A stretch of DNA of 57,406 nucleotides from Microcystis aeruginosa Ma_SC_T_19800800_S464 (GTDB taxonomy: Bacteria; Cyanobacteriota; Cyanobacteriia; Cyanobacteriales; Microcystaceae), in NCBI GenBank assembly GCA_007095785.1, contig SFBL01000021.1:1-57406 (forward strand), given 5' to 3'. Within the stretch, counting starts at the first letter, position 1. Each line of letters begins with the position of its first letter. Positions 1 through 57,406 of the stretch are shown here, piece after piece. The notes beneath the pieces are model-generated. The model was not told where the DNA came from and made no database searches. It saw only the letters and a list, made by a program, of their open reading frames with translations. Made by a program: the position numbers and the translations under genes.

Positions 1-96
1 AGACGGCGATCACCCAATTATTTTCTATTAAGAAATCTATTTTGAGGTCAAATCGCCGGAATAACCATTTCATCAAGTGTTGGGGGATCGCCGTCT
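1..96. repeat. Inverted-repeat element at the window edge
   Basis: The first 11 bases (AGACGGCGATC) are the exact reverse complement of positions 86-96. With one mismatch the inverted repeat extends to about 17 bp (1-17 against 80-96). About 60 bp of AT-rich DNA lies between the arms, and no open reading frame fits. It looks like a small non-autonomous element or a large hairpin. The element may extend beyond the window. Confidence 0.6.
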
Positions 97-117
97 CCGA
101 GAGTGACAAAAGAGGGA

Positions 118-213
118 TATAGCGTTTCTCGCATCTGTGAGGTACAGTTCAACCTTTGCTGATTAAGTTTTTCAGGATTGAGAATGTACCTCTTGTGAAC
201 AGGAAACGCTATA
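118..213. repeat. 96-bp MITE-like element
   Basis: TATAGCGTTTC at 118-128 is matched by GAAACGCTATA at 203-213, a perfect 11-bp terminal inverted repeat. A second matching block (GAGGTACA near 140 against TGTACCTC near 186) makes the ends an imperfect inverted repeat of about 28 bp. There is no coding capacity. The remaining stretch to 303 shows no gene or clear signal. Confidence 0.65.
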
Positions 214-303
214 GACTAGATCCTAACGTCAACCGTTGATCAAGCTGTTGGGATACAATCCAGCAAGGACAAGAGAGCCTGTTTACAGAACCGATCGATC
301 GCT

Positions 304-1545
304 TTAAGTGGTGTACTCTGCGTTAATTTTGACGTAATCGTAACTAAGATCGCAACCCCAGGCCGTACCTGTTCCCGAACCGTTACCGATACAGATAGAC
401 ATTAAAACGGTATCTTCTCGTAAATAAGCCCCGCTTGCTGCCGCTTTCAGGTAATTACTGGCACTAGCTCGATCGAACGCCAGAGGTTGACCATTTTCCA
501 TCATCACGAAGTCGCCTAACTTGATTTGTAGGTCTTCTTGATGGAAGACAACCCCGGCCCGTCCCGCCGCCGCCGCAATTCGTCCCCAGTTGGGATCTCG
601 ACCGAAAACCGCCGATTTTACTAAGGAAGAACCGGCAATGGTGCGAGCAATCTGACGAGCGGACTGATCATCAGCCGCCCCCGAAACCCGCACTTCTATT
701 AAACAGGTGGCTCCTTCCCCATCCCGGGCGATCGCTTTGGCCAAGTATTGACAAACTTCCGTTAACATGGCCTCTAACTTTTGGGCATCCCGGCCCATTT
801 CTGTGATCGCCGTGGTGCGCGATTGACCGTTAGCCAAGGCGATCAGACTGTCATTGGTACTGGTGTCCCCATCCACCGTAATCTGATTAAAACTTTTATT
901 GGCCGCCCGACTTAACATATTTTGCCAGAGAACCGTCGATACTGCGGCATCACAGGTAATAAAGGAGAGCATGGTCGCCATATTCGGGTGAATCATCCCC
1001 GATCCCTTGGCAATTCCCCCAATTGTGACCGGACGACCATCGATGGTGGTTTGCAAGGCGATCGATTTGGGGACTAGATCCGTGGTCATAATCGCCCGGG
1101 CCGTGCTTTCGCCACCATTTTCCGACAATAAACCCGCTAAGGTCGGTAAAGCGGCGGTTAACGCATCCATGCGAATCCGTTGCCCGATCACTCCCGTAGA
1201 AGCCAGCAAAATTGCATCGGCGGGAATCCCTAAAACTTGGCTCAAGGCGGCGGCACTGTCGAGAGCGTCTTGCCATCCGGCCTCCCCCGTGGCGGCGTTT
1301 GCTTGGCCGGCATTACACAAAATCGCCCTGGCGCTGGCTTTAGTTTGGAGGCGTTGACGGCAATAATCGACGCAAGCGGCCCGCACTTGACTGGTGGTAA
1401 AGACTCCAGCGGCGATCGCTTCTGTTTCCGAGACAATTAGGGCTAAATCGGGCAAACCGGACGGTTTGAGCAACGCAGCCATCCCTGCGGATTTAAATCC
1501 TTTTGGGGCGGTGATCCCCCCCTCTATTTCCTGCCAATCGGCCAT
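304..1545 (-). CDS. argJ: Bifunctional glutamate N-acetyltransferase / N-acetylglutamate synthase ArgJ
   Basis: ArgJ moves the acetyl group from N-acetylornithine to glutamate, recycling it in arginine synthesis; many members also make N-acetylglutamate from acetyl-CoA. The 413-residue protein has the family's usual length. It carries the autoproteolysis site in HPNMATML, where Thr191 becomes the N-terminal nucleophile of the beta chain. The GVFTTSQVRAA region near residue 48 is also family-typical. I start at ATG 1545 rather than the longer 1566 because AGGAGA lies a suitable distance upstream of it and MADWQEIEGG aligns with ArgJ N-termini. The enzyme is cytoplasmic. It stands alone and is transcribed away from the window edge elements. 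Confidence 0.95.
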   Translation of the reverse strand: MADWQEIEGGITAPKGFKSAGMAALLKPSGLPDLALIVSETEAIAAGVFTTSQVRAACVDYCRQRLQTKASARAILCNAGQANAATGEAGWQDALDSAAALSQVLGIPADAILLASTGVIGQRIRMDALTAALPTLAGLLSENGGESTARAIMTTDLVPKSIALQTTIDGRPVTIGGIAKGSGMIHPNMATMLSFITCDAAVSTVLWQNMLSRAANKSFNQITVDGDTSTNDSLIALANGQSRTTAITEMGRDAQKLEAMLTEVCQYLAKAIARDGEGATCLIEVRVSGAADDQSARQIARTIAGSSLVKSAVFGRDPNWGRIAAAAGRAGVVFHQEDLQIKLGDFVMMENGQPLAFDRASASNYLKAAASGAYLREDTVLMSICIGNGSGTGTAWGCDLSYDYVKINAEYTT

Positions 1546-1702
1546 TTTCTCCCGTCTCCTACTCAAATTCGACGATCGATTATAGCAAGTAAAAAGCCAA
1601 AAAGTAGCAAAGGGTTTGACCGTTGCGGGTTGGGGAGAAGGGAGCGGGGGGATAAATAAAAATCATCTCCTGTCTCCCGTCTCGGAGTCTCCTGTGTTCT
1701 GA

Positions 1703-2803
1703 TTAAGCTGTCTCTTGGGCAGCGGCTAATTCCGCCAGTTTTCCCTGTTGATCCTTGGCGATACAGGATTGAATCACCTCTTCGATATCGCCGTCTAAAA
1801 TGCGATCAAGAGAAAAATTCTGATTTAAGCGATGATCGGTGAGACGATTATCCTTATAGTTATAGGTGCGAATTTTTTCCGAACGGGAACCGGTTCCCAC
1901 CTGAGAGCGTCGCATGGAACTGACTGCTTCCTGTTGTTCCTGTAACTTCATATCGTACAGTTTCGCCCGGAGAATCTGCATAGCTCGTTCCCGGTTTTGC
2001 AATTGCGATCGCTCTTCGGTGCAGAAAACCCGGATTCCCGTGGGTTTATGGATTAAATCGACGGCAGTTTCCACTTTATTGACATTTTGACCGCCTGCTC
2101 CCCCGGATCTAGCTGTGGTTAACTCAATATCCTTGGGATCGATATGCACTTCCACATCGTCCACTTCTGGCATAATCGCCACAGTAGCGGTGGAAGTGTG
2201 GACGCGACCACTCGCTTCTGTCAGAGGAACCCGCTGCACTCGATGGACTCCCGCCTCAAATTTCAGCTTACTATAGACGTTATCGCCTTTAATCTCTAAA
2301 ATTGCCTCTTTAAATCCGCCCATATCCGCCGGAGATTCACTCAAAAGGCTAACTTTCCAGTTTTGAGTTTCGGCATATTTTGAGTACAAACGCACTAAAT
2401 CCCCCGCCCAAATACTGGCCTCATCTCCCCCGGTCCCGGCGCGAATTTCCAGCATGATATTCTTTTCATCGAGGGGATCCCGGGGCAGCAGCAGAATGGT
2501 TAATTGGTCTTCCAAAGTGGCGATTTTTTCCTCTAATTCTGCCACTTCTAGGGCGGCCATTTCCCGTAATTCGGGATCGCTGGCGGATTCTTTGAAGATT
2601 TGTTTCGCACCGATTAAATCCTCTTGACTTTTTTGCCAAATTTCGTAGGTGTTGACCGTTTCCTCTAGGGAAGCGCGGGATTTGGCCAGACGATGCAATT
2701 CACCCGGATTACTGGTGACATCCGGATCCGCTAGACGACGGGTTAATTCTGTGTAGGTCTGTTCTACAGATTGTAGTTTGTTGAGTAAATAACTTTCAGC
2801 CAT
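1703..2803 (-). CDS. prfA: Peptide chain release factor 1
   Basis: Class I release factor that reads UAA and UAG and triggers peptidyl-tRNA hydrolysis on the ribosome. The 366-residue protein has the catalytic GGQ at residues 237-239, the loop whose glutamine is normally methylated. The codon-reading tripeptide is P-L-T at 193-195, the PxT type of RF1 and not the SPF of RF2. The N-terminal helical domain covers about residues 1-100. The gene lies downstream of a repeat-rich gap and 158 bp from argJ on the same strand, with no sign of a shared operon. Confidence 0.96.
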
Positions 2804-3427
2804 AATCGATAGCCACCAATAGGGTTAAACGGGGTTAATTTGAAGATAACCCGCAAATTCACTGGATTAGAAGCCTCTGAGAGATAATAGAGACGCAATC
2901 CTTTTAATTGTCTTAATTTTCTTTGTCTGGAGTTCTGCGAGCTAGGAAAAATCCCGCTCAACTGCTGACAGTCAGTCAGTTTTGCTAATACTTAGAAATA
3001 TTTTTAGGCCAGCAAGCGGCAAGGGAAGACATTTTTTTCTTAACCAGATTATTCCTATATCTGAAGCTATCATTTTTTGGCCAGTTTGAGCAAGTAATGT
3101 TAAATCCTGTTTAAAAGCAGGGAGTGGGGAGTATTTTCAGTTATCAGTGACCAGTAACCAGTTATCAGTGGGGTAGTGGGGTAGTGGGGTAGTGGGGTAG
3201 TGGGGAGACCACTTCGTGCGCGTTGCGGGGGAGATGGGAGATGGGAGCAGGGAGAAAAAAGCTGATAACCGATAACTAATCACTGATAACTAATCACTGA
3301 TAACTGATCACTGATAACTGATCACTGATAACTGATCACTGAATACTAAACCTGTCGGAAAGGGGGACAAAAAATGCTAGGATGGCGAAAGCACAGAGAA
3401 AAGTGAAAGAAAGGAATATAGCTTTAC
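2804..3427. other. Repeat-rich intergenic region between prfA and pnp
   Basis: This 624-bp gap between divergent genes has no credible gene. At about 3167-3204 there are four tandem copies of the 8-mer GGGGTAGT. From 3262 to 3341 there is an array of a 15-mer built as GATAACTGATCACTG, with diverged first units. Between them lies a purine-rich stretch (gagatgggagatggg). The array ends 87 bp before the pnp start, so any pnp promoter must lie inside it or in those last 87 bp. Confidence 0.7.
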
Positions 3428-5581
3428 ATGGAAGAGTTTGACAAGTCAATATCCTTTGATGGCAGGGATATTCGACTAAAAATAGGGCTTTTAGCCCCCC
3501 AAGCTGGCGGTAGTGTTCTGATCCAATCGGGAGAAACGGCAGTTTTAGTGACAGCAACCACCGCCAAGGCCAGAGAAGGAGTAGATTTCCTGCCCTTAAC
3601 CGTTGATTACGAAGAAAGATTATATGCCGCCGGGCGCATCCCGGGAGGATTTTTGCGTCGTGAAGGTCGTCCCCCGGAAAAAGCGATTCTGACCGGTCGT
3701 TTGATCGATCGCCCCCTGCGGCCTCTATTCCCCAGTTGGCTACGGGATGATATTCAGGTGGTCGCTACGACCCTCTCGATGGATGAGGAAGTCCCCCCAG
3801 ATGTTTTGGCCGTTACCGGGGCTTCTGTGGCGGTTTTGTTGGCAGGTATTCCCTTCCAAGGACCGATGGCAGCGGTGCGCGTCGGTTTACTAGGGGATGA
3901 ATTTATCATCAATCCCACCTACAAGGAAATCCATAACGGAGAATTGGATTTAGTGGTGGCCGGTAGTCCCGAAGGGGTGGTGATGATCGAAGCGGGAGCC
4001 AATCAGTTACCGGAACGGGATATTATTGAGGCGATCGATTTTGGTTATGAAGCGGTCCGCGATCTGATCACCGCTCAACGGGAATTGATCGATCAGTTGG
4101 GTATTCCCCTCGTCACCCGAGAAGCTCCAGCAGTCAACGAAACCGTGCATAATTTCCTAAAAGAACAAGCTAAAGAGGAAATTAAACAGATTCTCTCTCA
4201 GTTTACCCTCAGCAAAACCGAACGGGATGAGAAATTAGAGGCGATCGAAAATCGGATCAAGGAAACGATAACCGCTCTCCCCGATGAAGATCCCTTAAAA
4301 GCTCCAACGCTGGAAGAGCCGAAGTTAATCGGTAATCTCTTTAAGGATCTGACCAAAAAACTGATGCGCGCCCAAATTATCGAGGATGGGGTGCGGGTTG
4401 ATGGTCGTAAACTGGACGAAGTACGGCCGATTTCTTGCCGGGTGGGAGTTTTACCCCGTCGGGTTCACGGTAGCGGTTTGTTTAATCGCGGTTTAACCCA
4501 GGTGCTTTCGATCGCCACCCTTGGCACCCCCGGTGATGCTCAGGATTTGGGGGACGACCTCCATCCCGAAGACGAAAAACGCTATCTTCATCACTACAAT
4601 TTCCCCCCCTTTTCCGTTGGTGAAACCCGTCCCATGCGCTCTCCTGGCCGTCGAGAAATCGGTCACGGTGCTTTAGCGGAAAGGGCGATCGTGCCTGTCC
4701 TTCCCCCCCAGGAGGAATTTCCCTATGTGCTGCGGGTGGTGTCGGAAGTCCTCTCTTCTAATGGTTCCACCTCCATGGGTTCCGTGTGCGGTTCTACCCT
4801 AGCGCTGATGGATGCCGGTGTTCCCCTGAAAAAACCCGTTAGCGGTGCGGCCATGGGTTTAATTAAGGAAGGGGAAGAAGTGCGGATTTTGACCGATATC
4901 CAGGGTATAGAGGATTTTCTGGGAGATATGGACTTTAAGGTGGCTGGCACTGATTCTGGCATCACCGCTCTCCAGATGGATATGAAAATACCCGGTTTAA
5001 CCATGGAAGTGGTGGCCAAGGCGATCGAACAAGCTTTACCGGCCCGCAAACATATCCTAGAGAAGATGTTAGCGACCCTAGAAAAACCCCGCACGGAATT
5101 ATCTCCCCACGCACCCCGGTTATTGACGATCAAGATCGATCCAGATCTGATCGGGTTAGTCATCGGGCCAGGTGGTAAGACGGTTAAAGGGATTACTGAA
5201 CAGACCGGCACGAAAATCGACATCGATGACGATGGGACTGTCACCATTTCCTCCACCGATGGGGAACAGGCCGAAAAAGCTAAACGACTGATCTACAATA
5301 TGACCCGCAAACTCAATGAGGGTGAGGTTTATCTCGGTCGCGTGACTCGCATTATCCAAATCGGCGCTTTTGTGGAAGTTTTGCCGGGGAAAGAGGGAAT
5401 GATCCATATTTCCCAATTGGCCGAGGGACGCGTCGGTAAGGTCGAAGATGAAGTGGCCGTGGGGGATGAGGTGTTAGTTAAGGTACGGGAGATCGATAGT
5501 AAAGGTCGTCTCAATCTTACCCGTCTCGGTATTCATCCCGATGAGGCCGCCTCTGCCCGTAAGGCTGCTACTGTAGTCTAG
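3428..5581 (+). CDS. pnp: Polyribonucleotide nucleotidyltransferase (PNPase)
   Basis: Phosphorolytic 3'-5' exoribonuclease of RNA decay; in cyanobacteria PNPase is also held to be the main enzyme adding heteropolymeric tails. The 717-residue protein has two RNase PH domains (about 10-140 and 320-545) joined by a helical linker. A KH domain follows with the GxxG loop as IGPGGK near residue 580. An S1 domain comes last (about 630-700; [18 protein letters not shown]). All domains are full length. A strong terminator follows directly at 5603. It is monocistronic and convergent with rpsN. Confidence 0.97.
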
Positions 5582-5602
5582 GTGGATTTTTTGTTCATGG
5601 TT

Positions 5603-5633
5603 AACTCTCGATCGCTCGATCGAGAGTTTTTTT
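5603..5633 (+). terminator. Rho-independent terminator of pnp
   Basis: A perfect 12-bp stem, AACTCTCGATCG pairing with CGATCGAGAGTT, has a tight CT-centred loop and runs into seven T residues. It begins 22 bp after the pnp stop codon. Confidence 0.9.
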
Positions 5634-5649
5634 ATCGCTAAAATTACCT

Positions 5650-5686
5650 AAAAATAGCAATAGAGACGCAAAAACCACGCCTCTAT
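5650..5686 (-). terminator. Possible terminator of rpsN
   Basis: On the minus strand ATAGAGGCG pairs with CGTCTCTAT (one G-U pair), starting 30 bp past the rpsN stop. The tail is TGCTATTTTTAG, so the T-run is interrupted and the call is moderate. Confidence 0.5.
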
Positions 5687-5716
5687 CCCGGTATTTTCCC
5701 TAGATATTGTTTCTGA

Positions 5717-6019
5717 CTACCAGCTAGACTTGACCACACCGGGTAAAAGACCTTGGTGGGCCCATTCGCGTAAAACGTTGCGGGATAAACCAAAATCGCG
5801 ATAGTATCCTCTCGGTCTGCCGGTCGTTAAACAACGGTTGCGGTGACGACTAGGGGCGCTATTGCGGGGTAATTCCTGTAATTTTTGGTGAATTGCCAGT
5901 TTTTCTTCAAAATCCTCGGCGGTGCGGAATTGTTCTTTTAGTTCCGCTCTTTTAGCTTCGTATTTTTGTCTGAGACGAGCGCGTTTTTTCTCGCGTTCTA
6001 CCATCGATTTTTTTGCCAT
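5717..6019 (-). CDS. rpsN: 30S ribosomal protein S14
   Basis: Small-subunit protein S14, here the zinc-free 100-residue type that most cyanobacteria carry. The C-terminal block with [18 protein letters not shown] and the [18 protein letters not shown] end are diagnostic. No CxxC zinc pairs are present. I start at ATG 6019 ([12 protein letters not shown]) rather than 6058, since the extra 13 residues are not part of the family and a GAG lies upstream of the internal ATG. The gene is separate from the main ribosomal protein clusters, as is usual in cyanobacteria. Confidence 0.95.
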
Positions 6020-6139
6020 GGGGTTTCTCGAAAAAGATTTAACCTGTAAAGACAGCATTTCCTATTATAACCTCAAACACCGGTGACAAAGGTGACATTT
6101 GTTGATATTAATTCTTAAAGTCCTAGTTGAAAATTTTCT

Positions 6140-6679
6140 ATGTCTGAACCGCCTCAATTTCTCCAACAACGTCTTTTTTATCAAGGTCGTGTCTTTCAAT
6201 TTGAAGTCTCGAAACTGCGTTTACCTAACGGTGTCGAGGGAGAATGGGAATGTGTGCGTCATCCGGGGGGTGCTTTAGCAGTTCCAATCACCAAGGAAGG
6301 TCAATTAGTTTTAGTACGTCAGTATCGATTTAGTTTGCAAGCTCGAATTCTGGAATTTCCCGCAGGGACAATTGATGAAGGAGAAGACCCTGCTACGACG
6401 GTAAAACGAGAATTAGAGGAAGAAGCCGGCTATCGCGCCCACAATTGGCAATCTTTGGGTAAATTTGCCCTGGCACCGGGTTATTCCGATGAATACATCT
6501 ATGCTTTTCTGGCCCGGGATCTGGAAAAATTAAGCTTGCCCCCCGCTCAAGATGCCGATGAAGATCTAGAAGTGGTTTTTATGAGTTTTGAGGAAATGGA
6601 ATCAGCGATCGCCAGGGGAGAATCGATCGATGCTAAAACTATTACTAGCTTCTATCTGGCCCGTTTAGCCCTTAATTAA
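6140..6679 (+). CDS. Nudix hydrolase, ADP-ribose pyrophosphatase type
   Basis: Hydrolyses a nucleoside diphosphate linked to another moiety, most likely ADP-ribose to AMP and ribose 5-phosphate. The 179-residue protein has a complete Nudix box at residues 76-98: G76, E82, then REL at 90-92, EE at 94-95 and G97. The upstream GGALAVPI and the VRQYRF segment are typical of the NudF/ADP-ribose branch; the exact substrate is inferred. It ends with an 8-bp overlap against the convergent small membrane protein gene. Confidence 0.88.
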   Translation: MSEPPQFLQQRLFYQGRVFQFEVSKLRLPNGVEGEWECVRHPGGALAVPITKEGQLVLVRQYRFSLQARILEFPAGTIDEGEDPATTVKRELEEEAGYRAHNWQSLGKFALAPGYSDEYIYAFLARDLEKLSLPPAQDADEDLEVVFMSFEEMESAIARGESIDAKTITSFYLARLALN

Positions 6680-6854
6680 TCTTTTCAATCACCGCTTGTC
6701 CTAGTTGAATCAACTCAAAACCGATAAAAAGGCTTAAAATCACAGTGACAGCCTGATTAAGTAGGGGTATATTGCCTTTGCCTAGAACAGAAGCGACGAA
6801 TTTGACCACAACTAAAACGAGAGCGCTAACAATGGCGATTTTGACGGCTATCAT
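6672..6854 (-). CDS. Small two-helix membrane protein
   Basis: A 60-residue protein that is almost entirely hydrophobic, with two predicted membrane helices (about 3-24 and 33-52) joined by a short polar loop containing GKGN. I do not recognise a function. The reading frame looks real because it is compact, has an ATG start, lies in the gap between two plus-strand genes, and only its last 8 bp overlap a neighbour. Confidence 0.6.
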   Translation of the reverse strand: MIAVKIAIVSALVLVVVKFVASVLGKGNIPLLNQAVTVILSLFIGFELIQLGQAVIEKIN

Positions 6855-7040
6855 AGATTAATTTTTCCTCACGGTTAACCGAATTATACTATTTCCAGAC
6901 TTTTTCTGGCTAGTTTCGTCTTGGGTTTGATACAAAATTTAGCATTTTGGTGGAGAGCGCTCCTGTCATTGCCAAAAATGCCCAGGTTTTTGTTAAGAAT
7001 TGTAAAATGTAGTTAGATTTATTTACTCATAAGGGGATTT

Positions 7041-9266
7041 ATGTCTAACCAAGAATCGATTTTTCCGTTACCTCAAAAACCAGTGTATTCCTCCCTATTC
7101 AAGTGGATTTTAGCAATAATATCAGTTATTTTAATTATGTTAGCAGTGCTCGGCGGGCTAATGATGGTCAGTTTATCATTATCTTGGCCAGAACACAATA
7201 TTTATCGATTACTCCTTGGTTTAGCAGAAGATTTTTTTAACCCCTTTGCTTGGATCAAAGTTCCCACAGTTACTAATAGCTATCAATTATTATTACCCAC
7301 GGTTATCCTGCTAATTTTTACGCAGTTAATCATTTTCTTGTCTCCGCGTCCGCAAGTTTGGTCAAGATTAGTCATTATTTCTATCACTCTAGCTATCACC
7401 CTGCGCTATCTAGTCTGGAGGATTCTGGAAACCTTAAATCTTTCTACTCCTCTCAATGGCTTTTTTAGTTTACTGCTTTTAGGCATTGAGATGATGGTTT
7501 TAAGTGGTAGCATAATTCAGTTAGTTTTAGTCTTAACCACGAAAGATAGACGCAAAGAAGCTGATTTTTATAGCCAAGCAGTGATCAATAAACAGTATTT
7601 GCCCACGGTAGATATCCTCATTCCCACCTATAATGAGCCAGCCTTCATCTTAACCAGAACTATTATCGGTTGTCAAGCCCTGAATTATCCCCATAAAAAT
7701 GTTTATATTCTCGATGATACCCAGAGATCAGAAATTCATCAATTGGCAGAAAAATTAAATTGTCATTATCTGACTCGTGAGGATAGAAAAAATGCTAAAG
7801 CAGGTAATTTAAACCATGCTCTCAGACAAACTCAAGGGGAATTAGTGGCAGTTTTTGATGCAGATTTTATCCCTTGTCGGAATTTTCTAGAAAGAACTGT
7901 TGGCTGGTTTCAAAATCCCAAAATTGCCTTAGTGCAAACTCCCCAAAGCTTTTATAATGCTGATCCTATCGCCCATAACTTAGGTTTAGAAAATATCGTT
8001 ACTCCCGACGAAGAATTATTTTATCGTCATATCCAACCAGCTAAAGATGGGGTGGGTAGTCCTGTCTGTGCTGGCACTTCTTTTATTGTCAGAAGAAAAG
8101 CATTAGAGGAAGTGGGCTGCTTTAATATAGAATCTATTAGTGAAGATTATTTCACTGGGATTGCTATATCTGCCAAAGGTTATGAAGTTATTTACTTAAA
8201 TGAAAAACTCAGTGCTGGTTTATCTGCCGAAAGTTTATCAGCTTATTTACGGCAAAGATTGCGCTGGGCAAGAGGAACGTTACAGGCCTTTTTTATCAAA
8301 GCTAATCCCCTAAAAATTGCGGGATTAACTCTCCCTCAAAGATTGGCACACTTAGAAGGACTTTTATCTTGGTTTTCTCCCTTAGCTCGTTTATTTTCTC
8401 TGCTTATTCCTCTCCTTTATACCTTTGGTTATATAGTACCTTTGAACATTACCATCAATGAGACAATATATATATTTTTACCCTACATGATGCTGCAGTT
8501 AGCCACTTATCACTGGTTAAATTCTCGCTCGCGCTCGATTGTTTTTTCTGAGGTACTATCGATGATTATTTGTGTACCAACATCCCTAACAGTTCTCCAT
8601 GTTCTTTGGAAACCATTTGACAAAGGATTTCAGGTGACACCGAAGGGAATTGCTCGCCAAAATTATCAATATAATTGGCACTTATCCTACCCATTGCTGT
8701 TTTTTCTGACCATTACCTTAATTAGTATTTTCTTTAATTTACACCATCACAATTATCAAGCAAGTCCCCTAAATTTTGGCTTGATTTTGGCTATATATAA
8801 CGGGGTTATTATCATGACTGCTTTAGTGGCTTTATTGGAAGCTCCCCTCACCCTAGAAACTCAATATCAAGTGCTGAAATCTCCTGTTAATTTGATAACA
8901 GAATCGGATATAATTATACAGGGCAATCTCAAAAAACTTTCGGAAATAGGAGCAGAAATTCACCTGAGGGAACCCATCTACTCAGAAAAATTACTCCTAG
9001 ATATTTTAGGCGAAGATTTGCGCTTATCTGCTCATCTAGTCAATCTAGAAAAACGAGGAAAAATCTGGAAAGCAACCCTTAAATTCCAGCCACTTATCCT
9101 ATCAGAGCAGAGAAAATTAATTACTTTTTTATTCTGTCGTCCCCAGTGCTGGCAACCGAAAAATACGGCAGGAGAATTAAAATCCCTTTGGTTGCTAATT
9201 ATCAGCTTTTTTCGGGGGATAGGCTTAATTCGGCGAGAATTTTTGAATCGAAAAACAGCCCTTTAG
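7041..9266 (+). CDS. Cellulose synthase-like family 2 glycosyltransferase (BcsA-like)
   Basis: Membrane processive beta-glycosyltransferase of the BcsA/CesA type. The 741 residues start with several membrane helices (to about 170). A GT-A catalytic domain follows with D-D in LDDTQRSEIH, the DxD in FDADFIP, the general base region ISEDYFTG (SED for the usual TED) and the product-binding QRLRW motif. More membrane helices follow at about 430-595. The tail after residue 600 has the position and length of a PilZ domain, but I see no RxxxR and only a weak remnant of DxSxxG (KLSEIG). AAGGGG four bases before the ATG is a good ribosome site. No bcsB or other cellulose gene is adjacent. Product identity (cellulose or another beta-glucan) is inference. 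Confidence 0.85.
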   Translation: MSNQESIFPLPQKPVYSSLFKWILAIISVILIMLAVLGGLMMVSLSLSWPEHNIYRLLLGLAEDFFNPFAWIKVPTVTNSYQLLLPTVILLIFTQLIIFLSPRPQVWSRLVIISITLAITLRYLVWRILETLNLSTPLNGFFSLLLLGIEMMVLSGSIIQLVLVLTTKDRRKEADFYSQAVINKQYLPTVDILIPTYNEPAFILTRTIIGCQALNYPHKNVYILDDTQRSEIHQLAEKLNCHYLTREDRKNAKAGNLNHALRQTQGELVAVFDADFIPCRNFLERTVGWFQNPKIALVQTPQSFYNADPIAHNLGLENIVTPDEELFYRHIQPAKDGVGSPVCAGTSFIVRRKALEEVGCFNIESISEDYFTGIAISAKGYEVIYLNEKLSAGLSAESLSAYLRQRLRWARGTLQAFFIKANPLKIAGLTLPQRLAHLEGLLSWFSPLARLFSLLIPLLYTFGYIVPLNITINETIYIFLPYMMLQLATYHWLNSRSRSIVFSEVLSMIICVPTSLTVLHVLWKPFDKGFQVTPKGIARQNYQYNWHLSYPLLFFLTITLISIFFNLHHHNYQASPLNFGLILAIYNGVIIMTALVALLEAPLTLETQYQVLKSPVNLITESDIIIQGNLKKLSEIGAEIHLREPIYSEKLLLDILGEDLRLSAHLVNLEKRGKIWKATLKFQPLILSEQRKLITFLFCRPQCWQPKNTAGELKSLWLLIISFFRGIGLIRREFLNRKTAL

Positions 9267-9290
9267 TTTAGTCAAGAGTCGAAAACAATT

Positions 9291-9429
9291 AAGTAGCTGG
9301 TTATAATTAAATTAAAAATAGATTTTAGGTTCGATCCCCCCTGCCCCCCTTGATAAGGGGGGTGCCGATAGGCGGGGGGATCCCCTTTAATAAAGGGGGC
9401 ATCTGATAATTTTTAACGCCTACCTACTT
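9291..9429 (+). repeat. 139-bp palindromic element, intact copy
   Basis: Begins AAGTAGCTGGTTATAATT and ends TTAACGCCTACCTACTT. The middle carries paired G and C runs (gatcccccctgcccccc, ataaggggggtg, ggcggggggatcccc) able to fold into a strong cruciform. The same sequence occurs inverted and interrupted at 31340-31688. It fills most of the gap between the glycosyltransferase and the pilus protein genes; the rest holds no gene. Confidence 0.75.
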
Positions 9430-9576
9430 ATCGAAAAATTACTGGCTGATTATCCTATCAACTGGCCTTGTTCTGTGATTTCACTCACAGTGCTATTCCT
9501 GTATTCTCACAGTTTTCACTTGACCAAAAATTGATAGTATTGTAATAAAAGTAACCATTCTTAGATGGACTGGCTT

Positions 9577-11052
9577 ATGAAAAATCGTTTATACCTTCAC
9601 CTGATGGCTAATAAGGAAAAAGGGTTTGCCTTGCCCCTTGCCGTGTTAATTGGACTTATCCTGATGGTGACAGGAATTACTATGATAATGCGCGCCCAAG
9701 GGGACCAATCGAAAGTAATTGCCCAAAAAGTCCGGGCTGATAGTTTAACAAGTTCCGAAACTGGAGTGGCTCGCGTGCAGGATTTACTGAATAGCGTTCG
9801 AGTTATGGCGAGGTTTAATAGTAATAGTAATTGTGATACTGACGGCTGTTGGCAGAACGCCGAAGTACCTGCTGGTAATCCCAGTAACGATTTACAAAAA
9901 CAGTTAAAAGAATTAGTCGATGCCGCCCCCTCCTGTAGTAATCCCAACGATGCTGATACTTTGCAAGCAAAAATCGCTGAATTAAGAGATTTGGCTAAGC
10001 CTTCGAGTGATGGCGAAGGTGGTGAATGGTTTGATCTCGGTAATAATCGTTATTATCGTGTGGTTAACTACGTTTATCTCGATGATACCAAGAAGACTCC
10101 CCCCCCTAACGGTTTGGGTTGGGGAGTTCTCACCCTCGAAGGACTTTCCCGCACCAGTGCCGCAACAGACCTAACTAACACTGCTATCGATAGAGATAGT
10201 GACGACAATGCCGCCTCCCGTAACCGCGTGGTGGTAACTATCCCTATTCTTGATTCCCCTCCCCTCGCATTTAACCGCACCACGGTCCCAGCTTTATGGA
10301 TAAGTGAAGGAACGGCGGACGATGGTGCTAAATTTCAAGGGGATGTAGTGGAGGATGTGGAGAGTCCAGAATGCAATATTAACCAAAGTAAGATTCAACA
10401 GCCCACATCTGATGCACCCAATCCCCCCTACACAGCCCAATTTGTCGGTGTGACTTTCCCCGGTTTACCGCCGATTCCCGACGGTGATACTATTCCAAAC
10501 CTAGGAGATATTGAAAGTTCTGAAACTTTTCCCAGAACGGGAGACACAGCATCTACCAGCGGAGTGTACGAGTATATCGTTGATAATATCAACTTGGATG
10601 AGGAAGATGACGAGAAGATTACCATTACTCCAGGGCAACGGGTAGTTTTTTATGTTGGAGGTAATATTAACGGTGCCATCGAACACAATTGTGGTACTAC
10701 GACTGGCTGTAAATCGGGCAATCTACAGATTTATGCCTATAATCAACCAAGTTCCGCCGCACCGCAAATTTGTCTGAGAGGAAACCAAAGACTAGAAGCG
10801 TTTATCTTTGCTCCTGACTATTCCCTCGGTAAAACCGATGATGGTATTTTCATCGGTGCTGCCTGGGGTAAAAATTGGGGACAAATTGCTACCTGTGCCT
10901 CAAATAGCGGCGCAGTTGCTGTGACCCAAAGGGTAGAATGGACTGAATTAATCCAAGACCTGAAACCCCAAAAATTTCCCCAACTTGGTAAGATTGCCAA
11001 TTGGTGTCAGGAACCCATCGATACCGCTGCGGGTGCATCTGAGTGTGATTAA
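9577..11052 (+). CDS. PilX-like pilus assembly protein with a prepilin-type N-terminus
   Basis: The N-terminus has a short positively charged leader, then KEKG followed by FALPLAVLIGLILMVTG, a type III (prepilin) signal and hydrophobic helix. The segment after it (SKVIAQKVRADSLTSSETG) matches the helix of PilX-type minor pilins. The remaining 420 residues form a large, Cys-containing exported domain that I do not recognise. ATG 9577 has GGA seven bases upstream; ATG 9565 and 9604 (MANKEKG) are alternatives. It is probably a minor pilin or pseudopilin of the type IV pilus; an HpsA-like role in polysaccharide secretion is also possible. No other pilus gene is adjacent. Confidence 0.65.
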   Translation: MKNRLYLHLMANKEKGFALPLAVLIGLILMVTGITMIMRAQGDQSKVIAQKVRADSLTSSETGVARVQDLLNSVRVMARFNSNSNCDTDGCWQNAEVPAGNPSNDLQKQLKELVDAAPSCSNPNDADTLQAKIAELRDLAKPSSDGEGGEWFDLGNNRYYRVVNYVYLDDTKKTPPPNGLGWGVLTLEGLSRTSAATDLTNTAIDRDSDDNAASRNRVVVTIPILDSPPLAFNRTTVPALWISEGTADDGAKFQGDVVEDVESPECNINQSKIQQPTSDAPNPPYTAQFVGVTFPGLPPIPDGDTIPNLGDIESSETFPRTGDTASTSGVYEYIVDNINLDEEDDEKITITPGQRVVFYVGGNINGAIEHNCGTTTGCKSGNLQIYAYNQPSSAAPQICLRGNQRLEAFIFAPDYSLGKTDDGIFIGAAWGKNWGQIATCASNSGAVAVTQRVEWTELIQDLKPQKFPQLGKIANWCQEPIDTAAGASECD

Positions 11053-11124
11053 TTTCCCCACTGCTTCACCCTCTTCCAGTCCCTAAAAAACATAGAGAAA
11101 GGGTGGATTCAGTCCATTCTTTTT

Positions 11125-11871
11125 TTAACTTATCGGGTTGATGAGGGGGGTTGAGGATTTCGGTTCAGGACAGGTTTTATTAGTGAAATCACAGCGATAA
11201 ATTGCTGGTTTTTGCCAACTGAGGGGAATTTCCAGCAAATCCCTCGAACCGGTCATCGCTTGTCCCAGAAAGAGAGCCAGAGCAATACAATTGAGAATTG
11301 TATGGGCAATGCGCCAACGATGGGAACGGTCTTTATAGATATCTTCGACAATGGCCAGAGAGAAAATCATCAGTAATGATGCCGCCATGCCGATATAGTA
11401 ATGGGACCAGTACCATTGGGCCGAGAGTCGCCAGACCCCATCCTGAGCACCGATAATAATTAAACCCATGCCAGTCAAGGTGGCAAAAATTCCGCGCCAG
11501 AGGGCTTGTCTAGCGCGGTAGAGACAGACCAAAGAGGCAATGGTGACAAAAAACATCAAAATCACAAAAATGACCAGAAAGGGGTCTAATTTTCCCGCTT
11601 TTTGTTTATCGACAAAACCATTAAAACCGTAAACGACCGAGTAAGCTAGTGCTAACAGGTTAACCCCTACCACTGTACCCGTTAACCAGCGGCCTAAGCG
11701 TAGATGTTCGGGCCCAACCACTGGGGGAATTTTACTTTTATTTCCTGCAGCGGTTTCTAGGCGACGTTGACGGGTTTGCCAAGCAAAGTTAACTACGAGG
11801 CCGATAATGGGAAAAACGACCACTATCGCTAGGACAGGATGAATCAGAGCCAGAAAATCGACGAATTGCAT
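11125..11871 (-). CDS. DUF4079 family membrane protein
   Basis: A 248-residue integral membrane protein with seven or so hydrophobic segments, found mainly in cyanobacteria and annotated as DUF4079. Histidines in HYYIGM, HRWRIAHT and the N-terminal ALIHPVLA lie in or next to membrane helices, a pattern seen in b-type cytochromes and ferric reductase-like domains, so haem binding is a reasonable guess only. It converges on the pilus protein gene (73 bp gap). Confidence 0.65.
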   Translation of the reverse strand: MQFVDFLALIHPVLAIVVVFPIIGLVVNFAWQTRQRRLETAAGNKSKIPPVVGPEHLRLGRWLTGTVVGVNLLALAYSVVYGFNGFVDKQKAGKLDPFLVIFVILMFFVTIASLVCLYRARQALWRGIFATLTGMGLIIIGAQDGVWRLSAQWYWSHYYIGMAASLLMIFSLAIVEDIYKDRSHRWRIAHTILNCIALALFLGQAMTGSRDLLEIPLSWQKPAIYRCDFTNKTCPEPKSSTPLINPIS

Positions 11872-12055
11872 ATAAATATCCCGAAAATAGTCAGCAGAAA
11901 ATCTTCAATAGTTGACAAGCTATAGGCTTGTTTTTTTCAGCTTATCGCGGTTAATATCCTTACTGCTGAGTTTTTTTTCGTTAAATTAGTAGCCTAGGAA
12001 CCTCTTTGATTATCGGCTAATCTAAAAGCAGCAATCCCTAGATTCAATCCTGACT

Positions 12056-13546
12056 ATGAAACTACAAGAACTTTTAACCAATATCACCCCGGTTTCCCCA
12101 ATTTCTTCTCCTATCGCTTTAGAAACCGAGATTACAGGAATTTCCACCAACTCCCATGCTTGTCAACCCGGAGATTTATTTATCGGTTTACCCGGTACTC
12201 GCGTCGATGGGGGGGAATTTTGGCGTTCCGCTTTGGAAACCGGGGCCGTAGCGGCGATTATTTCCCCGGCAGCCGCAGCTAAATTTCCCCCCCCGGAGGA
12301 TGCTTGCGTAATCGTTGTGGCAGATTTAGTTACTGCCACTGCTGCGATCGCTGCTAAATTCTATCATTATCCTGCCCAAACCCTCAAATTAATCGGTGTG
12401 ACGGGAACCAACGGCAAAACCACCACCACCCATTTAATTGAATATTTTCTCAGCCAAGCAGGGATTCCCACCGCTTTATTCGGGACTCTTTACACCCGTT
12501 GGCAAGGATTCCAAGAAACCGCTAATCATACCACCCCTTTCGCTAACGAGTTACAAGCTAGTTTAGCTAAAGCGGTGAGCGCCGGCAATGAAATCGCCGT
12601 CATGGAAGTTAGTTCCCATGCACTGGCCCAGGGACGGGTACAGGGTTGTACTTTTCCCGTGACGGTGTTTACCAATCTCACCAGAGACCATCTCGATTAT
12701 CACCTCGATATGGAGGATTATTTTGCCGCTAAAGCTAAATTATTTAGTCCCGATTATCTGCAAGGTAAGGCGATTATTAACCTTGATGATGTCTATGGTC
12801 AACGTTTAGCGGCCTCCCTGTCTCCCCAACAGGTTTTAACCTATAGTGTGTCCGATGCTCGTGCCGATTTTTATACTAAAGATTTACACTATCAACCCAC
12901 GGGAGTGGAAGGGGTGATGGTGACTCCCCAAGGGGAAATAGCCTTTGCTTCTCCTCTGGTGGGTCAATATAATCTAGCTAACCTCTTAGCGGCGGTGGCG
13001 GCAGTGTTAGAATGTGGTGTAGATTTAGGGACAGTAATCGGTCAAATTCCCCAGTTTTCAGGAGTACCGGGGCGGATGGAACGGGTTAGCATCGCTCCCG
13101 ACCAAGATATCAGCGTCATTGTCGATTATGCCCATACTCCCGACAGTTTAGAGAATGTTTTAAAAGCTTCCCGACCCTTTATTTCCGGTCGGATGATTTG
13201 TGTTTTTGGTTGTGGCGGCGATCGCGATCGGACAAAACGACCGTTAATGGGGAAAATAGCGGCCGAATTAGCAGATTTAGCCATAGTCACCTCGGATAAT
13301 CCCCGCACAGAGGCTCCCGAACGAATCCTTCAGGATATTATCGCTGGCATTCCCTCAGAAATTACTGTGCAGGTAATTAGCGATCGCGCTTTGGCCATTG
13401 ACACCGCTATTCAAGCGGCACAACCGGGAGACGGAGTAATTATTGCGGGTAAAGGTCACGAAGATTATCAAATTTTGGGGACAGAAAAAATCCCTTTCGA
13501 TGACCGCGAACAGGCCCGGGCCGCTTTGGTGAAAGGGAAAAAGTGA
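12056..13546 (+). CDS. murE: UDP-N-acetylmuramoyl-tripeptide synthetase (meso-diaminopimelate adding)
   Basis: Cytoplasmic Mur ligase that adds meso-diaminopimelate to UDP-MurNAc-L-Ala-D-Glu in peptidoglycan synthesis. The 496-residue protein has the ATP loop GTNGKTTT at residues 117-124, the HTTPFANELQ substrate region and the EVSSHAL motif. The DNPR signature near residue 415 selects diaminopimelate over lysine. GKGHEDYQ near the C-terminus is also conserved. No other mur gene is next to it, which is usual in cyanobacteria. Confidence 0.95.
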   Translation: MKLQELLTNITPVSPISSPIALETEITGISTNSHACQPGDLFIGLPGTRVDGGEFWRSALETGAVAAIISPAAAAKFPPPEDACVIVVADLVTATAAIAAKFYHYPAQTLKLIGVTGTNGKTTTTHLIEYFLSQAGIPTALFGTLYTRWQGFQETANHTTPFANELQASLAKAVSAGNEIAVMEVSSHALAQGRVQGCTFPVTVFTNLTRDHLDYHLDMEDYFAAKAKLFSPDYLQGKAIINLDDVYGQRLAASLSPQQVLTYSVSDARADFYTKDLHYQPTGVEGVMVTPQGEIAFASPLVGQYNLANLLAAVAAVLECGVDLGTVIGQIPQFSGVPGRMERVSIAPDQDISVIVDYAHTPDSLENVLKASRPFISGRMICVFGCGGDRDRTKRPLMGKIAAELADLAIVTSDNPRTEAPERILQDIIAGIPSEITVQVISDRALAIDTAIQAAQPGDGVIIAGKGHEDYQILGTEKIPFDDREQARAALVKGKK

Positions 13547-13581
13547 TTAGAGATGATCAATTATCAAGAAAAGCTAAGATT

Positions 13582-13698
13582 AGTTGACAATTGGCAGAGG
13601 TCGCCAATGTTAAAATCTGTGATAGACTGGGAGAGTTTAGGTGAAAATCCCCGTTAGGGGGCAACCGCTATCTTGATAAGTGGCCCCCTGCGTCAACT
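13582..13698 (+). ncRNA. Candidate structured RNA between murE and the kinase gene
   Basis: AGTTGAC (13582-13588) pairs with GTCAACT (13692-13698) and encloses at least two further helices. Hairpin one is ATTGGC/GCCAAT at 13590-13608. The main one is AGGGGG (13656-13661) with CCCCCT (13684-13689), stacked on CCGCTATC/GATAAGTGG. A short CCCC/GGGG alternative (13649-13660) overlaps it, so two mutually exclusive folds are possible. The single-stranded GGTGAAAATCC resembles a segment of cobalamin riboswitches, but the B12 box is not seen. It could be a small RNA or a 5' leader of the kinase gene. The strand is inferred from the downstream gene. Confidence 0.45.
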
Positions 13699-13757
13699 AA
13701 GGAATGACACAAAAAAGGCGTTACACGCGCTTTGATTGTCTCAGGCCTCTGGTTTTA

Positions 13758-13800
13758 GACTTTGGGAGATACCCCCTCTTGAGGAGAATCTCTTAAAGTC
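13758..13800 (+). promoter_or_regulatory. Leader hairpin 50 bp upstream of the kinase start
   Basis: GACTTTGGGAGAT (13758-13770) pairs with ATCTCTTAAAGTC (13788-13800) over 13 positions, the two non-Watson-Crick positions being G-U in RNA. A CCTC/GAGG helix can stack on top. The G-U pairs favour folding as plus-strand RNA. It ends 50 bp before the kinase ATG and has no T-run, so it is not a terminator. Confidence 0.5.
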
Positions 13801-13850
13801 GATTGTTAGGGTTTGTTAGCCAAAAAGTATCGGTCAATTGGTGACTCTAG

Positions 13851-15437
13851 ATGACCTACTGCCTTAATCCCGACTGTCCTCAACCGAAAAACGCTCCGAC
13901 AGCTTTAATCTGCGAGAGTTGCGGTTCAAAAATTCTTCTGCACGACCGCTATCAAACCCTAGGCATTTTGGGAAAAGGAGGGTTTGGGGCAACTTTTGTT
14001 TCATCGGATCTGTCCCTACCGGGTGAGCCCCTCTGTGTGGTCAAACAACTGCAACCTCCCCATAAAGATGCTAATGTTTTTCGCATGGCCAAGGATCTTT
14101 TTGCCCGAGAAGCCGAAACCTTGGCAAAACTGGGAGTTCATCCGCAGATTCCCCGATTATTGGACTATTTTGAAGATAATCAACAGTTTTATCTAGTTCA
14201 AGAATACGTTAAAGGTCATAACCTACACCAAGAGGTCAAAAAACGCGGACCGTTTAGCGAAGCGGGAGTCAAACAGTTTTTAAGTGAACTTTTGGCAATT
14301 TTGCAATATGTCCACGGGCAAAAGGTAATTCACCGGGATATCAAACCCGCTAACCTAATTCGTCGGCAAACAGACCGAAAATTGGTTCTGATTGACTTTG
14401 GGGCCGTCAAAAATCAAGTTAATACCGTCATTGCCAATGCCGATTCTCAAACCGCTTTCACTAATTTTGCCGTGGGTACCCAAGGTTTTGCCCCTCCCGA
14501 ACAGATGGCCATGCGTCCCGTTTACTCTAGTGATATCTACGCCGTGGGAGCTACCTGTCTCTATCTACTCACGGGCAGATCTCCTAAAGCGATCGAAGTT
14601 GATGTTAATACAGGTGAATTACTTTGGGAAAAATTAGTCAAGGTGAGTCCCCAGTTTGCTAAAGTCCTGAAAACAATGCTGGAAGTCTCTGTCCGTCATC
14701 GCTACAAATCCGCTCAAGAGGTAATGGATGCTTTAGACATGATGGCTTATGCCGACAGTCTAGCCCAAAGTTTAATCACGCCTCCAGTGGTGACTTCCCC
14801 GAAACCCTCACAAGATTTAAGTCCGATAGCCGCCTCCTCGGTTTCTGCCCCTCTCAATTCTAAATTTCCCCCCAAAAATAAAAATCCAGAGGCCTCTCCA
14901 GATAATATGCTGGGGGGACAGATGGCTTTTTCACCGCTTAGTACAAGTGTATTAACTAGAAGTAAAGCCCGCAGCAGCACAGAGCTAACCTTACTGAAGA
15001 AAAAACCCCGCTTAGATGAAAAAACGATTCTCGATGCTTACAATAACGGCCGGCGCAATTTCGCCCAAGAGGAATTACCGAATCTCAATCTGACCAAAGC
15101 AAAACTTTTGGGGGTCAATTTCTGTCAATCCAAATTAACAGGAGCTAATTTACAAGGGGCGGATTTGTCCAATGCGGATCTGGGCCGGGTTAATCTCAGT
15201 CAAGCTATTCTCAAAAATACCAATTTAAATAATGCCTATCTCGGTTATGCAGACCTGGAAGAGGCCGATTTACGCGGGGCTAATCTCACCAGAGCCCATC
15301 TTCGCTACGCTAATCTCAAAGATACTAATCTTTGCGGGGCTAATCTCTCTGATGCCCAAGTAACTCGAGAACAAATCGCCCTGGCAAAAACCAATTGGTT
15401 AACAGTTATGCCCAATGGCAAACGCGGTTCCTGGTAA
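13851..15437 (+). CDS. spkB: SpkB-type serine/threonine protein kinase with pentapeptide repeats
   Basis: Hanks-type kinase with three parts. A Cys motif (C4, C9, C21, C24) forms a small zinc-ribbon-like head. The kinase domain has the glycine loop GKGGFG at 41-46, the ATP lysine in VVKQL, HRDIKPANL and DFGAVK, so it should be active. A Pro/Ser-rich linker (about 305-375) leads to a C-terminal run of A(D/N)LxxA pentapeptides (about 410-505). This architecture matches Synechocystis SpkB, a soluble kinase linked to motility and oxidative stress. The NNGRRNF motif before the pentapeptides recurs in the protein at 31697. Structured RNA lies upstream. Confidence 0.85.
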   Translation: MTYCLNPDCPQPKNAPTALICESCGSKILLHDRYQTLGILGKGGFGATFVSSDLSLPGEPLCVVKQLQPPHKDANVFRMAKDLFAREAETLAKLGVHPQIPRLLDYFEDNQQFYLVQEYVKGHNLHQEVKKRGPFSEAGVKQFLSELLAILQYVHGQKVIHRDIKPANLIRRQTDRKLVLIDFGAVKNQVNTVIANADSQTAFTNFAVGTQGFAPPEQMAMRPVYSSDIYAVGATCLYLLTGRSPKAIEVDVNTGELLWEKLVKVSPQFAKVLKTMLEVSVRHRYKSAQEVMDALDMMAYADSLAQSLITPPVVTSPKPSQDLSPIAASSVSAPLNSKFPPKNKNPEASPDNMLGGQMAFSPLSTSVLTRSKARSSTELTLLKKKPRLDEKTILDAYNNGRRNFAQEELPNLNLTKAKLLGVNFCQSKLTGANLQGADLSNADLGRVNLSQAILKNTNLNNAYLGYADLEEADLRGANLTRAHLRYANLKDTNLCGANLSDAQVTREQIALAKTNWLTVMPNGKRGSW

Positions 15438-15786
15438 TCTTTTTTCAGTGATCAGTAAACAGTAATCAGTAAACAGTGAAAAGACAGTAGGAAACTTCGA
15501 TTTAGGGTTGGCTGAATAAATCTAAAAACCTTGTTGGGTAAGACTTTTAGACTTTTTGTCAATCAAAAAGTACTGGACTGGGCGTGATCAGGGGGAAAAT
15601 TCAGGTACTTTTTCCCTGAAAATTAGGTAATTGAGCAGATGAAAATCGGTCAAACCCTACACCCCACACCCCACACCCTACCCCCAAGAAAAACTTTTTC
15701 ACCAGACCCTATTTAATACTGTCACTTAAAACTCAAATCTGATAACTTACCCACTGATAACTGATCACTGATAACTGATCACTGAT
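15438..15786. other. Repeat-rich gap between the kinase gene and desA
   Basis: This 349-bp convergent gap has no gene. It contains heptad repeats next to both stop codons (about 15447-15478 and 15738-15786, units CAGTAAT/CAGTAAA and ACTGATAACTGATC). Between them lie a tandem CACCCCACA run at about 15656-15680 and an AT-rich stretch with ACTTTTTGTCAATCAAAAAGT (near 15550), an imperfect inverted repeat. Confidence 0.7.
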
Positions 15787-16827
15787 TTAACCGCGACTTT
15801 CCTTAAAGGTTTTGTAGGCGGTTTCGGAGTCGAAAATATGGCAATAATCAACGATTCGCTTCATTAATGCCCAAGAAAACTCGGTTTCTTTTAGGTGACT
15901 ACCCCAATTTTCTTGGAGACTAGCGTGAACTTTGCGGAGGTTATAGGAAGGAATCGCCGTCGAGATATGATGGGGGATATGAACATTAATATCGTGACAG
16001 AGAATTTCTACCCAACGGGGATAGCTACAGTGAACCGTTCCTTCTAGTTGCGCTAAAGCTTGATTCCAGTCTTCGGGATAGGAAAATTGAATATCGGGGT
16101 CCGTGTGATGGACAAGGGTAAAGGTACTCATCCAAAAATGATAGACAAACCAAGGCACCACCCAAAATTTAACCAATCCCCAGACACCAGTGTAGAAAAT
16201 GAGGGTTGGGAAAAAAATAGCGGCAAAAACTAGGACGACAATCATCGAAAAGCGGGCTTTTTCCCGTTCGTTCTCCTTGAATTGTTCGATATTGAAGTGT
16301 AGAATAGCCCAGTGGGCGATCGAACCGAGCCACCAGAAACGTCCGCGAATGCCACGATAAAAGAGACGCACTAGGGGATTAGCTGAGTTAAAAGCTTCTA
16401 ATTCCCACGGATCCCAGGCATTATCTATCGTTACCATGTTAGTTTTAGCATGATGGCGATCATGGAGGAAACGCCAGCAGTGGAAGGGATAGATCAGCGG
16501 TAAGAGGAAAATATGACCGACAAGATCATTAACCCAGGGTCGATTAGAAAAAGACCGATGACCGCAATCATGGGCGATCACAAAGAATCCCGTTAAAGCT
16601 GTACCCGTGAAAATCCAAGCTAAAGGCAGTAAATACCAGGGAGAATAAACTAGCATCGCATAACCGGCAATGACCGCCAAAATATTCGTAATCACTCCAA
16701 ACCAAGCTTTAACTGGGTCTTTCTGGAAATATTCTTTGGGAATGCTTTTAATAATATCTTTCAGTTTAAAGTCTGGCTCGATCGAGGTGATCAACTCCCC
16801 ATGCAATTTATCCGTCGTTGCCGTCAT
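15787..16827 (-). CDS. desA: Acyl-lipid delta-12 fatty acid desaturase DesA
   Basis: Ferredoxin-dependent membrane desaturase that puts the delta-12 double bond into oleate bound to glycerolipids, important at low temperature. The 346-residue protein has three histidine boxes: HDCGH (86-90), HDRHH (122-126) and HIPHH near residue 290. It aligns throughout with my recollection of Synechocystis DesA ([40 protein letters not shown]). ATG 16827 is preferred over 16863 because GGAG lies six bases upstream and MTAT matches the family start. Heptad repeats touch its stop codon. Confidence 0.93.
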
Positions 16828-17087
16828 GAAATCTCCAATTACACTTAGGTGAACCCTTGACAAGAAATCAGCTAGGAGGTGTGGCTAAATTCTGCTCCAT
16901 ACCACAAGCCATCTTTTTTGTCAATATATTTTTAACTTTAATTAATAAACTTCTGCGAAGCTTAATAATCCTTTACTTTATATACCATAAGAGGAGATTT
17001 TCTGTTTTGGCAAAATTTGACTGCTGCCTTTTGCCTGAAGCTGATAACTGATAAAAAAAAGAAATATTGACTATTTTTAGGCGTTTT

Positions 17088-18002
17088 TTAACGATTAGCG
17101 GTGTTTTCTAGGGATTTAATCTCCTCCTGTACCTTACGGTGTTCCCGATTTAACTGTTTTTTGACCGATTCGGGGAGTTGTTCCTGTTTTTTCAGGGCAT
17201 TATTAAAGTAATCTAGTGCCAGTTTCAAAGAGCCAGTATTTTTATCCGTATTGCCTTGAATTCTCAGGATTTGACCCTTCAGATACATTAATTCTGGATT
17301 ATCGGGGGTCGCTTTCAGAGCGTTATCGATAAACTGCAAAGCCTGATCGTACTGCTTTAAATCCCGGTAAGCTAGAGCGATACCTCGATCAACCAAGTAA
17401 TCAGGACTTCCATAGGTTTCTAGCCGTTGAATTGCCTCTTGGGGACTAGAAAAGGGTAGATTAACCGCTAAAATCAAATCCATATAACCCTTTAATAGGT
17501 TCAATTCCGGATCCGTAGGATTAACCTTTTCTGCGGTTTCCAAATACTGAAACACCTGTTGTAATCTGGGGATAGCCGATACTGCTCCTTCGGTTTGAAA
17601 AACGTAGGTTCCCTCCAAAAAACTCCCCACCGCGAGATACAAATTTCCCCTTAAAGGGTCGCTGTCCTGCATTTGTTTGGCCGCTGCCTTAGTTTTCTCG
17701 GAGTAGGTTTTGAGGGTGTTCCAATCCTGGTCGGTAAAAGCAAGAGAGGCACGCATAGCATGGGACAAAGGTTCTTGGGGTTCCTTTTCTGTGGCCTCAA
17801 CAATTAATTTTTTTGCCTCTAGATAATTACCTTGTTTAAAAATAGCGTTAAAAGCGGCCTCGGTCTTATCACCAATCGGTCGGGGATTGGTTTTGCGGAA
17901 AGGATCTCCGGCCAACCCAGGACTAATCCAGTTAACCACTACCATAACAGCCAGCGAAGCACTGATCGCCATTTTTTTCGTTAAACCTAACCTCAGCACC
18001 AT
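17088..18002 (-). CDS. Sll0314/Alr1548-type TPR repeat protein
   Basis: A 304-residue exported protein. A basic N-terminus and hydrophobic segment (about 8-28, ending near SPGLAGDP) look like a signal peptide or anchor. The rest is helical with several tetratricopeptide-like units (for example FNAIFKQGNYLEAKKLIVEA, YLVDRGIALAYRDLKQYDQA), ending in a charged coiled segment. It matches the cyanobacterial Sll0314/Alr1548 TPR family; the role is unknown, probably a periplasmic scaffold. ATG 18002 is chosen for the AAGGAGA ten bases upstream. The 5' side abuts the TnpB element end. Confidence 0.75.
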   Translation of the reverse strand: MVLRLGLTKKMAISASLAVMVVVNWISPGLAGDPFRKTNPRPIGDKTEAAFNAIFKQGNYLEAKKLIVEATEKEPQEPLSHAMRASLAFTDQDWNTLKTYSEKTKAAAKQMQDSDPLRGNLYLAVGSFLEGTYVFQTEGAVSAIPRLQQVFQYLETAEKVNPTDPELNLLKGYMDLILAVNLPFSSPQEAIQRLETYGSPDYLVDRGIALAYRDLKQYDQALQFIDNALKATPDNPELMYLKGQILRIQGNTDKNTGSLKLALDYFNNALKKQEQLPESVKKQLNREHRKVQEEIKSLENTANR

Positions 18003-18040
18003 GGTCAAAAGTCTCCTTGAGCGAATGAAAAAATCTGTCA

Positions 18041-19383
18041 CATTGACACTCCCCCGTCAAGCTGACGCTGGGACGGGGGATTCTTGATTCACAGAAACCC
18101 GCTTTTGGGTACAAGTACCCACGAGTCTTACAGTTTCTCCACAAGCTTGAAATTCCGACTGTCCATCGGTATTTGTTGACAGTATTCTCATACCTTCTTC
18201 CCTTAAATTCTTGGCGGCGTTTTCATCTCTATCGTGATGACTCTTACATTCTGGACAAATCCATTCACGAATACAAAAGAGTCAACAAATCATTTTTAAA
18301 TCCACAGCAAGAACAGAGTTTTGTACTCGGATAAAACCTGTCAACTTCTACAAGTTTTCCTCCCTCTCTTTCTAGCTTGTAATCCAAGAAATTAAGCAAC
18401 ATACCAAATCCAGCGTCATGTATTGATTTGGCTAATTTAGTCCTTGCTAACCCTTTAATATTCAGATTATCGGTTACAACGATTTGGTTTTCATCGCATA
18501 ACTGTCTGGAGAGTTTATGAAGAAAATCCTGTCTAGTATTTGCTATCTTTTCGTGAACCTTGGCTACCTCCTTAATGGCTTTTTTGCGATTATTAGACCC
18601 CTTGGCTTTACGAGACAATGCTTGTTGTCCCCGCTTTAAACGTTTAGCATATTTTCTGGTAGGTTTGATTGGGTCAATCTTGTAGGTTGTTTCACCATCA
18701 AAAACTGTAACTAAAGAAGATAAACCTAGGTCTATCCCTGATATTTTTAGTTTTTCAATGGTGGGTGAGTCATCCATCTCAAACAAGATGGCAGCAAAAT
18801 ATTTATCTGTACTGGTTTTAGAAACAGTTACGGATTTAATCTGGCCGTTTATCACTTGAGAAATCTTAGCTTTTACCACCCCTAATTTAGGGAGCTTAAT
18901 TCCCTTATTTCTAATTGAACAACTTTCAGGATAACGGATTGATTGTTTTTTGTGCCTACTTTTAAACTTAGGGAATTTTGTTCTTTTTGAGAAGAAGTTC
19001 TTAAAAGCAGATTCTAAGTTTTTCAATGATTGCTGCAAGGTAGCGGCAGTAGCCTCAGCTAACCATTCAAAATCTGGTTGTTTCTTGAGTTGGGTGAGGT
19101 CTTTTGCCATGGCACCGTAGGTCATTCCTTTACCAGTCTCTAGGTACTGATTGTTAGTTTTATTTAAGTAGTAATTCCAAACGAAACGAACACAACCAAA
19201 GTTTTTAGCTAGGGACAGTTCTTGTTCTTTGTTTGGGTATATTCTCACTTTCAAAACATTTAACATCAGCCTGAACCCATCTGTGTTATTTTTTTAGTAT
19301 AAGACTTACCGCTTAAATATGTCAATCTCATACATACCTTGAGAATCAAGCCTTTCCTTATTGGGAAAGGCTACCGCGTTAGT
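18041..19383 (-). mobile_element. IS200/IS605-family element carrying only tnpB
   Basis: The element holds a tnpB-type gene and no tnpA. Its downstream end carries the hairpin TCCCCCGTC/GACGGGGGA (18050-18080), typical of IS605 right ends. On the upstream side AGCCTTTCC/GGAAAGGCT (19349-19372) forms a second hairpin. As a lone-tnpB unit it would need a TnpA supplied from elsewhere to move. Exact ends are uncertain. The guide-carrying omega RNA, if made, would cover the 3' part of the gene and the right-end hairpin. Confidence 0.7.
18057..19266 (-). pseudogene. tnpB: tnpB (IS605 OrfB) RNA-guided nuclease gene, frameshifted
   Basis: The first 330 codons (19266 down to about 18277) encode a TnpB with the N-terminal HTH-like region, the RuvC-I aspartate in GIDLGLSS (D179) and the first zinc cysteine pair (C318, C321). 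An A4 run on the plus strand at 18275-18278 appears one base too long, so the frame hits a stop at 18265. Removing one base restores the second zinc pair (CIREWICPECKS), the RuvC-III HDRDENAAKN and a natural end at 18057. The RuvC-II segment reads VVTDNLN (D266) where most TnpBs have E. Either a broken gene, a slippage site, or a sequencing error in a homopolymer. Confidence 0.85.
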
Positions 19384-19407
19384 TGAGATTCTGGTGGCAA
19401 TTCATCT

Positions 19408-19455
19408 CCCGTTAATTTCTGGTATATTTTTAATTAAGGAGAAATTTAACGGGAG
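19408..19455. repeat. Hairpin upstream of the ABC ATPase gene
   Basis: CTCCCGTTAA near 19408 pairs with TTAACGGGAG near 19447, with an AT-rich loop of about 30 bases. It has no T-run. It may belong to the edge of the TnpB element or to the leader of the ABC ATPase gene. Confidence 0.4.
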
Positions 19456-19518
19456 TCCTCCTGCTCCATTTACATAGAAACGGGTTTCTAGACTTAATTT
19501 CCAGTTATTTTCCTGTCA

Positions 19519-20166
19519 ATGCTTTATCTCAAAGATGTGGTTTATCATCCTCCCGCTGCCCTCAATCCCATTTTACAGGGGATTAATCTCGAATTAGCAC
19601 CCCAAGAATTAGGTCTGATTGTTGGCCCCAGTGGTTCCGGAAAAACGACTCTTTTGGAAATTTTAGCAGGCTTTGCCGATAAAACAGGAGGGACGATTCA
19701 CTGGCGCGACCAAGAATTAACGGTCCTGCACCTGCAACAATTAGGAGGAATCGTTTTTCAGTTTCCTGAACGTCATTTTTGCGGTAAAACCATCCTTGAG
19801 GAGTTGCGTCTCGGTCATCCAGAAATTAAAAGCGATCGCCTAAAGGCGGCCTTAAAGGAGGTAGGATTAGAAAATATTCCTCTGGATACTTCTCCCCATA
19901 ATCTTAGTGGAGGCCAACAGCGTCGTTTATCCCTCGCTGTCCAGTTAATCCGGCAGCCTAATCTGTTACTTCTCGATGAACCTACGGCCGGTTTAGATTG
20001 GTCAATGCGTCGTCAATTGGCTAAACTTCTCGCTAGTCTCAAACAACACTGGACTTTATTAGTAGTTAGTCACGATGCTCAGGAATTATTGCCTATTGCT
20101 GACCGTCACTGGAAAATTGAACAAGGACATTTGCGGGAAGTGAAAAATGAAAAAACAGATAGTTGA
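19519..20166 (+). CDS. ABC transporter ATP-binding protein
   Basis: A single-domain 215-residue ABC ATPase with Walker A GPSGSGKTT (near residue 37), signature LSGGQQRR, Walker B LLLLDEPT with the catalytic glutamate, and the switch histidine in VVSHD. All residues for ATP hydrolysis are present. No permease or binding-protein gene is next to it, so the substrate is unknown. The sequence resembles the CbiO/energy-coupling class more than lipid exporters, but that is a weak inference. It is followed by heptad repeats and rsmG. Confidence 0.85.
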   Translation: MLYLKDVVYHPPAALNPILQGINLELAPQELGLIVGPSGSGKTTLLEILAGFADKTGGTIHWRDQELTVLHLQQLGGIVFQFPERHFCGKTILEELRLGHPEIKSDRLKAALKEVGLENIPLDTSPHNLSGGQQRRLSLAVQLIRQPNLLLLDEPTAGLDWSMRRQLAKLLASLKQHWTLLVVSHDAQELLPIADRHWKIEQGHLREVKNEKTDS

Positions 20167-20216
20167 GGTTTTAGGGTGTTAGGGTTTTAGTTGAAATTTC
20201 CCCACTCCCCTCATAC

Positions 20217-20255
20217 CTGATGACTGATGACTGATTACTGATTACTGATTACTGA
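20217..20255 (+). repeat. Heptad repeat array before rsmG
   Basis: Tandem ACTGATG/ACTGATT units run to five bases before the rsmG ATG, so the ribosome-binding region is made of repeat sequence with no Shine-Dalgarno. Confidence 0.85.
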
Positions 20256-20259
20256 ATTA

Positions 20260-20937
20260 ATGATCCTTCCCGAATTATTTGACCTTTGGCAAGAAACCCT
20301 AGAATGGCAACCCGATGGGGCCCAACAAGCGCGATTTCAACAACTTTATGACTTGATTTTAGAGGGTAATCAACGGTTTAATCTCACCCGAATTACCCAA
20401 CCAGAGGAGTTTTGGGAAAAACATCTTTGGGATTCTTTATCGGGTTTAGCTTGGTTACAAAAATCCCAGCCAGATCTATTGACAAAATCCCTATCGGTCA
20501 TCGATTTGGGGACGGGGGCCGGGTTTCCGGGGATGCCAATTGCGATCGCATATCCCCATTGGTCGGTGACTCTCTTGGATTCCACCCAAAAAAAGATTAA
20601 TTTTCTTGAAGAAGTTATTGACAAATTAGAGTTAAATAACACGAAAACTCGTTTAGGTCGGGCGGAAATCGTCGGGAAAAACCTTAAACATAACTCTGCT
20701 TATGATATCGTCTGTTTGCGAGCGGTAGGTAATGTGGATATCTGTGTTAACTATGCTTTGCCTTTCCTGAAAAAGACCGGAATCGCTATTCTCTATCGTG
20801 GTCAGTGGTCCTCGGAGGATAGTTTAAGTTTAGAGGAGAATCTAGGGAAAGCTGGCGGTAAAATCCTCGAAATTGCCAGTTTTACCACTCCCTTAAGTCA
20901 AAGCGTCCGTCATTGTCTATATATCTCTAAGGGATAA
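20260..20937 (+). CDS. rsmG: 16S rRNA (guanine527-N7)-methyltransferase RsmG
   Basis: SAM-dependent enzyme that makes m7G527 in 16S rRNA; loss gives low-level streptomycin resistance in other bacteria. The 225-residue protein has the family motif RFNLTRI, HLWDSL, and SAM motif I as DLGTGAGFPG (near residue 83). The acidic LLDSTQKKINFL after the next strand and VCLRAVG are also typical. The start ATG directly follows a heptad array (ACTGATTACTGAATTA), and an AGGAGG-like site is missing. It converges on cax with a 2-bp gap. Confidence 0.93.
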   Translation: MILPELFDLWQETLEWQPDGAQQARFQQLYDLILEGNQRFNLTRITQPEEFWEKHLWDSLSGLAWLQKSQPDLLTKSLSVIDLGTGAGFPGMPIAIAYPHWSVTLLDSTQKKINFLEEVIDKLELNNTKTRLGRAEIVGKNLKHNSAYDIVCLRAVGNVDICVNYALPFLKKTGIAILYRGQWSSEDSLSLEENLGKAGGKILEIASFTTPLSQSVRHCLYISKG

Positions 20938-20939
20938 CT

Positions 20940-22028
20940 CTAAGCGGTGAGAGGATGAAAAAAGAAAGCCAAGGCCAGGATAGCATAGGTAGCTAAGAGT
21001 AACATTCCCTCTAACCAATTCGATCGCCCATCACTACTAATCGAATTAGCTAACCACACCGCCACCGCCACTGCCACCAACTCAAAGGGATTAAAATTTA
21101 GATCCATGGGCTGACCGATAATATAACCCATGATAACCAAAACCGGAGCCACAAACAGGGCGATCTGCATACTTGAACCGACGGCCACAGATACCGATAG
21201 ATCCATTTTATTCTTAAGGGCGACGGTGACGGCCGTAGCGTGTTCGGCCGCATTACCGATAATAGGCAAAAGAATCACCCCGGTAAACAGCGCCGTTAAA
21301 CCTAGCTCTTCCGTAGCCTCCTCTAGGGATGCCACCAATAACTCCGATTCTACGGCCACAGCGATAGTAACGATCAATAAAATCAAAGACCAAAACCAGA
21401 TTTTCGGCTTTGCGGGGTTTTCTGTGGCGCTTTCCTCGTCGATACCGGCAATCCCGACATCGTAGAGATAGGTGTGGGTTTTCATGGAAAACAAGAGACT
21501 TAAACCATAGACGAAAATTAACACCGCTGCCACGGCCACGGATAGACGTTGCAGGACTGGTTCCCCCACTCCCGTGGAGGTAAATTGCACGGCAGTGGGT
21601 AAAAGGAGCGCCACCACCGCTAAATTCATAGCTGAAGCGTTTAAACGAGCGGTTATCGGTTGAAATTCCTGTTCTTTGAAGCGTAACCCGCCTAAAAACA
21701 TCGATAATCCCATAACCAAGAGTAAATTACCGATAATTGAGCCAGTAATCGTCGCTTTTACCACATCGATGAACCCTTCCCGCAAAGCGACATAGGCGAG
21801 AATTAATTCTGTGGCATTGCCAAAAGTAGCATTCATCAAACCGCCAATATTTGGCCCGACCACCACCGCAATCGCTTCGGTGGCTTCCCCCATGTAGGCC
21901 GCTAGGGGGATAATGGCTAGGCAAGCGGTGATAAAAACAAATGTTCCGCCCCAGTGTAACAGGGAACCGGCGATCGATAGCGGCACAAAAATTAATAAGA
22001 TGGCGAAAATGGTGTTTTTGCTTAACAT
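20940..22028 (-). CDS. Calcium/proton antiporter (CaCA family, Cax)
   Basis: Inner-membrane exchanger expelling Ca2+ against protons. The 362-residue protein has eleven or so hydrophobic helices. Both alpha-repeats with the ion-binding glutamate are present: FGNATELILA in the first half and IGNAAEHATA in the second. An acidic loop (DEESATENP) lies between the halves as in Cax proteins. In Synechocystis the homologue supports salt and pH tolerance. The exact cation range is not visible from sequence. Confidence 0.9.
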   Translation of the reverse strand: MLSKNTIFAILLIFVPLSIAGSLLHWGGTFVFITACLAIIPLAAYMGEATEAIAVVVGPNIGGLMNATFGNATELILAYVALREGFIDVVKATITGSIIGNLLLVMGLSMFLGGLRFKEQEFQPITARLNASAMNLAVVALLLPTAVQFTSTGVGEPVLQRLSVAVAAVLIFVYGLSLLFSMKTHTYLYDVGIAGIDEESATENPAKPKIWFWSLILLIVTIAVAVESELLVASLEEATEELGLTALFTGVILLPIIGNAAEHATAVTVALKNKMDLSVSVAVGSSMQIALFVAPVLVIMGYIIGQPMDLNFNPFELVAVAVAVWLANSISSDGRSNWLEGMLLLATYAILALAFFFHPLTA

Positions 22029-22055
22029 AAAGTGGGTAATTTTGTCAAGATAATT

Positions 22056-22679
22056 TTATTTCGATCGGAGATGGGGACTAGAATCGGATTCTAGCCAAAA
22101 TTCCCCGGTAGAACCGGTTATTATCCATAATATTGCCCTAAAACCGTCTCTGAGCGACTTTTCTAGGGGTTCGGGGGGTGATTGGGAGGGAACAGTCACC
22201 GGTTTAATCACAATTCCGCGACTACCAAAAACAATTTCTCCCACTAATCGCGCCCTTCTCATGTGATTATCGGAAGTGACTAGATAGACACTATCAATAC
22301 CTTGGGCTTTCAGTTGATCGGCTAGGCTAGTAAAATTAGTGACAGTATCTCGCGCATTGTAATCGAGATGGAGACGTTCTAGGGGAATTCCCGCTTTTTT
22401 AAAGATCTTTTTCACATATCGTCGCGGACTACCGGAAGACACCCAAATCGGTAGATCGGGATATTCCTTAGCTAATTTTGCCGCAAAACGTTCTCGATCG
22501 GCATGACCTCCCAAAACAAAAATCGCTTCCGGTTTTAGCCACTGCTGACGTAAATCGTGATATAACCAGCCTAAACTCGCCAAAATTAGCGGAATAGCCA
22601 GCAATTTTAACCTAAATTTGCCTAACTTCCCTTGCGGAGAAACTCGCTTTTTTCTCTGAGAATTAGCCTTGAGAACCAT
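22056..22679 (-). CDS. YdcF/DUF218 family membrane-anchored protein
   Basis: A 207-residue protein with one N-terminal membrane helix (about 24-42) after a very basic tail, then a DUF218 domain. The domain shows VLGGHADRERFAAKLA, a WVSSGSP strand, LDYNARDTVTNF and VTSDNHMRRA, all typical of the ElyC/SanA/YdcF fold. Such proteins are tied to envelope polysaccharide metabolism in other bacteria; the reaction here is unknown. It lies 27 bp downstream-side of cax on the same strand and may share its transcript. Confidence 0.8.
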   Translation of the reverse strand: MVLKANSQRKKRVSPQGKLGKFRLKLLAIPLILASLGWLYHDLRQQWLKPEAIFVLGGHADRERFAAKLAKEYPDLPIWVSSGSPRRYVKKIFKKAGIPLERLHLDYNARDTVTNFTSLADQLKAQGIDSVYLVTSDNHMRRARLVGEIVFGSRGIVIKPVTVPSQSPPEPLEKSLRDGFRAILWIITGSTGEFWLESDSSPHLRSK

Positions 22680-22834
22680 ATAACAGTGATCGGTGAGCGG
22701 TTGTCAGCCTTCAGCTTTGTGGATTAAAGTGATCGAGGGTGAGTCATCGAACTCACATTGACGTAGGAGATGGGGATTTTATTCCCCAACTGACCGATAA
22801 TTTTCCCAGAACTCAGGTTGATTGATGCGGTCCC

Positions 22835-24319
22835 TTACATCCCCCACCAACGGGCCACCGCTTCGGGAAGGGGTAGCAAAATACTTAATAACAAAGCCAA
22901 GGAAAATAAACCTAATAAATCTCGTTTATTATCCAATTCGGTGACATCATTTAATGCAGGTTGATCGCTGACTGGCATTAATAAGAGAATAATCGCCCAG
23001 AGTAAAAAATCTGGCTGCACTAGGGCTAAAATAAACAGGAATAATCGAGTTAATTGACCGATAATTATGGCGGTTTTCTGCCCATACATGGCGTGAACAA
23101 TATGACCACCATCCAATTGACCTACAGGCATTAAATTTAGGGCTGTAACGATAATTCCCACATAACCGGCCACCGCTAAAGGATGTAAATGGATGGCTTT
23201 TCCCGCGATTAAATCACTGCCGAGAGCTAGTTTAGCTACGATAGATAAGAAAAAAGAAAACTGCGGATTTAAGGCCTGAAAATTTAATAAACTGCTTTGA
23301 TTAGTTAGGGGAACTATTTCCGAGAGGGACAATCCCCAAAATAGTAGAGGAATAGCGATAATTATACCCCCCAAAGGACCGGCCACTGCCACATCAAATA
23401 AAGCTTTGCGGGTGGGAACCGGGGAGCGCATTTGAATGAAAGCCCCGAAGGTGCCTAGGAAGAAAGGAATGGGGATAAAATAGGGCAAAGTAGTTTTAAT
23501 TTTATATTTAACTGCTGTAAAATAATGACTGAATTCGTGCAGTCCTAAAATGGCAATTAAGCCTAAACTGTAGGGTAAACCTTGCAATAATAAACTAGAA
23601 TTATTTTCTAATTGTTGGGCAGTAATGCCACTTAATCCCGCACCGATGACCGTGGTGGTTAAGACAGTTAATAAAAATAAACCCAGGGCAAGAAAGGGGC
23701 GAGTAATTTTTTCAGTTTCTATAGTTTCTGTTTTTTGCTGCCAGGGATTAGCCACAAGAGCGAAAAAAGGTTGTCCCTGAAAACTTTCTTGGAAAAGCAA
23801 TAAAAAGCGATCGCCAAAAACCTTTTCCACATTGTTTTTAATCACTTGATAAGCTTCTTCGGGAACCGCTCGCAATTTCCCCCGACAGAGAATTGCTTGG
23901 GGACGATAATCGATATTTTGCAGATAATAAACACCCCAAGGAAAACAATCTCTTAGGGATTTTTCCTCTTCGGCAGTGATCGGTTTTAAATCATTTTTAG
24001 GTGCAGGATTATCAATATTTTCTAGGACTAAATTCGCTGTTTTTGGTGGTGATGGGGTGCTTTCTTGGGGAGTAACTCGACCCTTTTGTACTAACCACCA
24101 ATACAAAAAAGGGCAGATCACAAAGGGGCCGAACAGCAAAAATGCCGGCATGGGGGTATCCTCTCCATAGATTAACGTCCAGCCGGTCCAAATTAGAGCC
24201 GGAGTCATCAGGACTAACCAAATTAACCATATTGGTGTTGTCGTGACTTTGGCCACGCTACGCTTGACGATAAAATAGGTGAAACCGCCAAGAATCCCTA
24301 ATAACAACCACATTTCCAT
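22835..24319 (-). CDS. Site-2 protease family intramembrane metalloprotease
   Basis: A 494-residue membrane protein with the zinc motif HEFSH at 261-265 inside a hydrophobic segment. The second zinc ligand region is LMPVGQLDGGH near residue 400. Two N-terminal membrane helices and a soluble domain (about 100-205) precede the core. The long insert with NNSSLLLQGLPY and the layout match the plant EGY/cyanobacterial S2P branch rather than RseP, which has a PDZ domain; none is seen here. It probably cleaves membrane proteins; the substrate is unknown. It is divergent from the next gene. Confidence 0.85.
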   Translation of the reverse strand: MEMWLLLGILGGFTYFIVKRSVAKVTTTPIWLIWLVLMTPALIWTGWTLIYGEDTPMPAFLLFGPFVICPFLYWWLVQKGRVTPQESTPSPPKTANLVLENIDNPAPKNDLKPITAEEEKSLRDCFPWGVYYLQNIDYRPQAILCRGKLRAVPEEAYQVIKNNVEKVFGDRFLLLFQESFQGQPFFALVANPWQQKTETIETEKITRPFLALGLFLLTVLTTTVIGAGLSGITAQQLENNSSLLLQGLPYSLGLIAILGLHEFSHYFTAVKYKIKTTLPYFIPIPFFLGTFGAFIQMRSPVPTRKALFDVAVAGPLGGIIIAIPLLFWGLSLSEIVPLTNQSSLLNFQALNPQFSFFLSIVAKLALGSDLIAGKAIHLHPLAVAGYVGIIVTALNLMPVGQLDGGHIVHAMYGQKTAIIIGQLTRLFLFILALVQPDFLLWAIILLLMPVSDQPALNDVTELDNKRDLLGLFSLALLLSILLPLPEAVARWWGM

Positions 24320-24423
24320 ATCGGCTCTTTTCTCTTGAATAAAAAGCGGCTAATTTCAGCCGGCCCGGTCATTGATCGTGCTAAATTGTAAACCGCATTG
24401 ATTGTGATTTGGATAGGCAAACC

Positions 24424-25095
24424 ATGCGATCGGAAACCGAATCGTCTCCTTTAGAGGTTAGCAAAACCACAAAACCCCCTCGATTAATTCTAGAAGGTTT
24501 ATACGCTTTCTCGCCTAATCGGGAAACCCTAGGGGGAACCTCTTATCTTATTGTAGAAAATACTGGTAATATTCTGGTGGATTGTCCTGGCTGCGACGAG
24601 AGCGAGCGGGATTTTCTCCGAGAAAAGGGAGTCCGTTACCTATTTTTTACCCATCGCGGGGGTCAGGGTAAACAGAGCGATTCTCTGCAAAGTTGGCTTG
24701 ATTGTGAGATTATTCTCCAGGAACAGGAAGCTTATCTGCTTCCTCACCGTCAAATTACCGTTTTTTCCCAAGAAATCCAGTTATCTCCCACTTGTAGCGG
24801 TTTTTGGACTCCCGGCCATTCTCCCGGTTCCTCCTGTCTCTACTGGCAACGTCACGGGGGGGTTTTATTTACCGGTCGTCATCTTCTCCCCGACACCAAG
24901 GGTCAACCGCAACCCCTACAGACCGCGAAAACTTTCCACTGGCCGCGGCAACTGCGATCGCAACAGACTATTTTAGACCGTTTTAACCCAGAAACTCTCT
25001 CCTATCTTTGTCCGGGTGCTAATACCGGCTTTCTGCGCGGTCGGGGAATTATCGATCGCGCCTACGAAAAAATCAGCGCCAATCCTCTTAACTAA
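24424..25095 (+). CDS. Metallo-beta-lactamase-fold protein lacking usual metal ligands
   Basis: A 223-residue protein with the MBL-fold order of strands. SYLIVENTGNILVDCPG matches the family N-terminus and WTPGHSPGS retains the GH after the fourth motif. However the main metal motif HxHxDH is replaced by THRGGQGK, and the later aspartate position reads FTGRHL instead of FTGD. It is therefore unlikely to be a conventional hydrolase. The start ATG 24424 has AGG six bases upstream and is preferred over TTG 24409. I recall similar THRGG proteins in other cyanobacteria, so the change may be an old, conserved one. Confidence 0.7.
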   Translation: MRSETESSPLEVSKTTKPPRLILEGLYAFSPNRETLGGTSYLIVENTGNILVDCPGCDESERDFLREKGVRYLFFTHRGGQGKQSDSLQSWLDCEIILQEQEAYLLPHRQITVFSQEIQLSPTCSGFWTPGHSPGSSCLYWQRHGGVLFTGRHLLPDTKGQPQPLQTAKTFHWPRQLRSQQTILDRFNPETLSYLCPGANTGFLRGRGIIDRAYEKISANPLN

Positions 25096-25134
25096 AGACT
25101 TTTTAGAAGCTGCATCGTTCAATTCCCAGAAATT

Positions 25135-26103
25135 ATGAATTTAACCGTTAAAGACTTGGGTGAACAGGGATTGCTACCGATTCTGCAAAAATATTGTCCT
25201 GCGGAGATTATCGGTGATGATGGGGCGATTTTATCCCTCAAGGATGGTTACTCTCTCGTTGTCACCACTGATGTTTTAGTCAATAACGTCCACTTTAGCG
25301 ATCTTACTACCTCTCCCGAAGATGTGGGCTGGCGAGCGGCGGCGGCTAATTTATCCGATTTAGCGGCTATGGGGGCAGAACCCCTGGGAATTACGGTAGG
25401 ATTGGCTTTAACTCCCAATCTAGCCATCGATTGGCTAGAAGGACTCTATCGGGGTCTTAGCTCTTGTCTGCAAGTATATCAGACGGCGATCGTCGGTGGT
25501 GATGTTTGTCGGGCCACGGAGATTAATATCAGCATCACCGCCCTGGGACAAGTGGCAAAAAATGAAGAGATTAGACGTTTTAATGCAAAAGTGGGCGATA
25601 GTATCGTTATTACTGGTTATCACGGTTTATCGCGGGCTGGATTAGAGTTACTCTTTCACCCTGAAACCGGGAGGAATTTAAATTCCGCCCAAAAAAAGCG
25701 ATTAATCCAAGCTCATCAACGGCCGCGACCGAGACTTGATTGCATACCACATTTACAAAAAATTGTCAAGCAATTTCCCATCGCGGGCATGGATAGCAGT
25801 GACGGGTTAGCAGATGCCATCATCCAAATTTGTCGCTGTAGTGGGGTTGGTGCCGAAATCGAGCGGATTCCCCTGCATCCAACCCTGAAAGAATATGTAG
25901 GAGCCAAAAAAGCTCTAGAATGGGCTTTATACGGCGGTGAAGACTTTGAGTTAGTTTTGTGTTTGCCGCCAGACGATGCCCGAGAATTGCTGGAGAAAGT
26001 GGGGGAAGAGGGGGCGATAATCGGTCAAATTGTCCGGGGGAAAGAGATAAAATTAGCCGACGGTAGAAAACTCAGTTTAAGCTCTGGATTTCAACATTTT
26101 TAG
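25135..26103 (+). CDS. thiL: Thiamine-monophosphate kinase
   Basis: Phosphorylates thiamine monophosphate to the coenzyme thiamine diphosphate, the last step of the pathway. The 322-residue protein has the PurM/ThiL fold marks: GDDGAIL near the N-terminus, VVTTDVLVNNVHF, WRAAAANLSDLAAMGA, VGGDVCRA and the late GMDSSDGLADAI and YGGEDFELV. All magnesium-binding aspartates typical of ThiL are kept. It lies 39 bp after the MBL-fold gene and may be cotranscribed. It converges on ffh (3 bp gap). Confidence 0.94.
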   Translation: MNLTVKDLGEQGLLPILQKYCPAEIIGDDGAILSLKDGYSLVVTTDVLVNNVHFSDLTTSPEDVGWRAAAANLSDLAAMGAEPLGITVGLALTPNLAIDWLEGLYRGLSSCLQVYQTAIVGGDVCRATEINISITALGQVAKNEEIRRFNAKVGDSIVITGYHGLSRAGLELLFHPETGRNLNSAQKKRLIQAHQRPRPRLDCIPHLQKIVKQFPIAGMDSSDGLADAIIQICRCSGVGAEIERIPLHPTLKEYVGAKKALEWALYGGEDFELVLCLPPDDARELLEKVGEEGAIIGQIVRGKEIKLADGRKLSLSSGFQHF

Positions 26104-26106
26104 CCT

Positions 26107-27543
26107 CTATAAATCGCCAAAACCTTTCTTTTTCTTGATTTTCTTCGGTTTTTTCGGGCTACCACCTTGACCACGGAACCCCGGTTGATTGCCACCCCCA
26201 AACATTCCGCCACCCATCCCGGGCATCCCAGGCATAGCGGGCATTTGTCCCCGTCCCATCTGTTGCATCATCGATCGCATTCTGGTGAAATTAGCAATTA
26301 GTTTGCTAACTTCTGTTTCCGGATGTCCGGAACCTTTGGCAATGCGACGACGACGATTAGGAGACTTAGCCAATAAATCGGGGTTAGCGCGTTCCTCCGT
26401 GGTCATGGAATTAATCATCGCTTCCGTGCGTTTTAACTCTTTTTCGCCCTTTTCGATGTCTGTCCCGCTCAGTTTGCCCAGACCGGGGATTAACTTGAGG
26501 ACTCCCCCCAGGGAACCCATATTTTTTAACAGCCGCATCTGTTTGAGGAAGTCATTAAAATCAAACTTAGCCTCTAAAATCTTGGCCTGCATTTTGGCCG
26601 CGTCTTCTAGGTCTAACTGTTCCTGAGCTTTTTCCACTAGGGTCAGGACATCACCCATATTGAGGATACGACTGGCAAGGCGATCGGGATAAAATGGCTC
26701 TAAAGCTTCTACTTTTTCCCCAACCCCAACAAATTTAATCGGTTGTCCCGATATTTGCCGCACTGATAGGGCCGCACCGCCGCGAGTATCGCCATCGAGT
26801 TTAGTGAGAATTGCCCCCGTGATGCCGATTTGTTGGTGAAAAGTGTGGGTGAGATTGGCCGCTTCTTGACCGGTCATCGCATCCACCACTAATAAAGTGT
26901 CGTCGGGGTTGACAATTTTCTTGATTTGTGCTAGTTCGCCCATCATCTGGGTATCTATCTGCAAACGACCGGCGGTGTCGATGATAACGGTATCTACGCC
27001 CAATTCTTTGGCTTTTTCCACACCTTGACGGGCGATATCGACGGGATTAGCCTGAGAACCCATCTCGAAGACGGGAACATTTATCTGTTTACCGAGGGTG
27101 ATTAATTGGTCAATGGCCGCCGGACGGTAAACATCGGTAGCCACCATCAGGCAGCTTTTGGACTGTTTGCGGAGATATAGGGCTAATTTGGCGGTGGCGG
27201 TGGTTTTTCCTGTCCCTTGCAACCCGGCCATTAAAATCACGGTGGGGGGTTTATCGGCCTGAGCTAGGGGAACGTTGCTTTCCCCCATAATTTTAACTAA
27301 TTCATCATAGACAATTTTGATAAATTGCTGGCCGGGATTGACTCCGGAAATAACTTCAGCACCGAGGGCTTGTTTTTCGACCTCAGCAATAAATCCCTTG
27401 ACTACCTGTAGGTTAACATCTGCGGATAATAAAGCCCGCCGGACTTCTTTGAGGGTTTCTTGTATATTGGCCGAGGAGATTTTATCTTGACCTCGTAATT
27501 TTTTCCATGCGTCTTCTAAGCGGTCGGCCAGTGCGTCGAACAT
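26107..27543 (-). CDS. ffh: Signal recognition particle protein Ffh (SRP54)
   Basis: GTPase that binds SRP RNA and signal peptides for cotranslational targeting with FtsY. The 478-residue protein has the N domain, then the G domain with GLQGTGKTT (P-loop), DTAGR and TKLDGDTRGG. The M domain follows, ending in a Met- and Gly-rich tail (MPAMPGMPGMGGGMF) and a lysine-rich C-terminus. The length is normal. No SRP RNA gene is recognisable in the window. A CGGGGG-AAGA-CCCCCG hairpin lies in its 5' region at 27589-27604. Confidence 0.96.
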   Translation of the reverse strand: MFDALADRLEDAWKKLRGQDKISSANIQETLKEVRRALLSADVNLQVVKGFIAEVEKQALGAEVISGVNPGQQFIKIVYDELVKIMGESNVPLAQADKPPTVILMAGLQGTGKTTATAKLALYLRKQSKSCLMVATDVYRPAAIDQLITLGKQINVPVFEMGSQANPVDIARQGVEKAKELGVDTVIIDTAGRLQIDTQMMGELAQIKKIVNPDDTLLVVDAMTGQEAANLTHTFHQQIGITGAILTKLDGDTRGGAALSVRQISGQPIKFVGVGEKVEALEPFYPDRLASRILNMGDVLTLVEKAQEQLDLEDAAKMQAKILEAKFDFNDFLKQMRLLKNMGSLGGVLKLIPGLGKLSGTDIEKGEKELKRTEAMINSMTTEERANPDLLAKSPNRRRRIAKGSGHPETEVSKLIANFTRMRSMMQQMGRGQMPAMPGMPGMGGGMFGGGNQPGFRGQGGSPKKPKKIKKKKGFGDL

Positions 27544-27659
27544 AGTTTCGGAATTAAATTTTTAACTAGATCGATTTTATCTCAATGTCGGGGGAAGACC
27601 CCCGTTCTTAGCCTGTCATTAGTCCAGGGCCTGCATGGTGCGGCCAATCTCCCGGTGTA

Positions 27660-27716
27660 GGAGAGTGAGCAGCGGGGAGAGACAATCCATAATTGGGTTT
27701 TTAAAGTGCGATTTAC
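27660..27716. repeat. Degenerate relative of the TATACTAAATC element
   Basis: The segment AGCGGGGAGAGACAATCC followed by ATAATTGGG closely matches the interior of the element at 31198-31298. The outer inverted repeats are degraded here; GCGATTTA near 27707 may be a trace of one end. Confidence 0.45.
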
Positions 27717-28096
27717 TTTTGATTGCTCAAAAATAGTCGTAATTTTAATAAACTGAGAGTTTGACCGAGATTGAGGGGAAGGAGGGAAATGCCTTCTAAA
27801 CGCGATTGTAACCAACCATCGCCCCAATACCATTCGTGATAGCCATCGATACCTTGACTCAAAAGCAAGCGTAAACACTGGTCATTAGCTAATAAAACCT
27901 GATGTTGTACGGGAATTAAACCTAACCAAGAGGTAAAAGTCAAACCTTCCTCTAATTTATCGGGTAGATTGGGCGAGAGCATTTGCGGCCACAGCCATTG
28001 ACGGAGATGAGCAGTTTTGAGTAAACTATCCCGGATAGCCTGTTCACTGGCCGAGATTTCGATACGCAGCTGACTTTGTTGAAAATTGCCGAACAT
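27713..28096 (-). CDS. Conserved small protein, possibly SRPBCC fold
   Basis: A 127-residue protein without signal peptide or membrane helix. The pattern (N-terminal beta strand, EQAIRDSLLKTAHLRQWLWP helix-loop, then aromatic strands with WYWGDGWLQSRLEG) resembles a START/SRPBCC lipid-binding fold, but I cannot name a family. It is divergent from hslO with 84 bp between them. An overlapping same-strand frame at 27582-27878 is a shadow. Confidence 0.55.
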   Translation of the reverse strand: MFGNFQQSQLRIEISASEQAIRDSLLKTAHLRQWLWPQMLSPNLPDKLEEGLTFTSWLGLIPVQHQVLLANDQCLRLLLSQGIDGYHEWYWGDGWLQSRLEGISLLPLNLGQTLSLLKLRLFLSNQK

Positions 28097-28180
28097 ATTG
28101 TTGTCTGATAATTTTTGTTAAGTTAGTTAAAGAATAACTAAAAATCGGGACAGCGTTTTCCAAGGATAACAGTAAGTAGT

Positions 28181-29095
28181 ATGGCAGATAAATTAATCCG
28201 CGCCACGGCCGCCGATGGGGGAATTAGAGTAGTAGGAGTGATTACCACTCGTTTAACCGAAGAAGCCCGCCAAAGACATAAATTATCTAACGTAGCCACT
28301 GCCGCTCTCGGTCGCACGATGGCATCGGCTTTACTCTTGGCTTCCAGTTTAAAAAAACCCGGTTCTAGGATCAATATTCGCATTAAAGGCGATGGTCCCC
28401 TAGGCGGTGTTTTAGTTGATGCTGGACTCGATGGCACGGTACGCGGTTATGTGGACTATCCCCAGGTGGAATTACTCCCCAATGCTAAGGGTAAATTAGA
28501 TGTGGGTCGCGCCGTGGGTAACAAAGGTTATGTGCGAGTCTTACGGGAAGAAAAAGGCGAGGAGAGAAATGAACTTCAAGAAAGCATCGTCGAGATAGTT
28601 TCTGGGGAAGTGGGGGAAGATATCGCCTACTACTTAGACCAGTCCGAACAAATTCCCTCCGCTTTGCAAGTGGGGGTTTTTGTCGGTACAACCACCGGAG
28701 TAACGGCAGCCGGGGGAATTTTATTACAAGTTCTCTCTAAAGAAGCAGCCCGGGATGAGGTCTTGGTGGCTCGTTTAGAGTCGAGATTGCGAAAATTAAC
28801 GGGATTTACGCCCCTTTTACGGGCAGGAAAAGGACTAGAAGATATTTTTCAGGAACTTCTCGGAGATATGGGTCTAGAAATTTTTCCGGCTGTGCAGATG
28901 CTGCGTTTTGATTGTGATTGTTCTTTTGAACGGGCCTTAGGAGCTTTAAAATTCCTCGGGGTCGATGAATTAAAAGACATTATCGAAAAGGATAAACAAG
29001 CGGAAGCCATCTGTGAGTTTTGTCGGGAAGTGTATAATGCCAACGAGAGACAATTAATCGAATTAGTCGAGTCTCTACAGGCTGAATCTTGCTGA
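28181..29095 (+). CDS. hslO: Hsp33 redox-regulated molecular chaperone
   Basis: Cytoplasmic holdase switched on by oxidation when its zinc-bound cysteines form disulfides. The 304-residue protein has the N-terminal MADKLIRATAADGGIR and the VTAAGGILLQVL core. The C-terminal switch is CDC (in RFDCDCS) plus CEFC (in ICEFCREVY), the full four-cysteine set. No operon partner is seen; the gene is divergent from the small conserved protein. Confidence 0.95.
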   Translation: MADKLIRATAADGGIRVVGVITTRLTEEARQRHKLSNVATAALGRTMASALLLASSLKKPGSRINIRIKGDGPLGGVLVDAGLDGTVRGYVDYPQVELLPNAKGKLDVGRAVGNKGYVRVLREEKGEERNELQESIVEIVSGEVGEDIAYYLDQSEQIPSALQVGVFVGTTTGVTAAGGILLQVLSKEAARDEVLVARLESRLRKLTGFTPLLRAGKGLEDIFQELLGDMGLEIFPAVQMLRFDCDCSFERALGALKFLGVDELKDIIEKDKQAEAICEFCREVYNANERQLIELVESLQAESC

Positions 29096-29159
29096 GAAGT
29101 CGGGCAATGAGCGCCATTAGGGTAAAATCTATCTAAAAATATCCGTCAGGGAGTCGTGA

Positions 29160-31115
29160 ATGTTTAAAGGAAAAGAATTAACCAAAAATCTAGTCAAACG
29201 AGAATCGATTGACTCCCTGACTCGTTGGCCAGAGAAAACTAAATCTTTTCTTTTTCTCTTTTGGTCCCGATACCAGCATCGTTTCACTTGGAAAGTTTGG
29301 GCGGCTTTATTTGTGGTGGTCTTTGGCGGTGTTGGCTTTCTCGCCACTTGGCAGTTATTAAATATGCAGAAGTCGCCCAATTGCCCCAAAATCTTCTGGC
29401 CTATTGCTTCTGCCTCCCTGCGTCTCTACTGCGCTCAACTTTCCGCCGATAGTCGCACCGTGGAAGGATTACTCGCAGCAATTGCCCTGGTGGAAGCTTT
29501 ACCCGAAGACCATCCCTTGCGATCACAAGTTAATCAACAGGTGGAAGAATGGGCGCGAGATATCCTGAATTTGGCTGAAAAAGACTATCAAGCGGGAAAT
29601 TTAGAGCAAGCAATTGCTAAAGCTCGTCAAATCCCCAATAATATGGCAGTAGCGGCAATTATTGAAGAAAGAATCGCTAAGTGGCAAGGAACTTGGACGG
29701 AAGGCAACGAGATCTTAAGCAAACTAGAGGAAAATCTCCGCGCTTCCAACTGGAATCAATCTTTCCGTCTAGCGGTGGATTTATTGAACTTAAATAACGA
29801 ATACTGGGCAACGGTTAAATATAATGAAGCGCTCGCTAAAATTACCGTCGCCCGGGAAGATAGCAGTAAATTAGATAATGCCTTTAATCTCTTTGCCCGG
29901 GGCGGTCTCGACAATTGGTTCAAAGTCATCGAAGAAGCTAGAAAAATTCAATCCAGCAGTTATGCCTATCAGGAGGCAGAAAAATTAATCGGGAAAACCG
30001 AGGATAAACTGCAAGAATACGCCGAAAGATTAATTGAGCGGAAGCAATGGCAAGCTCTCCGGGATTTGGCTAACCAAACCCCCAAAGACCTCAAAATTAA
30101 AGAAGATGTCACCGATTGGTCCCTCTTGTCCGCAGCGGCCTTAGATGCGGAAGCCGGCACGGTGGAGGGATTGGAAGCTGGCATACTGGGACTAGAACAA
30201 ATCGACGCTTCTCGACCTCTCCATCAAACGGCCCTAGCTATGAGGGAGCGCTGGCAGTTACAGGTACAGGATCTAAGAATACTGTCCGAGGCTAGAGATT
30301 TAGCACAAGCAGGTACGATCGAGCAGTATAGCGCCGCTATCGCGAAAGCGGGCGAGGTTCCCCGTAATAATCCCCTCTGGTCGCAAGCACAGCAGGAAAT
30401 TGGCTCTTGGAATCGTCAAATACAAGTGATTGAAGACCGGCCGATTTTAGAACGCGCGCGGGAAATTGCTCTCCCCGGCGATATTAATTCCCTCAGTAAC
30501 GCTATTATTCAGGCGCGGGCAATCGCTAAGAATCGGGCCTTATACCGAGATGCTCAACGGGAAATTGGCGACTGGCAAGTGCGGATTGAACGCATGGAGG
30601 ATCAACCCATTTTAGATCAGGCTCAAGCTTTGGCCAATCTCAAAGACTATAGCACAGCGATCGAAACTGCCAATCAAATTCCCCCCGGTCGCACTCTTTC
30701 CTCGGAAGCTTCCCAAAATATCCGTCGTTGGCGCCGAGAGTTGCAGGCCCGTCAAAATCTTCAACAGGCTAATCAATTAGCGGCGACGGGAACCGCAGAA
30801 GGTTTAACCCGGGCGATTGCTTTAGTTACCAATATTTCCACTAAAACCGATGCGGGTGTGCAACGGACTGAATTGCTGGAACGTTGGAGTTATCAGCTTT
30901 TGTCTTTAGCCACGGACAATGCTAATAATGGTCGTTATCTGGAAGCTATTCGCCTTGCTGAATCCGTATCCCGGGAAAGTACCGCTTACAGTTCGGCTCG
31001 CTCCCAAATGCAAGGCTGGCGCAATATTCTCCAACCTCCGGCCCCACCGCCAATAGTTGAATCGACTCCCCTTTCCCCAGAGTCCCCGATAGAAACACCA
31101 AGTCCGGGTCAATAA
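29160..31115 (+). CDS. Membrane-anchored protein with internal helical repeats
   Basis: A 651-residue protein of unknown function. One membrane helix lies at about residues 47-67. The rest is helical and Ala/Glu/Gln-rich and is made of repeats of roughly 60-70 residues. Each has an alanine-rich helix pair, an AI..A..I stretch and then W..I/Q (EIGSWNRQIQVIEDRPIL, EIGDWQVRIERMEDQPIL, and further diverged units back to about residue 95). The C-terminus is Pro/Ser-rich. It has a good ribosome site (GGGAG, six bases). Likely an extracytoplasmic scaffold, by inference. Confidence 0.65.
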   Translation: MFKGKELTKNLVKRESIDSLTRWPEKTKSFLFLFWSRYQHRFTWKVWAALFVVVFGGVGFLATWQLLNMQKSPNCPKIFWPIASASLRLYCAQLSADSRTVEGLLAAIALVEALPEDHPLRSQVNQQVEEWARDILNLAEKDYQAGNLEQAIAKARQIPNNMAVAAIIEERIAKWQGTWTEGNEILSKLEENLRASNWNQSFRLAVDLLNLNNEYWATVKYNEALAKITVAREDSSKLDNAFNLFARGGLDNWFKVIEEARKIQSSSYAYQEAEKLIGKTEDKLQEYAERLIERKQWQALRDLANQTPKDLKIKEDVTDWSLLSAAALDAEAGTVEGLEAGILGLEQIDASRPLHQTALAMRERWQLQVQDLRILSEARDLAQAGTIEQYSAAIAKAGEVPRNNPLWSQAQQEIGSWNRQIQVIEDRPILERAREIALPGDINSLSNAIIQARAIAKNRALYRDAQREIGDWQVRIERMEDQPILDQAQALANLKDYSTAIETANQIPPGRTLSSEASQNIRRWRRELQARQNLQQANQLAATGTAEGLTRAIALVTNISTKTDAGVQRTELLERWSYQLLSLATDNANNGRYLEAIRLAESVSRESTAYSSARSQMQGWRNILQPPAPPPIVESTPLSPESPIETPSPGQ

Positions 31116-31197
31116 TCAGTTTTAGGGGCTGTTTTTCCGGTGAATTGCCCCTAAAAAAGTCCCTCATCCCCATTGGTCTGTCCAGTTAAATCTGTAT

Positions 31198-31298
31198 TAT
31201 ACTAAATCCTGTTTACAAGGGATAGGATGGCGGGGGAGCGGGGAGAAACAATCCATAACTTGGGAGTTCATCGCACTATTCAAAACCGATTTAGTATA
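31198..31298. repeat. MITE-like element with TATACTAAATC ends
   Basis: TATACTAAATC (31198-31208) and GATTTAGTATA (31288-31298) are perfect 11-bp terminal inverted repeats; the outer TA could be a TA target duplication. Relatives occur at 48427-48495 and 57020-57128. Confidence 0.7.
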
Positions 31299-31399
31299 AA
31301 TTGCCAACAAATAACCAAAGCCAATTTTAAAAAGATAATAAGTAGGTAGGCGTTAAAAATTATCAGACACCCCCCTTATCAAGGCTGTCCATTAGTCAC

Positions 31400-31557
31400 A
31401 TCTTTCTTAACATTTCAAACCTTTGTAGCACAACGCTTTCAAGACTCGGTTAACAATTTGTAATATTCCTTGTTGACACCCTTACTGACAAAGAAAAAAC
31501 TGAAATCAAGTCAGGATAAGAGTTGGAGTGCTTAATGAAAAAATTGTTAAGAAAGAT
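31400..31557. repeat. 158-bp element with 13-bp terminal inverted repeats
   Basis: ATCTTTCTTAACA (31400-31412) is the exact reverse complement of TGTTAAGAAAGAT (31545-31557). There is no coding capacity. It lies inside the interrupted element. Confidence 0.6.
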
Positions 31558-31576
31558 CCCTATAAGGGATAGAAGG

Positions 31577-31604
31577 GTAGGGTTGATTCATGAATCAACC
31601 CTAC
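31577..31604. repeat. 28-bp perfect palindrome
   Basis: GTAGGGTTGATTCA is followed immediately by its reverse complement, centred between 31590 and 31591. It could be a cruciform, a dyad operator or two abutting element ends. Confidence 0.7.
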
Positions 31605-31696
31605 TATGAATCGGCCCTAGGATTAAGGGGGGCAGGGAGGATCAAAGACAAAATCTATCTTCAATTTAATTATAACCACTTACTTACTTAGTTGTT

Positions 31697-32956
31697 ATGA
31701 ATTACATTAATCAATCAAGCCAAAAACAGAACTCTTTAATTTCTATGAGAGCAAGTGAGGTACTGGATTTATATGCCAAAGGGAAACGCAATTTTACGGG
31801 AGTAAAATTAAAAGGAAAGTGTTTTCACGGAAAGAATTTATCGGGGGCGAATTTTAGTCAAGCCGATCTGCGTGGCACTAATTTTAAAGGGGCTATTTTA
31901 GAGGGAACTAAATTTACCGAGGCTAGGGCAGGATTACTAAAGCGCGGTCGGCTACAATTAATTTTAATTTCTTGGTTAATAGCGGCTGTCTGCGGCTATC
32001 TGTGGGGATTAGCTGGTTATTATCTAGCTTTAATGCTGGTGACAGATGTAACCAAATTTAAAATTATTGGTGCGGGTATAATCACGATTTTATCTCTAAT
32101 TTACGGAATATTTTATCGTCAGCGAGTTGGGGGATTGCCCTTAGTTTTATCCTTGATTTCTGGTCAAGCCATAAGTTTTACCCTAGCAATTTGCATCAGC
32201 TTAACTTTAACTTTATTGACAGGAATTATATTAGTTTTTCAGGGAGCATTAGCTGGAATAGCTGTGATGAATGGAACTTTTTCTATAGCTTTGATGGTTG
32301 GGGTTTGTGGTACTTTATTCACCGCTTATCTGGCTTGGTTATCCCTAGAAGAATCGAGAGAAACGATCACGAAATCCATGGCAATTGCTTTTTTAGCCAG
32401 TAAAGGTACAAATTTTTGCGGGGCAAATCTCCAAGAAGCCGATTTCACGGGAGCGCAGTTAAAAGCCACTGATTTAAGGGCAAAAGATTTAACTAGAACT
32501 CGATTTTATCTGGTATCGGGCATCGAGCGAGCGCGCTGGGAAAAGACAATTCTGGACGAAGTTGCGATGAGAAATCTTCTGGTTACTGGTCAAGGGGAAA
32601 ATAAAGCTTATATTGGCTATAATTTTCGCGGACTGAATCTTTACGGGTTTAACTTCAAAAATGCCAACCTGACTAGGGCAAATTTCAGCGAGGCAAATTT
32701 AGCCTACGCTAATCTAGAAGGGGCAAATTTAGCCCATAGTAACGTGATGAGAGCCAATTTACAGGGAGCCACCCTGACGGGTGCTTGTATCGAAGCTTGG
32801 AAAATCGCCGAAAATACCAATTTAGAAGGGGTTGATTGTGATTATATCTATTTAGTCGAGTGCGATCGAGAGCGCCGTCCCAGGGAGGGAGAATTTGGGG
32901 AGGGGGAATTCCGGCAATTGGCCCTGGAGCAGCGAAAATTGTATATTGACGAATAA
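31697..32956 (+). CDS. Membrane protein with two pentapeptide-repeat blocks
   Basis: A 419-residue protein. A short pentapeptide block (about 33-78; LSGANFSQADLRGTNF) comes first. A membrane domain with about five helices follows (90-225). A second, longer pentapeptide block covers about 235-380 (NLTRANFSEANLAYANLEGANL). The N-terminal EVLDLYAKGKRNF is nearly the same as the stretch before the SpkB pentapeptides. Function unknown; pentapeptide blocks form beta-helices and may dock a partner at the membrane. Confidence 0.7.
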   Translation: MNYINQSSQKQNSLISMRASEVLDLYAKGKRNFTGVKLKGKCFHGKNLSGANFSQADLRGTNFKGAILEGTKFTEARAGLLKRGRLQLILISWLIAAVCGYLWGLAGYYLALMLVTDVTKFKIIGAGIITILSLIYGIFYRQRVGGLPLVLSLISGQAISFTLAICISLTLTLLTGIILVFQGALAGIAVMNGTFSIALMVGVCGTLFTAYLAWLSLEESRETITKSMAIAFLASKGTNFCGANLQEADFTGAQLKATDLRAKDLTRTRFYLVSGIERARWEKTILDEVAMRNLLVTGQGENKAYIGYNFRGLNLYGFNFKNANLTRANFSEANLAYANLEGANLAHSNVMRANLQGATLTGACIEAWKIAENTNLEGVDCDYIYLVECDRERRPREGEFGEGEFRQLALEQRKLYIDE

Positions 32957-33139
32957 GATAACTGCTATACAAAGCTAAAATTGCGGCGCCGAGGCGGGCA
33001 ATTAGAGGGATAATAAGACCAACCCCGATCGAGCGGGTGTCAGAGGCGGCGGAGTTACATCCCTCCCGATGCCAAATAAGGTTATTTGCCCTTTTCCCTA
33101 ACCCCTATCCCCCGACTGGTAACTGATCACTGATAAGCG

Positions 33140-34783
33140 ATGGTGAATATTTCTAATCAAGTTATACCCAATCGGGGACTAGCGCCCCAGGCAAAAGCCT
33201 CCGATGTCCAAATCCTAGCGGCGATCGATATTGGTACGAATTCGGTTCACATGGTAGTAGTGGCAATTGAACCGTCTTTACCTGCTTTTACGATTATTGC
33301 CAGAGAAAAGGATACAGTCCGTCTGGGCGATCGAGATAGGAAAACCGGTAAATTAACCCTAGCGGCCATGGAAAGAGCGATCGCCGCTTTAAAACGCTGT
33401 CACGATCTGGCTATTAGTCTCCATGCGGATCAGATTATTGCCGTTGCCACTAGCGCCACCCGGGAAGCGACCAACGGCGACGAATTTTTGGCTTTAATCG
33501 AGAAAGAAGTCGGTATTTCTGTAAATCTCATCTCCGGACAGGAGGAAGCGCGCCGGATTTATCTCGGTGTCGTCTCGGGGATGGATTTCCAAAATCAAAC
33601 CCATATTATTATCGATATTGGCGGCGGTTCCACGGAATTAATCTTAGCCGATAGTCAAGAAATTCGCTTTCTTAGTAGTACCAAAATCGGCGCGGTGCGT
33701 TTGAGCCAAGATTTCATTACTACCGATCCTATTAGTACCACAGAATTAGCCTATTTAAGAGCATACACCCGCGGAATGTTGGAACGGGCAGTAGAGGAAA
33801 TTAAACATCATTTACAGGTGGGAGAAGTGCCGCGTTTAGTGGGAACTTCTGGGACGATCGAAACTTTGATGACTATCCATGCTTTGGAGAAATTGGGAGA
33901 AATTCCTAATCCTTTAAATGGTTATCAATTAACCCGCAAAGATGTCAAAGAATTGGTCAAACGTTTCGCTGCTTTGGACTATCACCAAAGACTGGCAATT
34001 CTGGGGATGTCCGATAAACGGGCCGAGATAATTCTAGCTGGTTCGATCGTGCTTTTGGAAGCGATGACCATGTTAGATGTTGATAAGTTAGTTCTCTGTG
34101 AAAGGGCCCTGCGAGAAGGGGTAATCGTCGATTGGATGCTGACGCACGGGTTAATTGATAATCGGTTACTTTATCAGAGTGAAATCCGTCAGCGCAGTGT
34201 CTTGAAAATAGCGAAAAAGTATCAAGTGAATTTAGAATCGGCCGAGAGAATAGCGACATTTTCCCTGTCTTTGTTCGAGCAAACCCAAGCACAATTACAT
34301 TCTTGGAATCAGGAGGCTAAAGATTTATTATGGGCGGCGGCAATTTTACATAATAGTGGTTTATATGTTAGTCATGCTGCCCATCATAAACATTCCTATT
34401 ATTTAATTCGCAATGGTGAACTGTTGGGCTATACGGAAATAGAGTTAGAAGTTATCGCTAATATCGCTCGTTATCACCGCAAAAGTAAACCGAAGAAAAG
34501 ACATGATGATTTTATGAAATTAACGGAATATTATCAGTATATGGTCAGACATTTAAGTGCTATACTGCGCTTGGCTGTGGCTTTAGATCGGCGACAAATA
34601 GGAGCGATTAAAAAGATTGAATGTAAGTACGATCCCGAATATAGAACCCTACATCTGCATCTTTTTCCCAATAATGCTGAAGATGATTGTGCTTTAGAAT
34701 TGTGGAGTTTAGACTATAAAAAACCTGTTTTTGAGGAAGAATTTGGGGTGAAAGTGGTGGCAACTTTGGCATTTTTACCCTGA
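33140..34783 (+). CDS. ppx: Exopolyphosphatase, Ppx/GppA family
   Basis: Cuts phosphate from polyphosphate ends, or pppGpp in the GppA mode. The 547-residue protein has the actin-fold ATPase motifs DIGTNSVHMVV near residue 31 and DIGGGSTELI near 160. A C-terminal HD-like domain (about 340-500) with HNSGLYVSHAAHHKHS and IARYHRKSKP is typical of the long Ppx form. The start is preceded by CTGATCACTGATAAGCG, part of a heptad repeat, so no Shine-Dalgarno is seen. Confidence 0.92.
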   Translation: MVNISNQVIPNRGLAPQAKASDVQILAAIDIGTNSVHMVVVAIEPSLPAFTIIAREKDTVRLGDRDRKTGKLTLAAMERAIAALKRCHDLAISLHADQIIAVATSATREATNGDEFLALIEKEVGISVNLISGQEEARRIYLGVVSGMDFQNQTHIIIDIGGGSTELILADSQEIRFLSSTKIGAVRLSQDFITTDPISTTELAYLRAYTRGMLERAVEEIKHHLQVGEVPRLVGTSGTIETLMTIHALEKLGEIPNPLNGYQLTRKDVKELVKRFAALDYHQRLAILGMSDKRAEIILAGSIVLLEAMTMLDVDKLVLCERALREGVIVDWMLTHGLIDNRLLYQSEIRQRSVLKIAKKYQVNLESAERIATFSLSLFEQTQAQLHSWNQEAKDLLWAAAILHNSGLYVSHAAHHKHSYYLIRNGELLGYTEIELEVIANIARYHRKSKPKKRHDDFMKLTEYYQYMVRHLSAILRLAVALDRRQIGAIKKIECKYDPEYRTLHLHLFPNNAEDDCALELWSLDYKKPVFEEEFGVKVVATLAFLP

Positions 34784-34959
34784 AATCATGAGAATGGAAA
34801 TTTTCGAGACTTGTTACCTATTATTCTAGGTCAAGATTATCGAATGCGGTAAATTGATAATTTTTGTTGATAGTCAAGCAAAAAAAACGTTAAAAACTGC
34901 GAAGTTACTGTTATAATCCAGAGGGAATAGGAACGCAGAAAGAAAAGGAGCAGAAAAAC

Positions 34960-36609
34960 TTGTTGCAATTAGTTAAAATTGGTCGATTGATCGCTCTTGG
35001 TTGCTTAGGAACGATACTGACTAGCTTTCCTGTCCTCTCGGCCGAGAGAATCACTTTTATCTTAGCACCCTTTAGTCGTAGCCTAGAAATTAGTTCCCTA
35101 GAAAACTTTGCCAAAACTGGCAGAATTGACGCTAATCTAAGACAATATTTAGGTAATACAACCCCGGAACAACAAAGAGAATTTCGCCAAGCTTTAACCA
35201 CAAGTAAAGAAATTAATCCCGTCCTGATCTCCCGCTTTTTTAACACCAGAATGGGGGAAGATATCCTCAACCTTTTAGGAGAACTGATCACCATTCAAGG
35301 GGGTATTAACGGTAAATTTGCCCTGCGTTCTGCCCTAGTTAAATCAGCTTTTGAACCGGGAGGGGTAACTATTCTTAACCTGCTGCGTAATCTGCCCACT
35401 AATATGCAGATTGATGTGACAAAAGTGCAAAGATTAGCTCGGGCGATCGATGTCGTCCTGAAAGCGACCACAGTATTTACAGAAAAGGTGGCGCAATTAT
35501 CCTTAGAAGAAGCTAAAAAGGCTGGTGAAATTAATTTTACCGCCATGACCGACCCCCGACAACCCGGACCCCAACAAGTGGAACAGATGCGGCTGGATTT
35601 AACCGATAGCCGTCGTCAGAGGGAACTTTATCTAATTATTGTCAAACCCAAGGGGCAATTAACCCAGAAAACCCCCGTTATCGTCTTTTCCCACGGTTTA
35701 GCTTCCCGTCCTGAAGATTTTGTCCGACACGCGGAACACTTTGCTAGTTACGGTTATCTCGTCGCTATGCCCCAACACCCCGGCAGCGATACCCTACAGG
35801 TACAGAATCTACTCGCCGGTTTATCGCGGACGGTTTTTTATACCAACGAATTTGTCAATCGTCCATTGGATATATCTTTTGTGATCGATGAATTGCAAAG
35901 ACGCAACGCGGGGGAATTTCAGGGGCAATTAGATTTAGATAATGTGGGAGTTGGTGGACATTCCTTCGGCGGTTATACAGCCTTAGCCGTGGGTGGAGCG
36001 ACGATCGATTTCGAGAATTTACAACGGGACTGCCAAAGAAGATTAGCTTTTCTCAATGTCTCCCTCTTGCTGCAGTGTCGTGCTTTGGATTTACCCCGAG
36101 AAGAATACAACTTTCGCGATCGGAGAATCAAAGCGATTTTTGCGGTTAATCCGTTTAATTGGAGTATTTTTGGGGCTAAAGGACTGGCTAAGATCGAAAT
36201 TCCCACTTTTGTGGCGGCAGGAACCTACGATCCCGCTACCCCCGCTATTTTTGAACAGGTGCGCTCTTTTCCGCTGCTCAATACTGAAAATAAATATTTA
36301 GCTCTGATTGAAGGTCAAGCTCACGTTGATTTTTCGGTACTAGATGCGGGAATTAACGAAGCGATCGAATCCGTAGCCGATCTTACCCTGCCGGCACCCT
36401 ATGTGATCGATAGTTACGCCCATTCCCTATCTTTGGCCTTTTTTGAGGTGTATATTCGCAAAAACCCCAGCTATAAACCTTTTTTACAGGCGGCCTATTC
36501 CCAATATCTCAGTCAAGGCCAGGAGTTTAGATGTTTTCTGATTACCCGCGCCTCCTCCGCTGCTTTAGAACAACTCATCGAAGATTTTATCGCTCAAAAT
36601 GTCCGTTAA
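34960..36609 (+). CDS. Secreted alpha/beta hydrolase with DUF1400 N-terminus
   Basis: A 549-residue protein with a signal peptide (about 1-28, ending FPVLSAE). A helical DUF1400-like region (30-200) is followed by an alpha/beta-hydrolase domain resembling platelet-activating-factor acetylhydrolase or dienelactone hydrolase. The nucleophile is Ser335 in GGHSFGG, the oxyanion region is VFSHGLASRP, and a late GQAHVDFS supplies the histidine. It should act in the periplasm; the substrate is unknown. The start is TTG 34960: GGAG lies nine bases upstream and no ATG fits before the signal peptide. TTG 34963 is an alternative. Confidence 0.82.
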   Translation: MLQLVKIGRLIALGCLGTILTSFPVLSAERITFILAPFSRSLEISSLENFAKTGRIDANLRQYLGNTTPEQQREFRQALTTSKEINPVLISRFFNTRMGEDILNLLGELITIQGGINGKFALRSALVKSAFEPGGVTILNLLRNLPTNMQIDVTKVQRLARAIDVVLKATTVFTEKVAQLSLEEAKKAGEINFTAMTDPRQPGPQQVEQMRLDLTDSRRQRELYLIIVKPKGQLTQKTPVIVFSHGLASRPEDFVRHAEHFASYGYLVAMPQHPGSDTLQVQNLLAGLSRTVFYTNEFVNRPLDISFVIDELQRRNAGEFQGQLDLDNVGVGGHSFGGYTALAVGGATIDFENLQRDCQRRLAFLNVSLLLQCRALDLPREEYNFRDRRIKAIFAVNPFNWSIFGAKGLAKIEIPTFVAAGTYDPATPAIFEQVRSFPLLNTENKYLALIEGQAHVDFSVLDAGINEAIESVADLTLPAPYVIDSYAHSLSLAFFEVYIRKNPSYKPFLQAAYSQYLSQGQEFRCFLITRASSAALEQLIEDFIAQNVR

Positions 36610-36710
36610 TCAGTGATCAGTGATCAGTGATCAGTGATCAGTGATCACTGATCACTGATCACTGATCAGTTATCAGTTATCAGTTATCAGTTAACTGATC
36701 ACTGATAAAA
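36607..36710. repeat. Heptad repeats with a 48-bp perfect palindrome
   Basis: GATCAGT units run into GATCACT units and then GTTATCA units. Positions 36621-36668 form a perfect 48-bp palindrome centred on GATC at 36643-36646. The array begins inside the hydrolase stop codon (gttaatcagtg). Confidence 0.85.
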
Positions 36711-36746
36711 ATTATCACCTCCTACTCCCAATTCATAATTCATAAT

Positions 36747-37037
36747 TTATATTTGGTGAGGGCGTTTAAGTAGTAATTGGATAGCCAAAAGAATTAAACC
36801 AATGGTGACAAAAACAAAAATAAAGGTTCCTAGAGAAGCTAAACCAAAAACTAAAGTTCGGACAGCACTACCAATTCTCAAGGCGATCGGACTGTGAGCA
36901 ACCATTGGTTTTGAGTAAAAAGAATGACCGATCGCTGCTGTGAGATAATAGAGAATTGTCCCCAATGCTGCCGAAATTGCCGCACCAACTAAACAGCGAG
37001 TAGGAGTAACTTTTTTGGTTTCTAATTCTGTGGTCAT
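36747..37037 (-). CDS. DUF3082-like small membrane protein
   Basis: A 96-residue cyanobacterial membrane protein with two or three hydrophobic segments (about 15-37, 60-90). The CLVGAAISAALGTILYYL and AVRTLVFGLASLGTFIF blocks fit the DUF3082 family as I remember it. Function unknown. Confidence 0.6.
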   Translation of the reverse strand: MTTELETKKVTPTRCLVGAAISAALGTILYYLTAAIGHSFYSKPMVAHSPIALRIGSAVRTLVFGLASLGTFIFVFVTIGLILLAIQLLLKRPHQI

Positions 37038-37101
37038 TACTTTTTAGTCCTCAAATACTGCCCAGGTTAAATTTTAATTCTTTTCCCAGCATTTTACCCG
37101 A

Positions 37102-39369
37102 CTAGGACCAAGGATCGAGGGCGGAAGGAAAAGAAGTATTGACTTCCGAGGAGACGATCAGTTCTTGATTGGGGTCTAGTTCTCGTTTTAACTGTTCCCA
37201 ATCGCCGGGGTCGGTTAACTCCTCATAAACAGGGGGAGCGAAAACGATCGTTTCCTTGTCCGATGGCCTGTTTCGGGAAGGAAGGACTGGATCAGTCAAA
37301 TCAAGCAAATCCGGGTCAAGAATAGTCGGATTTGCGCTCTCAGGGGAAGCTGTGGGCGAATTTAGGCTAATTTCCCGCTTTAGTGACTGTAATTCACGGT
37401 TGAGAGCCTGTAATAACTGCTCGATCGCCTCGATTCTCCCGAAAACATCCGGGGGAATCTCAGGATTATTGGCAGTAGAGAGGGAGGGTAAAGTTAATTT
37501 ATCAGCCATGACGCGCTCGATTTCCTCTAGGGTAGTATAACCTTGACAGACTAATTCTAAACCGTAGGCGAGGAGAGACTTGAATCCTGCCTGTGTTGCC
37601 GCTTTTTTGAGCATATCGGCGGGTTTATTGTTAGCGATGAAAGTTTTGAGGTGAGGGGTAATCGTGATCACTTCAAAGACCCCAATCTGGGACTGATAAC
37701 CGATGCCGTGACAATGACGGCATAATCTGCCTTTTTCCCGCGCTTGGATGATTTCTTCGGCAGTGAGAGAATTAGCTTTATAAAAGCTGTATTGAGCAGC
37801 TTGGACGGTAGAAAGACCAAATTTAGCTAATTCTTCCCTTTTTGGTTGATGTTTCAGCCGACAAACCGGACAAACCCGTCGCACCAGTCTTTGATTGATC
37901 ACTCCAATTAGGGTATCAGCCACTAGGGCCGGCTCCGCTAATTGATTGAGGCGAGCGATCGCGGTAAAGGCATCATTGAGGGGTAAACTAGAAATAACTA
38001 AATGTCCAGTCAAAGCCGCTTCTAGGGCATGGGTAAGGGTGGAAGAATCCACCAGGCGATCGATGCCGATGATATCCAGGTCTTGATTCCGGAAAGAGGG
38101 CAAAATCGAGGCATAATCTTGGCCTTGACCATCAGCGATTTCCACTTGGGTAATACCATTAAGGCTGCGTTCGATCGAGGTTTCCAGGGTAGCGATATTA
38201 ACCCCACCCCGGTTTCGATGGGCTAGTAGAGAATAGAAACTGGTGGAACAGCCGCCTCTGGCCGGTGCGGTGAGCAGAATCAATCCCCCAGGACGATCGA
38301 TCATGGTGCGTGCCAGTTTACAGGTTTCTTGGCTAGTAATCAATTCATCGAGAGGCCAAAGTGGGGATCGAGAATCAAAAACCCGCAGCAGAATTTTTTC
38401 CCCCTGTTGACTGGGTAGGGTGTGGAGACGAAAATCTATTTTGCGACCGGAAAAAGTTATGGTCATTTTTCCCTGTTGGGGTCGCGATTTCTCGCTGACA
38501 TCGAGGTTAGCCAGAATTTTTAACCGTGAGATAATCGCCGGGGTCATTTTCCGAGAAATCGGTTCCCAGGCAGAACGCAGGAGACCATCTCGGCGAAAAC
38601 GGACATTTAATTGATTTTCTTGGGGTTCTAGGTGAATTTCCGTCGCTTTACTTTCGATGGCTTGAACCAGGATATTATTAACGAGACTGACGATCATCTT
38701 TTGATTGGCCTGTTGAATCAGACCGAGATCTTCGTCGGCTAATTTGCAGTTGAGATGGGGGAGAGATTGGCCATCTTCAAAAAGGCCGGTTATGTCAACT
38801 ATGGTCTCTAGCTCTTGTTCTTGGGGAAGAAAATGGCCAGATAAGGCTTCTTCTTGGCGATAACGATAGATTTCGACCAATTTCTGGTAATCTGCTCGAT
38901 CGATGACACGACGTTCAAACTGCAATTCTTGATCCCGGAGGATACGACGTAAATCATCGAGAATTTGCTGATTAGCGGGATCGACCATGGCTAGGTGAAG
39001 GACATTGGGATCGGATTCTTGTTTTTGTAGGGGCAGGATCTGATAACGACGGCAAATTTCAAAGGGAAGGACTGTGCGAAACAGATTTTCGATTTCTGTC
39101 CAGTCGAGCGTCTCACTTTCAGGGTCAAGATATTCTAACCCATACTTGGCTTTTAATTTTGATAGTTGTTCGAGTCGGTAGTATGCCAGTGCCTCTTTGG
39201 GTAAAGGACGGCCGGTGATCAGGGGTAAAATTGCCAGTAGAGACAGATGACTTTTCTGCTTCTCAATCATTGCCTTTTGTAGTTGCGGGATAGTGACATA
39301 ACCCGATTGCACCAACTTTTGAGCAAAGGAAGGCAGCTTGGTCGGAAGTTTCTCGTTTGCTGATGACAT
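37102..39369 (-). CDS. PilB/GspE-family protein with degenerate ATPase motifs
   Basis: A 755-residue paralogue of the type IV pilus/type II secretion ATPase. An MshEN-like N domain (about 12-110) leads to the ATPase core (215-480) and an intact four-cysteine zinc site (C500, C503 and the later CRHC). The nucleotide site is degraded. Walker A reads APARGGCST (368-376), with no lysine. The Asp box reads RPQQGK where RxPQDGR is expected. The Walker B region DIIGIDRLVD lacks the glutamate, and the His box reads SSLPLND. The frame is fully open and the protein full length, so it is probably a retained non-hydrolysing partner or regulator of the pilus motor. A long acidic tail follows residue 640. 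Confidence 0.8.
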   Translation of the reverse strand: MSSANEKLPTKLPSFAQKLVQSGYVTIPQLQKAMIEKQKSHLSLLAILPLITGRPLPKEALAYYRLEQLSKLKAKYGLEYLDPESETLDWTEIENLFRTVLPFEICRRYQILPLQKQESDPNVLHLAMVDPANQQILDDLRRILRDQELQFERRVIDRADYQKLVEIYRYRQEEALSGHFLPQEQELETIVDITGLFEDGQSLPHLNCKLADEDLGLIQQANQKMIVSLVNNILVQAIESKATEIHLEPQENQLNVRFRRDGLLRSAWEPISRKMTPAIISRLKILANLDVSEKSRPQQGKMTITFSGRKIDFRLHTLPSQQGEKILLRVFDSRSPLWPLDELITSQETCKLARTMIDRPGGLILLTAPARGGCSTSFYSLLAHRNRGGVNIATLETSIERSLNGITQVEIADGQGQDYASILPSFRNQDLDIIGIDRLVDSSTLTHALEAALTGHLVISSLPLNDAFTAIARLNQLAEPALVADTLIGVINQRLVRRVCPVCRLKHQPKREELAKFGLSTVQAAQYSFYKANSLTAEEIIQAREKGRLCRHCHGIGYQSQIGVFEVITITPHLKTFIANNKPADMLKKAATQAGFKSLLAYGLELVCQGYTTLEEIERVMADKLTLPSLSTANNPEIPPDVFGRIEAIEQLLQALNRELQSLKREISLNSPTASPESANPTILDPDLLDLTDPVLPSRNRPSDKETIVFAPPVYEELTDPGDWEQLKRELDPNQELIVSSEVNTSFPSALDPWS

Positions 39370-39674
39370 GGAATAGAGCCAGTAAAGACTGTACAGCCCA
39401 CTACATTCCTTATTATCCCCATTTTCTCACCGTAGCTAACAGGCAAAAGAAAATTTATCCCACTTTCCGCACTTCTTAACATTCAATTGATAATTTTTAC
39501 TAATATATTGCTGAAACCCCATTGCCCGTGGGGACTATAGCTACAATGATTGATTTTTATCAAGGTGAAGAATTGTAATTTTTTTTCTCAGAAAAAATCA
39601 ATTATTGAAAATGTTCTCAATCGTAGTTTCTACAATGAAGGTTTTTCGTCAAAACATCTTGGGGAATGTAAAAA

Positions 39675-39791
39675 GGTTCTTCGGTTTGTCTTATGCAATG
39701 GACGGGGGTTATAAGGGATGGAAACCTTATCTAGAAAGGCATTTGGCGATTTTTGTCAATTGTTTTTTATCTAGAGCGAACTAATCAATTA
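39675..39791 (+). repeat. 117-bp dispersed repeat, copy 1
   Basis: Runs from GGTTCTTCGGTTTGTCTTAT to GAGCGAACTAATCAATTA and has the same length as the copy at 57290-57406. The inner hairpin (ATAAGG with CCTTAT) keeps pairing in both copies although loop bases differ. Confidence 0.75.
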
Positions 39792-39904
39792 AGTCTCTTG
39801 CCAGATAAGGATTTAGTCAATTTATGCTCCCCTATCGAACCATACCAAGTAACGAAGAACCTGTAAAAATATATAAAAGTATATGAAGATGTGCGTAATG
39901 TCGG

Positions 39905-40020
39905 TTGTAACACCAATCTATTTATACCATTTTTCTGTATTCGTGTCCCTCACCCCCGCCCCTCTGCCATTACTTTAGAAAAATGGTATTAGTATTTGGG
40001 AGAAAAAAATTACGCGGACA
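39905..40020 (+). repeat. Left copy of the direct repeat flanking the restriction-modification genes, interrupted
   Basis: TTGTAACACCAAT (39905-39917) and TTAGTATTTGGGAGAAAAAA onward to CGGACA (to 40020) match 42419-42466. The two parts are separated here by a 66-bp element. The start codon of the flanking small gene is ACG in this copy. Confidence 0.7.
39924..39989. repeat. 66-bp element with 13-bp inverted repeats
   Basis: ATACCATTTTTCT (39924-39936) and AGAAAAATGGTAT (39977-39989) are exact reverse complements. The element is absent from the matching position of the right direct repeat, which shows that it is an insertion. Confidence 0.7.
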
Positions 40021-40129
40021 GAGGAGATGGGGAAGTGGACAGAAAGATTCGAGCATTTATACTAAAATCTAAGATAGCTGGTATAATATCTTCTCAGGGA
40101 TCAAAACTAAAGCTTATAATAGAGAAAAT

Positions 40130-41170
40130 ATGTGGACTTTTATTGATTTATTTGCCGGAATAGGAGGATTTAGAATCGCTCTAGAGAATCTCGGTTGTCA
40201 ATGCGTTTTTTCCTCGGAAATCGATCCTCACTCCCAAAAGGTTTACTTGGCTAACTATGGTCATTTACCCGATAATCAAGACATCAGAAAATTAGAGGCA
40301 AAAACTGTCCCCGATCATGATATACTCTGCGGCGGTTTTCCCTGTCAAGCGTTTAGTATCGCCGGCAGAAAACACGGTTTTGAAGATGCACGCGGAACCT
40401 TATTTTTTGAAGTTGCCCGGATCCTACACGAAAAGAAACCGAAAGCTTTTATCTTAGAAAATGTCCAGGGTTTAGTTCACCATGATCGAGGTAAAACTTT
40501 AAAAACTATTTTAGATATACTAGAAAAGGATTTGCATTATTTTGTCCCTAGTCCCCAGATTTTAAATGCCAGATATTTTGGGGTTCCTCAAAACCGTCCC
40601 CGAATTTTTATCGTCGGTTTTCGAGAAGATTTAAATATTTACCATTTTTCCTATCCTCAACCAACCCATCAAGAAACTTGTCTCAAAGATATCCTAGAAG
40701 AAAAGGAAGTCAGCGTTAAATATTATCTCTCTAATCAGTATTTAGAAACTTTGTTTAAACACAGGGCCAGACACGAAAATAAAGGTAATGGGTTCGGTTA
40801 TGAGATTATTTCTCCCGATGGTATCGCTAATGCTATTGTGGTGGGAGGTATGGGAAAAGAAAGAAATTTAGTTATCGATCAAAGACTGACTAATTTTACT
40901 CCGGTTACTCGCATTAAGGGAGAGGTAAATAAATTATTCGTCCGCAGAATGACCCCCAGAGAATGGGCAAGATTACAGGGATTTCCCGATAGTTTTCAGA
41001 TTGTTGTTAGCGATGTCCAAGCTTATAAACAGTTCGGCAATTCTGTGGCTATTCCCGTGGTAAAAGCGGTGGCAAAAGAGGTGATTAAAACTTTAGATTT
41101 ATCGAAGAAATCAAATGTAAACGTTAAATTTACAGACTGGCAAGGAAAACAATTAGAGTTATTCACATAA
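40130..41170 (+). CDS. DNA cytosine-5 methyltransferase, M.HpaII type (CCGG)
   Basis: C5-methyltransferase with all core motifs: DLFAGIGGF (6-14, SAM), GGFPCQAFS with the catalytic Cys72, ENVQGL, QNRPRIF, and FGNSVAIPV near the C-terminus. The target-recognition part (GNGFGYEI, DGIANAIVVGGMG, RNLVIDQRLTNFTP) is very close to what I know of M.HpaII, which methylates the inner C of CCGG; specificity is therefore inferred with good confidence. It is 346 residues long and lacks the N-terminal extension of M.HpaII. The endonuclease gene follows after 13 bp. Confidence 0.92.
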   Translation: MWTFIDLFAGIGGFRIALENLGCQCVFSSEIDPHSQKVYLANYGHLPDNQDIRKLEAKTVPDHDILCGGFPCQAFSIAGRKHGFEDARGTLFFEVARILHEKKPKAFILENVQGLVHHDRGKTLKTILDILEKDLHYFVPSPQILNARYFGVPQNRPRIFIVGFREDLNIYHFSYPQPTHQETCLKDILEEKEVSVKYYLSNQYLETLFKHRARHENKGNGFGYEIISPDGIANAIVVGGMGKERNLVIDQRLTNFTPVTRIKGEVNKLFVRRMTPREWARLQGFPDSFQIVVSDVQAYKQFGNSVAIPVVKAVAKEVIKTLDLSKKSNVNVKFTDWQGKQLELFT

Positions 41171-41183
41171 TTGAAAAAACACC

Positions 41184-42266
41184 ATGAATTATCGCAGCTA
41201 TAATAGGGGAGAATGGACTGAAGTTTATGTATTATTTTACTTGTTGGGGCAAAAAAAACTTTATAAAGGTGATGCGAGTTTTCAAAAACTCTCAGATTTC
41301 TTTTATATAAGCAGAGTTTTTCACTATGAAAACCTAGAAAAAGTAGAATTTCAATTAGAAAATAATCTCTCTGAAATCGTCATTAAAAGAAGTGGTTGCA
41401 TCAATCAAAGAATTTCTGTTCAGGATTTCATTGATAAAGCAAATGACATATTTGAAGCTATTATAAATAGTCAAGGAAGGAGTTTTTCTATTCCAGCCAT
41501 CGAAGATTTTCTCAAAAGTATCAATTGTCAAACTATTAAACAAGATTCAAGAAATGTTAAAGATATAGAAATTGGAATTATTGATACAAAAAGAGATAGG
41601 CATGACAATTTCAGTTTCTCAATCAAATCTAAATTAGGTCAATCACCAACAATTTTTAATGCTGGTAAAAAAACGGTTTTTATTTATAGGATTGAAAGCA
41701 ATAATAATCTTGATATTCCAAAGTTGAAAGAGTTGGAATCAGCAACAAAAATTTTAAGAACAATTAGGGGTCAGTGTCAAATAGTATTTGACGAGTTAAA
41801 AACCAGAGAGTTTACTAACACTTTTTATAGAAATCTCATCCTGATAGATGATAGTATGCCAATTATTGTGGCGAACTTACTGCTAAATGCTTATAGTGGT
41901 GAAAATAATAAAAGTATAATAGAATTGCACAAAAAAATGACAATGGATAATCCCTGTGGCTATGAACTGCAAAATGTCGGAGAAATTTATGAGAGAAAGA
42001 TAAAAAACTTTTTAACTGATATAACATTAGGATTAAAAGCTTCGGAAGATTGGAAAAAAGATAATACACCTAATGGATTTTTAGTGGTCACAAGGAATGG
42101 TGAAGTTCTTTCCTATTATTTGTTAGATAGGAAAACTTTTGAAGATTGTCTTTTTACTCAAACTAAGCTGGATGTACCTAGTAGAACAAGACATGATTAT
42201 GGAACTGTATATCAGGAAGAAGGAAATTATTATATTAAGTTATGCCTTCAGGTAAGATTCAGATAG
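41184..42266 (+). CDS. HpaII-family type II restriction endonuclease
   Basis: A 360-residue protein beginning with NRGEWTEVYVLFYLL, close to the NKGEWSEIYTFL start of R.HpaII as I remember it, and of the same length. It would cut unmethylated CCGG. The pairing with an M.HpaII-like methylase 13 bp upstream supports this. DIEIGIIDTKRDRHDNFSFSIKSKLG holds a plausible D-x(n)-S-x-K nuclease core. The gene is clearly more AT-rich in its codon use than its neighbours, a sign of transfer. The frame is intact. Confidence 0.85.
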   Translation: MNYRSYNRGEWTEVYVLFYLLGQKKLYKGDASFQKLSDFFYISRVFHYENLEKVEFQLENNLSEIVIKRSGCINQRISVQDFIDKANDIFEAIINSQGRSFSIPAIEDFLKSINCQTIKQDSRNVKDIEIGIIDTKRDRHDNFSFSIKSKLGQSPTIFNAGKKTVFIYRIESNNNLDIPKLKELESATKILRTIRGQCQIVFDELKTREFTNTFYRNLILIDDSMPIIVANLLLNAYSGENNKSIIELHKKMTMDNPCGYELQNVGEIYERKIKNFLTDITLGLKASEDWKKDNTPNGFLVVTRNGEVLSYYLLDRKTFEDCLFTQTKLDVPSRTRHDYGTVYQEEGNYYIKLCLQVRFR

Positions 42267-42418
42267 CAATCACGTTTCAGAGTTAAGCAATGTTTTTTCT
42301 AGCAGCAAAATAGGATTCTGACTAGACGCGGTTTTTCCTTAGAGGTAACAATAAAAGAGCAGCAGAGGTGATGGTTTCGCCGGTTGTGCTTGTTAAAGGT
42401 ATCTTGCTTATACTACAC

Positions 42419-42466
42419 TTGTAACACCAATAGGTTTAGTATTCGGGAGAAAAAATTATGCGGACA
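42419..42466 (+). repeat. Right copy of the direct repeat, uninterrupted
   Basis: TTGTAACACCAAT-AGGT-TTAGTATTCGGGAGAAAAAA and onward to CGGACA. It contains the ribosome site and start codon of the small gene at 42458. Confidence 0.7.
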
Positions 42467-42799
42467 ATCACACGCACCACCACTACCGATATGGAAGTCA
42501 CCAGCATTCGTCTGGAAAGAGTCCTCAAAGACAAGCTGAAAGAGATTTCCGGCAATCAAGGTTATCAAGCACTCATTCGCGATGTCCTATGGAATTTTGT
42601 TCAGCAAAAATCAGGGGATTATCGACCTCAGTTTTGTGCTGGTGATATAAGGGCAGTATTTAACGCTACAGCTAGAAAAAATGAGATTTGCGCTCTCACA
42701 GGCAAGTTAATCCCCGCTAATGAAACAATGTTGTTAGGTTTGACTATCTATGGCGATTTAGTTCCGTTGAGTATGGATAGTTATGCCAATTTAAAATAA
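42458..42799 (+). CDS. Small protein with a ribbon-helix-helix-like N-terminus
   Basis: A 113-residue protein. Residues 12-50 (MEVTSIRLERVLKDKLKEIS then QALIRDVLWNF) fit a CopG/Arc ribbon-helix-helix DNA-binding fold. The C-terminal half (ICALTGKLIPANETMLLGLT) has a single cysteine and is unfamiliar. GGGAG nine bases upstream is a good ribosome site. The same 5' region, with the start changed to ACG, lies at 39989-40020, so the gene's front end was duplicated when the restriction-modification pair arrived. Confidence 0.65.
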   Translation: MRTITRTTTTDMEVTSIRLERVLKDKLKEISGNQGYQALIRDVLWNFVQQKSGDYRPQFCAGDIRAVFNATARKNEICALTGKLIPANETMLLGLTIYGDLVPLSMDSYANLK

Positions 42800-42877
42800 G
42801 TTTGACTAGGGTGGGGCAGAATCCAGTATAGTTAGTCCTCACCCAAGGGAGATGGGAAGTGAGAATCATAAATTTAA

Positions 42878-43016
42878 ATTATGAATTATGAATTATGAAT
42901 TGAGCGGTGGGGAGTTTTTTGCTGTGAACACTGAACTGATAACTGATAACTGATTACTGATTACTGATAACTGATTACTGATTACTGATTACTGATTACT
43001 GATGACTGATGACTGA
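42878..43016 (+). repeat. Heptad repeats running into the trmL start
   Basis: ATGAATT units (about 42880-42901) and then a long run of ACTGATA, ACTGATT and ACTGATG units from 42930. The trmL ATGACTGAACC is the last unit of the array. Confidence 0.85.
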
Positions 43017-43482
43017 ACCGATTTTACGAGTGGTTTTAATCAATCCGCAAATTCCGCCAAATACAGGGAATATTGCCCGTACTTGCGCCGCAACGAGGAC
43101 AGAATTGCATTTAGTTGGTCCTTTGGGGTTTGAAATTAGCGATCGCTATCTGAAGCGCGCCGGCTTAGATTATTGGCCCTATGTAAAACTTATGTACCAC
43201 TTGACAATAAATGAATTCTGTGCTTATCAACAAAAGAGCGGCGGAAGGGCGATCGGGTTTACTGTGCGCGGCAGCAGCAGTTATGTGGAATACAGCTATC
43301 AAAGCGGAGATTGGCTACTTTTTGGCAGTGAAACCGACGGTATTCCGGCAGATTTATTAAATCAATGTGATGACACGGTTTATATTCCCATGGCGGAACC
43401 GGGGGTGAGAAGTTTAAATCTTTCCGTTAGTGTGGCAATCGGATTATTTGAGGCCAGACGACAACTGGGATTTATTCGTTAG
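43009..43482 (+). CDS. trmL: tRNA (cytidine34-2'-O)-methyltransferase TrmL
   Basis: SPOUT-class enzyme that methylates the wobble ribose of some leucine tRNAs. The 157-residue protein has IPPNTGNIARTCAATRTELHLVGPLGF, LFGSETDGIP and the knot motif VRSLNLSVSVAI. Its start codon and first codons (ATGACTGAACCG) come from the heptad repeat, and there is no Shine-Dalgarno. A start at another codon is not available without losing conserved residues. Confidence 0.92.
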   Translation: MTEPILRVVLINPQIPPNTGNIARTCAATRTELHLVGPLGFEISDRYLKRAGLDYWPYVKLMYHLTINEFCAYQQKSGGRAIGFTVRGSSSYVEYSYQSGDWLLFGSETDGIPADLLNQCDDTVYIPMAEPGVRSLNLSVSVAIGLFEARRQLGFIR

Positions 43483-43698
43483 CGGGACATTTGGCTATCT
43501 AAACAGAGCAAATAAACTGAATTGACCAAAAAATTAGAAAATTGCTTTTATTTAGCTGATTTTTGCCCGGAGCAGAAAAAATAGCAATCGCCATCAATCT
43601 TGTCCGTAATAACAGCAAGAAATTATGTGGATTATCCTAGCGCAAGTTAATTGTTGCTCCTTTGTAATTACATAATTTATTGAAAATAAAAAGGCAAG

Positions 43699-44295
43699 AT
43701 GAGGCTCATGAATATCTTAGACCTTTCTCCCAATACTTTTCGCAATTTCCAGCTTTTTAATCGGCAAAAATCCACCTCTGGCTTAACTCAAGTCGAGATG
43801 TTAGTTACCCTAATTTTATTAGGAATTCTCTTAACTATTGCCCTTTCTGCTTATCATCGTTTAATGGCTTGGATTCGCTTAAATATCGCCACCTTTGAAA
43901 TATCACAACAGTGGAAAAATACCCGTTATCAAGCCACAGGAGAAGGTTCTCATCCCCTATCTTTGTGCATGGCAGCAAGTGAAACCGAACAGATTAAAGT
44001 GGCAAAAGTACAAGGGGACGAATGTGAAAATGTCACCGATTGGACTCCCATCACTCGTGGTGTTAGCATCGATACTGATAATTCTACCCTACGCCGAGTT
44101 AGTGGATCTGTGGGTAATCAAGGTACAATTTATCGCGCTAGTTGGGCCGATACAAAGGGGGGGTTAGGGGGTTCTTGGGGACAGTTAGGCAGAATTACTT
44201 TAGTTGCTGCCGGTACACCCGATAAAAGCTGTTTATTTTTATTCCGTGTTGATGGTAGTTGGGATATTCGCCAAGATAATAAATGTGTGGGTTAA
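43699..44295 (+). CDS. Type IV pilin-like (pseudopilin) protein
   Basis: A 198-residue protein with a 28-residue leader ending in G28, then LTQVEMLVTLILLGILLTIA, a class III signal with glutamate at +5 (E33). The leader is unusually long for a type IVa pilin. The C-terminal part has cysteine pairs (C91 region and CLFLFRVD) and resembles GspH/FimT-type minor pilins with a final Cys near the end. It would need the prepilin peptidase, absent here. The gene is monocistronic and converges on the pterin dehydratase gene (13 bp). Confidence 0.75.
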   Translation: MRLMNILDLSPNTFRNFQLFNRQKSTSGLTQVEMLVTLILLGILLTIALSAYHRLMAWIRLNIATFEISQQWKNTRYQATGEGSHPLSLCMAASETEQIKVAKVQGDECENVTDWTPITRGVSIDTDNSTLRRVSGSVGNQGTIYRASWADTKGGLGGSWGQLGRITLVAAGTPDKSCLFLFRVDGSWDIRQDNKCVG

Positions 44296-44308
44296 AGCTG
44301 ATTTAAAA

Positions 44309-44665
44309 CTAGGGAATCAGGCGATCAATTTGTTGAGCTAAATCAAAATCTAAGTTACTTAAACCTCCCACGTCATGGGTAGTGAGGGAAAGAGTAACGC
44401 GATTGTAATTGATGGTAATATCAGGATGATGGCCTAGGGATTCAGATGGAGTAACTAAGCGATTAACAAAAGCGATCGATTCGATAAAATTGTTAAATTT
44501 AAAAGTTTTTTCAATCCGTTGATCTCGTAACTGCCAACCCGGGATAGTCTGTAATTGTTGAGAGATTTCTCGATCGGATAAACGAGTAGCGGGTAAAGAG
44601 AGGACTAATTGACCAGTTAACCCAATCAAGAAAGCGATCGCTATTACTAAAAATTGCTTCAACAT
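44309..44665 (-). CDS. Pterin-4-alpha-carbinolamine dehydratase with an N-terminal signal peptide
   Basis: The last 95 residues are a PCD domain: LQTIPGWQL, FKFNNFIESIAFVNRL and the active-site HHPDITINYNRV with TTHDVGGLS. PCD dehydrates 4a-hydroxytetrahydropterin. Residues 1-25 (MLKQFLVIAIAFLIGLTG) form a hydrophobic signal or anchor, odd for a cytoplasmic enzyme. ATG 44665 has GGGAG eight bases upstream, so the hydrophobic segment is truly translated; 44728 is rejected. The protein may sit in the periplasm or thylakoid lumen. Confidence 0.82.
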   Translation of the reverse strand: MLKQFLVIAIAFLIGLTGQLVLSLPATRLSDREISQQLQTIPGWQLRDQRIEKTFKFNNFIESIAFVNRLVTPSESLGHHPDITINYNRVTLSLTTHDVGGLSNLDFDLAQQIDRLIP

Positions 44666-44886
44666 TGAAGACGCTCCCGTAGTTGTGGTGAGCAGAAAAA
44701 GTGATCGATCACGAGGGCATAGTCCCAAAATCTAACATTAAGAAACACTTTACACCATAATGTCGAGACAGCCACGCTCAAAAATCTAGAATCCTGACTG
44801 ATAGCCTTTCTGAACGGAAACTTAGACGGTTTTCAGTCCGTCTGGGAGTACACTAGAAAATACCCATTTATTCGATCGAGCCGTTC

Positions 44887-45483
44887 ATGATTATTTCCGT
44901 CGTAGCACTGAAGGGAGGGGTCGGGAAAACCACCACATCGATTCATCTGGCCGCCTATTTTCAGGAAAAAGCGCCCACCTTATTGATCGATGCGGATAAA
45001 AATCGTTCGGCTCTCCATTGGTCCCGGGAAGACACCCTTCCTTTTATGGTAGCGTCCCAAGCTGGAGCGACGGGACTGGTGAAACAATACACTCATATTA
45101 TCGTCGATACCCAGGCCCGGCCGGAGCCAGACGAGTTAAAAGATTTAGCTCAGGGCAGCGATTTATTAATCCTACCCACCACTCCCAATCATCTCGATAT
45201 CGATGTCACGATTAAAGCGGTAGAATTGCTGTCCACGATGACCGATAATTATCGAGTTCTTTTAACCCAAGTGGATTCACGGACAAAAACAGGACGAGAA
45301 GCTCGGAAAGCTCTAGAAGAAGCAAAATTACCCGTATTTAAGCGAGAAATTCCCCGTTTAGTTGCTTTTGAACGAGCGGCCGAAAAGGGAGTCATCGTCA
45401 AAGATTATCCCGACCCCCGGTCCAATTTCGGTTGGCTTTGTTACCAAGCGGTCGGTAAAGAAATTTTTGCCCTAATGACATAA
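44887..45483 (+). CDS. Orphan ParA-family ATPase
   Basis: A 198-residue P-loop protein with the deviant Walker A KGGVGKTT (9-16), including the signature lysine, and the Walker A' LIDADKNRSALHW. VDTQARP replaces the usual VDTPP. Such proteins position plasmids, chromosomes or other cargo such as carboxysomes. No ParB-like gene or parS site is adjacent. It is shorter than chromosomal ParA and lacks an N-terminal DNA-binding domain. Confidence 0.8.
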   Translation: MIISVVALKGGVGKTTTSIHLAAYFQEKAPTLLIDADKNRSALHWSREDTLPFMVASQAGATGLVKQYTHIIVDTQARPEPDELKDLAQGSDLLILPTTPNHLDIDVTIKAVELLSTMTDNYRVLLTQVDSRTKTGREARKALEEAKLPVFKREIPRLVAFERAAEKGVIVKDYPDPRSNFGWLCYQAVGKEIFALMT

Positions 45484-45638
45484 ATTGTTAAAAAAGTTAA
45501 TATTAATATTTGTGTCATTTTTCCCCAAAAAGATACTTAATCTGCATGGGGACTTTTTGTAATCTTCCGTTAAGCGTTCACTCCTAAATCGGTAAAGTCT
45601 GAGACAATCAAAAAAGTCTGACTGTAGGAGAACCCTCT

Positions 45639-47165
45639 ATGAAATTGGCCTATTGGATGTATGCGGGTCCCGCTCATATTGGCACTTTAAGGATCGCCAG
45701 TTCCTTTAAAAATGTTCATGCTATCATGCACGCTCCTCTGGGAGACGATTATTTTAACGTCATGCGCTCGATGTTGGAAAGGGAGCGTAATTTTACCCCC
45801 GTCACTACTAGTATTGTCGATCGTAATGTTTTAGCCCGGGGTTCCCAAGAAAAAGTCGTCGATAATATTGTTCGCAAAGATCGCGAAGAAAGTCCCGATT
45901 TAATCGTTTTAACCCCCACCTGTACCTCCAGCATTCTCCAAGAGGATTTACAAAACTTTGTCGAAAGAGCGCGACAGGATGCCGAGGGGGATGTGCTGCT
46001 GGCCGATGTCAACCACTATCGCTATAATGAACTACAAGCGGCCGATAAAACTCTCTATCAAATTATCAAATATTATCTCGATAAGGCCCAGAGAAAGGGG
46101 GAAATTATCTCGCAGAAAACCCCTAAACCTTCGGTTAATATTATCGGCATTACCACCCTCGGTTTCCATAACCAACATGATCGCACGGAATTAAAGCGGT
46201 TAATGGCAGATTTGGACATTGAAGTTAATGACATTATCCCCGAAGCTGCCTCGGTGGACAACTTAAAAAATCTGCCCCGCGCTTGGTTTAATCTGGTTCC
46301 CTATCGAGAAGTGGGATTAATGACAGCCAAATATCTCGAAAGCGAATTCGCTATGCCCTACGTTGATATTACCCCCATGGGAGTAGTGGAAACAGCGCGC
46401 TGTATTCGCAAAATCCAAGAGGTAATTAATCCCCAAGGTGCAGCAGTAGATTACGAAGATTTTATCAATGAACAAACTCTGCATATCTCCCAAGCTGCTT
46501 GGTTTTCTCGTTCCATTGACTGTCAGAATTTAACGGGCAAAAAAGCGGTGGTTTTTGGTGATAATACCCACGCAGCCGCTATGACAAAAATTCTCGCTAG
46601 AGAGATGGGAATCCATGTGGTTTTAGCGGGTACTTATTGCAAGTATGATGCGGATTGGTTCCGGGAACAAGTGAGTGAATATTGCGATGAAGTGTTAATT
46701 AGTGATGATAATGGGGCGATAGGAGATGCTATTGCTCGGTTGGAACCAGCGGCGATATTTGGTACTCAAATGGAACGTCATGTGGGCAAACGTTTAGATA
46801 TTCCCTGTGGAGTAATTGCCGCACCTATTCATATCCAAAATTTCCCCCTCGGTTATAAACCTTTCTTAGGTTACGAAGGCACTAATCAGATCGCCGATTT
46901 GGTCTATAATTCCTTTACTTTGGGTATGGAAGATCACCTATTAGAGATATTTGGTGGTCATGATACAAAAGAGGTAATTACTAAAGGTATCTCGGCAGAT
47001 TCTGACCTAAATTGGAATAAGGAAGCTACGGCAGAATTACAGAAAATACCCGGTTTTGTGCGGGGGAAAGTCAAACGAAATACCGAAAAATTCGCCCGGG
47101 AGCGAGGTATTGGTGAAATAACTTTAGAGGTAATGTATGCGGCTAAAGAATCCGTAGGAGCTTAA
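45639..47165 (+). CDS. chlB: Light-independent protochlorophyllide reductase subunit B
   Basis: With ChlN it forms the catalytic part of the dark-operative reductase that makes chlorophyllide from protochlorophyllide; ChlL donates electrons. The 508-residue protein has [18 protein letters not shown], the [13 protein letters not shown] cysteine region and a full C-terminal PCP-red-like domain (about 450-508). AGGAGA eight bases before the ATG is a strong ribosome site. chlL and chlN are not adjacent. A terminator follows at 47176. Confidence 0.97.
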
Positions 47166-47175
47166 TTATTTCTTG

Positions 47176-47211
47176 GGGCTGAAAGTTAACAGCATTCAGC
47201 CCTTTTTTTTT
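47176..47211 (+). terminator. Rho-independent terminator of chlB
   Basis: GGGCTGAA pairs with TTCAGCCC across an 11-base loop and is followed by nine T residues. Confidence 0.92.
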
Positions 47212-47212
47212 G

Positions 47213-48340
47213 TTATTTACTTAACCCCTGAAGTATTCTTTCCTCTACTCCTTTCCCCTGAATTAACACTCCAAATCCTCCTAAACCGGTGGGATTAATT
47301 AATTGATGTAAGGCATCTCGACGCTGAAATATAGTCAATATATCGATTTTTCCTTGAGAAAGTTGATTTAATCTATCTCCTAATCCCAAAGCCATTAAAA
47401 ATAATCCTTGCTGAGTAAAACCGAGATTTTTTAAGCCTAATTTTTCCCCTTGACGTTGTAAAGCAGTAAAATCCACATGAGTGGTAATATCTTGTTCTCC
47501 CACCCACAAATAGGGATGATCATGACGCTGATGTTGTCGATAACATTGTAGGGTTCCTTGACTTCTTTGGGGATGATAATATTTTTCGGCAGTGTAACCG
47601 TAATCTATGGTTAAGATATAACCTCGATCGAGTTTCCGATCAACCGTTTCTAACCAGTCTAAAGCTAATAAGTTTACCTCGGTTTGATAACCCTCCGGAT
47701 AAAGTGGGGAGGGAATATTTATCCCCACTAAATCAAAATAGTCTTTGATTCTGTCAGTAGATAAATCTGCGATAATCTCCTGAAAAGGTTCCCCCAATCC
47801 CAGATAAATTTCTCGTAATTCTCCCGACTCAATCACAACTCGATGGACAGGAAAAGCATCGATTAACTCATTACTAAACACACAACCCACAAGGGAATTA
47901 TCGGCTAAATTCGGCCAACTTTGCCAAGATACCGGGGAATATCCCGCTAAAGTTGCCCGTTGTCTTTCCCTGAGTTTCTGAGATTGTTCGATAATTATAT
48001 AACTGAGATTTTGATAAAAATCAGCATAGCTATCACTTAAATAATCAAGGATATCTTTCGCTAAAATTCCCGAACCTGCTCCCACTTCCACTAAAGTAAA
48101 TCCTGGCGAATTGCCCAAAAATGCCGCCATCTCGACAAATTGCTCCGCCAACAATTCCCCAAAATCTGCCCCTAGGGACGAGGAAGTAAAAAAATCTCCT
48201 TTTGAGCCAATTTCTACTTTTCCAGAGGTGTAATAGCCATAATCGGGGTGATAGAGAGCTAAATCCATCCAGCGATCGAAGCTAATTCGACCCGCTGCTG
48301 ATTGTTTAATTTCCTCTAGGATGATTGCTTCTAAATTCAT
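47213..48340 (-). CDS. MidA/NDUFAF7-type SAM-dependent methyltransferase
   Basis: A 375-residue protein of the DUF185 family. It shows the SAM motif VEVGAGSGILAKDIL near residue 90, an ISFDRWMDLALYHPDYGYYT N-terminus, and VFSNELIDAFPVHRV. In mitochondria the homologue methylates an arginine of complex I; a role in NDH-1 is a natural guess in cyanobacteria. The ATG is preceded directly by heptad repeats (ACTGATTACTGATCAAG), with no Shine-Dalgarno. Confidence 0.85.
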   Translation of the reverse strand: MNLEAIILEEIKQSAAGRISFDRWMDLALYHPDYGYYTSGKVEIGSKGDFFTSSSLGADFGELLAEQFVEMAAFLGNSPGFTLVEVGAGSGILAKDILDYLSDSYADFYQNLSYIIIEQSQKLRERQRATLAGYSPVSWQSWPNLADNSLVGCVFSNELIDAFPVHRVVIESGELREIYLGLGEPFQEIIADLSTDRIKDYFDLVGINIPSPLYPEGYQTEVNLLALDWLETVDRKLDRGYILTIDYGYTAEKYYHPQRSQGTLQCYRQHQRHDHPYLWVGEQDITTHVDFTALQRQGEKLGLKNLGFTQQGLFLMALGLGDRLNQLSQGKIDILTIFQRRDALHQLINPTGLGGFGVLIQGKGVEERILQGLSK

Positions 48341-48349
48341 CTTGATCAG

Positions 48350-48400
48350 TAATCAGTAATCAGTAAACAGTAATCAGTAATCAGTAATCAGTAAACAGGT
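48350..48400 (-). repeat. Heptad repeats before the MidA-type gene
   Basis: Plus-strand units CAGTAAT and CAGTAAA, read from the minus strand as ACTGATT/TTTACTG, end four bases before the ATG. Confidence 0.8.
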
Positions 48401-48426
48401 ATAAAGACAAAGATAAAGATAACTAA

Positions 48427-48495
48427 TACTAAATCCTTTGAATATAGGCTACATAAGGGGAATAAATAATCAGTCTTTAATAACCAGATTTAGTA
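48427..48495. repeat. TACTAAATC-ended MITE-like element, short copy
   Basis: TACTAAATC (48427-48435) and GATTTAGTA (48487-48495) are inverted ends. The right 41 bp are identical to 57086-57126, while the left part is unrelated. Confidence 0.7.
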
Positions 48496-48521
48496 GAACT
48501 AACTAATTAACTTAAAACTTA

Positions 48522-48571
48522 CATCTGATCACTGATAACTGATCACTGATAACTGATCACTGATAACTGAT
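48522..48571. repeat. Heptad repeats at the lipA stop codon
   Basis: CTGATCACTGATAACTGAT repeats run directly into the lipA stop codon. Confidence 0.8.
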
Positions 48572-49456
48572 TTACTCTCCCGCATGATAGGAACTGCGGA
48601 CTAGGGGGCCGGATCTAACCTGAGAAAAACCCATTTTTTGGGCAATTTCTCCCAACTCGCTAAATTCTGCGGGAGTCCAATATTTCTGTACGAGCAAATG
48701 TTCCAGAGAAGGACGCATATATTGACCAATAGTAACTCGATCGCAGTCGATCGCCCGTAAATCTGCCAAAGTCTCGATAATTTCCTCTTTTGTCTCACCG
48801 TGACCGACCATTAAGCCAGATTTCGTCGGAATTGACCGATCGATTTCTTTAACATAACGCAAAACCGCCAAAGAGCGATCATATTTAGCCCCGCGTCTAA
48901 CCGGCCCTTGCAAACGGCGCACCGTCTCGATATTGTGATTGTAACAGGCAGGTTTTGCCCCCACCACCGTCGCCACCCGTTCCTGTTGACTTCCCTTACC
49001 TCCGGCAAAATCTGGGGTTAACACTTCAATTAAAGTGTGGGGATTGAGTTCGCGAATGGCCGTCATCGTCCGCACGAACCAACTGGCTCCGCCGTCTTCC
49101 ATATCATCTCTGGCTACAGAAGTCAAGACAACGTAACTTAAATTTAACAATTGCACCGCTTCCGCCACTTTTTGCGGTTCCTCCACATCGAGAGGCATGG
49201 GTGCATGACCCTTATCCACTTGACAAAAAGCACAGGACCGGGTACAGGTGGGACCCATCAACAAAAAAGTCGCCGTACCTTGGGCATAACATTCGCCGCG
49301 ATTGGGACAGCGACCTTCCTCGCAGATAGTATGAATGTTCCTTTGTTTGATAATGCGCTGAACCGTGGAAATTTCGCTAGATTTGCCGAGTGAACGTCGT
49401 AACCAAGCGGGTAAAGACGTAATTTCCTCGCGCCACTGTGGGGGTATATTGGACAT
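48572..49456 (-). CDS. lipA: Lipoyl synthase
   Basis: Radical-SAM enzyme that inserts sulfur into octanoyl groups on lipoyl domains. The 294-residue protein has the auxiliary cluster cysteines C45, C50 and C56, the radical-SAM CxxxCxxC at C71, C75, C78, and the C-terminal RSSYHAGE with the serine that ligates the auxiliary cluster. All catalytic residues are present. Confidence 0.96.
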
Positions 49457-49621
49457 GAGAAGTTAACTAATGTTGGGGATTTCAGTAATCAGTAATCAGT
49501 TATCCGTGGGGAGAAGGGAGAAGGGAGAGGAAGGAAAACTTAGTATCTCACCATAAAGATAACTGCTATAAGCTGAGAAAGCGATTAAAGATCATTGTTA
49601 ATCAAAAAGGAAACTTGGGCA

Positions 49622-51361
49622 ATGGGACGACGGCAACCGGGAAAAATTTTCAATCTGGTCTTTCAAGGATTGGTGGGTTGCCTTTTGGTTAGTATGTTTG
49701 TTCTTAATTCCCTGCCATCCCTAGGCCAAAATTTTCTGGTTCCATTTGCATCTCCCACGGGGACAAGGATTTTTGTAGCTGGGGATATAGAATATGCCTC
49801 CGTCCATCTAGATGGATTTGCCTTATTTGAGATTGCCTCCCAAGATTTTACCGCTTCTGAGGCCCGGGAACTCTCCCCAGTAGAAAGACGGGCTAGGCGC
49901 ATTGAAAGAGGTTTAAATAATATTATCAATGGGGGTTTCGATCCGACAACCTTGCAAGTAAGTCCGGCGACCCTCAATAATTTAACCGTGATTGTGGCTA
50001 GGGATAACCAGAAGTTACCGCAACAGGTAATTCTGACAGTAACAGAAGTTGATGCCCTGATCGATTCTTCTTCGGTTGACGATTTAGCAGACCGATGGGT
50101 TAAAATCATCCAAACAGCTTTAATCCAAGCTTGGCAAGAACGTCAGCCCGCCGCTCGCCGGCAACAGGTAATGACTGCCGCTATAATTATTTTCGGGGTG
50201 GTTTGCTTAAGCTGTTTATTAATTTGGTGGCAGAAACGTTTAAGAAATCGCTTTAATCTCCTCAAAAAACAGGCTAAAAGTCAATCTGATCGGAATTTAG
50301 CCATAAATTCCCCCCCCAGAAAAGATCGCTCCCAAGAACCGATTTTAGCCTCTCTAGAACATTCCTCTAATTTCCGTCAACAGGCTGATATTCAGCGACA
50401 ACTGACATTAAATATTCTCTGGAAAAGACTGGCTCTGATTGGACTGATACTGCTCTGGTTTGGCGGAATAGCGGCGATTTTGTATGTATTTCCTGAAACT
50501 AGGCTAGAAGGACGCGGGATAATTCGTATTCCTTTGCGGATTTTTATTATCTGGTTGCTGCTGACATCAGTGAGCAATATGGTTAATCTCTACGTTAATT
50601 TTCGGCTACGGGAGTGGGTAGAGGAAGGAGCGGTTTTTTCCGAAAATTTGGAAAGGAGGATTCTGCGCGCTCCCACTTTATTGGACGTTTGGCGAGAAAT
50701 TATCAGATCTATCGCCATTTTTCTGGGAATTTTGGTTTTTTTGAGTTGGATGGGTCTTTCTTTCGCCTTTTTACTCACAGGAGCCGGTTTAGTGGGAGCA
50801 TTGCTCACCTTTGCCTTTCAGGATCTTTTAAAAGATTGGATTAACGGTTTTCTGATTGTCTTTGAAGATCAGTACACTGTCGGTGATATGATCCAGTTTC
50901 AGGAGTTTACTGGTTTGGTGGAAAATCTGAGTTTGCGAGCGACTCAATTGCGGGCTGCCGATGGACGTTTAATCACTATTGCCCATAACCAAATTATTAG
51001 CTCACACAACCTCAGTAAAGATTGGGCGCGAGTCAATTTTACCATCGAAGTCGCCTATGACACCGAGGCAGATGTGGCGATCGCTTTAATGGCAGCCATC
51101 GCTGAAAATATGGCTGTAGATCCACAATGGCAAGAAGATATCATCAATCCTGTGCAGGTTGCTGGTGTTAGTCGGGTTTCTCACACGGGAATGGAAATTA
51201 TGCTCAGAATTGTCGTCAAAAGATTACGACAATGGGACATAGAAAGAGAGTATCGTCGTCGTCTAAAAATTGCTTTTGAGGAGAAGGGAATTCACATCGG
51301 TATTCCCCAACAAAGTTTCCTCATAGCACAAGATAAAGAACAATTCAAAGGACAGTTTTAA
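49622..51361 (+). CDS. MscS-family mechanosensitive channel
   Basis: A 579-residue inner-membrane protein with a signal peptide (about 1-38) and a periplasmic domain (to about 180). Membrane helices follow near 185-205 and 275-405. The MscS pore and beta domain has TGAGLVGALLTFAFQDLLKD, followed by DQYTVGDMIQF. It opens under tension to release solutes. ATG 49622 has GGA ten bases upstream and is preferred to TTG 49595. Its end overlaps the convergent DUF2281 frame by 99 bp. Confidence 0.88.
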   Translation: MGRRQPGKIFNLVFQGLVGCLLVSMFVLNSLPSLGQNFLVPFASPTGTRIFVAGDIEYASVHLDGFALFEIASQDFTASEARELSPVERRARRIERGLNNIINGGFDPTTLQVSPATLNNLTVIVARDNQKLPQQVILTVTEVDALIDSSSVDDLADRWVKIIQTALIQAWQERQPAARRQQVMTAAIIIFGVVCLSCLLIWWQKRLRNRFNLLKKQAKSQSDRNLAINSPPRKDRSQEPILASLEHSSNFRQQADIQRQLTLNILWKRLALIGLILLWFGGIAAILYVFPETRLEGRGIIRIPLRIFIIWLLLTSVSNMVNLYVNFRLREWVEEGAVFSENLERRILRAPTLLDVWREIIRSIAIFLGILVFLSWMGLSFAFLLTGAGLVGALLTFAFQDLLKDWINGFLIVFEDQYTVGDMIQFQEFTGLVENLSLRATQLRAADGRLITIAHNQIISSHNLSKDWARVNFTIEVAYDTEADVAIALMAAIAENMAVDPQWQEDIINPVQVAGVSRVSHTGMEIMLRIVVKRLRQWDIEREYRRRLKIAFEEKGIHIGIPQQSFLIAQDKEQFKGQF

Positions 51362-51619
51362 TAGCTCTAGTCCTTGTTGCCGATATTTTTCGAGCAGGAG
51401 TTGTTGGTAGTCGTTTATTGGTTCCGGTGAATTGACAGTTAAGCCATCTACGCCTTCAAACCATTGTAACCACATTTCTATCAGTTTTCCATCAGGCTGA
51501 GTGTCAAAGGTTTTGACTCGATATTTATGGTCGAGAAGATCAATAAAGTCGCTTACTTCCTGAACAAGGACTTCGGGGAGTTGCTGTAGCTTAGAAATTG
51601 CAGTTTCTCGAATTGTCAC
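51263..51619 (-). CDS. DUF2281 family protein, extended by stop loss
   Basis: The N-terminal 75 residues (TIRETAISKLQQLPEVLVQEVSDFIDLL) are a DUF2281 domain, often the antitoxin-like partner in cyanobacterial gene pairs. No toxin gene is adjacent. The start is probably GTG 51619, eight bases after GAGG; ATG 51625 is the other choice. After GLEL near 51362 the frame continues through 99 bp of the MscS gene and ends at 51263. Relatives seem to end about there, so a stop may have been lost. Confidence 0.6.
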   Translation of the reverse strand: MTIRETAISKLQQLPEVLVQEVSDFIDLLDHKYRVKTFDTQPDGKLIEMWLQWFEGVDGLTVNSPEPINDYQQLLLEKYRQQGLELLKLSFELFFILCYEETLLGNTDVNSLLLKSNF

Positions 51620-51696
51620 AATCATCACCTCTACCAAGATTGCTAGTTGGACAACTTTAAACTAGGTTAGGTTAGATATCCTAACCTAGAAAATTT

Positions 51697-52020
51697 TTAG
51701 GAAGCTAAGGCTACCTCGACTATTTGTTGTAGTTCCCCATTTTGATAGAGTTCGATCATAATGTCGGAACCGCCAATAAATTCACCGTTGATATACACTT
51801 GGGGAATAGTCGGCCAATTGGAATACTCCTTAACTCCTTGTCTTAACTCCTGATCTTCCAGAATATCGACAGTTTCGTAGGAAACCCCCAGAATATTGAG
51901 AATTTGTATGACGTTATTCGAGAAACCACACTGAGGCATTAATTTATTGCCCTTCATGAACACAAGAACTTTGTTATTCTGAACTAATTGATCGATTCTG
52001 TCCTTAGTTTCGGGTGTCAT
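51697..52020 (-). CDS. grxD: Monothiol glutaredoxin (Grx4/Grx3p family)
   Basis: Small CGFS glutaredoxin that carries [2Fe-2S] clusters with glutathione. The 107-residue protein has [14 protein letters not shown] and the [19 protein letters not shown] block that binds glutathione. ATG 52020 fits family length; the longer TTG 52056 frame has no room for a ribosome site. It lies 87 bp from dnaX on the same strand. Confidence 0.93.
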
Positions 52021-52107
52021 AGGTCTAGTAGCTAGAATTTGAGCAAGAATAGCCAATCCTGAGACGTGGCATATCCTATCAGTTTAGCACAAGCCGTTGA
52101 GATAGCT

Positions 52108-54516
52108 TTAAAAAGGAAGATCTTCGTCCTCCTCCAAACTCTCTAAAATTTCGTTAACATCAGGCCTCCCGCGCACGATAGTCATATTTTCCAGAGACTT
52201 ATTAACTTTAGTTTCTGCGGCCGAATTTTCTGGCAGTGAATAACCCATATTGACCAGTTCACCATCAAAAGATTTCGCTAACTTTTGAGCGGCTGCCAAA
52301 ATTTCACTAACATCGACATCTTGATCCAATGTCTCCAAAGATGAATCAAAATTTAAGATTTTTTCGGGCAGTTCTGTGCTAGGAGTTTTTGGTGTTCCCG
52401 ACGCGGTGATCTTTGCTTCTTTTTTCTCGATAATTGCTTCTTTGACTGGGGGAATATCCACCACGGTCATAACTTTATTTTCGGGGGTTATTGGGGTCGT
52501 TGCTGCGGTTTCTGGTGGTGGTGGCATCTTGGCGCCCGGGGATTGGGAAACTTCCGCAGCCATGGCAGGAGTACCGGAACCTACCTGTAAATGAACTTTA
52601 ATCCGGCGCTGAAAAACAGCCTCGAAAGCTGACTCAATATTAGTCAAGCGTAGCCGGGCCATTTTTAATAATTGTTCCGAAGATATGCTTACATAAGCAC
52701 TCGATTCTGACCTACTAAAAAGACTACCGTGCTGACGTAGGAGAGTGCGAGTAGTGGGGGGTTCCATTACTTCTAAAACCTGCTGCCAAATTTGTTCATG
52801 ATTGTCATCACTTGCAACAGTTTTAACCTCAGTTTTCGGCACTGCGACGCTAGTTGTCGGGGTGATAACCGCCGGTTTTATCGGTTGATTAACCGGCGCC
52901 GGTGCTGTAATTACTTCAGTCGGCCTCTCGGCGCTGGTTTGGGGACGGGAAGGTGCTACCGTGGCAACTAGAGGAATCACCTGTGCTTGGGGTAACAGTC
53001 CTAAAAGGGTGACTTCTAACCAAAGACGGGGTTGAGTGGTGTTTTTTAGTTGTGTTTCGCTGTCTTTAAGCAGTTGTTGACCGCGGAGAATTTCCTCTAA
53101 AGACCAAGTACGCGCTTCCGTACACAAATCCTGCCAAGTGGGAGCAGTGACAGCGACCATTTCTGGACGATTAGGAGCGGTTTTAGCTAAAAGTAGGTTT
53201 AAATAGAATCCCGCTAGATTTTGCAGAACGATTAAAGGTTCCTTACCGCGATTCATCAGATGGCGACATTGTTCGATAACTTGATCGGGAATATTGCCAT
53301 GAATGAGTTTAAGTAGGGTTAAGAGGTCTCTTTCGGGGACTGCACCGACTAAATCCCAGACTCGCTCGGCCGTAATCGTTCCTGCGAGTAAACTTAATTG
53401 ATCAAGAAGACTTTCGGCATCGCGTAAACCACCGTTAGCGATCTGAGCCACTAGGGTTAATGCTTCTAGGTTAATATCGATCGCTTCTATTTGGGCGATT
53501 TTTTGCAGGTGTGCCACCATCGCATCGAGAGCAATACGGCGATAATCAAAGCGTTGACAACGGGAGATGATGGTAGGTAAGACACGCTGAGGATCCGTGG
53601 TAGCAAGCACAAAAATCACTCGATCCGGCGGTTCTTCCAGAGTTTTCAGCAAAGCATTAAAGGCCGCCGTACTGAGCATATGGCAGTTATGAACTAATAA
53701 CCCATTGGCAACAAAATTATGATTGTCCTCCACTTCTAGGTCATAGACGCTTTCTGTGTCACCTTCTTGAATCCCTATCACTTCCTCGAAATTTGTAAGC
53801 CATTGAGGGGATTTTATGCTATTGGGCCTGTATTGCACCGCAGCCACATTCACAGGGGATAGGATCTGATCGCCGATTTTGAGATTTTTTGCTTGTATCC
53901 ATGCTTTTTCTGTTCTAATCAAATGATTACCAGTGCAATTAATCGTCCGATTTCTGGTTTGAATGGTTAAAGTTGCTTTTACGCCTCGGTTTAGCCATCG
54001 CAGGACTTTTTTATATTCCCACTCTCCGCTGCTCTCGTTGTAACTGAGAACTCGTTTTCCGAGAATCTCAGGATGATTAATGGGGATTAATCCCGTTTCG
54101 GTGAAAACAAGGCTATCCCCAGTCAGGCATTCATCGATGACATAGACTTTATAACGACATTGGACGGGGGCAAATTGCGATCGCTCGATAATTTCCCGAA
54201 TGTTATCCACACCGGTATTACTAGCGGCATCAATTTCGATCACGTCTAGGGCCGAACCATTGGCGATCGCTTGACAGACGGAACACTTACCGCAGGGAAT
54301 CGGTGTCGGATGGTCACTAGACAGACAGTTGAGGGATTTGGCTAAAATTCGCGCCGAGGAGGTTTTCCCCGTGCCTCTGGGTCCAGTAAATAGGTATGCA
54401 GGAGCGATTCGCTCACTGATTAAGGCATTACTCAGGGTCGTGGCGATCGCTGATTGTCCCACCAAATCGGCAAAGGTTTGGGGACGATACTTATGATGTA
54501 GAGGTTCGTAGGTCAT
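52108..54516 (-). CDS. dnaX: DNA polymerase III subunit tau/gamma with an in-frame intein
   Basis: Clamp-loader ATPase. The 802-residue precursor has GPRGTGKT (45-52), a zinc site with C64, C75, C78 and C81, and the Walker B VIDE-CH split by an intein after residue 129. After splicing the protein would be 654 residues, reading VIDECHML. The sensor region TTDPQRVLPTIISR follows, then a long Pro/Thr-rich linker and a tau-type C-terminus. No programmed frameshift signal is obvious. Confidence 0.95.
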   Translation of the reverse strand: MTYEPLHHKYRPQTFADLVGQSAIATTLSNALISERIAPAYLFTGPRGTGKTSSARILAKSLNCLSSDHPTPIPCGKCSVCQAIANGSALDVIEIDAASNTGVDNIREIIERSQFAPVQCRYKVYVIDECLTGDSLVFTETGLIPINHPEILGKRVLSYNESSGEWEYKKVLRWLNRGVKATLTIQTRNRTINCTGNHLIRTEKAWIQAKNLKIGDQILSPVNVAAVQYRPNSIKSPQWLTNFEEVIGIQEGDTESVYDLEVEDNHNFVANGLLVHNCHMLSTAAFNALLKTLEEPPDRVIFVLATTDPQRVLPTIISRCQRFDYRRIALDAMVAHLQKIAQIEAIDINLEALTLVAQIANGGLRDAESLLDQLSLLAGTITAERVWDLVGAVPERDLLTLLKLIHGNIPDQVIEQCRHLMNRGKEPLIVLQNLAGFYLNLLLAKTAPNRPEMVAVTAPTWQDLCTEARTWSLEEILRGQQLLKDSETQLKNTTQPRLWLEVTLLGLLPQAQVIPLVATVAPSRPQTSAERPTEVITAPAPVNQPIKPAVITPTTSVAVPKTEVKTVASDDNHEQIWQQVLEVMEPPTTRTLLRQHGSLFSRSESSAYVSISSEQLLKMARLRLTNIESAFEAVFQRRIKVHLQVGSGTPAMAAEVSQSPGAKMPPPPETAATTPITPENKVMTVVDIPPVKEAIIEKKEAKITASGTPKTPSTELPEKILNFDSSLETLDQDVDVSEILAAAQKLAKSFDGELVNMGYSLPENSAAETKVNKSLENMTIVRGRPDVNEILESLEEDEDLPF
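53686..54129 (-). other. DnaX mini-intein (148 residues)
   Basis: Residues 130-277 of the precursor. It starts with CLTGDSLVF (block A, Cys1), has TGNH with the block B histidine (intein residue 69), and ends VYDLEVEDNHNFVANG and LLVHN (blocks F and G), before extein Cys+1 (CHML). All splicing residues are present. At 148 residues it has no homing-endonuclease domain. Synechocystis DnaX is known to carry a larger intein. Confidence 0.95.
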
Positions 54517-54670
54517 GACTGGCTGAAAACTTTTTCCCCACCCTAGAGACTACTATTATCCTATGCCGATTCTTTTTCGGCACGAGAACAAGTGTATGCT
54601 TTTTATCTAGCCAGTTGTAATGCGCGATTTGCATCACGAAAATGGCAATTTAGCTAAGGCCTGTAATAAA

Positions 54671-54688
54671 TTGTATTAATAACTACAA
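54671..54688 (+). promoter_or_regulatory. NtcA-binding site upstream of narB
   Basis: TTGTA-TTAATAAC-TACAA is a perfect GTA-N8-TAC palindrome (GTA 54673-54675, TAC 54684-54686). TATCTT at 54712-54717, 25 bp further on, can serve as the -10. This is the class II arrangement of NtcA-activated nitrogen genes, and it lies 70 bp before the narB ATG. Confidence 0.85.
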
Positions 54689-54758
54689 TTTTGCCGAGAA
54701 AATCTGCGGACTATCTTAGTATGCCCAAAGATAGCACCACCAATCAGACCCACTGCTT

Positions 54759-56981
54759 ATGACTGAATCTACAAAAACCCAATGTCCTTACTGTGGAGTA
54801 GGTTGTGGTTTGACAGTCACCCCCGGCGCGTCGGCCGGACAAGCATGGAAAGTCTTCGGGGACAAGTACCACCCCTCCAGTCAAGGTATGATCTGTGTTA
54901 AAGGGGCCACCGTAGCGGAATCAATCGATAAAAATCGCCTCAAAACCCCGATGATCCGCGATTCTCTCCAAGAGCAATTTCGTCCTTGTACTTGGGAAGA
55001 GGCCCTCGATCGCATCGTTAACCGCATCCAAACTCTAATCGCTCAGGGGGAAAAGGAAAGTATCTGTTTATACGGTTCGGGACAATTTCACACCGAAGAT
55101 TACTACATCGCCCAAAAACTGGTCAAGGGCTGTCTGGGAGTCAATAACTTTGATGCTAATTCCCGTCTCTGTATGTCTTCGGCCGTGGCCGCTTATCGGG
55201 ACAGTTTCGGGTCCGACGGTCCCCCCTGCTGTTACGATGACCTAGAATTAACCGATTGTGCCTTTTTGGTGGGGACAAATACGGCCGAATGTCACCCCAT
55301 CATCTTTAACCGTCTGCACAAGTATCTCAAACGTAACCAACAAGCGAAATTAATCGTCGTTGATCCCCGCAGCACCAAAACCGCCGAGGCCGCTAATCTC
55401 CACCTCGCCATTAACCCGGGAACCGATATTGACCTATTTAACGGTATTGCCCACCTGTTAATGGATTGGGGTGCGATCGATACCTATTTTATCGATAAAT
55501 GCACCAGGGATTTCCCCAAATACGCCGAAATTATCCGCCATTATCCCCCCGAAATCGTCGCGGGTAAATGCGGTATCCCCATCGACGATTTAGAAAAGGC
55601 TGCCCGCTACTGGGCCGAATCGAAAAGAGTGCTTTCCCTCTGGTCGATGGGTATTAATCAATCTAGCGAAGGCACGGCCAAAGCCCGCACTTTAATCAAT
55701 TTACACCTAATGACGGCTAATATCGGTAAACCGGGGGCTGGTCCTTTTTCCCTAACCGGACAACCCAACGCCATGGGAGGACGGGAAGCTGGCGGCCTCT
55801 GCCATCTTCTCCCCGGTTATCGTTCCGTCAAAAATCCCCAACACCGGGCCGAAGTGGAACAAGCTTGGGGTTTACCTGCTGGTCGGATTTCTCCGGTCCC
55901 TGGTCGCGATGCTTGGAGCATGATTACTGGTCTGGAGACGGGAGATGTCAAACTTCTCTGGATTGCCGCTACTAATCCGGCTGTTAGTATGCCTGATCTA
56001 GAACGTACCAAGGCGGCCCTGTTAAAATCACCTTTTACTATCCATCAGGATGCCTACTATCCCACGGAAACCAGCGCCTATGCCCATTTATTACTGCCAG
56101 CAGCCCAATGGGGCGAAAAAACGGGAACAATGACCAATTCTGAGCGTATGGTGACGTTAAATAAGGCTTTTCGTCCTCCCGTCGGTCAAGCTAGGGCTGA
56201 CTGGCAAATTTTCGCCGAAGTTGGTCGCCGTTTGGGGTTTCAGGCACAATTTAATTTTCAGGATTCCGCCGAGGTACATTCCGAGTTTATCCGCTTGACC
56301 TATAAACGTCCTTGTGATATGACGGCGATTAATTATGATCGCCTGGCCGAGACTCCCCGACCGTGGCCCGATTCCATCGATGAAATTTCCGCCCCTAAAA
56401 CCGCTAATTCCGGGGAATTACTAGGTAATTTCGTTAAAGATGACGATAAAAGCCAAAAAACAGCTGCAAAACGCCTTTATACCGATGGTAAATTTAATAC
56501 TGCCGATGGTCGTGCTGTTTTCGCCGCGTACCACAGTAAAGGTCTAGCGGAACCCCCAGACGATGATTATCCCCTAGTGTTGACCGTGGGGCGTTTGTAC
56601 GGTCACTGGCACACCCAAACTCGCACCGGCCGCATCGAGAAAATTGTCAAAATGCACCCCGCACCTTTTCTGGAAATTCATCCCCAAGACGCAGCAAAAT
56701 TGGGCATAGAAGCTGGGGAATGGGTGGAGGTGCGTTCTCGTCGTGGTTTTGCCCGTTTTCCCGCTTTAATTACCAAAGCAATTGCTCCTAATTGTGTCTT
56801 TGTGCCGATGCACTGGGGAGCTTTATGGGCAGAAAATGCTGAGGCTAATAGTCTCACCCATCCGGCCGCTTGTCCGATTTCCCTGCAACCAGAATTAAAA
56901 GCTTGTGCCGTCAAATTAATCCCGTTGAAGTCTTTAGTTAATGCCGAATTATCTCTCGGTCAATTTCTGGCAACTCCCTAA
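54759..56981 (+). CDS. narB: Ferredoxin-nitrate reductase NarB
   Basis: Assimilatory reductase that turns nitrate to nitrite with electrons from reduced ferredoxin. The 740-residue protein has the [4Fe-4S] cysteines C9, C12, C16 and C46. The molybdopterin domains carry NSRLCMSS (likely Mo ligand Cys), the CAFLVGTN strand and a C-terminal Molydop-binding domain (about 600-735; [14 protein letters not shown]). No NADH or FAD domain is present. nirA and nrt genes are not adjacent. The gene has its own NtcA promoter. Confidence 0.95.
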
Positions 56982-57019
56982 TCAAATTTGGCTTTCCCTT
57001 TAGTTATTGTTACTTTTGT

Positions 57020-57128
57020 TATACTAAATCCGTTGAGTAACGCACAGAAAACGGGTTTCTCGTAGAAACCCGTTTTCTACTCAAAAAGGGGAATAAATAA
57101 TCAGTCTTTAATAACCAGATTTAGTATT
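57020..57128. repeat. TATACTAAATC element with internal perfect hairpin
   Basis: Ends TATACTAAATC (57020-57030) and GATTTAGTAT (57118-57127). Inside, AGAAAACGGGTTTCT (57046-57060) pairs perfectly with AGAAACCCGTTTTCT (57064-57078) over a CGT loop; this could also stop narB transcripts. Confidence 0.7.
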
Positions 57129-57289
57129 ATGGCAATTTTCCAAAATCTGGTGGGTAGTTTGTGTTTAAAGAATTAAACCTCTTGCACAATTAATTTTTCA
57201 GGGTTCAAAAACATCAAAAATAAGGATTAAATGGCATCAAGTCTGTTGTAAATAGACCATTTAACTGATTACTATTCATTCTTAATTCT

Positions 57290-57406
57290 GGTTCTTCGGT
57301 TTGTCTTATGCAATGGACGGGATTGTAAGGAATGAAACCCTTATAGAGATGGGCGTTGCTGCGATTTTTGTCAACTGTTTTCGATCTAGAGCGAACTAAT
57401 CAATTA
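57290..57406 (+). repeat. 117-bp dispersed repeat, copy 2
   Basis: Same ends and length as 39675-39791; interior bases differ but the hairpin is kept. It may continue beyond the window, for example into an insertion sequence. Confidence 0.7.

Follow-up and report, generated by a model that had tools for sequence, protein, structure and literature searches.

A fixed methylase, a patchy HpaII-type endonuclease and a decayed leader repeat at one locus in Microcystis

Three kinds of described restriction-modification (R-M) systems come close to the locus presented here. The Type II systems of the HpaII family share its layout, in which a C5-methylase gene (PF00145) is followed on the same strand by an endonuclease gene (PF09561, RE_HpaII); in our comparison 30 of 75 methylase relatives have an RE_HpaII-like ORF fused to them or immediately on their 3' side, where the adjacency limit is 300 nt, the methylase position is taken as 8001-8960 at 39 of the 75 loci, and L136 (one base beyond the limit) and L180 (upstream) are scored as not adjacent. 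As far as the accessible part of PMC3031569 goes, R-M genes can be inserted with a long target duplication (Nobusato et al. 2000, cited there), and they then lie, as here, between direct repeats of the start of a flanking gene. In Halobacteria, according to the available portion of PMC6471742, orphan methylases stand beside patchy R-M genes, and the likeness consists in a conserved methylase with restriction made patchy by horizontal transfer and loss. Microcystis itself is reported to carry unusually many R-M systems (PMC8262939, in its accessible part). The words HpaII and CCGG are absent from the main text of that paper, the locus is not treated in the accessible part of PMC4390886 (on Microcystis, HpaII and methylation), and no description of it was found in the largely open-access literature searched.

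The window, that is the whole stretch of 57,406 nucleotides of Microcystis aeruginosa that was analysed, has the following features at and around this locus.

37102-39369, minus strand: T2SSE/MshEN protein gene, pilB-like, the left neighbour of the methylase locus
39905-40020, plus strand: left, decayed copy of the small-gene leader, with arms 39905-39917 and 39987-40020 and ACG at the start codon
39918-39986, strand not applicable: 69-bp hairpin insert splitting the left copy, with inverted ends ATACCATTTTTCT / AGAAAAATGGTAT
40021-40129, plus strand: spacer, consisting of low-complexity filler and then the methylase upstream region (from about 40043 common to the ndhD-type genomes)
40130-41170, plus strand: C5-cytosine DNA methylase of 346 aa (PF00145), of the type found with HpaII-type endonucleases
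41104-42284, plus strand: exchange cassette of about 1.18 kb, made up of the last 67 or so nt of the methylase, the endonuclease and the first 17 nt beyond
41184-42266, plus strand: RE_HpaII endonuclease of 360 aa (PF09561; PADLOC REase_II), AT-rich
42353-42466, plus strand: right, intact leader copy of 114 bp, its extent being that shared with the left copies of G001 and G003
42458-42799, plus strand: small conserved gene of 113 aa, present in 38 of 50 genomes of the family, genus included
43009-43482, plus strand: TrmL-like tRNA methyltransferase, 5 bits below NCBI's cut-off for TrmL

The earlier note on this DNA had placed an HpaII-like pair at 40130-42266, and the profile matches confirm it: the product of 40130-41170 matches DNA_methylase PF00145 with E 2.4e-99, and that of 41184-42266 matches RE_HpaII PF09561 over positions 1-359 of 359 with E 2.2e-84. 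The small gene product is weakly like ribbon-helix-helix regulators (below the Pfam cut-off; phrog_582, Arc-like, E 0.003). The genus sample comprises 12 species-level Microcystis genomes, one per species, with a completeness of 93% or more and including several drafts (G008 at 93%), with G000 being the genome of the window. The TrmL-like gene forms the right flank in 11 of the 12 and was not seen in G003, where the contigs break inside the small gene; the latter is there split over two contig ends (L024:9726-9935 and L025), and the second contig leads to an alpha/beta-hydrolase gene, not trmL. As for the left neighbour, the T2SSE/MshEN gene has a full-length match in three of the twelve genomes (G000, G002, G005), pieces in four, and none or a weak one in five.

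The methylase is intact or open beside the small gene in every one of the 12 genomes, and the other 11 proteins are 92-98% identical to that of the window. Over 78 pairs of 13 copies (first 966 nt), the mean dN is 0.011 and the mean dS 0.142, with a dN/dS of 0.077, and judging from these values the gene is evidently under strong purifying selection. The earlier note had predicted a clean empty site in sister strains, and this prediction fails, as a small gene without an adjacent methylase occurs in 0 of the 12 genus genomes. In fact nine of the 12, some of them drafts, keep the methylase without any RE_HpaII match (E 0.001), thus as a solitary methylase. In G011 there is a second methylase beside the ndhD-like gene, followed by an ORF termed ORF-X and an apparent insertion sequence; the two methylases of this genome are 99.1% identical over 966 nt. 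Outside the genus, no methylase is found near the small gene at any of the nine outgroup loci (4 to 5 kb searched on each side), which share no left flank with the Microcystis locus, and close methylases occur in two family genomes, on another contig than the small gene. One of these two is fused to an endonuclease in a single 706-aa ORF, in a genome belonging to the sister genus, and the other has no adjacent endonuclease. In other cyanobacteria HpaII-type systems can thus be single ORFs: the methylase and RE_HpaII domains stand in the same protein in all six long ORFs picked for testing (L102:5111-7228; L088, L089, L090, L092, L094), and 10 of 12 non-genus matches sit in frames of at least 571 aa.

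The endonuclease is distributed otherwise. By six-frame search it is present in three of the 12 genus genomes, namely G000, G010 and G011, and the G011 gene is disrupted twice, first by a frameshift in an A-tract around codon 22-25 and then by an internal TAA; compared with G000 over codons 31-360, this broken gene has a dN of 0.024 and a dS of 0.046, and from these values it looks to be under relaxed selection. The gene is AT-rich, as the earlier note had it, with a GC content of 29.6% against 44.0% for the window, and about 0.2% of 1127 equal-length sliding windows are as low. The endonuclease slot holds the unrelated ORF-X in G003, G006 and G009, and neither of the two in six genomes. Both the endonuclease and the left leader copy are found in G000 and G011, and neither in seven genomes; a repeat that came with the pair should track it, and it does not, as G010 has the endonuclease without the left copy and G001 and G003 show the reverse. 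By this distribution, the left copy and the endonuclease are independent of each other. A viral or plasmid carrier was considered and set aside, since no close relative of the endonuclease was found in viral contigs and no ORF-X in plasmids.

The limits of the variable piece can be read from the alleles. When methylase alleles that have the endonuclease are compared in steps of 70 nt with those that lack it, identity is 91-98% up to about nt 974 and 61% thereafter. Between G000 and G010 the cassette (41104-42266 counted) has 4 differences in 1163 positions, against 20 in 966 in the 5' part of the methylase (Fisher p 2e-4) and 46 in 989 in the leader, small gene and trmL taken together (p 5e-12). 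As judged from these counts, the endonuclease and the 3' end of the methylase have evidently been exchanged by homologous recombination between the two genomes, the right edge of the cassette being read from the alignments. Between G000 and G011 there are 30 differences in 1082 positions of the endonuclease and 17 in 966 of the methylase, with no excess similarity, so a recent exchange is seen for one pair only.

The direct repeat reported to flank the pair is real, with an intact leader at 42419-42466 and a decayed copy at 39905-40020: the best local alignment between the flanks scores 49 as it stands and 61 without the insert, whereas 500 first-order Markov shuffles of the flanks reach 32 at most. 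The reading of its two ends holds too, the right copy being the intact leader and start of the small gene and the left copy having ACG at the start. The proposed length of 48 bp does not hold, since the left copies of sister genomes cover about 85 to 114 bp of the leader. A repeat search reports the direct repeat of the window as three pieces, and the 69-bp insert with inverted ends that splits its left copy has, among the other Microcystis loci compared, a sole and partial relative of 32 bp. The 114-bp leader is found once per genome in all 12, and a second, left copy exists in G001, G003 and G011. A dispersed origin of the repeat is rejected, as all 15 matches in the 12 genomes lie at this locus, a count that excludes the left copy of the window itself because it is split.

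The left copies have several features in common. All four share the same end base and then have G where the right copies have A, and those of G001 and G003 both read TTTC-TGGG where the right copies read TTTCGCCGG; the shared end base and this shared derived change speak for a single event behind the left copies. The GGTCA difference of the left copies is also found in the right copy of G011, and some conversion between left and right copies is possible. The left copy of G003 reaches to a point about 40 nt beyond the methylase stop, as seen in alleles without the endonuclease, and includes a 27-nt spacer element, ATAATTAATTTTCGAGAGTTCAAAAAT, without mismatch. Similar copies of this element are scattered over the genomes; among the matches listed, nearly all of them carry T for C, as in TTTTTGAG, and the exact form is found at this locus only. 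The left copies of G001 and G003 have members of one dispersed element family, oppositely oriented, at their left border, and G008, which has no left copy, yet retains filler resembling that after the left copy of G001. Outgroup genera have relatives of the last 76 bp or so of the right copy ahead of their small gene, and a leader relative lies just upstream of it at five of the nine outgroup loci (L106, L107, L108, L109, L112; E < 0.01). The duplicated stretch itself seems to predate the species sampled.

To the left of the methylase the gene order varies. Seven genomes lack the left copy and have an ndhD-like gene (Proton_antipo_M; named ndhD by eye) immediately before the methylase; one block lies after the pilB-like gene, which is intact or carries a deletion, in G002, G005, G010 and G011; in G001 this block instead follows the ndhD-like gene, and a pilB-like remnant precedes the left copy. 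These shuffled junctions, together with the second methylase of G011, mark the region left of the methylase as a recurrent breakpoint. Between genomes the ndhD-like and pilB-like junctions are swapped with gene orientation unchanged (window 39370-40020; L115, L118-L121), and a single inversion between them is rejected because the orientation is the same in G001 and G002. The spacer at 39453-39904 of the window is built of dispersed elements, and 39370-39904 used as a query has 18 to 51 matches per genus genome.

ORF-X, of 235-258 aa, lies between the methylase and the leader in the three genomes named above and also at the second methylase of G011 (L019:6244-6960, L022:6032-6808, L024:8689-9396, L103:6925-7692). 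It is fast-changing, with similar dN and dS values in the three closer copies, it has matches in four of 386 cyanobacterial genomes drawn, and its structure model, with a mean pLDDT of 37.3, is useless. We do not take it for a second restriction partner, as it has no Pfam family above the cut-off and no PADLOC or PHROGs match, and as two other relatives, in G073 by a pyruvate-kinase-like gene and a broken second copy in G011 by a sulfite-reductase-like gene (both neighbours named by eye), lack a methylase within the 3.6-3.7 kb covered. Of the six genomes with neither ORF-X nor endonuclease, five have a stretch of 61-62 nt that is 75-82% like the ORF-X start and the sixth, G007, has a 29-nt piece of that start; all six therefore look like ORF-X deletions.

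From its Pfam family, the target of the methylase is probably CCGG. These sites have not been purged, in agreement with the earlier note: the window has 205 against 252 expected, a ratio of 0.81, and the ratio is 0.72 in other Microcystis stretches and 0.48 in outgroup stretches. The Microcystis phage Mic1 carries a methylase 58% identical to that of the window over 325 aa, and its CCGG ratio is 0.63, with 0.04-0.06 for GGCC, GATC and CGCG (4 sites against 96 expected, 11 against 236 and 2 against 36, respectively; L202, L203). The authors of the Mic1 transcriptome suggest, in the accessible part of PMC11237433, that its two methylases protect against host restriction. Mic1 also has a gene annotated as DNA adenine methylase, yet GATC is nearly absent from it; and in the first 50 kb of two other phages, LMM01 and MaMV-DC, the CCGG ratio is 0.61 and 0.62, CCGG being there the second most depleted palindrome after GATC. 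Both observations speak against a simple reading.

Taken as a whole, the best explanation, and in our judgement a rather probable one, is that of a fixed methylase, an endonuclease cassette exchanged between species and a left repeat that is an old scar. It is drawn from what the compared genomes display, namely the fixation of the methylase, the patchiness of the endonuclease, the recombination edges and the independence from the repeat. The C5-methylase would have reached fixation before the small gene on the stem lineage of Microcystis, and selection would have kept it since; the left repeat would be a decayed second leader copy, probably made once before the sampled species parted, and the present distribution of the endonuclease would not stem from that event. 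Instead the cassette of about 1.18 kb would be carried between species by homologous recombination, the homology arms being the shared methylase gene on the left and the leader region on the right. The methylase would mark the inner C of CCGG and the endonuclease, where the cassette is present, would cut unmarked CCGG in incoming DNA; this specificity, the activity of the enzymes and the reason for the exchange we infer. Since all recipients would already be marked, the gain of the endonuclease need not be lethal, and its loss need not cause post-segregational killing.

The left copy would be the scar of an older event, for which two origins are nearly even: an old methylase insertion with a long target duplication, or a tandem duplication. 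Both concern the left copy alone and are compatible with the exchange of the cassette. The former, to which we give somewhat less than an even chance, takes the left copy as the target duplication, much longer than 48 bp, of an insertion of the methylase or of the methylase-endonuclease pair in the Microcystis stem, the seven ndhD-type genomes having lost it through a rearrangement that brought the ndhD-like gene next to the methylase. A single event then accounts for both the methylase at the small gene and the left copy; it is consistent with the outgroups, where the methylase is missing at all nine small genes and the leader is still recognisable at five, and with the occurrence of the left copy in G011 and in G001/G003, on opposite sides of the ndhD tree (support 0.85). 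However, no empty site exists in the genus, the second methylase of G011 by its ndhD-like gene requires an additional step, and, given the extent of the G003 left copy, the end of the target would have to coincide almost exactly with that of the methylase's own 3' flank.

A slightly lower chance is left to the tandem origin, by which the methylase, its downstream spacer and the leader were duplicated together, the left copy being the end of the former unit, and rearrangements at dispersed repeats and insertion sequences later removed the left methylase or separated it from the rest. The two methylases persisting in G011, one beside the ndhD-like gene, are in its favour, as are the locus-specific spacer variant within the G003 left copy (exact form among the matches listed) and the dispersed element family bounding the G001 and G003 left copies in opposite orientation. 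Against it, none of the left copies has a visible methylase remnant on its left; the ndhD-like genes of G000 (whose contig ends 349 bp after that gene), G001 and G003 have no methylase directly downstream, so that further losses are needed; and the near identity of the two G011 methylases makes their duplication look recent or homogenised. The segment L103:6793-6908, which follows a methylase and also lies left of the G001 left copy, is not accepted as proof that a methylase once stood there, being a dispersed element for which every one of the 12 genomes has at least 40 matches.

The endonuclease could be ancestral with repeated loss; with a fused form in the sister genus, either gain or loss may account for where it is now found. 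That the R-M pair itself was inserted in this genome with a target duplication of about 48 bp, as the earlier note proposed from the direct repeats on both sides and the AT-rich endonuclease, is now highly improbable, as the methylase is in all 12 genomes, the left copy and the endonuclease each occur without the other, and the duplicated stretch exceeds 48 bp. In place of this mobility story stands a better supported one, with modification that is fixed and restriction that is exchanged by itself.

R-M systems are usually thought to face problems of establishment and addiction. A tentative and rather unlikely reading of the locus is that the genus-wide methylase acts as a standing licence by which these problems are avoided, that the endonuclease is a shared defence cassette moving from species to species by ordinary homologous recombination via the methylase gene, and that phages answer in kind, the Mic1 methylase being such an answer, with CCGG far less depleted in that phage than GGCC, GATC and CGCG. 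If strains without the endonuclease prove to be CCGG-marked, one could ask at this locus, under natural conditions, whether restriction is gained and lost at a lower cost where the methylase is fixed.

Compared with the described systems, the Microcystis locus thus departs from each in its own manner. Unlike other R-M systems of the HpaII family, it has a methylase fixed in the genus together with a patchy endonuclease. Unlike the insertions with long target duplication (PMC3031569, as far as its accessible part describes them), it has no empty site, its repeat is decoupled from the endonuclease, and its duplicated stretch is longer and apparently older. Moreover, in contrast to the orphan methylases of Halobacteria as presented in the available portion of PMC6471742, it shows both states at one and the same locus, where the exchanged piece can be delimited.
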